The notes under the pieces: generated by a model
Database searches by the model: none
Told to the model about the DNA's origin: nothing
The model's input: the letters and a program-made list of their open reading frames with translations, nothing else
Position numbers and translations under genes: made by a program
Part shown: piece by piece, positions 1-64,000 of the stretch
How positions within the stretch are numbered: the first letter of the stretch is position 1
Layout: the number at the start of each line of letters is the position of its first letter
DNA from: Actinomortierella ambigua
Taxonomy: Eukaryota > Mortierellomycota > Mortierellomycetes > Mortierellales > Mortierellaceae
Length of the DNA: 64,000 nt
Assembly: GCA_016098155.1 (NCBI GenBank)
Contig: JAAAJB010000007.1
Span: forward strand, 87,321 to 151,320
Reading direction: 5' to 3'

Positions 1-27
<27 letters not shown>
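1..27. repeat. (TC)n microsatellite at window edge
   Basis: An uninterrupted TC dinucleotide run opens the window. It lies just beyond the 3' end of the CTK1-like gene and may continue outside the window. Confidence 0.9.
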
Positions 28-31
<4 letters not shown>

Positions 32-97
32 GTTCACAACCACTTTGAGATGACGGGTTCAATGCAGTGTCTTTTTTGTAACAGGTCTGTATCTGTA

Positions 98-2154
98 CTA
101 TGGATGAGGCGGCGTCTCCGATACCGAGAGCTTGAACTTCTTGCGTCCTTGTCTTGCAGCAAGCTCAGTGTCGCCATCGTGATCATCCTCGTCGCTCTCG
201 TGACTACCACTACGTTTGGTGTCGCCCACAGTGGCAATGGCGCTCCTCTCCTGTCTTGCCGTCCCTCCATCATCTGCAGGTCTCAGCGGTGGCGGCGGCG
301 GCGGTGGCAGTAGCCGGGGGTCTAAGATCTCACCAGACTCGAATCCAGGCGCACCACCAGCCAAGGGAGCATCGCCCTCATTCTCCCGTCCGTGTTCTCG
401 TCCTTCTCCTCCTCCTCCCCCTTCGTGATCAAGGCTCACGCTAGCACTCCGGCTGTTGCGGCCGCTCCAGTTTCGGCTGTCCTGACCGTCGTGGCCATGA
501 CTGGCAGCCCCACTGCTGCTGCTATGTGTGCCTCCCTCGACACCGCCTCGACCAAGGCGTGCACTCGAATCCACGCTGCTACTCCGGCTACCTCCTCGTC
601 TATCGTCACGGTCAGGGCTGGCGCCGTCACGGTCCCAGTAGGGTCGTGATGGTGGGTCCCGTCTATCACGACCACCAGAGCGATAATCGCCATCCTCACG
701 GACATAGTCATCGCGGTCGTAGCGGCTCTGCTCATGGTGGTGTGGCGGGTAGCCGTGGTGGTGAGGGTGGCCGCCATGGCCATGGTGGTAGTGGTGATAG
801 TAGTACCCGCGATCTCTTTCCTTTTCACGGTGTCTGTCCCGATCACGGTCGTGGTCGCGGTGGTCTCGATCCCGTGGGTCCTGTTCACGGTCATAGTCCC
901 GTTCTCGGTCCCGGCCCCGTTCTCGTTCTTGATCACGCTCGCGGTCCCCCTCTCGTATCCGACCCCGCTCCCTGTCTCGATCATAGTCGCGACTGAGCTC
1001 GTAGTCTCGACCATAGCCACCGCGTTCGTGGTCATAGGGTGGTGATCTTGGGCGACCGGGATGGCGGTAGTCGTCTTCAGGATCTACGTTCTGCGCATGC
1101 TTCGGAGGAGGGGGCATGTTGCTGCTGTCGGCAGAGGATGGCTCCTTGCGGTCTATAGCGGAGGCAGCGCCATCCAAAGTCGCAACTGGTCCTTCAGTAG
1201 GCATGGGCACTGCGGAGGACTCGTCCAGCGCACTACTGACTCCTCCTGCGACAACACCACCATTTTCAGCGCTAGGGCCTGTCGGGATGGCGGCCTCCGA
1301 CATGCTTGCTGGGCCTGTGGGAGGAGGACGGTCGTGTCCACCTGCGCTCTTGTGATAGTACTCGTCACGGTACCAATCGTACTCACGCTCACGTGCGCTG
1401 CGATCACGGTCCCGCTCGCGATCACCCCGGTGATGATGATGCTGGTGGTGGTGGTGGTGATAGTCCCGATCCCGGTCTCGGTCACGATTATAGTCGCGGC
1501 CCCGTCCACGGTCCCGTTCCCGCTCCCGCTCCCGATGATAATCTCGATCACGTTCGCGGTATCGCTCTCGCGACCATTCTCGATGGCGAGACGAAGATGA
1601 AGAGCCCCCTCCTCGGTCATAGTCGCGGTCATATTCATAGAACCGGTCCCGACCGCTGCTGCGGCTGCCGCGATAGTCGCTGCCATAGTCACGGTCCCGA
1701 TCCCGGTCTCGGCTATAGTCACGCCGACTACTGCTACGATCGTAGTAGCGATCGCGCGCAGTGACGGGTGCACTGCGTTCTCCACCCAGGAATGCATACG
1801 CAGGAATCTCGTAGGTGATGCCATTGTATCCAGCCGTAGGAACCGTCACTGCTGGTGCTGCCGTAGTCGATGCTGGAGCTGCTCGGTTATCCTGGGATTG
1901 TTGATGGGCATTGGAGGGCTCTTTTTCTACCGAGGGCTGGGTTTCTGTGGTGTCCTGCTGGGTAGTTGGTAGTGGTGGTGGTGGAGGTGGCGGAGGAAGG
2001 GTCGCTGTGGGAGCCGCTGTCGATGGCGCGACGAGCTCAGATGCTGATGGAAGAGAAGAGGAAGGGGCGACGGCAGTTAATGTCACGCCGATCGATGCTG
2101 TTGCGGAAGGGCGTTCATCTGCACGTGCCACTAAGGGTGATGCAGGTTGTGGTG

Positions 2155-2185
<31 letters not shown>

Positions 2186-5100
2186 TTGATGCGGTCGCAG
2201 TGGCTCTGATTCTGGCTCTCGATGGTGATCAGATACACTGGAAGACGCAGATGATGGCAGACGCGTGCGAGGAGCCGAGGATGACACTGGCTCCATGCCA
2301 GTGGTGCCCGACATCATAACGAGACCAACTGGCACTTGGCTCTCTGTTGGCGGTCGTGGCGTAGAATCTCTAACCGACTCTGAGAAAGTAGCCTTTTCTT
2401 GCTTGTTCGTATTTGTCTCTGCATTCTCCATCGGATCAGGAGCACCGCCCTTGTCGACGTCCTTCCTGGAAAGTTGGTTGACGGGTTGCTGCTTGGCTTT
2501 TGCGTTGTTTTTCTTCCTTTGCTTTGATTCATATTCGTGCCAGTCGCCTTCAATCTTGGGTAGTCTATATGTCCAAAAAAAAAGAGGGGAGGGGGAAGGT
2601 ACGAGGGAAAAAAAAGTTGTGGTTAACAGGCTTGGTTCTGCTCCTTTATACATAATGCGCTGATAGTTTGCACAACCGGTAAGATGACACATGGTGACTT
2701 ACTCTTCTGGTAAACAAGCTGCTGGCTGTTCCTCCAAGAAATAGGGAAACTTGAGCGCCTCAACGGCAGAGGGTCGTTTCTTAGGATTCAAGCATAGGAG
2801 TGCCTCGGCCAAGTCCATCGCTGCAGGGCTCATTATCTTGCCATACATCTCACGGAACCTGGATGCCCGAGCCTCGCCCTTGAGTGGGTTGAGCAGGTCA
2901 AACCACTGTAGTTCCGTCAGCTCCGGCCAAGTCTCAACCATAGGTGTGCCCATGACCCTCCAGATGTTGTCGAGTTGCGAGATCTCATTCTGGCCAGTGA
3001 AGACGGGCTTCCTCGTAAAAAGCTCGACCATGATGCATCCTGCACTCCACATGTCAACCTCAGGACCATATGCCGTCGCGCCCAGCAGTAGTTCAGGAGG
3101 ACGGTACCAAAGTGTGATTACCCGGTTGGTGTAGTCGCGCTTCGCCTTCTTTTGGAACAGACGGGCAAGTCCAAAGTCCGTCAGTTTCAGCTCTCCGTGT
3201 CGATTGACCAAGAGGTTGGAGCCCTTCATGTCGCGGTGCAGAACCCCCTTGTGGTGCAGAAAGGCAAGGCCTTCAAGCAGCTGTCGCAAAAGACACTTGA
3301 TGTGCTCTGGCCTGAATCGCAAATGCGGGTGACTGAGAATGCCCGTAAGGTCGTGATCCATGTACTCCAGCACCATGTACACCGCTCCTTTGGAGACCAT
3401 TAGTTCCCGGAGGCTGACAACATGTCGGTGGTTGAGTGCTTGCAGCAGCTTGATCTCTCGCATTGCAGTAATGGGGAACTATAAAAGAAGGGTGAATAGT
3501 CCTAGATAAGTACAACCGTTTGCTTGAACGATACCAACATTTAAAAAGGCCCTAGACAGCTTGTGTGCAGACTTACGCCATCCTTCTCAGCTTCCATGCG
3601 AATTCTCTTGAGTGCAACAAATTCTCCGGTCTGCTTGTTGCGAGCCTTATACACCTTGCTACAGAAGTGAAAGAAAAAAATTAGAAAGCTCTGAAAGTTA
3701 GGCCTTTGTCTCTACGAAGGGGGGAGGGGAAATGCACCAATTCCAGCACAGTAGCTCGACAACATACCCATAAGTTCCTTCGCCGACCTGGCCGACGCGC
3801 TCGTAAAGATCGTCCACCTTTTGCATGGTAGCGACTGCAGACGCTGCGGGTCTTGCAAGGGCGGTTTGAGCATCGGCGCCAACGCCATATGCGCTAGCAA
3901 CGTCAGCAGCAGCAGCAGCACTCGATAGAGGGTCAATCCTGGGAGGCGAGCCATGGTAGCCCGCCATGGAGGACTCGTGATAGTCCACTGCGGGCCCTTT
4001 CCGATTAGGGTCGTATGGGTCATAATCGTACCGATCCCGGCGCCCTTCTGAAGGCGATAGGGGTCGCTTGTGAGAGTCGGGCCAGTGGCCATAGCCTCGC
4101 CGACTGCTACCCTCGTATCGTCCGCCTTCAGGGTCCCTGTAGTGGTCCATATAGTAAGAGGAGGACTGGTGCCACGACTGCCTGTAATGATGGTCTCGAT
4201 CCCGATCTCGGTCTCGTTCCCGTTCGCGCTCTCGTTCCCTTTCCCGTTCCCGGTCTCGATCTCTAGCGTAGTCACGACCATGTTCGCGGGGGTAGCCGTA
4301 ATAGTCATCATCGACTGTCGATCGTCGCGGTGGAGGGGGTGCGTTGTGTGTAGGTGCGTTGTGTGTAGGTGCATATGTAGTGGTTGAGGGTGGAGGTGGC
4401 GATGAAACAGTGGATGAAGTCTCGCTAGGGATAGCCTGAAGGGATGACGATGGTGGGGGTGGTGATCCCCGGTTGGATCGCAGTGTATTCCTGTCACTGT
4501 ACTTGTCATACCGGTCATATTTGTCGTATCGATCATGCTTCTCGAATTTGTCGTAATAGTCGTAATGGCGGTGGGAGCTGGAGTAGCCGTGGCGTCGCGA
4601 GTGGTAGTAGTAGTCTCTGTCATCGAGGTATTTGCGACTACCATCCCTTTCTGGTGCATCCCAATGCCAAGAAGACCGACTCTCTTGGTTGCGAGGACCT
4701 TTGGGAATGAGATCTGGGTCGTCGTCATCCGCCAGAGCTGATGCGGCGGGTCCAGTGGGTATTGACTCTGGATGTGGTGCAGAGTCAGAAGACATCTGGA
4801 CAGCTGACGTGGTGGTTGGGGCGATAGTGGCGTTGGTCGACTCTCGATGAGTGGGGCTCTTCATGGTAACGTCTCTGATGGATACTTCAGTGCTTGTTGC
4901 TGACACTATTGGCAGAGTCAGTTCCTGCAATGGATGAATCGTTGATGGTGACTCTGGTCTGGAGGCAGCTCCAAGCACCTTTTGCTGCGCCGTTGGGCCA
5001 TCCGTTGGGCCATCCGTTGGGTCGGGCGTAGATGGTGCAGGTGTGGTGGCAGATTGAGGCGCCACTGTTTCACCAGCATCAACGTTGGTCTTATCCTGAT

Positions 5101-6541
5101 TAACAGTCGATGTCGATGACGACCTCGAAGCCAAAGTTGTGGCCACCCCAGTGACAATGGCAGTTGGTCCTTTTGTGACCAAAGTTGCTGAGGGCAATGT
5201 AGGTGTTGTTGCCGTCGCCACCGTTACCGTTGCCACCGTTGTGACCGCTGCCGTTGCCGTTGCCGTTGCCGATGCCGATGCCGCCGCTGCTGCCGCTGCC
5301 GCTGCTGCCGCTGCTTGAGCGGCAATCTGCTCCTTGCTCAGATGCCATGGTTCGACCTTTGGTTCGAGAATGGTGAGATCGCGACTTGGTCGATGAAGTG
5401 GCTGATAGTCATGGTCTTCCAGCGCAACCTTTTCAATTTCGAGATTGGTGTCCTTTGCACGATCCTGTTCCGTGAGACGTTGATCCTCCTGTGCACCGCG
5501 ATCACGGTCGTGCTCAGTTGTTCGATCCCACTCGCGATAGCGGTCCCTGTCATAGTCCCGATCTGCATCTCGTCTGTAGCTTGGATGTCGTGGAGCGCGA
5601 TCATCACTGTTATCGCCATCGTACCGACGGCTTCTCGACTCTGGGCCATCATAGTCGTAGTCCCTAGGGCCGTCTCGGCCGTCACGTTCCTTGCGATAGT
5701 ATCGTTCATGCCGATAGTCCCGATAGTCGCGATCGTCCCTGTATCCTTCGTGGTAGCGGTATTCCTCGCGGTATTGCCGACTGCTGCTCTCGCCCCTATA
5801 ATCCGAGTCTCTTCCGCTTGCTCGTTCGCGACTGTGGTCTCTGTATCGATCCCGGTAGTGATCCCGCTCTCGCTCGCGGTCACGCGAATGTTCCCGACGA
5901 TGAAGACTGCTGCTGCTGCCGCTGCCGTACCGATGCCGCTCTCGATTGTACCGTTCTCGCTCTATAGATCGATCCCTCCGCTCACGTTCCAAGCTTGAAT
6001 CTCGCCGACTCCAGTCCCGTGTCGTGGGACCATAATCACGAAAACTCGGTGGATTTGAAGGCTCCTTAGGCACAGGAATGTCTTGAACAAGTTGAGGTCG
6101 GCGACTAACGGCCTCATGTTGAAGGTCAAGTTCGCGTTGAAGCTGTAGAGCAGCAAGAGACGCAGCCGCTGCTGATGAGGAGAAGGAGCGACCAGCAGCA
6201 CCACTACCGCCGCCGCCGCCGCCGCTGCTGCTACTGTTGTGATGATATGATTCCCTGGAAAAGGTGGAAGAGCTCGTGAGATACGTTGAATGCGAACCAC
6301 GCGGTGACTGGAATGGTAAAAAGGTAGACTTTGATGTTGATGTTGCTGGTAGAGTGGTCGTGGTTGGCGTGGATGCTGCTGAGAGAGTTGACGCTGAGGC
6401 GGCTATAGGGCCTGACTTTGCTACTGATACCGCCGGCCTCGTTGAGGAGGCTTCTGTTGATGGCTCTACCTGGGGGGTGGTGGTGAGTGCTTGTTCCTGA
6501 GTTGCAGGAGGATCGCCGGGTTGCTGGTTGGAATCCGCCAT
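98..6541 (-). CDS. CTK1: CTK1/CDK12-type cyclin-dependent kinase with long disordered arms
   Basis: Predicted exons (minus strand): 6541-3768, 3658-3577, 3478-2703, 2564-98, giving 2032 aa. All phases agree and the donors are GTATGT or GTAAGT type. The start is the ATG at 6541. The kinase domain spans about residues 912-1205: GEGTYG loop, catalytic K942 in VALKRI, PITAMRE cyclin-binding helix (954-960), HRDMKGSN (D1035), DFG (D1053) and T-loop T1069 in RDYTNRV. The sequence after the catalytic domain (LPKIEGDWHEYESK) is typical of the Ctk1/Lsk1/CDK12 branch, which phosphorylates Ser2 of the RNA polymerase II CTD during elongation. The 900-residue N-arm and 820-residue C-arm are full of RD, RE and YD dipeptides plus polyP, polyQ and polyH tracts (a His run near the middle of the C-arm). 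Such arms suggest nuclear-speckle or condensate targeting (inference). The family call is secure; arm boundaries rest on the splice model. Confidence 0.93.
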
Positions 6542-7622
6542 TAGGCAATTATAAGGGCAGTGAGCAATGGAATGGAGGGGATTTCAGGCGACGATTGCTC
6601 AATGAGAGATTAACTGAGAGGCAGCAGTAAGCCGCGTTCTCAATGCAAGGTTGGGAAGGACGAGGGAACGCTTTTTTGCATCGCATCATTGTTCCATATT
6701 CTCATAATGACATTTACAAAGGTCCCAAGCCACCCAATCTTGTCATTCGCGTTGCCACCATTTTTCATTTTTCCCTTTTTTTTTCCCCCGTCTCTCCAAC
6801 ACGTTGGTCGGCCATCTCTGGGCGTGGTCGCCCAATGTACAATGGAGAGGGGAACAGGGGATATGACTGCAGGAGAGAATAAAAGGGGCCTGCGAATCGG
6901 CCAAGTCTTTTTTTTTTTTTTTCAGCTGGCAATGCCCTAGACATAGACATATCAAGCGTTGTTATCGAAACCTATGAGACAGAGTGGACACACGTTCTCA
7001 CTTTTGCCAGTCTTTCTCTCTCTCCCTTCCAGTCAGTTGGACATCGACTTGCTCTCTCTCGCATCCACTCTTTACACACCTAACAATATACATTGAATGC
7101 TGACTTTGGAGGCAGTGAACCCGCCCACCTAGCTGTGGCTTGTGCAACGTGTGTACAGCGTCGCTCAACGCGCTATCAAATTTGGCGTCTTTCTACGTTC
7201 CTGGATGCCGCATATTATCATCTATGCAAAAGTGTTTCCTGAGCAGTTTTTCATGCAGGCTCTCTCACGAAAGATCATGGTTGATTCGCGAGATTTGCAA
7301 AGACTCTTGAGCGTCGTTTGCGGTCGACCTTGCGGAAGAGTGGAGTCGTAGAGGATGGCGAGGGAAGGAATGAAGGGTCCTTTAACTACGCTTCGGCGTT
7401 TCTGACCAACCAAGGATCGCGTTTTTTGTTCTAGGCTCTACTCGCTTAGCTCCATTGGCGCAGCATAGCCAACGAGAACGAGGCCCTTGCTTTTGGACTT
7501 TGGCATTCTCCTGCGCCACCAAAATTGACTGCGGACTGCGGTCAGACTCGCTCAAAACCATTGCTCGAGGGCCAAATGAAAGGCATAGCATTCTTTCAGA
7601 CTCCCCCACGCGCAACGTTCTG
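6542..7622. promoter_or_regulatory. Divergent intergenic region between CTK1-like and ERI1-like genes
   Basis: About 1.1 kb separates two divergent start codons and must hold both promoters. It contains a 15-T run (6908-6922) and CT-rich stretches near 7010-7060. A TTG-initiated reading frame upstream of the ERI1 ATG has no ATG and is taken as 5' leader. I see no recognisable RNA gene here. Confidence 0.55.
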
Positions 7623-9086
7623 ATGACCACGGCTGATGCATTGCGAGAACGACTCGCCCAATTAGGGCTTGACACGAGCGGGCTCAAGCCAACGCTCAAG
7701 GCTCGTCTACGAGCACACAAGAAAAAACACCCCGAGGCATTCCAGAAACCGTCCAGTGCAGGGGATAACACAGAAGACTGCACGGAGCACAGCAATGGTG
7801 GCGCAACAGCATCACACCAGGAGGTCGAGGGAATTGTGGCGTCTGTTGACCAACTGCAGCTTGATGAGAAGCCATTGCATCCTAATTGTCAATTCAACTA
7901 CTACCTCTGCTTCGATGTCGAGGCAACTTGCGAAGAAGGCCACTCATTCAACTTTCCGAATGAGGTGATTGAATTCCCCGTTGTTCTACTCGATGGTAGA
8001 ACGTTGGAGGTGATTGACGAGTTTCATTCATACGTCAAGCCAACCTTCCGGCCTATTCTGAGCGACTTTTGTACAGAGTTGACTGGAATTCAACAGGTAG
8101 CACCAAACACCAAATCATCCTGTACCTTGCTTGTTTGCTTGCTTCACCCCTCCCCTCTCTCTCTCTCTCGTTTGAGTAGTTGTTCACTGGAGGGTGATGA
8201 GTAACGCTTCTCTCTTCTTCTTCTTCTTCTTCTTACTTCCCCCTCCTCATCTCTCCTTCGTATTTTCTAGGAAACCATCGATGAAGCACCAACATTTGTA
8301 GAGGTTCTCGAACACTTTGAGCAGTGGATGGTCAGGCACGGGATTTTCATCAATGTCGACGACCAAGAGTCTATTCTCTCCTCCTTGCTGGATCCAAAGA
8401 AAAAGCGCAAATTTAGTTCGCCCGCTGTCAAGACCATCACATCTATCTCTGGCTGCAAGACCAACCCAGAGTACTCGTACTGTTTTGTGACGGATGGACC
8501 TTTTGATATTCGGGACTTTGTTGGCAAGCAATGTCGCCATTCAGGCATCAGCCGACCATTCTATTTCACAAAGTCGTTCCTTGACATCCGGACAGCCTTC
8601 CGCAGCTTTTTTGATCTGAACCGATGGTTGAACCTCGAGGGCATGCTCACTTTCCTGGGCGAGTCGTTTGAGGGGCGTCAGCATTCAGGCATCTGCGATG
8701 CCCGCATGGTTGGACTGATCACTCGCCGGCTCGCTCAAGGATTCAAGGCTGAGGATCTTAAGCACATTGGCATCAGCACAGGCACCGGCACAGGAGCCGG
8801 CACCAACCAATCTGCCTCATCTGCCTCACCATCATGGGACGTGAATAAATTGGCTGGTGGACGTATGCTCAAGCCGAATCAGAAGCTCAAGTCGGGCAAC
8901 AAGGAGTATATCAAGATGACTGCCTTTCAAGACTTGCCCCCTGCGTTGCGAAGAGTTGCTCAAGATACTACAGGGGATCAATCAGACGAAGTATCGGCAG
9001 GGGTGAATGAGGAGGCAAAGGAAGAAGCGAATGGGCCTGCAAGGACTAACGCTGGGGCTGAAGAGCCTTCTGTCGATGTGGAATAA
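7623..9086 (+). CDS. ERI1: ERI1-like 3'-5' exoribonuclease with N-terminal SAP domain
   Basis: Two exons, 7623-8096 and 8271-9086, phase 0, 429 aa. The upstream extension of the frame has only a TTG, so the ATG at 7623 is chosen; it sits exactly at the SAP-like helix (residues 1-35, LRERLAQLGLDTSGLK). The DEDDh exonuclease follows: D98 and E100 in CFDVEATCEEG, D233 in VTDGPFD, H296 and D301 in GRQHSGICDA. This is the complete acidic set of the ERI1/3'hExo family. Those enzymes trim the 5.8S rRNA 3' end, histone mRNA stem-loops and small RNAs. Between exonuclease motifs I and II there is an insertion (about residues 188-228) carrying a KKKRK nuclear-localisation-like patch. The C-terminal tail is acidic. 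The intron holds CT and TTC repeats. The family call is strong; the substrate is inferred. Confidence 0.9.
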
Positions 9087-9482
9087 AAGTACATACACAC
9101 ACTCTTGGACGCTGAATTCCACTGATCGTGCAAACGCGAATAATGTATTCTTGAAAAAAAAAAATGAATCGGGCCTCCCCCCCCCTCTTCCGAGAGTATT
9201 TTACATTGCCAAAAAGTGTTCCATTTTGGGCTGAACAAGGTCATCGATACAAGCTTACTTCACAACCACCTCGGTCTATGGGAGGCGAGTCCTGAGGGGC
9301 AATGAAAGCGATTGTTCTGATCCGTCCCAATGTTTCTTTGCCAACCCCTGCTATTTACTTTTATGCATCTAAACGACAGCATGATTCTCCAGTCCTCCAC
9401 ATCCACATCTACTTTTTCACCTTCTTTTTCCATCTCGTACATCCGCACTCTTCGTCCCACAGTTTTTGAATTTATCTTTGAA
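9087..9482. promoter_or_regulatory. Intergenic region upstream of the GH16 gene
   Basis: This stretch holds the 3' end of the ERI1-like gene and the promoter and leader of the GH16 gene. An in-frame ATG at 9330 would add 51 residues before the signal peptide and would hide it, so it is treated as leader. A-run, C-run and CT-rich patches are present; no other gene is visible. Confidence 0.5.
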
Positions 9483-11363
9483 ATGCGACCCATACTAGGT
9501 TTGATTTCTCCTGCACTCGTGGCTGTTCTAGCCATGAATGCTGGCGTCTTTGCACAGCCTAAGCAGCACCATAGCGGTGTGCACGAATCTACAGGTCCGG
9601 TGGATACGCAAGTTGCACCAGAAAAGGACGCTGAGGCCGCTGTAAGCGGGTTCTCTGCTGACTTGCACAAGATGCTTGGTGTAGACTTTCGACCCGACGG
9701 TGAGATCCGGCCCGATTATGCCGAGGACGAAAGCGGTGAATACGAAAGAGGCGAAGAGAATGGAGGCGAAACTGAATCACCGAAAACGATGGGAAGTCGG
9801 TCTACATACAGCGCGAGCTGCCTTATCTTTCAAGATGAATTTGATCGCCTCAATAACGCGGTCTGGAAGGTACGACCAAAGGCATTCTAAACCAAAGCAT
9901 TGGAGGCTGAACCTTTGATACTCATTGCCAACTCTTCTCTTTTCACGCTGTGGACAGCACGACATCACCATGAGTGGAGGCGGGTAAGTAAAAGAGATTG
10001 GATCGACTGTAGCTATGCTCCCAATCATCATACGCTTTTAACATGACCACGAACGAATTGAACTGTGTGAGCTTACTTACTACTTGTTTTTTTTTTATTC
10101 CTGCAGCAATTCAGAGTTCCAGTTGTACCATAATAACCGCACAAATACATTTGTCAAGGATGGTGTGTTGTACATCAAGCCAACTTTGACAGACGAGAGA
10201 ATCGGCAAGCAATTAACAAACGGAGGTGTCCTTGACATGTGGGGTGGTGATCCAGGCACCGCCTGCACCGCAAACTACAATTGGGGATGCTTTCGTACAG
10301 CTGGTGGTGGCGGCAATATCCTCAACCCAGTCCAGTCCGGCATGATACGCACAGTGAACTCCTTCAAGTTCCGCTATGGAAAGGTCGTCGTTCGAGCACG
10401 CATGCCTAAAGGCGACTGGCTTTGGCCTGTAAGTTCACGTTCTTCGCGAGACACAGAATGTAAGGTGCTTCTGCTCTCGACATTGGCTAACCTTGTCTAT
10501 AAATCTGGACTCAGGCTATCTGGATGCTACCCACCGATTACCAGTATGGCAACTGGCCAGCCAGTGGTGAGATTGACATTGTCGAGTCTAGAGGCAATGG
10601 GCCAGAGTATGGTGCCGGCGGTCACAACAAAGTTGGATCCACTCTGCACTGGGGTAAACTGACGTTTAGCATGATATCTAGTGGACAATGGTGGCCTTGA
10701 AAACATCATGGTGCTGTGATTGACACAAAGTTTTTTTTGTCTTTCACCTTTAACAAACCCAGGTCCGTCGTGGGACATGAACAGGTGGCCCTTGACTCAC
10801 CAAGAGTATGTGCTCCCGGCTGGCAGGTCGTTTTCAGACGACTTTCACACCTTTACGCTGGATTGGCAGCCGACAGGCGTGACTACATACGTAGATGACC
10901 GCCAAGTTCTGAGTGTTCGGTTCGACAACATGTATAACAAAGGCAACTTCCCTGCTTGGGTCCACAACCTTTGGGAAGGCTCGAACGCCGCCCCGTTTGA
11001 CCAGGACTTTTACCTTGTAGGTTGCTGTGGACGACACAATGCACCTTAGAGAAAGTTCTCTCGGTCTCCGAGCATATGCTTCTCGTGCTAACGTATGACC
11101 CTCTCTTTTTTTTTTTTTTTTTTTTTTTTGCCTGCGCGTATTTTTACTTTTCTCGTTACAAGCTCATGAACGTTGCGGTGGGCGGTACGGCAGGCTATTT
11201 CCCAGACGGTGTTGGAAACAAGCCGTGGAGTGACGTATCCCAGCATGCAGTGAATGAATTCTGGGCTGCTAAGGATCAATGGTATCCGACCTGGGGAAAC
11301 TCAAACGACAACGCCCGGGCCATGGCAATCGACTATATCCGCGTGTATCGCTACGACTGCTGA
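9483..11363 (+). CDS. Secreted GH16 glycoside hydrolase (beta-1,3-glucanase/GNBP-like)
   Basis: Six exons: 9483-9869, 9958-9983, 10107-10428, 10515-10653, 10763-11016 and 11163-11363, 442 aa, all phases consistent. The ATG at 9483 starts a clear signal peptide (MRPILGLISPALVAVLAM, cleavage near AGVFA-QP). A poorly conserved acidic stretch (residues about 25-110) precedes the catalytic domain. The GH16 signature EIDIVE is intact: nucleophile E264, D266 and acid/base E269. The upstream W-H...SGGGN-EFQ pattern and downstream DFHTFTLDW and LMNVAVGGT blocks match the GNBP-like beta-1,3-glucanase branch. It should act outside the cell or in the wall on beta-1,3-glucan. Exon 2 is a 26-base microexon encoding the SGGG turn. 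Intron 5 contains a 24-T run. Family assignment is secure; exact substrate is not. Confidence 0.92.
11106..11129. repeat. 24-T homopolymer inside GH16 intron 5
   Basis: An uninterrupted T run lies in the intron between 11017 and 11162. It may extend the polypyrimidine tract of the downstream acceptor, and its length is likely uncertain in the assembly. Confidence 0.85.
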
Positions 11364-11499
11364 AAATCGTAGACACTTATTTGGGGCAAAGTGGGGGAAT
11401 TAAAGGTCTTTTTTTTTTACTAGCATTCCATTTCCTCTTCCCGCCCCTTTGCACTTTTGATCAACATTCATCCCACTCCGGCTCCATGATTCATGGCCA

Positions 11500-13951
11500 A
11501 TGAGGGGCGGACGCCAGCAACATGATCAACCTGCATCCTCTGCAAGACATTCATGCAACACCGCCTCAACTCTCACGGATGCCAGCAGCAACATTCTAGC
11601 TCTGCTCAACAGCTTCTCAGTCGAGCAACTTGAAAGCTTTGAGCAGAGTCTGCGAGCGATCAAAGAGCAAAAGTTGGCAGGATCCCTGGCTTCTCGAGGT
11701 CAAACAACTGCCGTAGGAGCAACACCAGCCCCAACACCGTCGTCCTCTGCTCCAGCTCTAGTGCCTGAGGCGCAAACCTCCTGCGTGGAGACGGTCGATG
11801 ATATACCATGGCTGACGTTCACCCACAAGGTCAAACGGCAGGAGCAGCAGGTCAGGATCAGGATCGATGTTGAGCGAGTTGCCATGGCGGATATTGCTGA
11901 CGAAGCATTTCGAGCCGCCAACTGCGTCTATCCAAAAGCGAACGATCCACAGGTGCAGGATCGAGGCGCGAGGAAGCTTTTTGAGCAAGAGTGCAATCTA
12001 CAAGGCTGGAGGCTAACGTTCCTTAACAAGGGCATTTTAGAGGGAAACAAAGCGCTTATCCAGAAGGCAGTTGTCTACTTTCGTAACTCTTCAACTACCT
12101 CGCGCTCTCGGCGTGCTTTCAGGAAGGACAAGATTGCGTCGGGGTTGTTCAGGAAGCATTTGAACTCACGCAAAGGCAAGACGACTATTGCACCCGTTGT
12201 CGGTGACAGGTCGCCATCGTCAACACAGAGCCAAATCTTGCCTGTCCCCTCCATGACAATTCAAGAGCCTATCTATCCCAGGAACAACCAAGGGACATTT
12301 ATCCAGTGGCAGCCTACCCACCGCCCCGTGGCACCACAGAGCAAAGCAGGTGCATTAGGCTCTTCCATCACAGCTGCCAGTGCTCGTCATTTACAGGAAC
12401 AGGCACCTGGATCGACCGTCTGGATCACGCACAAAGGCACCCTTCGTGACTGTGAGGTCACCGTCCATCCCTCAAACGACCCCAGACCGGAGATCCTCAG
12501 CCAGAACTCGTCGTCGTCTTTCCTTCCGCTGCCTGTCAGCCATCCAGCCAACGCTCCTCTTCTGGCTATGACACCATCGTCCTTCACTTTCGACGCCCGT
12601 TATGCCGGCAGGATCGAGAGACTCGAGTTGATCTCTGATATCGACCATGTCATGGTGGAGACCCTCCCCACAGAATTCAAGAGCGTCAACAGTGTCTTCC
12701 CGCGAGCATATATCACTGAAGAAGCCGATCTGGACGAAGCCACGATTCAGTGGGCCATGTTTGGTATCCGCCAAGCCGAAGAGTCACTGTTGAACGAGGT
12801 TGGATGGAAGCTGGTAAGGATAAGCCGATCATTCAGGACACCTCAAAAAAAAACTGTCCCTCATCCATGGTCTTGGCAGCAAGTCTCACCTCAATACTTT
12901 GCGCTCCTCTTTCGTCCCATAGTGCTGGGTCAACCATGACAAGCTCGCAGGAAAGAAACTGGTGCTTCAACAGGCCTTGGATGCATACCGAAAGAAATTC
13001 CTACCGGAAACATTTCAACCACGACGAAGGATTGGACCGACAATGCAGCCAAAGGCTTGGCAACCAGGACGAGATGGGGCGCAAGACTCGCCAACACTTG
13101 CTAATGTCGAAAAGAACCCTCCACTCTCCCAAAGTCTGGTCAATGTCGGAAGTGGGACTTTTGTGGAGGAGGATGTTGGTCCGGGCATGGAGGTACATGG
13201 AGACTTTGAAGGTCGCAAACAGAATTCTGGGTCAGTCCGTTTCTTTGACCTCGACGCGTCTCCATCAAAGGCCGATCAAAGCATAGCCCTTGCAGACTCA
13301 CATAGCACACGCAAAGGCGCGGAAACGTTTGGAAGCGATTACGAGGAGGAGTCGATGAACGAGGTCGGCTCACAGGAAGCGTCTAGCGAAGGCGAGGAGG
13401 AGCAGGAAAGCGGAGAGGAGAAAGAGGGCGAAGGCTACTCAGCGATGGCACATTCATCTGTGCTTGAGGAGATTGACCGATTCCTGAATGAGGGTTCTGA
13501 GTCGGACGAATCCTCGGACGAGGACAGCCTCTCGGACAGCGCCGAGCACTCACAAATGTCGCTTCTTTCCATCACGGGCAGGATCCGGACTTATAGTCTC
13601 GGCACAGGATCGGGTTCAGCACGAAGTCGCCCTATTGATCGGACAATGATGCAAAGGCGCGGTCAATCGCATGTGAGACATCTGTCGACCCCTTTCGAAC
13701 ATCAGAGTGTGCTTCCATCCTCTAACCATCGTCGCGCTTCTGGATCCATATCGCTGGAGCAGGATGGGCCGCGGAGCTCATCGACGGATACACGAGATCC
13801 ACCTGTGCCTTTCAAGCGCCCAAGATTGGAGGTAGACCAGACAGACTACTACGATTATTGGGCCCGACTCTATGAGAGGGACCAGGACGGTAGCGGGGAT
13901 GAAACAGACCAACAAGAAGATGATGACGGAACACCCGATAGTGGCGGATAG
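11500..13951 (+). CDS. Unknown protein with a duplicated about 85-residue domain
   Basis: Two exons, 11500-12813 and 12923-13951, phase 0, 780 aa. Two stretches look homologous to each other. The first is near residues 105-195 (RIRIDVERVAMADIADEAFRAAN, then WRLTFLNKGILEGNKALIQKAV). The second is near residues 365-470 (RLELISDIDHVMVETLPTEFKSVN, then WKLCWVNHDKLAGKKLVLQQAL). Both share an F-x(3)N-x-V-[FY]-P-[KR]-A centre and an aliphatic helix after a W-[KR]-L strand. The intron falls inside the second copy and its removal restores the WKL-CWVN match, which supports the splice model. The first copy is followed by a basic, Arg/Lys-rich segment. The C-terminal third is Ser/Glu/Asp-rich and probably disordered. 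I recall similar duplicated domains of unknown function (possibly DUF8032) in zygomycete-type fungi but cannot confirm it. The gene lies 136 bases after the GH16 gene. Function unknown; a nuclear regulatory role is only a guess. Confidence 0.75.
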
Positions 13952-14136
13952 GCGCGAGTGAAATGGAAAAAAATAAAGTTTACAAAGTGGCGTTATTTAG
14001 TGGCGTTACACTAGTAGTTTGGTCGTGACTGAAGCACTCTTTTTGTTTCCCCTTCTACACATTCACACAGCCTTCACATCCATTGATGCCACCTGTAGCC
14101 CCTTCTCCTGCCAGTCTCATTGTCTAGTTTCACAGG

Positions 14137-17100
14137 ATGAGCCTGCAGGGTGCACTGCCTGATCCACCACATGCCTCTGGGGGATTCGACCCAGCATTTC
14201 CGGATGTTGAACCTTCCATGGCACCCACGTCTCCTCAGTCTGGAATGCAGTACAGTGCATTGGCATCGCTGATCACAACTGGCGGGAGTATGACGAGCTT
14301 GCTCATGCAATTGGCCTTTTTTTTCCCTTTTAGTTATGACAATTGGAACGCTATTGGCTAACCTGGTGTAATACTCGCCACCTGTTAGTGTTGCAAGGAA
14401 TGCCTTCACCAGGAGCCTCGCTCCCCGAGTTCAAGTTGGTAGACACCAAGGACAAAACAGTGAGGAGGATGCTAAAGCAGAAGAGTCTCGACCGAGAGTC
14501 GCGCAAGCACCAGGTGGACTTCTTGCGACGTATTGTCGACAGCGTCCAAGTCAATGGCATGTAGGTACCTCATGGTACACGCCACTGAAAATACAATTTG
14601 ATTACAGGCACACTTTACTCACATATTTGTAACCCTTTGCCACCAAATTAAAAAAAATCACTAAACAGCTTGTTCCCGCCTGCCAACCAAACAACGGCTC
14701 ACCACGAGGACCTCTTCAAACCGACTCAGCTCCGCGGTCTGTCACGTCTATCTGCAGCAGTGATTGACCACCCTGTGAACCCTCGACGGCTCTTGTCGCC
14801 ACTGCAACCTCGAGCGGACTCGATTTATCAGCTCCCAGTCGAAGACCCTCTCGTTTCGCTCTATCGAATGAAGCTGCAAATGGACGCCCTCTCCCACTCC
14901 TTACCCACACCATCTCATATGACATACCCAATGGCAAAACCTTTATCTCTACCCTTGTCGCCATCCACTCCCACAACCAATACCACCGCCACTCACATTG
15001 CTCCGGCCTGCAATCACGTCGTCGACCAAAGAGACGCACATTCCTGGGAATCGCCTACAAGCGCTCTATCATCCTCCTCACATACCAAGCAAGCCCAAAC
15101 AAATTCAGAGGCAGCCCCTCATGCGCGGCAAAAGCGACAAGCAGCTGACGAGTCGGACCACGAAAAGGAGCGCACAGCGGGTGTCAAACGCACAAAGGCA
15201 GCAACGAATGCGCCCTCGAGATCTGGTTTGTCGACGCGACCAGAAGGCGATCACACTAGTGTGGCCAACACCCCTTCGTCGTCCAGGGAGGACTCGAGCT
15301 TGCCGGATTCCAGTTTGTCCACCAACCCTGGATCAACCCGTTCCGATGAATCGGGACGCACCGTGCAACCCGCAACCCCACGACCCTCAGCTCCTCAGGC
15401 ACCTCGGGTGTCGGCCTTGGAAGAAGAAGGCATGCAACAAGCAAACGAAGAAGAAAAAAAAAGACGGAGATTTCGATAAATCATCTTGCTGCCTTTCGAA
15501 AGGGTGATTGGAGTTTATCATATTAACCTTTACTTCTTACTCTATCGTGAAAATAGATCCCGTCATTGAGTTTGAAAACACCATCAAGGGGCTTCTGGAT
15601 GATTCAATAGAGACTGAGCAGCCCGTACGGCTGTCAGTTGTGGATCTGAGAAACATCTCGCGACTGATCAACCAGCTCAATTCGAAGAGCCTTGTGGGCG
15701 AGGTTCAGATGGACGACTTTAGCCGGCTACTGAAATACCTAGAGTCGTTTGTGAGCGACCCAGAAAGCAGCAGGTGTTTCCCTCTCGACAATGACGGCGA
15801 TGGTAATGACATGCAGGACGCAAGTGGCGACGAGCTGGACTCTAGGATAGCCACTGCATTCGACAACACCATGCTCGTCATTGAGCACTTGGCCTTGGCA
15901 GTCTTGATTCTCAACAATCAAGACATTCCGCAGCACATCTACCCGGAGGAACTTTTGATCAACAGCTTGGATGTGTTCAAGAGTATTGCAGATAAGATGC
16001 TTGTTCCTGCACTCGAGTTCTCGAAGGATGTTGCTGCACATGCCAGGGGATTCAGGGTTTTTACGACCATGGTTGGCAGCCAGGCTCACAGGCAACGGAT
16101 GCTATCATTTGTCAGCACAGCGTGCCACCTCTCGCACAACCTTGCCCAACTGTCTGAAACGGATATTGCCGACAGTGTCGTCGTGAAGCTGGTTTACCTT
16201 GCGCTGGCATTGTTCTTCATCGACACAACTGCCAATATGATGGTTGGACCCGTGGAAACCGAATCCTTGAAGCTTTCGGGCACCAACCTTCTGCGTCAGG
16301 TATCTTTCTCGCTTTTTGTTTTATTCTCATCAAGGAAATGAGACTCTTCTTTCAGGGAAAGTATGGTCTCTTGCTGCTGCTAACCGTCTCAGTCTCTCCT
16401 TGTTTCTAGATATTCACCAAACACCCCACTCAACGCCTTTGGATCCTGGAAGAGATCCTGTCCTCATTAATCAAACTTCCGTATGGCAAGAAGATCTCCA
16501 AAGGATACAGGTACTACTCGACACATGTGCATCCTCGCTTCCATAGTTGTGGCTTGATATACTTTTCACTAATACCCGACCTCTCCCTCGTTTGTCAGAC
16601 TTGCCGATGGGTCCAAGATCCACACGTCGTCGGCTCTTATTATGCAGCTCATTCAAGCTTGCACTGAGAATGCCGTGCCAGGAGACTCTTTGCCAAAAGC
16701 TTTTTTCGAAATGAGTCCTGCAGTTCAACGAGCAGAGATCTGGAAGGTACCTTTGAGCCAGCATTGATTTTTCTCCGCATATGTTGTTTGTCATCAAGAT
16801 TTTTGCCACTGATCCACTTGGCATCTTTTTCTTCTTTTGGGGGGTGCTATGGAATTGAATAGCTTGCAGATCTTCTCAAACCAGCATCAGAAAGTGCGCA
16901 CGCCAGCATGACCTATGTGTTCAAGTTCCTGCTGTCACGAAGTATGAAGAGCAGCAAGTCATCCATTGAGGCTGACTACAGGACAGCTCTGGATTCCCTG
17001 GTCACCGATCTATTGGTTGTCCTGGGTCATCCAGAGTGGCCGGTAGCAGAGCAATGTCTGTACATATACAGCACCTCCATGGTGCGATTCATTGATGACG

Positions 17101-20100
17101 CTAAGAGTGAGCTCAACACAAGGACGATGGCTGTAGACTCCCTCGGAATGGTGGCAGCCAAGATCAAAACTACTATGCTTCGCTGTAAGAATTCCACTTT
17201 GGCGTCGCATCTTAAGCATCAGGCCTTACAGAATGAGGATGTAGAAGGCAGGGAGAAGATGGCAAACGAAGAATGGAGACTGTTCTATGGAGAACTCGGC
17301 AAGGGGACCAACATCAATGATCTCATCAGCCTGCAGGGGAGCTACAACCAAGTGATCGACTATCTCCAACCTCTCGAATGGAACGATCGTGCGATTAGAG
17401 CGGCCAAGTGTGCGTGGGTTTGGCAGTGGGCCAACCTTCTTTGCTCGGCGTGTAGCGCTTCGAAAGATATACAGGGTACAGACTGGCCTCAGGATAAATG
17501 GGGTATTATCTCCGATGAGACGATGAAGCTATGGCGGATACTGGCTGGCCATCCGCTGCCACAAGCGAGGAGAAGGTAGCATAACGGTTGCATTCATATT
17601 TGCCTCCATGTTCTGTCTCTACGCAATCTGACAAAACGAGAACTGACACACCCTCCCCCACCCGTTCTTGCGTTTTTGGTGACTATAGAGTGGCACGCAC
17701 ATTACCTCTAGAAGCTTCAGAGTATCTTACCTCACGGCAACCGCTCTTCCAGTCTTTTGACCTCCTCTTGTCCCGTATTCTAATGACACTTGAAGGAGGC
17801 GTTGTGGCGCTCCGGACAAAGTCCCTCAAGTCGCTTTCATTGATTGTGACGGGCGACTATGGAGTTCTTTCTCAACAAAACGTGCAGAAGACGATATCTC
17901 TTCGACTCCAAGACTCTAGCCCAGCTGTTCGTGATGCAGCCATCGATCTTGTCGGCAAGTACATGCTTGAGGACAAGGACATCCTGAAAGCGTACTATGA
18001 AATCGTCGGCGATCGCCTTTCTGTGAGTGACACGATGACTGTCCTTTTATGCTGAGCACTTTTCCTCTAATGACAACTAATTTTGCAGCAATGTACTTAC
18101 AATATCCTGCGTCTTCTATTTTGTTTGAAATTTCCTGTCGACATCAAACAGGATACAGGTCTTGGTGTACGTAAGCGAGTTATTCGTTTGTTCAAGGACA
18201 TTTTCGCAAAGACAGAGACAAGAGCTGTCAAAAATGACATTGCCAAGAGGATTTTATGGCGTGTGAAGGATGACGAACCGACCGTTCGAGATCTGGCAAT
18301 CAAGAGCGCGTTTGATATTTGGTTCGGCGAGTTTGTCCAAGCAACGCAACCAGTTCTCTCGAACGCCAAGCTTGATGAGGAGCCGTCGAACGTCGCTCAA
18401 GAGTCACCCTTGAGCACCGTTTCGACCTCCCAGAGGCGCGTTGTTCTGCGCCGGGGGAGAGTGCTCGTAGACGCCGTAGAGCAATTGCCGCCACCTCTCG
18501 TGGATGCTTTTGGTCATGTCCTAGTGACTCTTTTGGGCAAGGAAGGAGCCATTACGGCGACACCGCATTCTGCTTCTGCCGCGAATGCGCCCATGAGCTC
18601 TCAGGCGTTTTCAAGAGTCTGTTATATCCTTGTCGATTGTCTTGTAGACTTGATTGTTGTGCTTCAGGAAGAAGAGGAAGCCACCTCCAAGGCTGGCACG
18701 ATCGCCACGATGCATGCGCTCAGCATTTTCAGCAAGGCAGAGCCTCGGTTGATGACGGCAAGACACTTGGCCACACTACGGACATATCTCGTTGGTGCTT
18801 CGACAGCAGACGACTGGCGAATCACGATGCATGTGCTCAAGATCTATTTGGATGTAGTCCCGGCCGTTCAGGAGACGACCAGTCTAGCATTTGCCCAGTC
18901 GGTGGAGAAGCTTCTTTCGAGTCTGTTGTCGAGCTGTCCATTGGTGGTGGTGCCGGATGCAGCGCGTGCGTTGTGTCTTGTCATCCGATTAGTGACCCTG
19001 CAGAGTGCTCGACTGAGCAAGCTGATCCAGAGCTGTGTGGGCATGCTCCGGTCCGATCTTGAGCGGTTTCACCGTCAAGGCACACAGATGACCGAAAACA
19101 AGACTCGGCGCCTACTGCTCATCACGGGTCTCCTGTGCCAACATTTTCCCTTTGATAAGGAGATTGAGAAGCATCCTGAGGAGCAGCATTTGGCGACGCT
19201 CGCTTCCAATATGGCTCCCTCAGTGCACGAGACGGTGTTCAACACCCTTCTCTCCTACTTTTCCAAGGACTTGCCCGTCGCCATTCAACAGACGGCGTTG
19301 AGGTGCGTTGGATACGTTTTCCACTCGTTCCCGACGCTCATGAACACACAACAAGGCATCGAGCTGATGGACTCTGTCTTTGAAGAGCGCTCGCCCGCCC
19401 ATCTCCACGAGCTGCTACAACATTTTAACAACTACCTGATCAAGACGAACACGTTCGAGTCCGAGGCCGACGCCCACTCCTCAGCGACAGCAGCTAGTGG
19501 TCATAGCAGCAAGCGTGGTGGCGGCAAAAGGAGCCATTCGGACGCCGCGGCAGGATCTGGCAAGGCGACCAGGAGTCTGATCGCAAAGGCGGAAGACCAT
19601 CTGGAAGCCGGTATTGCGAGCGCGGTGATGCAACGGTATTTGGACCGTATCCTGCAATGTACGCTCATGCTGGATCCGACGGTGCAAGTGATTGCAGTGG
19701 ATGTGATGACCATCATCAACCAGCAGGCTCTGGTTCATCCGATGCTCTGCATGCCGTCGATCGTGGCCTTGGAGACAAGCCCCAACCGCGTCTTGAGCGA
19801 CCGCGTCCTCCGCATCCACAAGGACCTGCATCACAAGCATGCGTCCCTCATCTATGCCAAGAGCTTGGAGTGCATCCGAACCATGTATCTGTATCAGAAG
19901 CAGCTCCAGTCCTCGAGTGGCGAGCATGAAGTCCAAGGTAAAAAAAAACCTGCCATATTGCCTCTTCTCGGGGACGAACTGTGCGGACGAAAAAAAAATT
20001 GCTCATATGATCATTTGGCTCACCTTTTTTTCCCCCTATCCATTGACAATCTTTCAGGTTACAGAGCGGCGGAAGGGCGTATCCCCGAGTCGCTGCTCAA

Positions 20101-21220
20101 TCCAATGTATAGTCTAGTGTCGGAAAAACGTCAGGTTCGGCAGTCGTTGTTGTTGGGACTGGTCAAGCTGCTGGATGTCGAGCCATCGAATCCAACCTCG
20201 ACCGTCGATCCAATCTACATCCGCTTTCTCGGCGAGCTACTGGCGACTCTTGAGTATCGGACGGTGGAGGAGGTTCTTTACGTCATCTTCTATCTCAACC
20301 GGATCATTGCAGGGGCCGGATTTACATTGCTCGAGAGCTTGCGCGAACAACGGGATCCCTCTAGCACATGCAACTCTATAGGCATTCACTTGTCGTTGTC
20401 TAGCGGTACCATGGGGTCATCTTTGCCTATGGCATCGTCGTCGATGGACAAGGGCATGGCACCAGCTCCATCCAAGAGAAGTAAACGACGAAAAAAGAAG
20501 GGAATCTCCAACGACGCGATGGTAACGAGTAGTAGCCACCAGCGGTCTAGCCTGCTAGACCATGACGAGTCGGGCGAGGACGAGGTGGGCGACCGTGTGC
20601 TACTGGACTGGTACAGCAACATTCCCGAGGCGACCTTCCGGTCGATGGAGAGGACGGCCCGAGGGAGCATTGCGCTGGAGACAGTCGTCCTGGTCAAGAG
20701 CCATCTGAAGCACGTATATGACATTAGCGAAAGCCGCTGTCAGCAGTTCCAGCCGTCGGCCCATGCAGGACATAAAGAGCGACCCCATGCTATCCACGCC
20801 ACCCCGGGCAAGCTTCCTTGGAACAGGACACGTTTGGGGATCCAGATGTTGGTCATGAATGACCTGTCGACCATATCCAGCAACAGCACCACCACCACCA
20901 ACTCATCATCAGCAGGCGGAGATAAAAGTGATGACGGCGTGGCGACTCTTGCCCATACACGTGCTCGAAAGATGAGGGCGATCGACATCCAATTGGCGCG
21001 GTTCCGACGGCTCATGGAGGCAGAGTCTGTGGATAAGATGTTTGAATCTCTAGAGATTCGGTCGGAGCGCAACAGCAGTGGCCCAAGAAATGCATCGATA
21101 TCCATAGAACTGACAACCAGGATAGATCCAGAACCGGCCGGAGGACTAACGGCAAGTGGGGCAATGAGTGGTGATGATGACGGGCTCCACGGCCATGCCT
21201 CTGGTGAAGACGAGGCTTGA
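14137..21220 (+). CDS. SCC2: Cohesin loader SCC2/NIPBL/Mis4, with a one-base frameshift in an A-run
   Basis: Ten predicted exons: 14137-14287, 14398-14560, 14669-15503, 15557-16299, 16410-16510, 16599-16746, 16863-17575, 17689-18022, 18152-19937 and 20058-21220; about 2045 aa once one base is allowed for. The family is shown by HEAT-repeat blocks such as LRLQDSSPAVRDAAIDLVGKY, DTGLGVRKRVIRLFKDIF, AKRILWRVKDDEPTVRDLA and LWILEEILSSLIKLPYGKKI. SCC2 with SCC4 loads cohesin onto chromatin. In exon 3 the frame closes at a TAA just after a run of nine A (15454-15462). With one extra A, the reading continues into INHLAAFRK and joins DPVIEFEN through a GT-AG intron in exact phase. The last intron (19938-20057) is 120 bases with no in-frame stop, so its retention would add about 40 residues. 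The acceptor at 18152 was chosen over one at 18089 because it restores the conserved DRLS-DTG junction. Either an assembly error or a real lesion. Confidence 0.88.
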
Positions 21221-21408
21221 GCTTATAAGGACAAATGGATACAATTAGGCGCCATATTGTCTCTTTCTTTGGCACACTCGAAAAAAATTAAAAAAGCAAA
21301 AATGGCATTAGCGCGTTTATCTCCAGGGTCAAGACACCCCCCCTTTTTTAGAATGTTATTGATGATGATATGTTCTACAATGTTATAAGAAGATTCTACA
21401 CAGGGTGA

Positions 21409-23860
21409 CTATGCATTGGTGGCCAACTGGCGAATCTCGGCATCCTCATAACCGAGCAAGTACAAGACGTACTTGAGGCTCTTTTGGTTGATGCGGGCGC
21501 GAGCCTTCTGCTGCACACGGGGCTTGGCGTTGAAGGCAATACCCAAACCAGCCTTGGCCAACATCCACAAGTCGTTGGCACCATCGCCCACAGCAATGAC
21601 CTGGTCCAGCGTGACAGACTCGGCCTGTGCAATGACCTCCAACAACTCGGCCTTGCGCTCACCAGAGACAATGGGTCCGACAGTCTCGCCTGTCAGGTAC
21701 AGTCCATCGGGCGACACCTTGAGATGGTTCGCAAAGGCATAGTCCAGACCAAGAATATTCTTGACGTGCAGCGCCAGAGGCATGAATCCTCCCGAGATGA
21801 CAGCGAGCTTGAATCCAATCTTCTTCAGTGCCTTGCACAGATAGACGGCGTCCTCTGTAAACGTGAGCGATTCCTTCACCGTCTCCAACACCGCCACCGG
21901 TGTACCCTTCAGCAGCGCCACACGGCGGCGCAGCGACTCCTTAAAGTCAATCTCACCGTTCATAGCCGCCTCCGTGATTTCCTGGTAGCAAGAGCAGAAA
22001 GAAAGAGAGAGAGAGAGAGAAAGGATTTGGTAAGCATTGGAAATCAGACATTGCGAGACAAACCATTGGATAACACAGCTCAAAACAAAAAAAAAAAAAA
22101 AAAAAAAGAGAGATATCATAGAGATGCTCAAGAAAAGATGGAGAGAGATGAAGGGCAAACACACATACCGACACCTTGTCCATCACACCGGCGTGACGAG
22201 CAATCTCATCAATCACCTCCTGCTGAATCAGAGTCGAATCCATATCAAAAACGACGAGACGCTTATGCTTTCGGAAGACATCGTATGGCTGCAGAGCAAC
22301 ATCGGTACCATGCTGAGCAGACAACTGGAACAGCGTCTCTCGGAAGCGATCCATGTCCAGGTTGGCCGGCACCGAGAGCTTGTAATCAGCACACGCCAAT
22401 CGACCCTCGTTCAAGCGCACCATCTTCTCGACCGAGATCTTGGCCCGAAGCAGCAGACCCGTCCACGAGGCCATGAATCCAGAAGTAAGACCTTGCTGAC
22501 AGAGCACCGTCGCCGTGTACTTGAGGCGGCCCTCGTAGGGCGCATCCTCGAGCGATCGGGGCACATAGCTGCCAAAGTGGGGGTCCTTCTTGAGCGAATC
22601 CAAAATGTCAAACGTCAGCGTCGCATCCCACTGCTTGGCAGCACTGGCCAGGTCCTGGAAGATGCCCAGATCGTCCTTCTTGACCGTGATCAGGATCGCA
22701 AACGTCACATTGTGATACAGGCGCGCAAAGGAAAAGTCCTCCAGCTCACAATCGTACTTGGCTGCACAGTGCAGCAGCGACCCAATGATGTCCGTGCCGT
22801 GGGGCCCGCTCATCGAAATGAGAACCTTTTGGTGTGGCAGTAACGCTGCGGGAGGGAACCACGTCTTTTCCACCGGTGGAAGAGTCGTTGGGCGCCACAT
22901 CATGACTGGCGAATCAGTGTTGAACTGGACACCACCTGGCGAATATGGGGTTTCTAAATTCACATTTTTTGTTCCCAAAAAAATAAGAAAAAAGGAGGGG
23001 ACAAAAGATTTTTGTGTGTGAGGTTCGAGGGGCGGGCATTGGACTGTTTATGTACGACCTCCTGGATCTCCATCGCATTTGGCTGATCCAAAAGACAACC
23101 AACAACAACACATGTCTGCTTTTCAACCATCCTTACCTGCAGAGCGACCACCAGGGCTCATGATCTCGGGAGGCTGAGCAGAAGTCTGGATCCTTGTGAC
23201 GGCACCGGTGAGCTGCTCCATGAGCTCCTTCTTGATGGTGCTTAGTTGCTCAGATCTGGCAAAGGGCATCCTCCGGACCCGATCCAGATATGCGTCGCTC
23301 AGTCCCAGTCCTGCATGGCGGTCCATCTTCTTGATAATCTTGACAATACCTGTAAAGTTGAGGAAGATGTACCTCTCCAGCTGGATGATCGACTGGAGCG
23401 AGGCCTCGATCGTCTGCTTTGACGTCGAAGCATACGACGCTCGGATCCTTTGTGTCTCGGCCGCCGTCAGTGCAGCCACCACCCCCACCTGCTCGTCCAA
23501 CATGGCCAGGAACTCGGGAACCTTGACTTGCAAAGTACCCATCCGGGCGGCAATGGTTTGTGGGAACGACTGCAGCTCTGAGAGTGCCTCGGCAAAGGAG
23601 CTCATGCCCAGGCTGTAGGGCGGCGAGGAAGGAAGGCCATTAGATGTCTGCACGGGGGAGCCTAGCTGGGGAATCGACGACGTCGTGCCGACACTGCCCT
23701 TGTTGACACCGTTGGTGGTGGTTGCTGAGGAGGGCCTCAAGCATGCAGGGGCGATCTCGTCTTTGATAAACTGCTTGAGTTGGGAATAGTCGATAACCTT
23801 GGGCTGCCACTCAACGGGCAGCTGCTGCTTCCGCTCGTTGAGGTAATTGCCGTACTTCAT
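21409..23860 (-). CDS. SPX domain fused to ACT-HAD phosphoserine phosphatase
   Basis: Three exons (minus): 23860-23137, 22953-22169 and 21981-21409, giving 693 aa. Residues 1-225 are an SPX domain: start MKYGNYLNER, Y25/K29/K33, and the basic helix KIIKKMDRH (K174, K177, K178), the inositol-pyrophosphate binding surface in this family. A GTAAGG donor and TTAG acceptor join SPX to the enzyme in exact phase; the enzyme frame has no ATG before its conserved N-region. Residues about 280-460 are ACT-like (KVLISMSGPHGTD). The HAD SerB domain is complete: DMDST (D478, D480), S566 in ISGG, K613 and GDGAND (D636, D640). It should hydrolyse O-phosphoserine to serine and phosphate, the last step of the phosphorylated serine pathway. 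Only 249 bases separate the start from the ABC transporter's stop. The phosphatase call is very strong and the SPX call strong; the fusion itself is predicted, not proven. Confidence 0.8.
22087..22107. repeat. 21-A homopolymer in SPX-phosphatase intron 2
   Basis: An A run on the plus strand is a T run on the coding strand, within the intron 21982-22168. A GA-rich stretch at about 22000-22020 is nearby. Both look like intronic low-complexity sequence. Confidence 0.85.
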
Positions 23861-24109
23861 TCTTTCTTACTGAAGAGGAGGAATGAGGAGGAATGAGCCA
23901 AAAAAAAAGGAAGGTGAATGAAATGAATGTGAGAAGGGAGAAAAGGGAAAAAGAATGCCTTTATTTTTTTAGGAGACGGGGGGAGACTCTGTGTTTTGCG
24001 GGGTTCCACCAAAACGGGATGATAAGGGAGACGATGATTCATTTTTGATTTGCCTACAAACTCTATTATTCCCTCTTCCTCCTCGTGCCTACATCGGTAA
24101 CACCAACGC

Positions 24110-27100
24110 TTACAGCTTTGCAGCCATTGTTCGTAGGAGTGCAGCATTGTGTGCCCCAGTTTCGTCCACCAAGGCCCCGAATAATGAATTGGGCCTTTCT
24201 AGCAGCTGTCTTGGGGTATCAAACTCGGCCACCTCGCCATGCTCCATGACAAGGATCACGTTGTAGTCGATGATGGTGTTCAACCGGTGGGCAATCGTCA
24301 CTACAGTCGACGTAGCAAAGTCCTCGCGAATCGCCTTCTGGATCAGTGCATCCGTCGCCAAATCCACGCTTGCCGTCGCTGTTGAGAGTGGGGAAGGGGG
24401 AGGAGGAGGAGGAGGAGGAGGAGGAGAGAGGGCCATTAGGTATAGAGAACAGGCACGAATAGATCAACGGAGAGCCCTTGACCTCTTGTCATCAACTTTG
24501 CATCCACAACACTCATCATGACCACTTACCCTCGTCGAGCACCACAACTTTAGACTTTGCCAACAGCGCTCGTGACAGACAGACCAATTGTCTCTGACCA
24601 ACACTCAGATTCTCTCCATGAGCGGCGACTACGGCATCAAGCCCTCCATCCTGCTCAGCAACATAATTCTTGAGGTCCGATGTTTCCAATGCTCGCCATA
24701 GCTCGTCATCGGTGTATCGGCCCAGCGGATCGAGATTGTATCGGAAGGTGCCCTGGAAGAGAACCGGGTCCTGAGGAATAATAGCAATCCTGGATCGCAG
24801 GTCGGCCGTGCCCAAAGCCCCAGTCTCAATGCCGTCGATGAATATCTGGCCCTCATCCAGCTCAACCAGGCGAAAGAATGCCTGGATAAGAGACGACTTG
24901 CCGGCGCCGGTACGACCCACCACGCCAATCTTCTGGCCGCCCTGGACAACAAAGGACACGTTGCGGAGAACCCGAGGCAATCCGGCTCGGTAGCACATCG
25001 AGACGTTGGAAAACTCTATTGTTCCTTGCGATGGCCATGACGCTGCTGGTTCTGTGTCGGGTCGTACAGCTGGTGGTTCGCTGGGCAGGTTCTCGATGTA
25101 GTAGTTAAGGCGCTCTGCAGAGTTCATGTTGTTTTCCTAATGTTGGTATAGTAGACAGGACGAGCAAGTGGATGAGCGAGTATGTGTGAAAAATACGTCC
25201 GTCAGTGCTACATCAACAAGGTCATCATCCACCCAAAAAAAAATAGAAGAAGTAAACATAAATAGTTATCATCGTAATATCATCCATTACCAGCATAGTG
25301 ATCTTTTGAAGGACCCAGTTCATGTCGCCAGAGAGACGTGAAAGGTAGCTCATGACCAAACCAGCGGTGGCAGCGTCAATCGTAAAGCGTGTACCGATGA
25401 TCATCATCGCTGTTCCAAACTGAATCAAGGTACCCAGGAGATTGACGCGCAACGACAACCATCGGGCCGCTGTGATAAAAATGTAGTAAGGTCGGTTGCT
25501 GCGGTCCAAAACAGCTCGCTGGTCCTTTATCGCCGTCTCTGTCACTTTAAATGCCCGGAGCAATGTCATGCCATGAAGACATTCCGCAAAGTGTGTAAAC
25601 AGGTAGGACCGGCAGGTGGAATCCAACCGCTTGACCTCTCGACTGGTAGTCAGGTAGTAGACGCTGATCAAATAGTAGGTTGCACCGATCGGAAGGATGG
25701 CCACAGTGAGCCACGGAAAGAAAATTATGGTAAGGACAACCGTGCCCAGGGCGTTGAGCGCGGTTACAAAGATGTCGTTGATCGTCTCCCAAAAGATATT
25801 GTCCAGATCTGAGACATCCTTGCTAAATCGGTTAAGAATACGTCCAGCGGGCGTGGTGTCGAAGAACGAAAGAGGCGCTCGAAGCACATTCTCCATCGCC
25901 CGGTCGTGGATTGTGCGTGTCGTCACGATGATGATCTTGGAGAGAAGTGCGGTTGCAGTAAGACCCATGCCCAGTTGATCGAACGCAAAGACCACATAGA
26001 TGATAATCTAAATAGTGATGCAGATATGCATTGGTTAAAGTGAGGCATAAGAGGATCGTCCTATACGAGGAAATTGTATTCCGCTGATTCTTCATGCCGG
26101 CGGGGACACCATCACTTACATATTGAAACATGGGTAACCCAAGAGAGTCATTTGTCCACAAGCTGAGCCAATAGTTCATGCTACAAGAAAAACAAGTCAG
26201 AACAACGTTAGCTAGAGTCAAAAGCAGGCATTATCACAGTCTCTTGTCCATTGAATTGACGGATAGGCCAGTGCACGGTAACGTACACGACACTCTGCAC
26301 TTGTTGGATGACGTAGAAAAAGGCCGCGATGCCCCAGAGCCGCCATCCTGCAGTCTTGAAGTACGCGATATAGACACTGGAATCGATGGCACCTTTTGCG
26401 CGCTCTTCGTCCACAATCTGTTTCGCCGGTGTTTGGCCAGATGTGGAGTCAATAGAGTCTTCCTTGACATCCCTCTCCTTCTCAAGTGGCGCTGTCTGAT
26501 CGTCTCCTTGGTCTTTCTCACTGATTGGTGCAGCTCGCTCGGAAGTATTGACTGGTATCTCTGTGAGCTCACCCTTGATAGATGCACGGTCCCCCTGACT
26601 CGAAGCGCCGTCGTTCGACGATTGAGTAGAAGATACATTCTCTTCTCCACCATACTGCTCCATGAGGAGACGGAAGCTACTCTTGTCGTCGTTCATGAGC
26701 TGATTGTATGTGCCTTGTTGATCGATTTTGCCATCTTTCATGCACACAATATAGTCGACATCTGGCAGAACATGAAGCTGATGAGTAGCAATGACTCTTG
26801 TGCGTCCACGCAGCTCGCCCAGTACACATCTGTGCCAAAGATGCTTGCCGACGTGCGCATCTACTGCGGATAACGGATCATCCATCACCACCATGTCAGC
26901 ATCAAAGTAGACGCTCCTGGCCAGCGACAGACGAGCCTTCTGGCCTCCCGACAGATTGACGCCTCGTTCTCCAATCTCTGTCTGATCGCCATCTGGGAAC
27001 ATGGCTAAATCCTTCTCCATGCAACATGCCGTCACGATCCTCTGATATTTGACAGGATCCAAGGGTTGTCGGAAGAGGATATTGTCTTGGATCGTGGCAT

Positions 27101-29093
27101 TCTGAATCCATGGTGTTTGAGGTGCATAGCTGACAGTCGAGCCTCGCGTGAGGTGTCCTGCAGACATTGTCATGGAGCCCACCATCGCCTGCAGCAGCGA
27201 AGACTTGCCCGCCCCGACAGGTCCGACGACTGCAACAAGAGAGCCACGAGGGATGTGAAGGTGAATGTCCCGCAAGAATGTGATGTAGGCATCCTCCTGT
27301 TTCGTGGACGAAAGACTGTCCTCATTCTTTTCCTTCTTGCTCCTCTTGCCTGTCTTCTTCTTCTCCTTCTTGCTCTCGTCCTTTCCTGCTGGTGTGGGTG
27401 ATGGTGGTCGAGAAGGAAGGGCGGGTTCTTGCTCCCAGATAAAGTCTGCATGGTCGAACGACAGCGCAAACTCGTGCGCCGGGTCCACAGTCACCGACAA
27501 AGAGATCTCGTCCGCCAACAGGAATTTCTCAATCCGACGGATGGCAACGAGCGCGTCAAAGACTGCAGCGTAGCAGTTGGGAAGGATCTGCATCGGGACT
27601 CGAAGAATAGTGAAGTAGGAAAGGACTGGGAACACAATCTCCGCTTTCAGCTCGTGATTCGTGGCGGCATAGAGAACAAATGTCAACGCTGACGCAAATA
27701 CCGGGATTGCCTAGCGTCGACAAAAAAAAATGGGCAAAGAATGGTGTGAGAGTGACGAGTTGTTGGAGATGACAAATACATATGTGAATTTGTGTTACAT
27801 CGGATCTCAAGGCGTTTTAAAGACGAATTAGAGGAAAAGAAAGAAAGGGGTGGGTAAGAAGGTCTTACAGCGCTTGTCGCAGAGGCGAACCCTTTGTCAC
27901 GGAGAATTCGCTTGATCCCTTGCAATTCCTGGGCACGATATTCTGCCAATTTGGCCAGAAAGGATGGCTCCCAGGCAAAAAACTTGATGACTTTGATGCC
28001 CTGGACAATCTCTGTTGTCAGTTTCATCCGCGCATCGGTGACCTGAGAGGCCTCCTTCCGTATAGGAGCCAGGAGACCCATAAAGTATGCTTGGATTGGA
28101 TTGGCAAAGAGCAAGATGACCGCACCGATCAAGGCGCTGGGGCCAATCAGATCGATTAAGAGACCGATGACGGCGATAATAAAAATCGGACAGGCGACGG
28201 CGATGAGCGCTTGGAGACCGGCAGTGTCGATTCTGCTCACATCGGTCGACATGAGGTTGATGATTTTGCCGTCTGGGAACGCTAGATGCGATCGGGCCGA
28301 GAGAACGGTTGCCTTGCGGAAAACGGCATCTGTCAAAATAGTTCGAGCTTGAATGCCCACACGGAACGACCGAATATTGAATTGTTGGTAGGTGATAGCC
28401 ATCCATGCAGCCAGCAGCAACATGCCCACGGCGAGACCGTATCCTTGGGCAATCGGGGGTGGTTGACTCGGATTGGACTGAGCCTCTTTGACGTGCTGCA
28501 GGATCTGGAAGTGGGATGATAGGGCAGCAGATTAAGGTTTAGCAGCGCCCTTGAGTAACGATTCAGGGGCAATGATCGGTCGCGAAGGGAGGTGAGAATT
28601 TCTTACCGCACGGAGAATGATGGGATTCAGAATCTGGCAGACATCTGATAGTGGGGTGAGAGATGACGACCGTTACTGTTAGATGGCTTGTGCCTGGAGG
28701 AGAGAGAATGACACTGCCGTTGGGGTGGGGGGGGGAGTTACCTCCAAGTTCCAGGACCAGGAAGGCCACGAAATATGGCTTCCATAAAACAGCGGCAATA
28801 GCTCTGCCGAGAGAGGGCTTCCCTCCTTTGGTTTCAGCCCTCTGGTGTTGGTGATCCCAGGCAGCCTGGAAGGCATTGCCGAGGGTAGTAGCCTTGCGCT
28901 CATCTAGAACCTCATACAGATCTGCCTCCTCGATTGCCTGGCGATTTCCTCGGCGAAAGAGTCCATCGAGCCAAAAGAAGCTCCATCGGCTAAAGACATT
29001 TGCTGTTGCTTCTGGGGAGATAGGGGCGCCACTTGAAGACTCTGTTTCTGGCAGTTTTTCCTGCTGAGGTTCCTTCTCTGATGACATCTCCAT
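24110..29093 (-). CDS. ABCC-type (MRP/YOR1-like) ABC transporter
   Basis: Eight exons (minus): 29093-28742, 28644-28607, 28504-27869, 27710-26287, 26180-26120, 26007-25291, 25136-24530 and 24378-24110; 1367 aa with all phases consistent. The ATG at 29093 is the first in frame. The order is TMD1-NBD1-TMD2-NBD2 with no TMD0, as in short ABCC proteins. NBD1: Walker A GPVGAGKS (505-512), signature LSGGQ (595-599), Walker B ending VVMDD (619-620), the degenerate ABCC form. NBD2: Walker A GRTGAGKS (1150-1157), signature LSVGQ (1253-1257), VVVLDE with catalytic E1278. Such pumps export organic anions, conjugates or drugs from plasma membrane or vacuole; the substrate cannot be read from sequence. 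NBD1 carries a Lys-rich insertion (about 437-481) before Walker A, and the NBD1-TMD2 linker is Ser/Glu-rich. The last intron splits NBD2 right after LDE. Confidence 0.93.
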
Positions 29094-29730
29094 GCAATGC
29101 GAGATGAGGAATGAGTAAAAAAACAAAAACAAAAAAAAGAAGTGAAGAGCAATAACAACTCAAAACACGGACATTCAAACCATGAACAAGGACTAATCCA
29201 AAAAAGGGCACGAAGCTTACTTGGAGATCGGTAGACTCATCGTTTCCAACATGCAGGAAGCTTGGTGTCTAGTGGACTCTCAACTCCCAATGCTCCTCAA
29301 ACACCATAGCCTTTATCACCTTTCGACTGTGCAAAGCCATATCGCCTCCCCCGTCTGTTCGTGTGACTCTGCTATTGGTGGTCAACTCATCTAGCAAGGA
29401 TACACGGCCCATTTCCACTCAGTGGCGTTAACATTGGTAACTTGAACACTAGAGTTATATCTTATTAAATTTCTTGCTCTCCCCACATCATACCATTTGC
29501 CCTTACTCGTCATACGACCCTGACGTCTATACGATTCTGAAACCATTGTCTCTGACAAAGAAGCTGGCACTCCTTTCATGATTTATGGATGCTGAACAAC
29601 TGAATTGGATTGGATTGGATTGAATGCTGAGTGAGACAAAATGGAAAAAAAAACAAAAATGCTTGATTGTGTGGTATCGATCAATTTCGAGGTGGCAGCA
29701 GGGTGCCGTGGGAGAGAAAAAATGAATTCT
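29094..29730. promoter_or_regulatory. Upstream region of the ABC transporter gene
   Basis: About 640 bases lie between the transporter start and the stop of the next minus-strand gene. It includes an ATTGG pentamer repeat near 29605-29622 and an A-rich leader. I see no convincing coding sequence or RNA gene. Confidence 0.5.
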
Positions 29731-30334
29731 TTATGCTACAGGTGTCTTGACTTCCTCCTTTGCAGGTGCTGCTGCTTCTGCTGCAGGCGCTGTTGATGTG
29801 GCTGTTTGGAAATCGGCATGGATATTGGAGGTCACGGGAATAGAAGCTGCACGCTGGGCATCTGCATCACTACCATAGAGAATCTCCTTTCGTCGCTCGT
29901 TTGCCGAGCGGATCTGCATCTCACGGTTGCGGCGCTCAAAGTTTGTGAATGCTGTATCCGATCCGTTACCAAAACCACCCAGGAAGGCAGCCACCATCAA
30001 CCAACCCTAATACAGAGAGAGCGAGAGAGACAGAGAAAGAGATGTGAGTATTTTGGATTATTCGCTCGCTAATTTTTGCTCCACAGAGAGGGCATAGGCA
30101 AGGGAGATGGGAGAGAGAGAGAGAGGGTATGTGTGTATAGGGACAGGTATGATATGGCATAGTAGCTTAAGATACCTTCTGAGGAGGACGAATGGCACGG
30201 AAACGGGGCGAGGTGGCGGTCAAGACGCCTCCGACAAAGAGAGCGACGGTGCAGTACTTGACGGCACCAATGGCACCACCACGCATGGCCTCAGTGGCGG
30301 CCATGTCGTCGTCGTTCTGCTTAATAAGACGCAT
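29731..30334 (-). CDS. Small two-helix membrane protein, unknown
   Basis: Two exons (minus), 30334-30176 and 30006-29731, phase 0, 144 aa. The start MRLIKQNDDDMAATEAMRGG precedes a hydrophobic helix (about residues 20-40, AIGAVKYCTVALFVGGVLTA). A short basic loop (SPRFRAIRPPQKG) leads to a second hydrophobic segment (about 54-66, WLMVAAFLGGFGNG). Then follows a charged helix rich in Arg/Glu (NFERRNREMQIRSANERRKE) and an Ala/Pro/Thr-rich tail. There is no signal peptide. A Gly-rich pair of helices around a short loop is common in small mitochondrial inner-membrane proteins such as respiratory-complex accessory subunits, but I cannot name the family. Both exons look well constrained and splice cleanly, so I regard it as a real gene. 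Confidence 0.75.
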
Positions 30335-31131
30335 TGTGTATGTGTGGTGGGGTGAGTAAGGTGGAGAGGTGAGAAATGGAGAGAAAAAGAAAGAATGAGA
30401 GAGAGAGTGAGGAGGTGTAACTGTTGTTGACGAATTGGCTAGTCGGTGAAGGAATGGGGAGTTGATTCAGCCGGTATTTATGCGGTGGCACCCTTTCCCA
30501 GTTTGGACATGGTCCGACGGAAAAAAATGAAGTGGTTTCGCACCCCTTCCGTGCTCCGGCGGTGTGGAAGAGAGTCCGCGATCCGCTCCCTCAAAGTATT
30601 TTCTTTTCCGATAGAGAGAGAGAGGGAGAAGGGGGGGGTGGTTCCAGGGATCCGGTGCACTGGTAAACAAGTCAGGCAGCAGACATGTTGTGTGGGAGAG
30701 CTGAACAACGGAGATCGGTGGCTGGATGGATGGGATCTCTTTCTCTCTCTCTCTCTTCTCTTCTACCTTCCCTTTGTGGACAATAGACTTGTCCAAAGTT
30801 GATCTGCAAACGGATTCTTCGCTGCGCAGTCGCAACAACGTGGGGACTGAACCATTTTGTCCTCACTGTGTATTGGCTCATTGGCTGGCTCACCCCTCCA
30901 AACTCCACGAAACAGGGCATCGGACCCCTCCGCTCCCTCCTCCCTCTCTTTCGGATGATCCCATTTTTTTATTCGCTCACACTTTATAATAATTACCGTG
31001 CTTCCCCGTGCCCCCTCCCATCTGACGCCCCCTCTGTTGGAAGGTTTGATTGGCTCTGCCTGCCCCTGTGCTGCTGCTGAACAATTGAAAGGGAGAGGGG
31101 GGAGTAGAGACAATATAATGTTCGTTCACTT
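30335..31131. promoter_or_regulatory. Upstream region of the small membrane-protein gene
   Basis: About 800 bases between the small-protein start and the 3' end of argininosuccinate lyase (both minus). It is rich in GA and CT microsatellite-like runs (about 30390-30420, 30615-30640, 30738-30755). No gene is visible on either strand. Confidence 0.5.
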
Positions 31132-32629
31132 TTATTGAAGCCAAGCCTTCAGGGTGTCGATCTGCGCCTGCACAGTCACACGGCTGGTGCCTCCTGGCGT
31201 GCATCGATTGTCGATGCTCTTCTCATAGTTCCACACCCCCATGACGTCCTCCTCAAAGGACGGATGCAGCTTCTTGAAATCCTCCAGCGTCAGGTCAGCC
31301 ATGCTGCACTTGCGCTCCTCCGCCAGTCGGACAGCCTCGCCTGAAATGTGATGTGTCTCACGGAAGGGGACGCCTTTGCGAACCAGGTACTCTGCCAGAT
31401 CTGTCGCCAGCATGTCTGTGCTGAGAGCTGCCCTCATGCGCTCTGGCCGAATGGTCAGAGTCGACAGGACGCCTGTAGTGATCTGGATCGATCCCATCAG
31501 AGTATCATACGCATCAAAGACTGGCTCTTTGTCCTCTTGCAGATCCTTGTTGTAAGTGCTTGGGGTGCCCTTGTAGGCCATCATGAAGCCAGCAAGGTCT
31601 CCGTACACGCGTCCAGACTTGCCACGAAGCAGTTCGAGACTGTCAGGGTTCTTCTTTTGGGGCATCAGGCTGCTTCCCGTGCTATTAAACAAAAGACAAA
31701 ATAGAGTTAGACTGTTTGTCAAAGAGTCATAAAATAAATACATCACACGCTGGAGAACAAATCAAACATCAGCAACAAACAAAGTACCTGTAGGCGTCGG
31801 CCAATTGCACAAAGCCAAACTCGGCGGTGGAGTAGATGATGAGATCTTCGGCGAACCGTGAGATGTGGACCATGGTAAGCGAGGCCCAAAAGAGAAACTC
31901 GGCCACAAAGTCTCGATCACTGACACCGTAGAGCGAGTTGGGGATCAGGCCCTCGAATCCCAGCTCATCGGCCAGGAACTGGCGATCGATCTGGAAAGGG
32001 TTGCCTGCAAGTGCGCCAGAGCCAAGTGGGCAGAGGTTCATGCGGCTGATCAGCTGCTCGAGACGCTGGCAGTCGGCATGCCAACCCCATGCATGTGCAA
32101 GGATCAGATGAGACCAGCGGATTGGCTGTGCGCGCTGGAGATGTGTGTATCCAGGCATGATCACATCAATCTCGCTCTCGGCACGCTCCACTGCCGCTGC
32201 GATGAGCTCCTTGAGAACAATGACCAACTTGCGCGCCTCATCGCGGACCCAGATGCGGAAATCGGTGGCCACCTGGTCGTTACAGCTGCGGCCGGTGTGC
32301 AGCTTGCCAGAGATATGAGTGCCAATAATCTCGCCGAGGCGGCGCTCGTTCGCCGTGTGGATATCCTCGTCGCCGTCCTGCAGGACAAACTGCCCGGCTT
32401 CCCATTCCTTGAGGACAGCATCGAGACCCTCCTGCAGCTTGTCGCACTCATCTTGGGTGATAATGTTCTTGCGGGCAAGGGCCTTGGCATAGGCTTTGGA
32501 GCCAACTACATCAGCCTTGAAGAAACGCGAGTCAAAGGAGATCGAGGCGTTGAACTTCTCCATTAACGGATCTGTCTTGCCAGAGAAGCGGCCTCCCCAA
32601 AGTTTCCGAGCAGCAGGAGCAGTAGCCAT
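31132..32629 (-). CDS. ARG4: Argininosuccinate lyase
   Basis: Two exons (minus), 32629-31788 and 31681-31132, joined in phase to 463 aa, the usual length of the enzyme. It cleaves argininosuccinate to arginine and fumarate, the last step of arginine synthesis. Family blocks are complete: KLWGGRFSG at the start, [30 protein letters not shown], and the signature loop [12 protein letters not shown] with the catalytic serine. The intron lies directly before that loop (AYR-AG|C-ACG-GGA), so correct splicing is needed for activity. It is divergent from the Myb-repeat gene across a 293-base region. Nothing suggests inactivity. Confidence 0.97.
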
Positions 32630-32672
32630 TGTGTATAGTCTGTATGTACGAAAGAGGTGGAAGAGTTGAAAG

Positions 32673-32707
<35 letters not shown>

Positions 32708-32922
32708 GCTGGTGCTATTGCTGTTGTTGCGTGGTTAGAGTGGTAGCAAGTGGGAAGACAAGTGGTTGTGGGGTCAAAGGTACGAGGGTAAAAGATTGGT
32801 TATTGGCATCCCCCTTTTAAAGCGGGAGATGTGACTGCTTCAACTCACCTGGTCATGAATTAGAGTTTTGCATCGATGCCCTATCCTCTCCACCTGTACC
32901 TCTTTCTCCCCTCCTCAGTTGC
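32630..32922. promoter_or_regulatory. Short bidirectional promoter between ARG4 and the Myb-repeat gene
   Basis: Both start codons face away from this 293-base gap, so the two promoters must share it. A GTT repeat occupies 32672-32709. I looked for a Gcn4-type TGACTC site and found only TGACTGC near 32832, so general amino-acid control is not shown. Confidence 0.5.
32672..32709. repeat. (GTT)n microsatellite in shared promoter
   Basis: About twelve GTT units run just upstream of the ARG4 start codon, in its leader or core promoter. Confidence 0.9.
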
Positions 32923-34719
32923 ATGGTAGTCTCCATCTTCATCGGCCGATCTTCACTGCTCCGGGCATGCTTCGCTGAACCATGTCCGGCACAGGCATTT
33001 TCAAGAAGATCACTTGCCGTGATCCCGTCCTCTCCAGCTCCCAGAGCTGTAGCAGCTGTAGCTACGGCAGCGGCAACAATGGCAGCCTCAACAGTGATAC
33101 CACATTCGTGTACTTTGCTCACGGATACTTCCACACCAACAGCAGGCCCACCGGCAGATCGGCAGGACGACACACTCGCGGCAATTCCCACGGGCGACAA
33201 ACAACAGGCAGCTGCTGCCACCCAGCCTTCCCACACACATGTAGCCTCCTTCAGGATACTCGCTAAAGCCCGCAACAATGCGCCTTGGACACCCCAGGAC
33301 GACCGTAGGCTGGTAGCACTCAGGGTCCAGGGGTGCACTTGGGGAACGATCGCATCGATCCTCAGTCGCCACAGGACAGCGTGCAGTCGTCGCTACGACC
33401 AGCTGTCTATGAACGGTTGGCCAAGCGACGTAGTAGAGTGTGATAGTACCGGTCAAATTAATCCCATGTTCGCCGAGCACTCTGAGAACCGCGAGCTACT
33501 CTTCCGCCTTGTCAACCAAGGTACTTCGTGGAAGCAGATCGGCTACGTGTTTGGGCTAAAGGCAAATGTCTGTCAAATCCAGTGGCGACGTCTCCGGAGG
33601 CAAATGGACCATTGTTCAGCCGACAAGCCCGCCGCATTCGACGATCAGCTGGAAGCCGGATCCCTCGACCGTCGGCGGTCGATCTCTTCCTCTACTTCAT
33701 CGTCTCGTTCTCGCACGGGCTTCCAGTTGGCGTTGACGCAGGCAGTGCAAGATTACGGTCCAGACCAGTGGGAGACGATCAGCCAGCAAGTGTTTGACGG
33801 GAAATTTAGCCCGGCGTGGTTGCGGTACCAGTATGTGAGGCATGAGCAAGAACGGACCAAGTGGACCAAGCTGGAGGACCAACAGTTGCTGAGTGCCGTT
33901 CGAGCGATGATTGAGCCTTCCATAATCGGCCAATGTAGCGACCTCACACTTTCACAGTGGGAGATCATTGCCTCGGGGCTTGGTGGGCAGCGCGCTGTAG
34001 ACGAGTGTCGCAAGCGATGGAGAAAGCTTCGGTTGACTAATCCATCACACAACAACACGTGCATGGCCTCTCCAACCCAGAAGCATGCGGACCAAAAGAC
34101 AAAGACAGACAAGTATATGGTCTGGACTGACGAGGCATCTGCAAGACTGAAGAGTCTCGTACCAACCTGCACAAAAGATGAACATGGAAAGCGACTGATT
34201 GATTGGTTGAAGGTCGAAGACGGCATGAAACCACTTGGATATACAAAATCGCAGTGCAAAGCGAGGTGGAACCGTATGATCAAAATCTCTAGCCTGATGT
34301 CGACTTCACCTGTGATGGCAGTAACCTCCATGACAACAACTACAACCTCTACAGCAACAGTAGCAGCAACAGTCGCTGTGCCGTCGTTGTCGTCGTCCTT
34401 AGGCCGAGCCTTGGGTAGACCTTGGGAGCAACAAGAGATTGAGGCCTTGCTGCGTGGTGTAGCTGATCTGGGCGATGGGGCATGGGCAAGGATCCAACGA
34501 AAACACCTGCCAAATAGACTCGACAAGGGAATCCAAGGCAAGTGGAATGGCATCATGCGCAAACTTTGGCGTGAGAGCTTTGTCAATCTTACATCCATTG
34601 AGCATGAAGCTGAGCGGACGTACGGCCCAGTAGCGCGCAGGGACCTCGAGCTGATCGCCGTCAAATGGCCTCATCTGATTTCAAAAGCCGAGAAGAAACA
34701 CTCCTTAGAAAAAAAATAA
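32923..34719 (+). CDS. Protein with about six Myb/SANT-like repeats
   Basis: Single exon, 598 aa, from the ATG at 32923; a later start near residue 53 is possible. After an Ala/Thr-rich N-region there are about six helix-turn-helix-like units with spaced Trp or aromatic residues. (1) about 118-160, WTPQDDRRLVALRVQGCTW. (2) about 187-230, SWKQIGYVFGLKANVCQIQWRR. (3) about 265-310, DQWETISQQVF. (4) about 313-370, TKWTKLEDQQLLSAV to CRKRWRKL. (5) about 403-455, VWTDEASARLKSL to CKARWNRM. (6) about 500-550, PWEQQEIEALLRGV to IQGKWNGIMRKLW. Units 1, 4, 5 and 6 show the W-x-EE/D...R/K-W pattern of Myb DNA-binding domains. It is probably a nuclear DNA-binding protein; SNAPC4-like and Reb1-like multi-Myb proteins are the closest analogies I can suggest. 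Target sites unknown. Confidence 0.8.
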   Translation: MVVSIFIGRSSLLRACFAEPCPAQAFSRRSLAVIPSSPAPRAVAAVATAAATMAASTVIPHSCTLLTDTSTPTAGPPADRQDDTLAAIPTGDKQQAAAATQPSHTHVASFRILAKARNNAPWTPQDDRRLVALRVQGCTWGTIASILSRHRTACSRRYDQLSMNGWPSDVVECDSTGQINPMFAEHSENRELLFRLVNQGTSWKQIGYVFGLKANVCQIQWRRLRRQMDHCSADKPAAFDDQLEAGSLDRRRSISSSTSSSRSRTGFQLALTQAVQDYGPDQWETISQQVFDGKFSPAWLRYQYVRHEQERTKWTKLEDQQLLSAVRAMIEPSIIGQCSDLTLSQWEIIASGLGGQRAVDECRKRWRKLRLTNPSHNNTCMASPTQKHADQKTKTDKYMVWTDEASARLKSLVPTCTKDEHGKRLIDWLKVEDGMKPLGYTKSQCKARWNRMIKISSLMSTSPVMAVTSMTTTTTSTATVAATVAVPSLSSSLGRALGRPWEQQEIEALLRGVADLGDGAWARIQRKHLPNRLDKGIQGKWNGIMRKLWRESFVNLTSIEHEAERTYGPVARRDLELIAVKWPHLISKAEKKHSLEKK

Positions 34720-34813
34720 AAACCAAAAAAAAACTTTTTATACACTGTACTGTACGAAGTTGAGGAAAACATGAAAAAAAAATCGCGAAAAGCCGACTCC
34801 CATTGGCCAGGCT

Positions 34814-37275
34814 CTAAGATCCTGTGATAGCTTTGGCGGTATTCAGTGGGTGCATCAACTTGCGCATCCGCTCGACCTCTTCCCTCGCCGACGCGACTTT
34901 CTTCTCAACGGTGTCCTTGGCTTGATCTACCATCGCCTGTGCCTTTATGGTCATCTCTCGCGAACGCTGTTGGATCTCGGTTCCAGATTTTTCAATGATT
35001 TCAGACGAGATTTTCTGGACTTCGTGAGCGCCCAAGGTCAGGTACCCTGTGGTCTGGTTGGCAGTGTGTAAGAAACCGCCAGTGCTTGTCAACAGTCTCC
35101 CAAGGACGTTTCTAATACATGAAATACATGATTCAGTCAAAGAATAGAGTTGCGGAATCGTAGATTAGATAAAGGTGCATGTGGAATTTCAGTTTCAGTA
35201 GAAATTGAGCATGGTACGATAACTTACCGGACAACGTTGTCATACCACCACCCAAGTAATGGCATACTCTGTACAATGCCCTCTAGAGTCCATGAATCTT
35301 GCTGTTGATAGATCATCAGACCATACTCTGTGTCTGTGAACTGCAGAGTTATTGTAGCGGGGACAGACAAGTGAAGAAGCGGAAATAGGCGTGGTCGAAG
35401 ATTTTGGATAAGCGATATAATGGCCGTGTGTCCGCTAGAATAGGATGATGAAAACCAAAGAAAATAGGCTGTTAATAGGGCTCGCTCGAAGGAAAGGGAT
35501 GGGGAAAGAAAATTTGACAGAAGCGGCTCTTATTCATTGTGGGCTCTAGACATGATGTCTATGCGTGGAACCCGACACTGGTAACAATGGAGCGACTACA
35601 GTCGTTGTGCTGAACGTGGGAGGGGGCATGCTGAAGAGCAAAATTTGTTGGGTTGTTGTGTGCTGCCATTGTGATTACTCCTACTTGCCGTTGGCGAATG
35701 TCCAGTAGTCCTGCAAAGAATCGAGGAAACCCCATTGTGCGGTCAAGAGCAGTGTAGACCATGTGGTACAACTGTGTGGCTCTTATGCTTACGTCCTCAA
35801 GGACAAATGATGTAGATAGCGCCTGCTTCCTGCCAATACAATCGTAAATGGTATGCGTGTGCTAAACGCCATGCAATGATGCTTCTCGGTTTGTCATCCA
35901 ACTCCATGTTGCCGGATGAAAGTAGAGGGCAGACAGGGAAGTCAGGATCGGCTGATGAATAGTTACTTACTCAAATACAATGTTGGTCACTTCGGGCTCA
36001 TCCTTATTGAGCGACGTCCAGACCCGGAACACTTTCCGGATGTTGTATCTCCCCTCCACAGTCAAGGCCGGATGAACGTATCTAAGTCGTAGAGGAATAG
36101 AGACCGATTGTAGGACAGCAGAGGCAGCGTGAGTGTGCTATCTCATGGCAGCCGTCATGAACCAAGATAGGGTGCCAAGGTCATATGTACGAGATAGGAT
36201 TAGGGAGTACTAGAGTGAGAGAGACAGGGGCGAGAAAATGGTATGTCCAGTCCAGCCATGCTCTGCCGAGGCGGTCAATCATGTGCAAAAAAAAAATCCT
36301 GCCCCATTTGAGCACTCAATTCTCCGGCAAGCATAATTATGTTTGAGCACAACAACATGCCACTCTTTCCCGTACATATCGACGATGAATATGCTTCTCC
36401 AACTTCACAGCCAGTAGTATTCCACAGGTGTGAGGAGGCAGACTGTCCCTTTCACTCTTCTGACAGTCATTGCTCAGGTGATTGCGAATTACTTGTCGAT
36501 TGTTGAAGCAAACGCTACTACAATCCTTGTTTGAAGTACGAGGAGGCGTCATTTCCTTTGCTACCCGATGCTTTGTTCGGCCGCAGCGAAAACTTGCATC
36601 ATGCAAGGCATTGACACTCTCCTCTCCCTCCCCCCCCCTGAAAAAGCAATGGGACGATGGCACTGCCAATACTCTCATAGATAAAGGCCCTTTTGCCACC
36701 CCTACTTTTGCGCGGAAGAACGGGTGGAATAGTCGATGCATGGACGGAGAGAAGGGGAGGGATAGGACGCGGGAAGGGGGGCTACACAAGCTGTCCTTTC
36801 ATACACACACATCTCCGGCATGGGCATGCCGACCAGAAATAGACAAGAGGCTCCTATCCTGTGACGAGGGATGGGGAGTGAACTGACGAAGGGAATGGAG
36901 GCTGGGGAAAGGAGGGCGGAACAGAAAGATAAACAGGCGACACTTACTTTGCATCGTCTGTGAAGAAGTCTTCGAGGATCTCTTTGTGCATTTCTTCATC
37001 GTACGAAGTCAGGCGGTTAGCGAGCCACCAAATGAACTCTGTGTTTCTCTCTAAGACATTGGTGGCATGATGGTTGATCCCACATGGTACGTAGTGGAGG
37101 AAGGACAAGAGAGAAAACACGTTAACAAAGGGATGTAGAAAAGAAAGAAAGAGGGGATGTATAAAGTGTCGCTCACATGCATCCTACCTGCAATGGCGTC
37201 GTGGTGGTCGCTTGTGACACTGGTGCCGCTGACACTACCACACGACGAGGACCCGTAGCTACGAGAGGATCCCAT
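34814..37275 (-). CDS. Unknown NTF2-like protein with amphipathic charged tail
   Basis: Five exons (minus): 37275-37188, 37050-36948, 36081-35971, 35434-35228 and 35111-34814; 268 aa with every junction in phase and consensus donors. The N-terminus is Ser-rich (MGSSRSYGSSS). Residues about 30-190 have the helix-then-curved-sheet pattern of NTF2/SnoaL-like folds (WWLANRLTSYDEEMHKEIL, YVHPALTVEGRYNIRKVFRVW, ITLQFTDTEYGLMIYQQQ). Then comes WTLEGIVQSMPLLGWWYDNVVRN, a Trp-rich segment that may touch a membrane. The last about 90 residues form an amphipathic, Lys/Glu/Ala-rich helix (MVDQAKDTVEKKVASAREEVERM), like LEA or perilipin-type lipid-surface helices. No catalytic residues are recognisable. 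Intron 2 is unusually long (about 870 bases). I do not know the family; a lipid-surface or ER/mitochondrial association is inference only. Confidence 0.75.
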
Positions 37276-39611
37276 GGCACTGCTGTCGCCGGACGAGTAT
37301 GTGCGAGGAATGATGGGCAAAAATGAAGAAGGAGAAGAGGGGGAACAGTAGAGGAGGTGGGGAGAAACCACGCTGTTTTGCACTCCCTTGTAGTGAAGGT
37401 GAGGAAGGTGTGTATCCTGTGATGCGCGAACACCCACAAAAAAAAATAAGGTAGCGTGAGACAAGGATGTCCTCTGGCTGGTCAGGTACAGTCTCGTATT
37501 TTGGAAGAGAGAAGGGGGGGGGGCAGTTTCTAGTCGCGAGAAAGACAAGTGGAATGAAATGAAGAAAGACGAGGTAGATGGTGTAGTGATGTGGAATTGG
37601 GAGTAGGGCCAAGGGGAGAGAAGAGTAGCAAGAGAACTAAATGGTCAAGGATGAACACGCAATGAGAGAGGAATAGAGAAGAAATGTGAAATGGAGAAAG
37701 AAGAGAGAGAAAAAAAAGGTTGAAAGAGGAACCATGAAGCAACTGCAACCAACGCCCGTTGGGGGGATGTCCCGTCTCGTCCTCCTCCCCCTCCACTCCA
37801 AAGGTAGAGCTTATCCCTAAAGCAAAGCATAGCAAAGCAAGACTGAGCAAAGCAGGCCCAAAGGTTGCGTGAGGGGAGAAGGAGGGAAGGGGAAACGGGG
37901 ATGGGGTGGGAGAGAAGGCAGGGCGAAGAGATGTTCCAGCACTAGCAGGACAGTAGTAGTACCCTTTGTTTCTCTTGTCATTCATCGTCCTTGTTGCCGC
38001 TCTGCCGCATGCATTGGTAGACCATACAGCAGCCAAGCGAATCCAGGGCAAGTGATCTCGTCCGCGGCGACAGGTCTGGACGCGCCTCGCGAGCAAGCTA
38101 CCGCGATTAGATGTACAGATGGGTTTGGTAGGCCCAACAAAAAAAAGTATCCCATCCTTCCATTCCTGCTCTCCCTCTTTCCCCTTACCCTCTCCCCTCT
38201 CCCTCCCTCTCTCGCTCACTCTCTCTCTCTCTCTGGTCCACTTGAACGCAGCATCGCCCCTTGACAACTGGACCACTATGATACTGTGCTACAAAAAACT
38301 GTAAGGCCTCGGGGGAGGGGAGGAACGATCGAGAGGCAATGAGGTTGTGTCACAAATCGACGTATCAAATAGTTGTTTGTGGACTACTCGTTGTTTGTGT
38401 GCAAGATGACGAACCTCAACACCCCAGACAAAAAAGTCTTTCCTTTTCTCTAGCAGCTGCATGCAAGATAGGCAAGGCCTGCTATTTGAGTGGGCGATAC
38501 AACCAACAGCGCGTGTAGATACCCCCCCTCCCCAGTTGATGCAAGTTTCTCGCGAAACAGCATTTTCCTCCCGACGCATTCCAATCCTTTGCCATCTTCG
38601 GATTTTGCATCACAACACCTATTGCTGGGAGATGGGGCAGAACTCTATTACGTCCATCAAGTGGCCATGTTTTCAACTTTGAGGGAAGAACATGGTCACC
38701 TATGTTCCCCTCGCCAAGATTGGCCCGATGCCACGTTGTTTGCCCCAAAAGGTACGCTACACAACAGTTTGTACCAGAGAGCACAAAGGCCCGCCAGGAA
38801 TGAGATCTTCTTTTGAGATATTGAACCCCCAGAGTCCCTTTTCCTTCCCACATCCATCTCCCATCCCTCTCGCGTCCTTCCTATCCCTCTCCCTCTCCCC
38901 CCCCCCTTTTTTTTTACTTGTAGAAACAGAGTATTGTAGGACCACGCATGACACACTTTCGCGTTCTTCACTTGCTACGACACTCACATCCCTGAAATAA
39001 CCACATTCAATACCAAGGGCATATTTGTAGTAGCTTCTTGTAGTCTTGCAGAGAAACCTTGATCGTCCAGGCATTGCTCACTGTAGAAGTCACCTCTCCC
39101 CTTCCCCACAATCTTCTTGCATTTTGGTATTCTTCAGAGAGGGAGCACATAGGCTTGCTCTTTGACAGTAGAAGAGCAGACCAATTTGAAAATGGATGAC
39201 ACGCTATGAAGCGGAGGGTGAGACCATTCCTGGCCGTAGAGCCAGCGTCCGACTTTTTTTTTTTTTGTGCTGGTCTAGCTAGTGAAAGTGATAAGGGACG
39301 CGGTATGCGGATATTATTACTAGGAAACTCGTTTTTTAGTGCAGTACCCAGGTCGACAAGTATCTGCGCGCTCAGATGGATCAAGCGCGTGAAATATATA
39401 ATGTCAGAGTGCCATGGGTGCACTATCCTACCCTATCCGAAGACTCTCTTACATGATACGTTCGACTGTTAGAGGACTGTGTGCAGGGTACGCCACGAAT
39501 TTAGAAATGCAGTCACTATTTACATTTTTGGTTTCCCTTCTCTTTTTTTTTGAGCTACCTCCAAGGAACCTTCCTCTCGTCAAGTCCTCATTCATTCCAT
39601 TGGAGAGCAGC
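37276..39611. other. Large divergent intergenic region, purine/pyrimidine skewed
   Basis: About 2.3 kb separates the divergent NTF2-like and UTP21 genes. Long stretches are strand-skewed: GA-rich near 37640-37720 and CT-rich near 38160-38235, including a TC repeat. Open frames here have low-complexity translations and no plausible splice partners, so I call none. A 12-T run near 39246-39257 could end a polymerase III transcript, but I recognise no RNA. Confidence 0.5.
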
Positions 39612-42600
39612 ATGTTCGGTGTTCCCAAGAAACAGCGCACACAGCCTCCAAAGGCGCCAGCTCCTCGCATCTTTGTCCCCTTTCGGGCTATCGGATATGT
39701 CACTAATGAAGTCCCTTTCAACATCCAAGCTCGAGGACAGGCCTACTTCTTGACCACCTGCGTCGGCACTACCTATCATATTTACGATGTCGCCAAGATG
39801 AACCTCCTCTTTGTTGGCCCTCATACAGCAACGCCAATCACAGCCATTGCTTCCCATGGCGACCTCACCTTTATCGCTTGCGGTGGCGATGTCGTCTCGT
39901 ATAAGCGAGCCAAGGAGGTATTTATTTCCCCTGACCTCATGTCCGATCAACCGGCCATATACCCCATTTCTCGCCGCCTGGAGTGGGTACAGCTCTCTGA
40001 TGGTTTATTTCCTCTTTCGCTTTTTTTCCATTTGCTCTAGGTTGGTCGGTTTTCTTGTGGTACAGACACTAGGCTGACAATAGCGTCGCTCGAAGTCTTT
40101 GGCCAGCACATCATCTCCGTCTGCAGTGACAACACGATCAAGTTGCACGATCACGCCACTGGGGGTATGAGCAATCTGTTGGACAGATATTGACTAGAGG
40201 TTCTCGTTGGTATGTATGTTCAAACTCACTAATATTTAAAATACAACTTTCCTTCTTGTCCGAAAACCTTAGAGCTCTACACTACTCTTGACTTCGACAA
40301 CACCTTCACGGTGACCACCTTGATCCACCCCAGCACATACCTCAACAAAATCCTGATCGGCAGCAACCAAGGAACTATGCAGCTGTGGAACATCCGCACC
40401 AGCTCGCTCGTGTATACATTCAAGGGCTTCAGCTCACCCATCACCTGCTTCACTCAGACGCCTGTCGTCGATGTCATTGCTGTTGGATTGTTGGATGGAT
40501 CTGTCGTCATCCATAACATTCGTACAGACAGCACCATCATGACACTGAAGCAGGAAGGCAAGGTCACATCTATCTCATTCCGAACAGATGATCAGCACGT
40601 TATGGCCTCGGCCAACATGTACGGAGATATTGCTCTATGGGACCTTGACCGCCAAAAGATCCTGCACGTCATGAAAGGCGCCCATGACGGTACGATCCCT
40701 TCGATCCAATTCCTGAATGGCCAGCCCATCTTGATGAGTTCCGGCGCAGACAATGCCGTCAAGCAGTGGATCTTTGACAGTCTGGATGGTTTGCCTCGGC
40801 TTTTAAAGTCGAGAAGTGGTCATCATGCACCCCCCACCAACATTTCGTACTATGGCGAAGATGGCCACTTTATCCTGTCCGCCGGTCGCGATCGATCTCT
40901 GCGTGCCTTCTCTACTGTTCGGGACTCTCAGTCGGTCGAGCTGTCGCAGGGCTCTCTCAGCAAAAAATCCAAGCTGCTGAATCTCAAGATTGACGACCTC
41001 AAGCTGCCTCAGATCACTTCGGTCGCATCGTCTCCAGCGAAGCAGAAGGAGTGGGACAACATTGTCACAAGTCACTGGAACGAGCCTGGCGTCCGGACGT
41101 GGAATTATCAACGCAAGGCATTGGGCTCTCACATTCTGACGCCCAAGGATGGCTCGGCTGCCAAGTCGGTTTGCATCACGGCATGTGGAAACTTTGGACT
41201 CGCTGGATCGACGCAAGGTGGCATCGATATGTACAACATGCAATCGGGACTCTTCCGTCGGTCCTTTACAGAGAATGGTAAGTGTTGAGGAGATTCACCT
41301 TGAGTATTTCACAATCTTCGTCAAGTATTGGAAATCATAATGTCAATTAACACACTCACACACCTTATTAATTTACATGTCTTGCTATCCGACTTGAAGG
41401 TCATACCAAGGCGGTGACAGGAGTGCAGACTGACTCGCTCAACAAGTTTGTGCTTTCTGGATCGTTGGACAACAACCTCAAATTCTGGGACTTTCAGTCG
41501 GGAGCATGTGTTTATACCATGAAGATGCCGTCGCCCATTACGCAGTTGCTGCTCTACCGTGAGAGTGATCTTTTGGCTGTCATTTGCGATGACCTTTGCA
41601 TCCGTATTGTCGATGTGGAGACTCGGCGAATCGTCCGTGAGTTCTGGGGCCACTCCAACCGCATTACCGACATGACTTTCAGTCCCGATGGTCGCTGGTT
41701 GGTTTCCTCATCACTGGATGCCACAATCCGAACCTGGGATTTGCCGACTGGTCACATGGTGGATATTTTCAAGTGTGAGAGTATTGCGACCAGTGTCACC
41801 TTCTCACCCACAGGCGACTTTCTGGCCACGGCCCATGTCGACAATGTCGGAATTTTCCTTTGGGCAAATCGCATGCAGTTTACGACAGTGTCGCTTCGGA
41901 GTATCACTGAGGAGGACGTTGCTCGGGTAGCACTACCGACAACATCCGTGGTGGACGTAGATGAAGATGAAAACCTGTTTACGACCAACGACGAGGTTCA
42001 GGCACTGGAGCCGACGATCGATACAGTGGAGCAGCTGACGGAGAAGATGATCACGCTGTCACACCTGCCAAAGTCCAAGTGGCAGTCGCTCCTCAGCCTC
42101 GATGTGATCAAGGCACGCAATAAGCCCAAGGAGGCACCCAAGGCTCCTGAGAAGGCACCGTTCTTCCTTGGCACTTTGCCTGGAGTCGAGCCAAAGTTTG
42201 TGGCTTCTAAGAACGACGATGAGCGTGGCGCAAACTCTGCCGACTCTAAGGTCATCCGCATGAGCAAGCTGCAACCAGAGACAGTGTTTATGACCCTGCT
42301 TAAGCGCGGCCATGCTTCGGGACCTGTGACGATCGGAGGCGAGGGAAGCGAGGCTGTTGTCATCGACCACGACTACTCGGACTTTTTCGACTACATCAAG
42401 AACCTGAACCCCTCGGCAATTGATTTTGAGCTGCGATCGATGTCGCTTGACAATGACTTGGCTGAGCCACGCTACTTCTTGGAGGCAATTGAGTGTCTAT
42501 TGAAGCATCGTCGTGACTTTGAGCTTGCAGAGGCGTACTTGAATGTCTTCCTCAAGATCCATGGCGATATTATCATCACGAATCCCGACGCTGGAGCTGA

Positions 42601-42859
42601 CGATGTGGAAGAAGAGGACGAGTATGATGAGAGCGACGAGGAGATGGTCAGTGATGCAGACAGCGATGGCTCTGACAAGGAACGGACGAACAAGAAGGGC
42701 TTGTTGAAGATGAAGCTGGCTGCCACCAGGGCAGGTCCACTGACTGTCGGAATGCGTCTGAGACGTCTGATTGACGAGCATCAAAGGGAGTGGCGGCGGC
42801 TGGAGGAGCTTTTCCAAAGCACTTTGTGCCTCATTGAGTTTATGCGTTCCAAAGTCTAA
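39612..42859 (+). CDS. UTP21: UTP21/WDR36, small-subunit processome WD-repeat protein
   Basis: Four exons: 39612-39917, 40041-40164, 40273-41277 and 41400-42859; 964 aa, phases consistent. The N-terminus (IFVPFRAIGYVTNEVPF) and the double WD40 propeller are typical of Utp21. Repeats include TMQLWNIRTSSLVYTF, DIALWDLDRQKI, NLKFWDFQSGACVY and TIRTWDLPTGHMVD. The C-terminal Utp21-specific region is present (LSLDVIKARNKPKEAPKAPEKAPFFL split by my model only upstream, and LRRLIDEHQREW near the end). An acidic stretch (EEEDEYDESDEE) precedes the last helix. Utp21 is part of the UTP-B complex, needed for early cleavage of pre-18S rRNA in the nucleolus. No odd features beyond an unusually remote upstream neighbour. 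Confidence 0.95.
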
Positions 42860-43024
42860 TGATATAGCTTTGACTCCATATCACCACATTTACACATTTA
42901 CACATTCACTCTCACAACCAATCAATCACCCACCCACTCACACATTCCTCAACAATATCACGCACTTTTTTTTATCTGTAATGATTCATTGTAGTAGAGT
43001 ATGTAATTTGATCTAGCAAGTATA

Positions 43025-43212
43025 TCAGAGCGTTGTTTTCTCGAGTGCCTTGGCTAGCTCATCGATGCTGCTGGGAGGGGCTTGCGGCGCGCCCGCGGGC
43101 TTTTGCTTGTCGGGGTCTATGAAAGGCGTACAAGATGCGGAGCCAAAAAAAAAAAGGGGGTATAGATGGGGGGGGGCGTGGAAGGGGAGGGGGTTTTGGG
43201 AGAAGTATCAGC

Positions 43213-43243
<31 letters not shown>

Positions 43244-44411
43244 CAAGCAACGATTAGAAAACATTGCAACAACAAGCAGCAAGGATACTGGGCATACTGT
43301 CCGCAGTTGCAAGTCATTACACTCGGCGGGCTCGGTATCGGATGTAAATGGGTGGAGCCTCATATAGGCGCTGACATTCTCTTGATAAGCGAGCTTGCGC
43401 AGATAGCCCTTCACTTTCAGGAGCTCGACATCTGAGCCTGCCTTTGCTCGTGCCTCGTCAAAGTCTGCCAAGACGACGCAGTTGTGTTTTTGAAGCTGAC
43501 TCTTGTCATACGAGTCGTCAATCAGGATCGTGTTGGTCTGATCAAACTCCACATCATATTTCTCCGCCAGCGTCCCCTTCTTTGTGTTGTTGGACGTAGC
43601 GTTGGTTGCCGACAAGCCGAGTCTCTTGAGCTCCTGGGCACGCTCGTGCCCGACGCGACGCCAGACAATCTCGAGGTCCTTGAGGGTGAGCACCTTGCGG
43701 TTGTAGTCGACAGGGTCGAGACCAAAATCCTGACGGGTCCAAATGCGGTCGAGCTGGTGCATGTACTCGCCAAGACCGACCTGGAGCATGGACTCGACGC
43801 TTGGCGGGGTGGCACTGGACCAGATCATGACGCGAAAGTTGTTGAAAAGGAAGCTGAGAAACTCGGGGAGAAAAGGCCGGGTTGTGATGTTGCGGCGAGC
43901 GGCGCGAGAGCGGTAAAACAGGGTGCCATTGAGGTCCAGAATGACGAGATGCTTGCGAGGGGTGTCGAGCTGCTTGGGAGTGAGGTTTGCTCGAACGAGA
44001 TAGTCGGGTGTCACAGGCCTGATGGGCTTGCGAGGCCAGAACGTTTTTGTCTGGACATTGTAGTAAGCCGAGTCGGGGATCTTGGAGGTTCTGGGGGATG
44101 AAAGTCCTGCTGCACCTTTGGGGGGACCTTTGCTAACGATGGTAAAAGAGCCCACAGTCGATTGGTACCTGCCTGCAGCAGACGCTAGAGGCTTGGTGCG
44201 AGGGGTGGCAGTAGTGGTACCCTGGGCAGGACTAGATGGGGAGGTAAGGCCGCCACTAGCAGATGACTTGACAAAATTGTGAGATCCCTCATGTCCATGG
44301 GCTAGCTTTCATTTTCATCCCCAGTGGAGGAGCCAAGGGCTCTAGCTATCGACCTACCTCGTGGTGGGGACGGGTTCGACCTGTGAAAGTAGAGTGGCTG
44401 GATGAGCTCAT
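43025..44411 (-). CDS. FCP1/NIF-fold HAD protein with DLNGTL motif
   Basis: Three exons (minus): 44411-44358, 44287-43321 and 43116-43025; 370 aa. The main domain has no ATG of its own, and splicing to MSSSSHSTFTGRTRPHHE in phase supplies one. The last intron is supported by exact phase (GAG-T|AC) but is filled with low-complexity sequence. After a Ser/Thr/Pro-rich N-region comes an FCP1-homology domain with motif I VILDLNGTL (D136, N138), the SSATPPSVESML region and ILIDDSYDKS. In active FCP1/SCP phosphatases motif I is D-x-D-x-T; here the second Asp is Asn, so the general acid is missing. This DLNG form occurs in a fungal and plant subgroup, from memory. It may be catalytically altered or only bind partners. 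Target unknown. Confidence 0.8.
43213..43238. repeat. 26-A homopolymer in intron of the DLNGTL gene
   Basis: A long A run (T on the coding strand) within the intron 43117-43320, next to short GCAA repeats and a G-run at 43170-43176. Confidence 0.85.
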
Positions 44412-45181
44412 GGGCCGAATGGAGGATGAGGAGAAGGTGAAGAAGAGACGATGAGTGGGATTGTTGGAATGGGAACTCAATAAGAACAGATTTCGAGGCA
44501 GAGGAAGCTGCGGCAAGCAAGGCATTGTCGTAGAAAGTCAAGCAGCGTGGGTGTTTTATTTTTGATAGAATGCAATTTTGTCAATTATTCGAGACTTCAC
44601 GTTTGTTCAATCAATTGCCCCATTACCTAAACCTTTTTTTTCGATCCAGAGATTACGGACCAGACCATGAGAAGGTCCGAAAGGTCCGGAGGGATGGAGG
44701 AAACTGGACTCTCCGCTGCACATTGTAGCTTGGGAGCGCCCTTGGTCCATCCATCAGGCAGCGGGCCATCGGCCAGGGCAGGGCGAGAGTAACTTCACCG
44801 ACTTGTCACGGTATAGAACCAAAGCTCGTAAAAACCATAGAGACTCATTCTCGTCACCCGCCCACGAGTAGCACAGGCAGAGGTGGCAGAGAACTGCTGA
44901 GAGGAAGACGACTGCAGTGGGGGAGAAGACTGCCAGGCTCCAGCTCTATGCCAGCGACTGGACCCGATGACAAGCAAACAGTAAGCACAAAGGTGTATTC
45001 GGTGGGCAGGGCATCGAGTTGAAAGTCTCGACCTGTAGACCACGCAGTACCTATGCTGAAGGCACCACGCCATCCAGGATTACGCGCTGAATGCAGCCCC
45101 GATGATCCGAGAGACATTGGTTGGGCGCTGCTGACGGAGCTTATTGTCATTACCTCCGTTTCCCACAGCTGGCCAGCACCT

Positions 45182-45232
45182 GATCCGCTAAACTGCTGAG
45201 GCACTTGGTCCGCCAAACTGCTGAGGCACTTG
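45182..45232. repeat. Two-copy tandem repeat, about 25-base unit
   Basis: Two adjacent copies share CCGC(T/C)AAACTGCTGAGGC followed by ACTTG, with very few differences. They lie in the intergenic region and look like a recent small duplication. Confidence 0.85.
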
Positions 45233-45992
45233 CTGCGACAGGATAGTGGGTGTTGGATGTGCCCAATGGGCTTGGCGTGCCTGTGGTTCTTGGGTGACAT
45301 GGAAGGTGGACAAGTCAAGAATTGAACGTGGCTAATACTTGCCATCGGAAGTGCTACAGGTGCTTGCTAGAGGGGATAGGTAAGCCAAGTGGAATGTAGC
45401 GTACATATACCAATGTTCATTCTTGACCCTCACAGCAGAGGTACAGGTGGATATCAGCAGACAACAATAAATGATTCGTGCGTGGCTTTGGCAGTATGAA
45501 AAGTATATTATATACCCAGGCCCCTTCCTTCCCTTCGATGGCTGCTGCTTGGGAAGAGCTGGTTGCGGTCTTTTTGGGGTCCGTTTGAGTCTGGCTGAGT
45601 CTGGCTCTTGGAGGCTGCTGCCGCCTTGTTTTTTTTTCTTCCATCCCCTCATCACGAGTCCATTTCCCTTTCCATTCTCCAAAGCATCCATCCTCCCCTC
45701 TCCACGCCACCAACCCACACTCTGCCTTCCTAAACCCGTTTGAGTTTAGGCCTTGGCTCACTCTCCATCTCCCTCCACTTTGTCATATCTGCATGGCTGC
45801 AGGCAGCTGAAACCTTCTTGCCTTAAAAAAAAAAAAAACTCGGTTCAAGTCTACTCTCTCCGACAATAGTCGCATGGGCATGCGACCCTGGCGCAGCTGA
45901 CCTTGCACCAATCCACCCCTCACCTCCCCCCCTTTTTTTTTTCCTATCTCTGTCACTCTCTTTTAAAGATTTTAATATGGTAAGTTTTCACT

Positions 45993-46012
45993 CCCCCCCC
46001 CCCCCCCCCCCC
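45993..46012. repeat. 20-C homopolymer
   Basis: An uninterrupted run of twenty C within the proposed 5'-UTR intron of the coiled-coil membrane-protein gene. On the complementary strand it is a G-run able to form a quadruplex. Confidence 0.85.
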
Positions 46013-46485
46013 TCCCAACTTGCCCCCTGCCCCTGGAGAACGGCGGCATGACCTATGGTGGTTGGACCTCCATGTACACACTCGCACACCTTCTCCCCAG
46101 GCGCGCTTCACACCTGCTGATTGCCACGATCCTCATGGCTGTTGACCTCTTTGCTTCTCTTACACATGCACCTGTTGTTCCGAACTCACACCACCTCCTG
46201 GTGACCTTCAATACAATCGCTACTCCCTTGACCCTTTGGTTTTCCTCCCCCCACCTCCTCATTCTCGCATTTTATCATCTAGACAGGAAACACTTTCATA
46301 CCTTTTTCTCTGACCTTTTTGCTCTTTTTATCGTGTCTCTCGTGTCCCTCTCTTTCTCCCCCTCCTCCTCCTCCTCTCTCTCTCTCTCTGTCCACTCTGG
46401 TTACTTCTCTTACACCATAATCACTTTCATACCCAACTCCTCGCACACCCACACAACTTATCCCATTAGGAACACAACCATCCCC

Positions 46486-48288
46486 ATGAAGCGGTCCGCC
46501 AGCGAGATCAATGCAGAGAACGAAGCTCTGGAAGCTTTACTGCGCGATCGTGTCAATAGTTTAACCGAGCGCCTTCGTGTCCTCACCCAGCAGACAAAAG
46601 ATGTCTATGATCAGACAAAGACCCTGGCGAATGTGTTCCACGAGAAGCAGAAGCGACTCTACCAGATCGAGGATCACCTTCTGAGGCTACAGGGCAAGCC
46701 AGGACTCTCAGAACTGTACCTCGAGAACGGATCGCAGCCTCGCCGTCTGACGAAGGAGCTTGACGACCTCCGCATGGGTGTCAAGACCCTTCGCAGAAAA
46801 TTCCAGGCTGCTGGCAACGTCGTCGCCACAGCCGGATGGTGGAGGCATCTTCATGCAGATACTGACACGACCAACAATAACAATAATAACAACTCTACGT
46901 CCACCTCAGCAACATCCTCTGATGCTAGCGACGACAAACCACTCTCACCTGTACTCGTCGCCTCACCCGTTTCTCTTACTCCGACAACGCGACAAGGCCG
47001 ATCGACAATCTCCCTTCAAAAAATCTTCACTTCGCCAGTCTCCCCAACCTCGACTTCATTCCCTTGGCCACATGGTTCGTCGGCCTCTCTGGTCTCGCCG
47101 CGCGATGGCACATCTAGAGATCCTTACCATACCTCGCCCGCCTCCGAACGCGCCAACCCGTCTCTTGGGCTGCGATCGCCGCCACCGACACCTAAAACAA
47201 CATCATCGACGAACCCACTCTTCAAGGGCCTAGGCTTGGCAGGACTCGAGTCCAAGCTTCATGCCAACCTACCTAGCGTACATGATCACAAGGATGACCA
47301 CGATCCCCCAGTGGTCATGATGGCAACGACGACCGTTGATGCTGACAAGGATATACCCCCTCTACTTTCCGGGAGGCCTGGCACGACGGACATCGTCTCG
47401 GACCTTCGAGGCCCTCCCGCTGTCAAAGATGGGCATGTAGCTCCACCCTCGCCTGTCAACACGGCCTCCGATGCTGAGGAAGAAGCCTTTGAACACACGA
47501 ACCACAAGCAAGCAAGGGGTGGCGAATCGGAGCAGTCACGACGCTCGACACAGGAGCATCAGTCTGACATGGCAGACGATGCCCACATCCAAGACACCAT
47601 GGAGGAGACACCTTGCCATGTCGAAAGCTCAAATGCTGCCATCTCTACTGCCATCACTACTAAAGAGACAGCCGCTTTGAGCGATGAAGGCAGTGACCTA
47701 ATTCCAGTCAACAAGGAGGGTGAGGGTGAGCGCGACGACGACAACCACAACGACAGCAACGATACCACCAAAGACAACGATGACGATGACGACAGCCACG
47801 ATATCAACGACGACAACGACAACAATAGCGACAATGACGATGACTGGGAAGAGATAAAGGATGATACCCCTCAGCCCCACACGCACGACGTTCCTGAAAC
47901 AAGCACCTCCGACCTTTCCCACTGTGATCAGCAGGCACAGGAGCAACCCGCTGAGCAAATCTTGGGTTGGACCCAGCGCCTGTGGCTCTTTCTCGTGCGT
48001 ATAGAGTATATCCTACTGGGCACTGCAGTGTTTGGCACCACCCTTCCTGATAACCCGATTGCTTTTTGCACGGGATTCATCTCTGCCATGACTTTTGCCG
48101 TGGTGTTGGTTGGCCGATGGCTCCTCCGACGTGGTGAGGAGGACAGCAGTGCGAAGACTACTAGCCATAAGACTCACCGTGTCGTCTTCACCTCTGGCCG
48201 TAGCTCGACCCCCCGATACCGTGCCCTGGCCTCCTCTAGCCCAAACCGTTCGCCAGCCTCGACTCTATCTCGTCGACGAGGTCCATGA
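46486..48288 (+). CDS. Coiled-coil protein with two C-terminal membrane helices
   Basis: Single coding exon, 600 aa from the ATG at 46486 (MKRSASEINAENE). The frame is open back to 46048, but that part reads as pyrimidine-rich leader and probably lies in a 5'-UTR intron. Residues about 8-110 are helical with heptad-like Leu spacing (LEALLRDRVNSLTERLRVLTQ), followed by a basic stretch. The middle is disordered: Ser/Pro/Thr-rich, an Asn run, and a long Asp/Asn/His-rich segment (about 420-470). Near the C-terminus are two hydrophobic helices (about 505-525, LWLFLVRIEYILLGTAVFG; about 530-552, IAFCTGFISAMTFAVVLVG) and then a basic Ser/Arg tail. It resembles an ER or nuclear-envelope anchored adaptor with a cytosolic coiled coil. 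I do not recognise the family. Confidence 0.75.
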   Translation: MKRSASEINAENEALEALLRDRVNSLTERLRVLTQQTKDVYDQTKTLANVFHEKQKRLYQIEDHLLRLQGKPGLSELYLENGSQPRRLTKELDDLRMGVKTLRRKFQAAGNVVATAGWWRHLHADTDTTNNNNNNNSTSTSATSSDASDDKPLSPVLVASPVSLTPTTRQGRSTISLQKIFTSPVSPTSTSFPWPHGSSASLVSPRDGTSRDPYHTSPASERANPSLGLRSPPPTPKTTSSTNPLFKGLGLAGLESKLHANLPSVHDHKDDHDPPVVMMATTTVDADKDIPPLLSGRPGTTDIVSDLRGPPAVKDGHVAPPSPVNTASDAEEEAFEHTNHKQARGGESEQSRRSTQEHQSDMADDAHIQDTMEETPCHVESSNAAISTAITTKETAALSDEGSDLIPVNKEGEGERDDDNHNDSNDTTKDNDDDDDSHDINDDNDNNSDNDDDWEEIKDDTPQPHTHDVPETSTSDLSHCDQQAQEQPAEQILGWTQRLWLFLVRIEYILLGTAVFGTTLPDNPIAFCTGFISAMTFAVVLVGRWLLRRGEEDSSAKTTSHKTHRVVFTSGRSSTPRYRALASSSPNRSPASTLSRRRGP

Positions 48289-48382
48289 GCAACTTTGCCA
48301 CCACCGTTGTGACCGCCTTAAAAGAGAGTTAAAGACAGAGTGATCCGAATTCTCTTCTTTCAAATAAACCCGATTACTCAAC

Positions 48383-50596
48383 ATGCTGATTGCGAGGCGC
48401 ACGAACTGGCCATTGAAATGCAGCTCTTTACGATTTCTTAGTACGTCGGTGGATGGTCGGAGACAATCGCCCTTATTTTACGATGTAAGCGTCTTCCCCC
48501 TGCGTGACAACCGCATACGAAGTCACGCTACTCCTTCGCGCCGCGTCAATTGGTTTCTCACATGCTGCTTTCCTATTGATTGAACAGGGTGCTACGCCGT
48601 CAATACTAGCAAAGACGGCGTTGGACGCGACAGAAAAGTACAACAAAGTCATCAATGCATTTTCCGATAGAACTACACCGCAGGTTATACTTCGGGAAGC
48701 CGACGAATCCACTGCTCGATGGGTGCAGAGTAAGGCGACAGTACACTCTAATGGCCTACCTACGTCTCCTTCCACCATTCGCCCATCTGATACATGGGTT
48801 GTCGACGCGAACGCAACTCATCATGGATTACCCTCCCCTTTTTAACTCTGTCTTCATAGACCAACAAAGGAGCAGTATTGATGGTGCACTTATTGGCGTC
48901 AAGATGAACATTTGTACAGAGACTCTGAGGACAACATGCGGCTCAAAAATGCTGGAAAACTTTCAGTCGCCCTTTGATGCCACAGCTGTGCAACTGCTCA
49001 AAGAGGCAGGTGTTATTATTGCAGGCAAAACTAATATGGACGAGTTTGGCATGGGCTCTTACAACGTGCACAGCTCCGAAGGTGTCGTCGTCAACCCGCA
49101 CGATCTTGTACGCAGGGGAATCAAGGATGCGGAGCCAAGGTCACCTGGTGGAAGCTCAGGAGGAAGCGCTGCAGCAGTTGCTGCCAACATGTGCTTTGCG
49201 TAGGTCAAAATATGCAACTGTCCTGTTCTATCTCGCCTGGGGAACACCTCTTTCCTTGCTCGACATGAAAGGACGTGTCGTGTACCCTGTTGTTGACGTG
49301 CCAATTTATTTTGTTATACATACATTTACCTCATGGTAGCGCGCTCGGATCAGACACTGGAGGATCGGTTCGATTACCCGGATCGTACTGTGGCGTTGTT
49401 GGCTTCAAACCCTCGTATGGACGGATATCTCGATGGGGATTGGTCGCCTATGGAAGCTCCCTCGATTGCGTTGGCATTTTGGCAAGAACAGTTAACGATG
49501 CCAAGGCTGTATATGGTAACGACTAGGCTTCGAGGTACAGGCGTTGTTCTCAGTCCTTCCAAAATATTGCTCGCAGATTCGATATCCTCACCCGCCATAC
49601 TTCCTCCTCCTCAAACACTAGATATCACATCCAAGGAAGACCCAAAGGATTCAACGTGTTTGACAAAGGAGCAGCGGGATCAGATTGCCGCAGCTCTTGG
49701 CTCTATGCCGACGCCAGCTAGCGAAGCCAGTATCGACAAACCTTTATCAGGCATTCGGATTGGTGTTCCCAAAGAGTACAACATTAAGGAGCTCTCGAAG
49801 CCAGCAACACTGCTGTGGCGACGTGGAATCAGGGCACTCAAAGAGGCAGGAGCAACTATCGTTCCGGTCAGTCTACCGCGCACGAAGGCTGCCCTGTCGT
49901 CCTATTTTACTTTGGCCACAGCCGAGGCCTCGAGCAACTTGCAGCGTTACGACGGAGTGAGATACGGCCATCAAAGTGAGCAACCAGATGAGGCTGATTC
50001 GCTTTATGCACACACGCGTTCAGAAGGCTTTGGTAGCGAAGTGAAGCGCCGCATCATCGCCGGAACATTTGTCCTGACGTCAGGGTAATTTCAAGTACTA
50101 TGCAGTGGTGACTTCCTGTCTCTGCGTCACCTTCTGAAGACCTAATCCTCTTTTTTTTTCGTTCCCTATGAATAGAGCGTACGATAACTATTTCGTCCGC
50201 GCACAAAAGGCCCGGGCGCTGATCCGCTGCGACTTTGATAATGTCTTTGCACGCCCCAACGTGATGACGGCATCTCTACCAGGCAATGTTGAAGATGCGC
50301 AAAACAGCAATGATCCAGCTCGTGTGCATGCTCTTTTGGCACCAGCCGCTGTCACTACGGCACCAAAAATTTCCCAGGTGTTGGGTGAGGGCGTCGATCC
50401 TTTAAGTGCATACCTGGACGACGTCTTGACTGTTCCTGCTAGCCTGGCGGGCATTCCTGCCTTGAGTGTGCCTTTTGGAGTTTGTGCTCGAGATGGCCAG
50501 CCCCTTGGGCTTCAAGTGATGGCGCAGTATGGTGATGAGGAGATGGTGTTTACGGTTAGCCGAGTCTTAGAAGCTGTAGGCAAAACAATGCATTAG
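48383..50596 (+). CDS. GATA: Mitochondrial glutamyl-tRNA(Gln) amidotransferase subunit A
   Basis: Six exons: 48383-48484, 48588-48729, 48860-49199, 49340-49515, 49622-50084 and 50176-50596; 547 aa, all phases agree. Residues 1-34 ([20 protein letters not shown]) are Arg/Ser-rich without acids at first, a likely mitochondrial presequence. The amidase signature is complete: K96 in IGVKMNIC, cis-Ser S180 in [14 protein letters not shown], and nucleophile S204 in [31 protein letters not shown]. With GatB (and GatF or GatC) the enzyme converts Glu-tRNA(Gln) to Gln-tRNA(Gln) in mitochondria. The residue after K96 is Met where the family usually has Asp. Exon 1 and its junction are the least certain part. 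The gene begins only 94 bases after the preceding stop codon. Confidence 0.92.
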
Positions 50597-50686
50597 AGGA
50601 CCGTTTTATTGTTGGCGATTATGATACAAAGGGGGTGGTGGTGGTGGGGGGAATGGCTGCACGAAGGTGGAAGGCTGGGTTAGCAT

Positions 50687-51603
50687 TCAGAGTGACTTGA
50701 TTGGTGTTACTCCTTGGTCAGAAGATGGTGATTTCTCTTCTAGAAAGGTGCTTGCTTTGTGGATCAGGTCTGATGCACTCTCGTTAATAACGTCCACGGC
50801 ATCAAGCCAGGTTTCGAGCTCACGCTCCTCGCCATACAGGACGTCTTTGAATGGTACTTGTGACGCAGTAATGCCTGCCCTGGTTAAGTAGTGAAAGTGA
50901 CGCCGCATACCAACTTGGATTTGCTACAGTCAAGGAAGAGAAATTAGGCTGTGTTGGTGAATGATAGTCGTTTCGAATGCAGCCATTGGAAAAAAAAAAA
51001 AAAGTCTTTTTGGAGACTTACATTAACAAGATCGGTGTAAGTTGTTGCCAGCGTTTCAAATTCCTTCACCCGATCCGTGGAGTAGTCCTCAGCAATAGAT
51101 CTCTGAATGTCGGGAGACGTAATACTCGCCCGTGCCAGTTTATCCACTGGGATGGCATCGTCATCACTGAGCATTTGGATTGCCTTCCCTGCCGTCTCCA
51201 AAAGCTGAACAATTCTCTAATGTGCAGGAAAAAAAATTAAGGAAGGAAAGGTCAATTAACAGAGCCGCTTTGAGTAAAACGTAGGCTCCTGAAAAAAAAA
51301 AAGTCAACGTACTCTTTCGACGCCTCTCAGCTCAAGAATACGTTTCTGAGAAGCTTGGTGCGCCGAGATAGATTCGTCCTCACGCCTCTCCCTGTCCGAG
51401 CCGAGATCCAGATTGTAGGGCTCGTAGCGATAGCCGTCTTTGGGTGCCTTGTGTTTCTCAGCCGACAGAAGATGAGACTCACTTGGCTGAGGCGTCATGG
51501 GGAGCATGGACTCTCCTGGTGTCGAGTAGACCGGACTTTGCATGTGAATGTCCGATTGTGTGTCATCCCGCCACGAAGCTTCAAAAGAATCCTGGTTCGA
51601 CAT
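50687..51603 (-). CDS. MED11: MED11-like Mediator subunit
   Basis: Three exons (minus): 51603-51313, 51216-51022 and 50923-50687; 240 aa, each a whole number of codons. After a disordered N-region (about 1-85) the core reads RILELRGVER-RIVQLLETAGKAIQMLSDD, which matches the start of MED11 (a helix with an I-x-x-LL-x-x-AG-x-x-I pattern). A second helix follows (EFETLATTYTDLVNQIQVGMRRHFHYL). MED11 sits in the head of the Mediator complex and contacts TFIIH. The C-terminal about 60 residues (ERELETWLDAVDVINESASDLIHKA) extend beyond the usual short metazoan protein. The call rests on the first helix pair and size; other coiled-coil subunits remain possible. Confidence 0.7.
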
Positions 51604-52025
51604 GACGCGCCTCGGGTGGAAATGTTTGACTGGAGGTAAAGGGGTGTGTGTGTACAACAATTTCCAGATTTCAGAGTTTGCAACCTTGTTTTCTTATGGG
51701 GCAGCTGCCTCTCCTCCTCCTGCAGGCCCCCTTTCATTCGAAGCATCAATGATAGTGGCACCCGCGGCAGGCCAAAGGAAGGCTTGCAAGTCCAGTCCTT
51801 TTACAGCCGGCCGATAGTTGGTAGATCTGGTATGGCCACCGACCATCGCTTCCCCTCGTCGCGAACGTAGTCCTCAGGGCCACTGATATCGCCACCAACT
51901 CCCCGTATTTGCGATTGTGGCTTGCACAGGCAGAAGGCTTTCAGTCACTCGAAGCAGAAGTCCATTCACTTCATTGTCGATTCCCACACCTTCGCCCCCA
52001 CCTTTCAATCCTCAATCATTCTATC
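51604..52025. promoter_or_regulatory. Divergent promoter between MED11-like and Sel1/MYND genes
   Basis: A 422-base gap between divergent start codons. The last part, before the ATG at 52026, is pyrimidine-rich leader with ATCATGG context. No other feature is seen. Confidence 0.5.
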
Positions 52026-53597
52026 ATGGCCCACTTGATGGCAGCTCTGGCTGAGGAGCTCCCTCGCCTTGCTCAGTTGAACCAGGACACCCCATTCGAG
52101 CCATTTCTCAACCTTACCCGTGACCAGTGCCACGTTCTGCTTGCTCTGTACCACGCCGTGGACCCAGAGCTGGAGAAGACCGTCCACATCCTGTTCCCGG
52201 AAGTGTCCAAGAAGCTCGTGGAGGACTACAAGGAACGCAACACGGTCGCCAAGAAGCTTGAGCGTGCACCGGAGCAGTTCTTGCAAGAGTACCTCAACTT
52301 GCAGCAGGTCCAGAAGGCGGTCGCCAGCGCCTTGGTAGAAGCCGACATGGACATCGAAAAGGCGTGCAAGATTCTCAAGCTTCCCAAGCCAGAGCCCTCC
52401 GCCGAGAGCAAAGAAAAGCTGACTGTGCAAGAGTGCCTGTTGATGGGCTTCATTCTCGGCGGCATTCGTGAGACCGCCACTCCAGGCTCTTCCTCGACCA
52501 CCACCAACGCCTCTCCACTCTCGTCGCCCAACTTCCGCGAAGCCAAGACCTACTACGACATGGCGTTCGAGAAGCACGGATTCACGATGGCAGCTGTTCA
52601 GCTGGGATCGTTCTATTGGCAGGAGTTCAAGGCTGCTGGCGGTGCCAATTGTCTTGCTGGTGAAGATCCTGAGAAAATCTCTGCAGAGTACTATGAGAAG
52701 GCGGCCAAGGCTGGTAACCCTATGGGTATGCACAAGTTGGCATGGCACTATGATCAGAGTGGTGACTGGCACAAGGCTCTGGAGTGGTATGAGCAAGCAG
52801 CTGACTGTGGTAAGTGATTCTTCGTATCTTTTCTTTTTCGTGGAGGGGGAAAGCTTTTCCTACAGCTAGGCAACTGTGATGCAACATACTGGATTGACTC
52901 TCGATTTATGTGTATGTGTTTTAAATCTTTTATAGGATACCCTGATTCGGCGCACAACGTTGCAATGATTTACCAGGAGGGCAGCCAGAAGGTCGAACCA
53001 AAGATTGAGGTCAACATCCCTCTTGCTCTAGAGTTTTATCTTCGTGGCCTCAACTACGGCTACGGTCCTTCGGCGACACAGTTGGGCAAGCTGTACTTTC
53101 AGCTGGCGGGTGATTCCAGCCTTCGCTCGCTTCTGCCAGAGACTGATCGCGCCTACTCTGATGATCCCAAGGAGTACTTGACGACGGCCATTTCATACTT
53201 TGACCAGGCAGCGACCCTCTGCGAGACGGATGCACTCTTGACGCTCGGCATGATCTACGGATCCAAGGATTTGGGGATGTACGACATCGAGCGTGCCCAA
53301 AACCTGTTTGAGCTGGCTCTTTTGACGAGTGAGGGCGGTAAGGAGCCCTTTGAGTATTTAATCCGCACTCTCAACGCCCGAAGGACGCTGATTCAGGGAA
53401 AGGAAGAGAAAAAATCGAAAGCCGACGAACCCAACGCTGACGGTTTGCGGACGTGCAGTATGTCTGGATGTCAAAATGTCGAGACCTCTAAAGGCGAGTT
53501 CAAGCGCTGTGCGGGATGCAAGAAGATGTTCTACTGCTCGCGGGCTTGTCAAGTCAACGACTGGAAGCAGGGTCACAAAAACAAATGTAACAAGTAA
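52026..53597 (+). CDS. Sel1-repeat protein with C-terminal MYND zinc finger
   Basis: Two exons, 52026-52809 and 52936-53597, joined in phase (G|GA) to 481 aa. Residues 1-150 are helical and lack recognised motifs. From about 175 to 400 there are Sel1/TPR-like helical hairpins (AKTYYDMAFEKHGFTMAAVQLG, AEYYEKAAKAGNPMGMHKLAW, ALEWYEQAADCGYPDSAHNVA, AISYFDQAATLCETDALLTLG). The C-terminus is a full MYND finger: C-x4-C ... C-x2-C ... C-x3-C ... H-x3-C in CSMSGCQN, CAGCKKMFYCSRAC and GHKNKC. MYND and Sel1 modules both mediate protein contacts, so this is a probable adaptor or regulatory scaffold. Architecture is secure; biological role is unknown. Confidence 0.88.
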
Positions 53598-53704
53598 ATT
53601 TGGTTGAGCTACAGTGGCTCAATGTATTTTTCAAGCTTTGCGTATGTATGGCATAATGTGTGGATGCAAAAGGAGGTGGGAATATATTGTGCACAAATGT
53701 AATG

Positions 53705-55837
53705 TTACAAGGTAATACGGGCCAGGTTTTGGGCGGCTTCGAGACTGTTTGACCGTGTTTTAATGGTCATTGTGGATGCGGTGGTCATACCGTCGGTGTT
53801 TTGAGCGGCTAAACCATCGACCGCAGGTGTAGCTGAAATCGTCAGGCCGGGTGAGGAGGCAGCAAACGTCAAGGTTCCATCAGGACCTTCGATGGTGATA
53901 GGTTCTTGGTCGATCTGCATTAGGCCGCTCTCAGTGAACAAAACGCGAGGATCGAGATCGGCAAAACCTGCGAGAGTCTGCTGGCGAAGACCGCAGGCAC
54001 TCAAATCAGCCCCTGCTAGCATCAAGTCCGACACCGAGTTGCCATTAACACATGGATCGCCAAGATTCGCCGGAGTCGTCGCAATGGCAGAGGGGTCTTC
54101 CACACCCATGCAATCACTGACGCTTGACATGGACGTCGACGGCAGGCGATTTCCAAACTCGAGATCCGCAAGACTGTTGGTCTGGTGGTGGCTCGCTGCT
54201 GCAAGTGCCTTCTGGATCCGCTCCGATAGCCGGAAATACTCGTCGATCTTTGGCCGAACATCCTCTACGCCATCAAGTGTCTCCAGAAACTCCATCACCT
54301 TGGCTAGCTCGCGATCCGTTTTGTCATCGTACCAGCTCTCAATCGGGATTCCATTCGAAAGCTGGTATCCGAAGGCCTGCGGTGAATTGTCAATGATTAC
54401 TACCTTCGCCAGATCCCGATTGAGAATACGCAGGTCCTATAGGTTGAAGTTGAACAACGCTGATGAATACAAAACATCCTACACACATTGACGTGAAACT
54501 CCCAGCCTATTCTCGAAAAATAGTCATACCTTGACATAGTTACCAAAGACAGGAACACATGAGTCGCGATAGTACCGGTGCCTGATAAACTTCTTTTCTG
54601 GGTCAATGATCTTCAGTAAGGCTTCGGCGTAACATTCCTGTGATGCAGTGAAGGTAATGACCTCGAATTTGGTCGACATCTTCTCTAAGAACTCCAACAT
54701 TCCTGGTCTTATCCGGCCATAAACTTCCCATGTCTCTTGATTGTACTCCACTGGAAAGATGATATCAGGTGATTCTGAGATGATCAAGCCAGAGTTGAGA
54801 TGACACAGAGTGAGTAAATTGCGAATGAACAGAAGGAATACATGCGCACATGAGTATCCCTGCTAACAGCTTACCCAATGGTCGTGTTGCACAATGGACG
54901 AGTGTCTCATCGATATCTAGCACTATTAACAAGGTAGAGGAGCATGCCTTGATGTCAATAAAAGTAAGGCAACAATTCATTACGGCGGAGAGACTCTAGC
55001 CAGCAAAAAAAAAATGTGGTACAATACATACCAAGTGTGATAGGCGGAGTATCGGACGTCTTGTCGGGCATGGTAGAGACGAAGTTTGGCGGGAGAGGAC
55101 CTAAAGGAGGTAGTGTTGCAATAAACTCCCATCTATCATCCAGCGTTTCCGATTCAATGTGAGTGTCAAGATAAAAACATGGTCCTCACTCAGTTGTATA
55201 CTACATGCATGGCCTTTGCCACTATTGGTCAGTTTCTTACACGTCGATCTCTTCAAAATCATCCTCGTCGTCCTCGGACTCTAGATCGGCATCCTCGGAT
55301 TCCGATGAAAGAATCCCATCGTCCTCTAAAAAATATGACAAGAGCATAGGCACGTTGTTCAGTCAACAGACTGTAACTAAAAGCGTGAGATCAAATCACT
55401 ATGGTCAGCAGAGACAATAATGCTTACCATCACGTGGACTTTTGAGAATGCTGCACAGCGAACGCATATACGCCGACCTATCCTGACCATCGCTTTCATC
55501 GATGCGTGCAAGCTTGGTACTGACCATTTGGCCTTCATCTGCGGAGACTGGTGCATCCTCCATTTCTTCGTCCTCCTCGACCTTGCGCTTAAAGTGGGAT
55601 AGATTCTGAGTCGCCGGGTTTGCAGCAGCGAAAGCGGCAGTCGACTCTGGCTTAGATGCAATGAAGCCCTCCAGCATCGCTTGGGTATCTTGTACACAGG
55701 GTAAGTTTGGGAACACAATCTGCTGAATCTGCTGCTGCTGTTGCTGTTGTTGTGGCTGTGGTTGTTGTTGTTGGTGTTGTTGTTGTTGTTGTTGTTGGTA
55801 TTGTTGTTGTTGGTGTTGTTGTTGTTGTTGGTGTTGT

Positions 55838-55872
<35 letters not shown>

Positions 55873-55891
55873 TTGTTGTTGTTGATGCTGC

Positions 55892-55925
<34 letters not shown>

Positions 55926-57465
55926 GCTGTTCTTGTTGTTGTTGCTGCTCCTGCTGCCGCTGTTGTTGTTGCTGCTGCTGGGACCCTTCAGATTGGGACA
56001 CTCCTTGCTTGAGCCGGCCTTGTCTATTGAGAACTCGCTCTTCGTCTCGATCGCTTTTAGGATATTGGTCATATTCCGCATCCTCGTCCTCTCCATCAGC
56101 CTCTTGTTCGTCGTCCTCATCTCCCGCCACTTCGTCTTCATCCTCGTCTTCTTCGTCTTCGCCATAGTCGTCAATGCCCATCCTTGCAACTTTTGTACTC
56201 CGCGCCCTTAACCAGCGTCTACCTGGATGGATGTTGGGCACTTTGCGATCAGTATCCTGTGCTCTCCTCGTCTTGTGCGGCCCGACCAAGGCTCCAGCCG
56301 ACTGACCACCACCCACAACGGTGTCTGCGCGACGCGTTGTGCCAGCACATGACTGCCTGGCTTTCAAGAGCCTGGTGTGCCCATCATTGCAATCCTGGTT
56401 CACCTGATCTCTCGGATGACCACCCTGCCCAAAATGGCGAGAGTGGCGGGAACGTGTAAGCCTCGAGCGAGTGTCGGCTTCTGGGACGGCCCGTGCCTCC
56501 TTGTCTCCTCCGCTCCCTGTGGAGGAACCTTTAAAAGCCCGACGTCTGTTGCGGGCAGATGCACGAAGCACTCGCTGAGAAGAAAAATGGTCTTCGTCGT
56601 CATCATCGGCGTCCTCGTCGTCTACGCCTACTTTGTTATCTGGAGACCCTGGGCGCTCTCGTGAAATGCGTAGTAGCTCTTGCACGGTGTCTTTCCTTGG
56701 TCCTTTCCCGCTACCTGCCTCACCGGCACTTGACGCTGGCGAGTGCGGCTTATTATTTGATGCCAATCTGGACCGTGCACGAGTTCTGGTGCCAGCCCGG
56801 CCTGACTCTCGCTCTCTCGACTGTGAGGTACTTCGAGTGGCCACCCGAGACGACCGCTCGTGCAACTCGGGCAGAAATCCTTCCGATGTACTCGAAGACG
56901 GAGGCAGTCGGTGCAAGCCATGCTGCAATTGATGAAGAGTCGAACGAGTGAGTCGCCCTATAGTCGACGAAGCAGTGACTACAGGGTGCAAGACATCCAT
57001 GGCGTCTGAGGCACATGATAGCGAAGGTGAGGAAGTGCTGCTTGTACTGGATGATGTCGAAAAGTGAGGAAGAGCGGGCCCTGAGTTGTCCAGCTGCTTT
57101 GGTCGACCATACTGGATGGCCGAGACTGCTACTGATATGGTTGCACCGCGAGCTACCTCAACCTCGGTGGAAGCCACTTCTACTGATGTCGTTACAGTGA
57201 TCGACGGCGCTTTCTTAGCACGAGCACTCATCCTCGAGATCCTTGTCTGCAACCGTGTTGAAGGACGCAGGGCAGGCCCTGGCCCGCGGGCAAAGATATC
57301 GGGGCTTTGGGGCTCCTTGGCCGAATTAGAGGAGGTCTTTTTCCTCAAGAGCAAGCGAGGCGAGTGGCGCAATGTAGCAACAACAGAGGTCGAGCTAGGG
57401 CGAGGATCCTCCCCGGCTACAGAGAAGCTCTGAGCATTGGAGACACAAAGAGGATCCATAAGCAT
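53705..57465 (-). CDS. CTDSPL2-like FCP1-family phosphatase with long polyQ N-arm
   Basis: Six exons (minus): 57465-55428, 55325-55241, 55132-55032, 54922-54875, 54774-54530 and 54436-53705; 1082 aa, every junction in phase. The N-terminal 680 residues are disordered: Ser/Arg/Thr-rich, an acidic patch ([20 protein letters not shown]), then a Gln tract of about 80 residues broken by His and Pro. A second acidic patch (about 680-708) follows. The phosphatase domain has motif [13 protein letters not shown] (D744, D746), [39 protein letters not shown] and [25 protein letters not shown]. These blocks fit the CTDSPL2 branch rather than Nem1 or Psr1. It likely dephosphorylates Ser/Thr sites, possibly on RNA polymerase II. 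The microexon 54875-54922 (48 bases) carries the catalytic motif. Confidence 0.88.
55731..55980. repeat. CAA/CAG repeat encoding polyglutamine (coding on minus strand)
   Basis: On the plus strand this is TTG/CTG-rich; on the coding strand it alternates CAA and CAG with some CAC and CAT. Mixed codons imply selection for Gln at protein level, or slow decay of a pure repeat. Confidence 0.9.
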
Positions 57466-58064
57466 GAATGGCTATGTGCCTCCTTCAACAATGGAGTTGG
57501 TCCGGGCGTAGAGATGGAGTAGAGAAAAAGTCAATCCAGGGGCCCGTCCACACAATTGCGGGTACCCAAATGAATTCTGGTCGGACTAGAGATATAAAGA
57601 GTGGGTGCCCTAAGGTATGACGAGGAAGAGGGGGCTGTGGTGAAAACAGTAGAAGGGAAATGCAAGTTGGGTAACGCTGCGTGAGAAAAGGGGGAAAATG
57701 GAGAGAATACGCATGCGAAGTGGAGCTGAAACTTGGCCTCTGGTCTGTCCGCTCTGTTGGATATGCGATCTTACATCTTCGGTGACGAACTGAACAATTT
57801 TTTGGTTTTCCCGCTCTAAAGAGTATCTTGTCGAAATGAACCCTTCCACCATGCAATCCAACCCTCTCTAAACTCAGTTCTCATCCATTTACCTACTTGT
57901 CATCTCTATGCAGCTCGGGGGAGCGACAGAGTAGACCCTGCTCCAGCATTTCGCGCCCACAGTGGGCGACCTTTTGCAAGGTAGGAGGATGAGGTACAGA
58001 GATGTACTTGTAAACTTCTCTATAGGGTTTTCCTGCCACATGAATTGTTTGCCTTTTTTTTTGT
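57466..58064. promoter_or_regulatory. Upstream region of the CTDSPL2-like gene
   Basis: About 600 bases directly 5' of the start at 57465. No constrained reading frame or RNA gene is visible. It marks the transition from gene-dense to repeat-rich sequence. Confidence 0.45.
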
Positions 58065-58681
58065 GTGTGTGCATTTCATACCCTCAACAACCTCAAGAAA
58101 CAGAAGGTTTCTTGGAAGCTGGAGCTTTCATCCAATGCGTCTGTTTACCGAAAACGCGACTACGAACTCATGGTTTTCAAGTACCCGCCTAATGCGGAGG
58201 CGCTGGAGCAACGATGGGTGACATGTGCGTCTGTAAGCTGCAAGTTTGGGGAAAAGCATCCAGATGCCCTTACCTGTACTTACTCTTTACAACCTCCTCT
58301 TCTGTGTCTCATATATAACGACAACAGAGAGACCATAGTTGCTCAGGGCGATGCCTCAAACAATAACGGGGCGTTTCGCGTTCTACAGTTCAATGGGTCT
58401 TGCACCATCAGCCAGAGTATCTTCAACGCAGTCGTATTTCTTCACACCTGCCTTCGGGACAAGACGACAAGTCTTTTCAGCTCAGTTTCACAAAGGACAG
58501 CACCTCATTTAGGGACGTGGCAACGGAACTCGGATCGGTCAAGCCGTCTCTACGGAGCCTGACACCTCAAGCTTGTACGACGGGGTCATCGAGGAGCGAA
58601 GAGCTTTGAACGAATCTCTCGCGTTTGCAACGGGATTCTCTTGGACGGCGGATGTCAAATATAACACAGTAGCTAATGAAT
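58065..58681 (+). pseudogene. Broken unknown gene read in three frames
   Basis: Protein-like sequence moves through all three forward frames. First KQKVSWKLELSSNASVYRKR to FRVLQFNGS (about 58065-58455). Then FQLSFTKDSTSFRDVATELG to RSLTPQ (about 58465-58570). Then SSLYDGVIEERRALNESLAF to NTVANEC, ending at a TGA near 58679. The segments continue each other without GT-AG signals between them, so at least two frameshifts are likely. No ATG with good context starts the first segment. I do not recognise the family. Its position beside retroelement debris suggests a dispersed or transposon-linked gene (inference). A spliced live gene is possible but less likely. Confidence 0.5.
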
Positions 58682-60586
58682 GTTGACAAAGAGCTGCGGA
58701 AGCGCAAGAATCGACAACACGCAGCGAAGAGTGATACCAAGAGACAATTGGTGACTGAAGCGGAGGCTACTGAGAATCAACCTACGATGACCGTGCTCAG
58801 CACTCTGGCTGGGCGGAAGCGGGCCATGGAGGGAGACATTGAGGAGGAAGAATCGAGGGATGAAGGTGACACCAATGAAGACACTGCCTTACAACTACAA
58901 TCTGTCTCACCAATTGTGTCGACTTCACCACCATCGCCATTCTCGGACGCCCACTGCATTCTTAACAACTCATGAGCGATTCGTTCGCTTTTCGGTCGTG
59001 TACTCTTCGACAGGAGGCACGTCACCATGCAGGCGCTCCATCAACAGCACGTGTGCAGATACGTCGCATGTCATAAGCGAGCGAGTCAACAAAATGCCGA
59101 TGCACTACCACCACGTACACAGACGACACCCCAGGCTTTGCACGCCCTTCACCGAAGTATAAGAGGCAATCGACAATGACAGAGTCAGACAGAGTGTCTG
59201 CTCTTGTTGCCTGCATGGATGAACTCGAGGCACTAACCCGACTCCTCAGAATGAAGACGGTGCAATTGTCGCAGTTGACCTAACGATCAGTGGATAGCCT
59301 TGACGACGAGTTACAGGTACGCAAAGGTCAAAGAAAATATCATTGTAAAGAGACTCGTTATAGATCTTTGCTAAATAAAAAAAATTAGACTTGTCGAGTC
59401 GCACTACCAACGGCGACAATCGACGAGTGCCAGATCATCTTCGGTCATGCGGTATCCACTGCAAGTCATAGTGCTTAACACAGGATCACCCTCTGCTGCT
59501 GGCTCTTAAAACAGCGGCGCGTGCGATGCCGCCACAGGAGAGGACGAATGGATACCAACACCATATGACCCACAGGTGTTTGCACAGGTGCACGCGCCAC
59601 ATTGGGCCAATGAGAACGCGGCAGCAACCCGTCGTCCACCAATGGGTATTGGAGAGCTTGAGAGTACGCCTCGATTGGCTGCGGAGGCCCCATAGAGATT
59701 TTGACTCTTGAGAAGGGCGAATCGATAAGAAGCACAAAATAAGACACTGACGCTCACGCTGTGCTTTGGGCGGTGCGTGGCTTGATATTCGTCATGGACA
59801 CAGCAGAAAAGTGTGTGGGTGCAGGACGGGGTAAGGCTGAATCTCTCCGATAGATGACGATAGATACTTGGACACCAAGAACACTCGTAGGGGAAAAGAC
59901 CAAAACACACACAGAGACCAACTGCTCGAGTGTCAGCTTACAACAAACTAGACATGAGTAGGTCTCTAAACTGCTCAAGTGCCTGGGATCGATCCCAGGT
60001 CTCTCCGTTGTAGTCATCTTTTTCTCGGTTGGCTCGCGGAGGGCGGAGTGAGATTCGCCTCTCATTCCGTCTTAACCGCCGGCCGATCATACGCGCTCTG
60101 TTCTGGCACCGCGCTCCTGGGGTCCGCCCGTCTGCCCTTTTCAACTCTGCGTTCGAGGACACTGTACACCACCGCTCAAAAAGCTTTGCCCGTTGCTAGA
60201 TATAGCATCACGCCCCATCTTCACGGTGAACAACCGCAGTAAGAGTAGATAGAAAACAAAATCGATTCTGAGACACAAAAAAAGCTACGGAATAAATCAC
60301 GCAGGCGAACAAAGTTTCTGCCAGCCTGGTTAGCTCACAACAAACTGTTATATGTATTGCTACATCTGTGGGGGAGGTGTGTGTGTATGCCTATCTGCTC
60401 GAGTGTCAGCTCACAGCGAACTTAAGAGCTGCCTCAAGCACAATCTTCTACTCCTCCAAGCCACTAAATCTCAAACTTCTCGGTTACGTGTGTGAGAAAA
60501 CGCCTCGTACCACACACACTCTGACTCTCCTCCTCATGCCCACTCCATGCGACGCTCATGCCAAGGCTTCAACATGTCTCCGCTCA
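58682..60586. other. Gene-poor region with short repeats
   Basis: About 1.9 kb without a convincing intact gene. A frame starting at 58676 encodes a charged 99-residue peptide (KRKNRQHAAKSDTKRQ, then acidic), and a short helical frame sits at about 59170-59283. Both may be remains of the same broken locus. Near-identical segments at 59922-59948 and 60395-60421, with a partial third copy at 60332-60346, are dispersed direct repeats. Confidence 0.45.
59982..59999. repeat. Perfect 18-base palindrome
   Basis: CCTGGGATCGATCCCAGG is its own reverse complement. It contains a GATCGATCC string that fits a polymerase III B-box pattern, but a complete tRNA fold was not found around it. Confidence 0.8.
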
Positions 60587-62366
60587 CTATCTGAACACCA
60601 TCAGCAGCACCGAAATGTCGAACTCCCTTGCGTACACCATAGCCCCAGATGAGCCAACGAAGACAACGGGAAAAGGACCCAACCAACGTGGCAACAACTT
60701 GCTCCCGGCTATGCGCCTCAACGCGTTGCTGAACACCATCACCTTCTGATCAACCTCGAATCGACGGCGCCTGACGTGCTTGTTGTAACGAGCCATCGCC
60801 TTCTTGCTGTGTGCCATCCGATTGACCAGAGCGAGGTCGCGAAAGCTCTCGCGGACCAAAACGCGTTGCACGACATTCGCATGCGTCTCGCTATCGATAA
60901 CTGCACTCTCCTGGACAGGCATCCCGTTCGTCCTATCATGTAAGTGTTGATAAAACAGATACTTCAGCAATGACCGTTGCAACGCCGACTGTTCCACGAA
61001 AACGAGCAACGCCTCCATCGCACTCATCCCTATAGCCTCTCGACGGGTCGTGTTGAGATGATACACCGCATTGAGCAGCATGACATCCCACCTGTTGGGG
61101 CTGGCACTGGTCCGTAATCTATCCTCCAACTATTTGCTGATCGCCTCAACTTTTCCTTGTGACTGAGGATGGTACAGTGTACTTGGCTTATGAACGATAC
61201 CGTAAAGCTTGCACACAGCTTCGGGGTCATCTCGGAGCGTAGGACCGTTGTCCATACGCAACACAACAGGCAATCCATACCGACATATGATGTGGGATAC
61301 GAGATTCTCCAGGATGGTAGCCGTCGTTTTGTCTCTGATCGGCCAGCTTCGGTCAACTTGCTGAAGGAATCCAAGGCGACCAAAATGTCCGTGCACTTCG
61401 GGCTCTCTATCTCGGGCCGACCCTCAATGACATCAAGGAAGAGCCCCTCGAATGGGGTGAAAGCGACGGTAGGTACCAACTCGTTGTTCCGATGCTTTGC
61501 TCCGTACCGCTAACAAACTGGGCAACCTCTGGCCCAATCGGTGACATCTCGTCTCATGGCAGGCCACCCTTATGGTCCTCGGACCTTCAGCAGGGTTATA
61601 TCGACTCCGCAATGTTCGCCACTCTCGTGCGCGCTTTTCAACAGACCACCGATGTTTTCCTGCGTTGCACACCTCTTCTCTGTGGCATAACTGTCACGAT
61701 GCCACAACACTCCACCATCATCGATCTTGCAGTGCACTGCTCTCCGCTTGACCCTTCTCCCCTCGCGCGCTGTCGTCTCAGATGTTCTTGTCGACAGGTA
61801 GACGTAGATCGGTCTGTACCAGTCGTTCGCCAACCACTTGGACTCCACCACTTCTGCAACGTTGGCCAAGCAATCATCGAGTTCGTCATCGATCTCCCCC
61901 TCATCATCATCCTCGTTACTACTCGACAGCAATCGGGACATGCCATCAGCGTTGCCATTCTCTATACCAGGCTTGATGATCAGATCGGACTCAGGCAGGC
62001 TTATCTTCCATCTCGCCAACCGACCGGTGAGGCCGTTCATGTTCAACAACCAAACAATGGGCGCATGATCAATGTACACTGTGGTCGTCCAACCGAGCAA
62101 ATATGGTCCAAGCTTGCGGACAGCAGCTACCAGGGCTAGCGCCCCCTTGTGGATCACTGAGTATCTCTTCTCCACGCCTTGCAGTTGCAGGACACGAGAG
62201 TCGAAGTACACAGGGTGTAGCAATCCATTTCCCCTTCTTGTTCGAGCACGATACCAACAGCGTAATCGCAGGCATCACAGCTCAAGGGCCAATCGTTGTC
62301 GAAATCAGGCCCCTTCAAAACTGGTGCAGTGGCAATCGCCACTTGTAGGTCCTTCATTGCCACCAA
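60587..62366 (-). mobile_element. Decayed Ty3/gypsy retrotransposon fragment (RNase H to integrase)
   Basis: On the minus strand, reading from 62366 down, protein-like blocks follow gypsy pol order. RNase H starts (SCDACDYAVGIVLEQEG), then YSVIHKGALALVAAVRKLGPYL and the NADGMSRL end. Next comes an integrase zinc-binding remnant (AHESGEHCGVDITL), the integrase core (VLRMDNGPTLRDDPEAV, YHPQSQGKVEAIS) and a C-terminal VDQKVMVFS...WLGPFPVVFVG block. The frame changes several times (near 62220, 61570, 61400 and 61130) and stops interrupt it. The reverse transcriptase palm (YxDD) and upstream gag are not present in this orientation, and no flanking long terminal repeats were found. It is a dead 5'-truncated copy. 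Confidence 0.85.
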
Positions 62367-62865
62367 ACACGTTTAGCGCGCTGGTTTACCTAGGCCATTG
62401 TTGACAATTAGTTAGCAGTCGACGCTCACCTCCTTGCTCTTGGCAGTCGGCGCAGTAATGGATGATGTGGTTGCCAGATCATAAGAGTGGCAACACTCAC
62501 ATGATCAGGTTACCACCACACCAGATTCTGGTCTGCCTTTTGGCACAACATAATTATATATATATATACCTCCATGGTCAGCCCAGCATGAGATAGCAAT
62601 AGCAACAACAATCTGAAGGACACCCATAGCAATACCACTGATCACTTTCATTAAATATCCATCCCTTAAGTACGAAAAGAACCTGCGAATCATCAGCAAG
62701 TCCCTCGGACATGCAACTGAGACATTTTATTCTTGACCCCTTTTTTTAAACTAATCACTGAGATTGGCTTTTTCCTCTCTCTTTTTCTTTTCATTCAGCC
62801 CCTGTCCTCTCTCCCTCTCTTCCTCGTCAAATACAACCTGTCGGAAGAAGTGGTGCGCTCGTTCC
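62367..62865. other. Spacer between two oppositely oriented retroelement pieces
   Basis: About 500 bases with a TA repeat near 62553-62567 and a CT-rich stretch at 62775-62825. No coding sequence is supported. This is where LTR or junction sequence would be expected, but I could not define any. Confidence 0.4.
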
Positions 62866-64000
62866 GTCCCAACTAGCTCGACGGCCGCTTCCGCGGTGGC
62901 AAGGCGTAGGACTGGCTTAATAGAGTCTATAGATACTGTTCGGTCATGGGCATGACGCACGACAACCCCAAGAGGATTGGCATGGCCAGCCTTTTTATGA
63001 TGCAGGACGCGTCACGATGGTACGACCAAACCTTCCCTCTCCCATTCAACCATCCCGAACCAACCCAGTATTTTCTACGCCTATTTCACACCCGATACTT
63101 TGGCGACCAAGATTCAACAGACGCCTTCAAGTAGCCTATTACCCTGAAGATGAGAGTCGGGCAAGCCAGCAACTTTGATCACCAGTTTCAACGTCACAGA
63201 GCTCGAAGCAATAACTATGACAACTTCCAGGCAGTGACAATGGAAGTATGCAGCATATTCTCCAACCACATTTCCGTCAACCATGTCACCAGAACCCCCC
63301 CCCCCCTTTCAGATGAGTCCCCACCATCGGCAAACACAACACCAGTGCCAGTTGGATCCGATATATCCTTCGACGAATCGATGAGGCTACCATCGGAACC
63401 CCTCTTGCCCGATGAATGCCTCTCATTCGGAAGCATTGACAACACTGCGGTTGCTTCAGAGGATAGCGCTGACACCATGTAATACCCCATCGCCATAGAG
63501 GATGACATGGAAGACAAGGAGAATATCACCCCTTTATTGTTTTTACCAGCCAACATCCACTGTCACCAATACGCGATATTGGTAGCGCACCTAGCGATGC
63601 AGCAGCCCTAGCTGATACTCCTAGGGATGCTCGGACCCCTCTTTGCATGATGCATGACAGTCGACCCTGTCACGGCATCATAAAACACCCCATGACAGTG
63701 GCAAGGGCCCCCAGGAGGATCTTGCTACTGCCACACCAGATATTTCGCATATCTGGTGGACCAGTATATAAACCCCCCTCTTCTATAACATGGAACCCCC
63801 AGACAGACAATATCCCTGGACGAACACTCTCTCTCTTTATCATCAATAAATATCGATCCCTATCAACAACCTCCTGAACACAGGTATATAGAAGTGCTGT
63901 TAACGTAGCGCAACCCTGGGGGTTGCGACATCCACAATCAGGACATCCACCTACTGATCGACAGTGGAGCATCACGCAACTTCATAGGCGACAATTTTGT
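62866..64000 (+). mobile_element. Decayed retrotransposon gag-protease fragment, truncated by window end
   Basis: From about 62870 the plus strand reads LDGRFRGGKA, a stop, then DWLNRVYRYCSVMGMTHD, MASLFMMQDASRWYDQTF and YFLRLFHTRYFGD. This is the helical pattern of retrotransposon gag proteins. In-frame stops near 62908 and 63132 break it. Weak coding character continues to about 63480. At 63950-63997 the string LLIDSGASRNFIGDNF matches a retropepsin active site (D-S-G-A). The order gag then protease fits a gypsy-type element in plus orientation, which continues beyond the window, and it is distinct from the minus-strand pol fragment. No nucleocapsid zinc knuckle was seen. Confidence 0.7.

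Follow-up and report, generated by a model that had tools for sequence, protein, structure and literature searches.

An SPX domain joined to a phosphoserine phosphatase in early-diverging fungi: a possible link between phosphate status and serine synthesis

Introduction

SPX domains have been described on phosphate transporters, on polyphosphate polymerase, on Pho81 and Gde1, where the partner domain is ankyrin-GDPD, and on plant ubiquitin ligases. Phosphoserine phosphatase catalyses the final step of the phosphorylated pathway of serine synthesis. In three fungi inositol pyrophosphates (PP-InsPs) drop strongly on phosphate starvation (PMC10511240), so a PP-InsP-loaded SPX domain should report plentiful phosphate. 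In VTC the ligand breaks an inhibitory SPX-SPX contact (PMC10167327), and a similar relief of inhibition is the working model for SpXpr1 (PMC13083964).

In the open-licence PubMed Central literature we found no description of an SPX domain joined to a phosphoserine phosphatase. The four subfamilies set out in a plant SPX review include none with an amino-acid enzyme (PMC13153306), the main text of an account of nutrient signalling in arbuscular mycorrhizal fungi lists Pho91 and Pho81 as SPX proteins and does not use the word 'phosphoserine' (PMC8401276), and in PMC7614388 SPX and phosphoserine phosphatase terms both occur, in unrelated places. A sequence-only reading of the window (the whole 64-kb stretch of DNA that was analysed) had proposed such a protein and stated that no other was known. 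For the open-licence papers searched that statement stands, but public records hold many fused proteins without comment, labelled 'hypothetical protein', 'HAD-like domain-containing protein' or 'phosphoserine phosphatase'. Here we set out the structure of the gene, the conservation and spread of the architecture, and the ways in which an SPX domain might act on this enzyme.

Gene structure and domain architecture

The gene lies on the minus strand and is made up of three exons and two introns; its parts, with the residues discussed below, are these:

23137..23860, minus strand: exon 1, the SPX domain (residues 1-218) and the start of the linker
23774..23788, minus strand: codons Y25-K29, N-terminal hairpin of the putative inositol-phosphate pocket, aligning to Vtc3 Y22 and K26
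23327..23341, minus strand: codons K174-K178, SPX basic helix; by alignment and conservation K174 corresponds to Vtc3 K126, which is paired with Vtc4 K129
22954..23136, minus strand: intron 1, separating the SPX exon from the ACT-HAD part, 183 bases, phase 1, GTAAGG...TTTAG; its splice product is P0001, and SPX-only relatives end or diverge there
22169..22953, minus strand: exon 2, conserved linker, tandem ACT (about residues 284-464) and the start of the HAD part with catalytic D478 and D480
22898..22903, minus strand: M259-M260, an in-frame ATG-ATG, possible start of a phosphatase-only product
21982..22168, minus strand: intron 2, inside the HAD part, 187 bases, GTATGT...CCAG; its splice product is P0001
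21409..21981, minus strand: exon 3, the remaining HAD phosphoserine phosphatase (SGG, K613, GDGANDLWML) and the stop codon

Splicing the three exons gives a 693-aa protein that is 100% identical over its full length to the public protein P0001, hypothetical protein DFQ27_008372 of the soil fungus Actinomortierella ambigua (Mortierellomycota), which its UniRef entry calls a phosphoserine phosphatase. The junction between the two halves lies where the sequence-only reading had placed it. At the donor CGCTCTGCAG is followed by GTAAGG, with the intron beginning at 23136, and at the acceptor GAATTTAG is followed by AAACCC, with the intron running to 22954; the proposed gap of 183 bases is intron 1 itself, and the in-phase product is P0001. 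A further in-frame acceptor lies 18 bases downstream (after CGCCAG, 22936). Its use would lose the residues ETPYSP, and it is unlikely as the main site, because the S-P of this stretch is kept (33/34 and 34/34 Mortierellomycota rows).

The protein begins with SPX, from which a disordered linker leads to a pair of ACT domains, and it ends with a HAD phosphoserine phosphatase. Pfam recognizes SPX (PF03105, 46.0 bits against a cut-off of 27.8), ACT_6 (35.3 against 23, as a single stretch at residues 285-356), HAD (71.1 against 27) and Hydrolase (82.7 against 26.4), and the SerB profile TIGR00338 scores 199.9 bits on exon 3 alone (cut-off 144.15). That a single gene carries complete SPX, ACT and HAD SerB parts, as had been proposed, is borne out by Pfam domains all above cut-off in one 693-aa product, and it is almost certain that the gene encodes a fused SPX-ACT-ACT-HAD protein.

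The predicted structure contains the helical hairpin and long helix of the SPX fold and two ACT-like repeats (residues 284-358 and 384-464), and structure comparison aligned Mycobacterium avium SerB2 over residues 281-693. Foldseek's own top 50 held no SPX chain, SPX rows appearing only in a second look. Since the linker (residues 221-278) is disordered and the pTM is 0.58, no contact between the SPX domain and the catalytic part is predicted, and the model yields no usable arrangement of SPX against the enzyme.

Around the gene, a convergent frame on the plus strand (18074-21220) carries a Nipped-B/Scc2 cohesin-loader C-terminal domain (PF12830, 160.6 bits) and ends 189 bases from the SPX-SerB stop. 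Upstream on the same strand (24112-27710, minus), frames with two ABC_tran domains apparently belong to one multi-exon ABC transporter, a region in which a (CTC)n run near 24410 is probably intronic. Rfam searched at its gathering threshold gave no match in the whole 64-kb window.

Conservation of catalytic and sensor residues

The HAD motifs DxDST, S/G, K and GDGxND are all present, and D478, D480, S566, K613, D636 and D640 are each present in at least 119 of the 120 aligned rows (the best 120 of 3523 matches), which agrees with the earlier view of the phosphatase as catalytically complete as far as its motif residues can indicate. The basic helix K174/K177/K178 to which that reading also drew attention has the residues it named, and they are near-invariant: K occupies the three positions in 104, 104 and 105 of 105 SPX-covering relatives, and N168 is N in 103 of the 105.

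Among 34 non-redundant rows, K174, K177, K178 and K210 are K in every one, and Y25, K29 and K33 are kept in 33. The share of the commonest residue averages 0.50 over the 181 SPX columns in these rows; by conservation K174, K177 and K178 come within the first 7 of these columns, and Y25 and K29 within the first 15. The position of R181, which we reckon as part of the SPX lysine cluster, holds R in 25 rows and K in 9 and ranks 49th. A HMMER alignment places Y25, K29, N168 and K174 on Vtc3 Y22, K26, N120 and K126, and K177 and K178 on Vtc3 K129 and K130. In VTC, changing Y19 with Y22, N120/N123 or K126/K129 leads to partial or full ligand-free activity, to which 5-IP7 adds little further stimulation (PMC10167327). 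The predicted inositol-pyrophosphate pocket of the fused protein is thus nearly invariant and the sensor looks intact; judged by these residues, PP-InsP probably binds the SPX domain.

Distribution and origin of the fusion

Of 3523 matches in the protein search the best 120 were listed, and a relative was counted as SPX-covering if it aligned to more than 70% of the SPX core columns. By this measure 105 of the 120 cover the SPX core, 6 cover it in part and 9 are without it; precomputed PF03105 is found on 106 of the same 120, and four proteins counted in the 105 (P0092, P0101, P0110 and P0112) are nevertheless without it. A check of related fungi for SPX combined with HAD/ACT, which the sequence-only reading had put forward, therefore finds the fusion in 105 of these best 120 matches. 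SPX-bearing relatives occur in Linnemannia, Mortierella, Podila, Lobosporangium, Rhizophagus, Geosiphon, Ambispora, Endogone, Jimgerdemannia, Rhizopus, Mucor, Umbelopsis, Phycomyces, Basidiobolus, Syncephalis, Thamnocephalis, Coemansia, Spizellomyces, Rhizophlyctis, Powellomyces, Piromyces, Paraphysoderma and Allomyces. We take these and the other fused rows to represent Mortierellomycota, Mucoromycota with Glomeromycotina, Basidiobolus, Zoopagomycota, chytrids, Piromyces and Blastocladiomycota. No Dikarya appear among the names shown in the best 120 of 3523 matches. The fusion is no gene-model accident, and it is found across early-diverging fungi.

The SPX-less rows include six from Gigasporales (five species; P0103, P0108, P0109, P0111, P0114 and P0115), whose phosphatases are 417-430 aa long; other Glomeromycotina rows bear SPX. 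No Gigasporales name occurs among the 9 matches of a search with the SPX exon, and in this group the domain has either been lost or lies on a missed or unannotated exon, neither of which amounts to a demonstrated unlinked pair. P0035 is from Podila clonocystis, and its SPX half appears as the 'partial' protein P0122 on another contig. The last two of the nine are P0096 and P0119 (Rhizopus microsporus), a genus with fused proteins in other rows.

Trees of the two halves were built from 67 rows chosen from the proteins found; P0130 is absent from both trees and P0115 from the SPX tree, leaving 66 rows for the SerB half and 65 for the SPX half. With phylum-level groups assigned from the listed names, each tree requires 10 changes of group label (the least possible is 9), and shuffled labels average 40.2 changes for the SerB half and 39.5 for the SPX half. 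Both halves give the same phylum-level groups, although the Zoopago/Kickxella rows are split in both trees and the tree tool cautioned that long branches join in the SPX tree. The pattern is compatible with one fusion event, no later than the root of the sampled fungi, and vertical inheritance since then. P0099, which has a transcriptome-style identifier (prefix Partr), is probably the aphelid Paraphelidium, as we assume. Its SPX part as query returns 6 matches, namely itself, P0079, three short SPX proteins (two with ACT_6) and one of VTC type. The fused proteins P0079, P0097 and P0100 adjoin the aphelid row, outside the named fungi, when the SerB tree is rooted on the aphelid, and by their position they may mark a fusion outside the fungal crown.

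A scan of prokaryote genomes with two HAD-motif patterns gave at least 587 confirmed relatives. In the best 80 of these loci the match (35-52% identity) never begins before query residue 260, and in none of the 80 does it include SPX. Because these 80 matches begin at residue 260 or beyond, the phosphatase half is of bacterial type and the SPX half looks like an addition. We give an even chance to the view that a bacterial-type SerB gained a eukaryotic PP-InsP sensor at or before the origin of fungi, and that many early-diverging lineages, mycorrhizal Glomeromycotina included, may keep phosphoserine phosphatase under direct PP-InsP control.

Genome setting

A second SerB was sought in the genome with PF12710, the HAD protein, TIGR00338 and TIGR01490. 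TIGR00338 gave 27 matches, of which 2 are this gene and the other 25 score at most 38 bits (cut-off 144.15). The HAD protein as query found this gene's two exons and one more match at E 0.48, and PF12710 hit 5 further places, 4 of which exceed its cut-off (two only together with neighbours in frame). The SPX-SerB gene is the only match above the SerB cut-off in the genome assembly, which comprises 846 contigs of unstated completeness and in which a gene split by introns could escape these searches.

Other SPX matches fall on 8 further contigs. Frames near them carry CitMHS/Na-sulfate symporter (2), EXS (1), ankyrin with a GDE1-like C2 (2) and VTC (1) domains; SPX loci L038 (C113) and L042 (C136) have SPX alone in the frames tested. 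IPK-family kinases match at 2 loci, with stop codons, perhaps marking introns, inside 2 of the 3 matched frames, and PPIP5K matches at 1 locus; by their sequence matches these enzymes could make the PP-InsP ligand. A PSAT-like match lies in two adjacent segments (324.3 and 90.4 bits, both below the cut-off of 443.6) and 8 PGDH-like matches all fall below cut-off; such matches suggest that the phosphorylated serine pathway is present.

Discussion

We propose that PP-InsP, high when phosphate is plentiful, would bind the SPX domain of the fused protein, and that binding would change the first helix of this domain or the way in which, over the flexible linker, it touches the ACT-HAD core, thereby altering phosphatase activity. 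Judged from the pocket and by analogy with other SPX systems, a ligand-dependent change of activity, of whichever sign, seems rather probable. As to the sign, we lean slightly and tentatively towards relief of inhibition: by analogy with VTC and the Xpr1 model, SPX would restrain the ACT-HAD core until PP-InsP binds, and serine and one-carbon synthesis would then be licensed by phosphate sufficiency. Several observations count against gating, including the structural model without a contact between SPX and the catalytic part, the mixture of R and K at position 181 and the absence of SPX from Foldseek's top 50. In fission yeast Xpr1, mutation of the InsP6 site hardly impaired, or even raised, export (PMC13083964), so conservation of the pocket does not by itself imply strong gating. 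Likewise the six Gigasporales phosphatases indicate that the sensor is dispensable there or has been missed.

The main rival reverses the sign, with PP-InsP-bound SPX inhibiting the phosphatase, so that a fall in phosphate and PP-InsP would release the enzyme and serine synthesis would serve as an internal source of phosphate. Serine synthesis has indeed been named as a phosphate source that should rise under phosphate limitation (PMC7864628), and 1,5-IP8 inactivates Pho81 via its SPX domain (PMC10511240). However, PP-InsP is an activator in VTC (PMC10167327) and in the Xpr1 working model (PMC13083964), and the sequence itself cannot tell the sign; we consider the inhibitory version unlikely, if still a serious candidate.

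Direct control of catalysis may also be the wrong expectation if SPX is a docking or localization module that recruits the phosphatase to other SPX proteins such as VTC or Pho81, or dimerizes it, with little catalytic effect. Homotypic SPX-SPX contacts exist in VTC (PMC10167327), and a long disordered linker would suit a tether. SP or TP motifs also occur in the linker (after residue 215 and before 283) of 93 of the 105 rows; these are possible proline-directed kinase sites, by speculation Pho85-like. The near-invariance of the ligand pocket suggests instead that binding matters, and a purely docking role appears improbable.

A different kind of objection is that the locus holds two adjacent genes, or makes a short product beside the fused one, with a promoter in the 183-base intron driving a phosphatase-only protein from M259. 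The in-frame M259-M260 precede the start of ACT (near residue 284) by some 25 residues, so such a product is possible in principle, and the sequence-only reading was inexact in giving the phosphatase part no ATG of its own before its conserved start. M259 is kept in 33/34 and M260 in 34/34 Mortierellomycota rows, 82 of 105 rows have a Met within the linker, intron 1 holds a pyrimidine-rich tract, and the Gigasporales records are phosphatase-only and of similar size. Against this, S246, P247, F252, D255, S256, P257 and V258 are each unchanged in at least 33 of the 34 Mortierellomycota rows, so the stretch upstream of M259 is coding and belongs to the fused frame. Ten fused relatives of 614-650 aa (P0059, P0078, P0081, P0085, P0086, P0088, P0090, P0091, P0093 and P0106) lie on contigs of 1,878-2,303 bases with 0-428 bases beyond the coding sequence. 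P0086, P0093 and P0088 leave 0, 0 and 47 bases, in which an intron cannot fit, and their fusion is therefore one uninterrupted frame, if contig sizes are as labelled. The SPX exon used alone as query finds 9 short proteins, and the 8 whose sequences were read (all except P0126) end or diverge after ...RS, the end of exon 1; because they stop at the junction intron, they look like first exons of fused genes. From these protein ends, the junction intron seems common to Mortierellomycota. Orthologues with the two parts unlinked, which the sequence-only reading had named as evidence against a fusion, were not found among these matches. With a conserved linker peptide, fused relatives on short contigs and no stand-alone SPX family among the 9 matches, two separate genes are unlikely, and the short product together with the two-gene version is a very improbable account of the locus. 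Least credible of all is a fossil fusion, in which SPX is kept by descent and sensing is lost: SPX halves do diverge faster (31-53% identity to the window's copy, against 73-85% for HAD, in 13 rows outside Mortierellomycota) and may have been lost in Gigasporales, but K174, K177 and K178 stand in the top 7, and Y25 and K29 in the top 15, of the SPX columns.

On the reading that we prefer, in which PP-InsP acts on the enzyme through SPX, the sensor has been placed on the sole above-cut-off SerB of the genome in an architecture that recurs across many early-diverging fungal phyla. By sequence and analogy, serine production may be tied directly to the phosphate status of the cell in many early-branching fungal lineages. 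If true, the SPX network would regulate amino-acid and one-carbon synthesis directly and allosterically, extending beyond phosphate handling. The fusion also offers a direct test of serine synthesis as a phosphate source steered by phosphate status (PMC7864628), and it is of interest for arbuscular mycorrhizal fungi, in whose symbiosis phosphate signalling is important.

Comparison with known systems places each half in a familiar family. Like bacterial and mycobacterial SerB2, the protein has tandem ACT domains and a HAD phosphoserine phosphatase, but the best 80 of the at least 587 prokaryote loci align only to this part, with no SPX in the match, and a high rmsd to SerB2 reflects a different arrangement of domains in the predicted model. 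Human PSPH-type enzymes are short HAD proteins (chains of about 220 residues) that have neither SPX nor tandem ACT, and the phosphoserine phosphatase of yeast, Ser2, is similarly short. The SPX-GDPD proteins Gde1 and Pho81 function in glycerophosphodiester utilization or in the PHO pathway rather than in serine synthesis. SPX-EXS (Syg1/XPR1/PHO1) and SPX-SLC13 (Pho87/90/91) proteins share the sensor fold and are transporters. VTC subunits resemble the fused protein in that pocket residues align and the VTC SPX gates an enzyme by PP-InsP (PMC10167327); they differ in forming a membrane polymerase complex that stores phosphate and in having no ACT or HAD part. SPX-SerB is thus an SPX-bearing enzyme, a kind already known.
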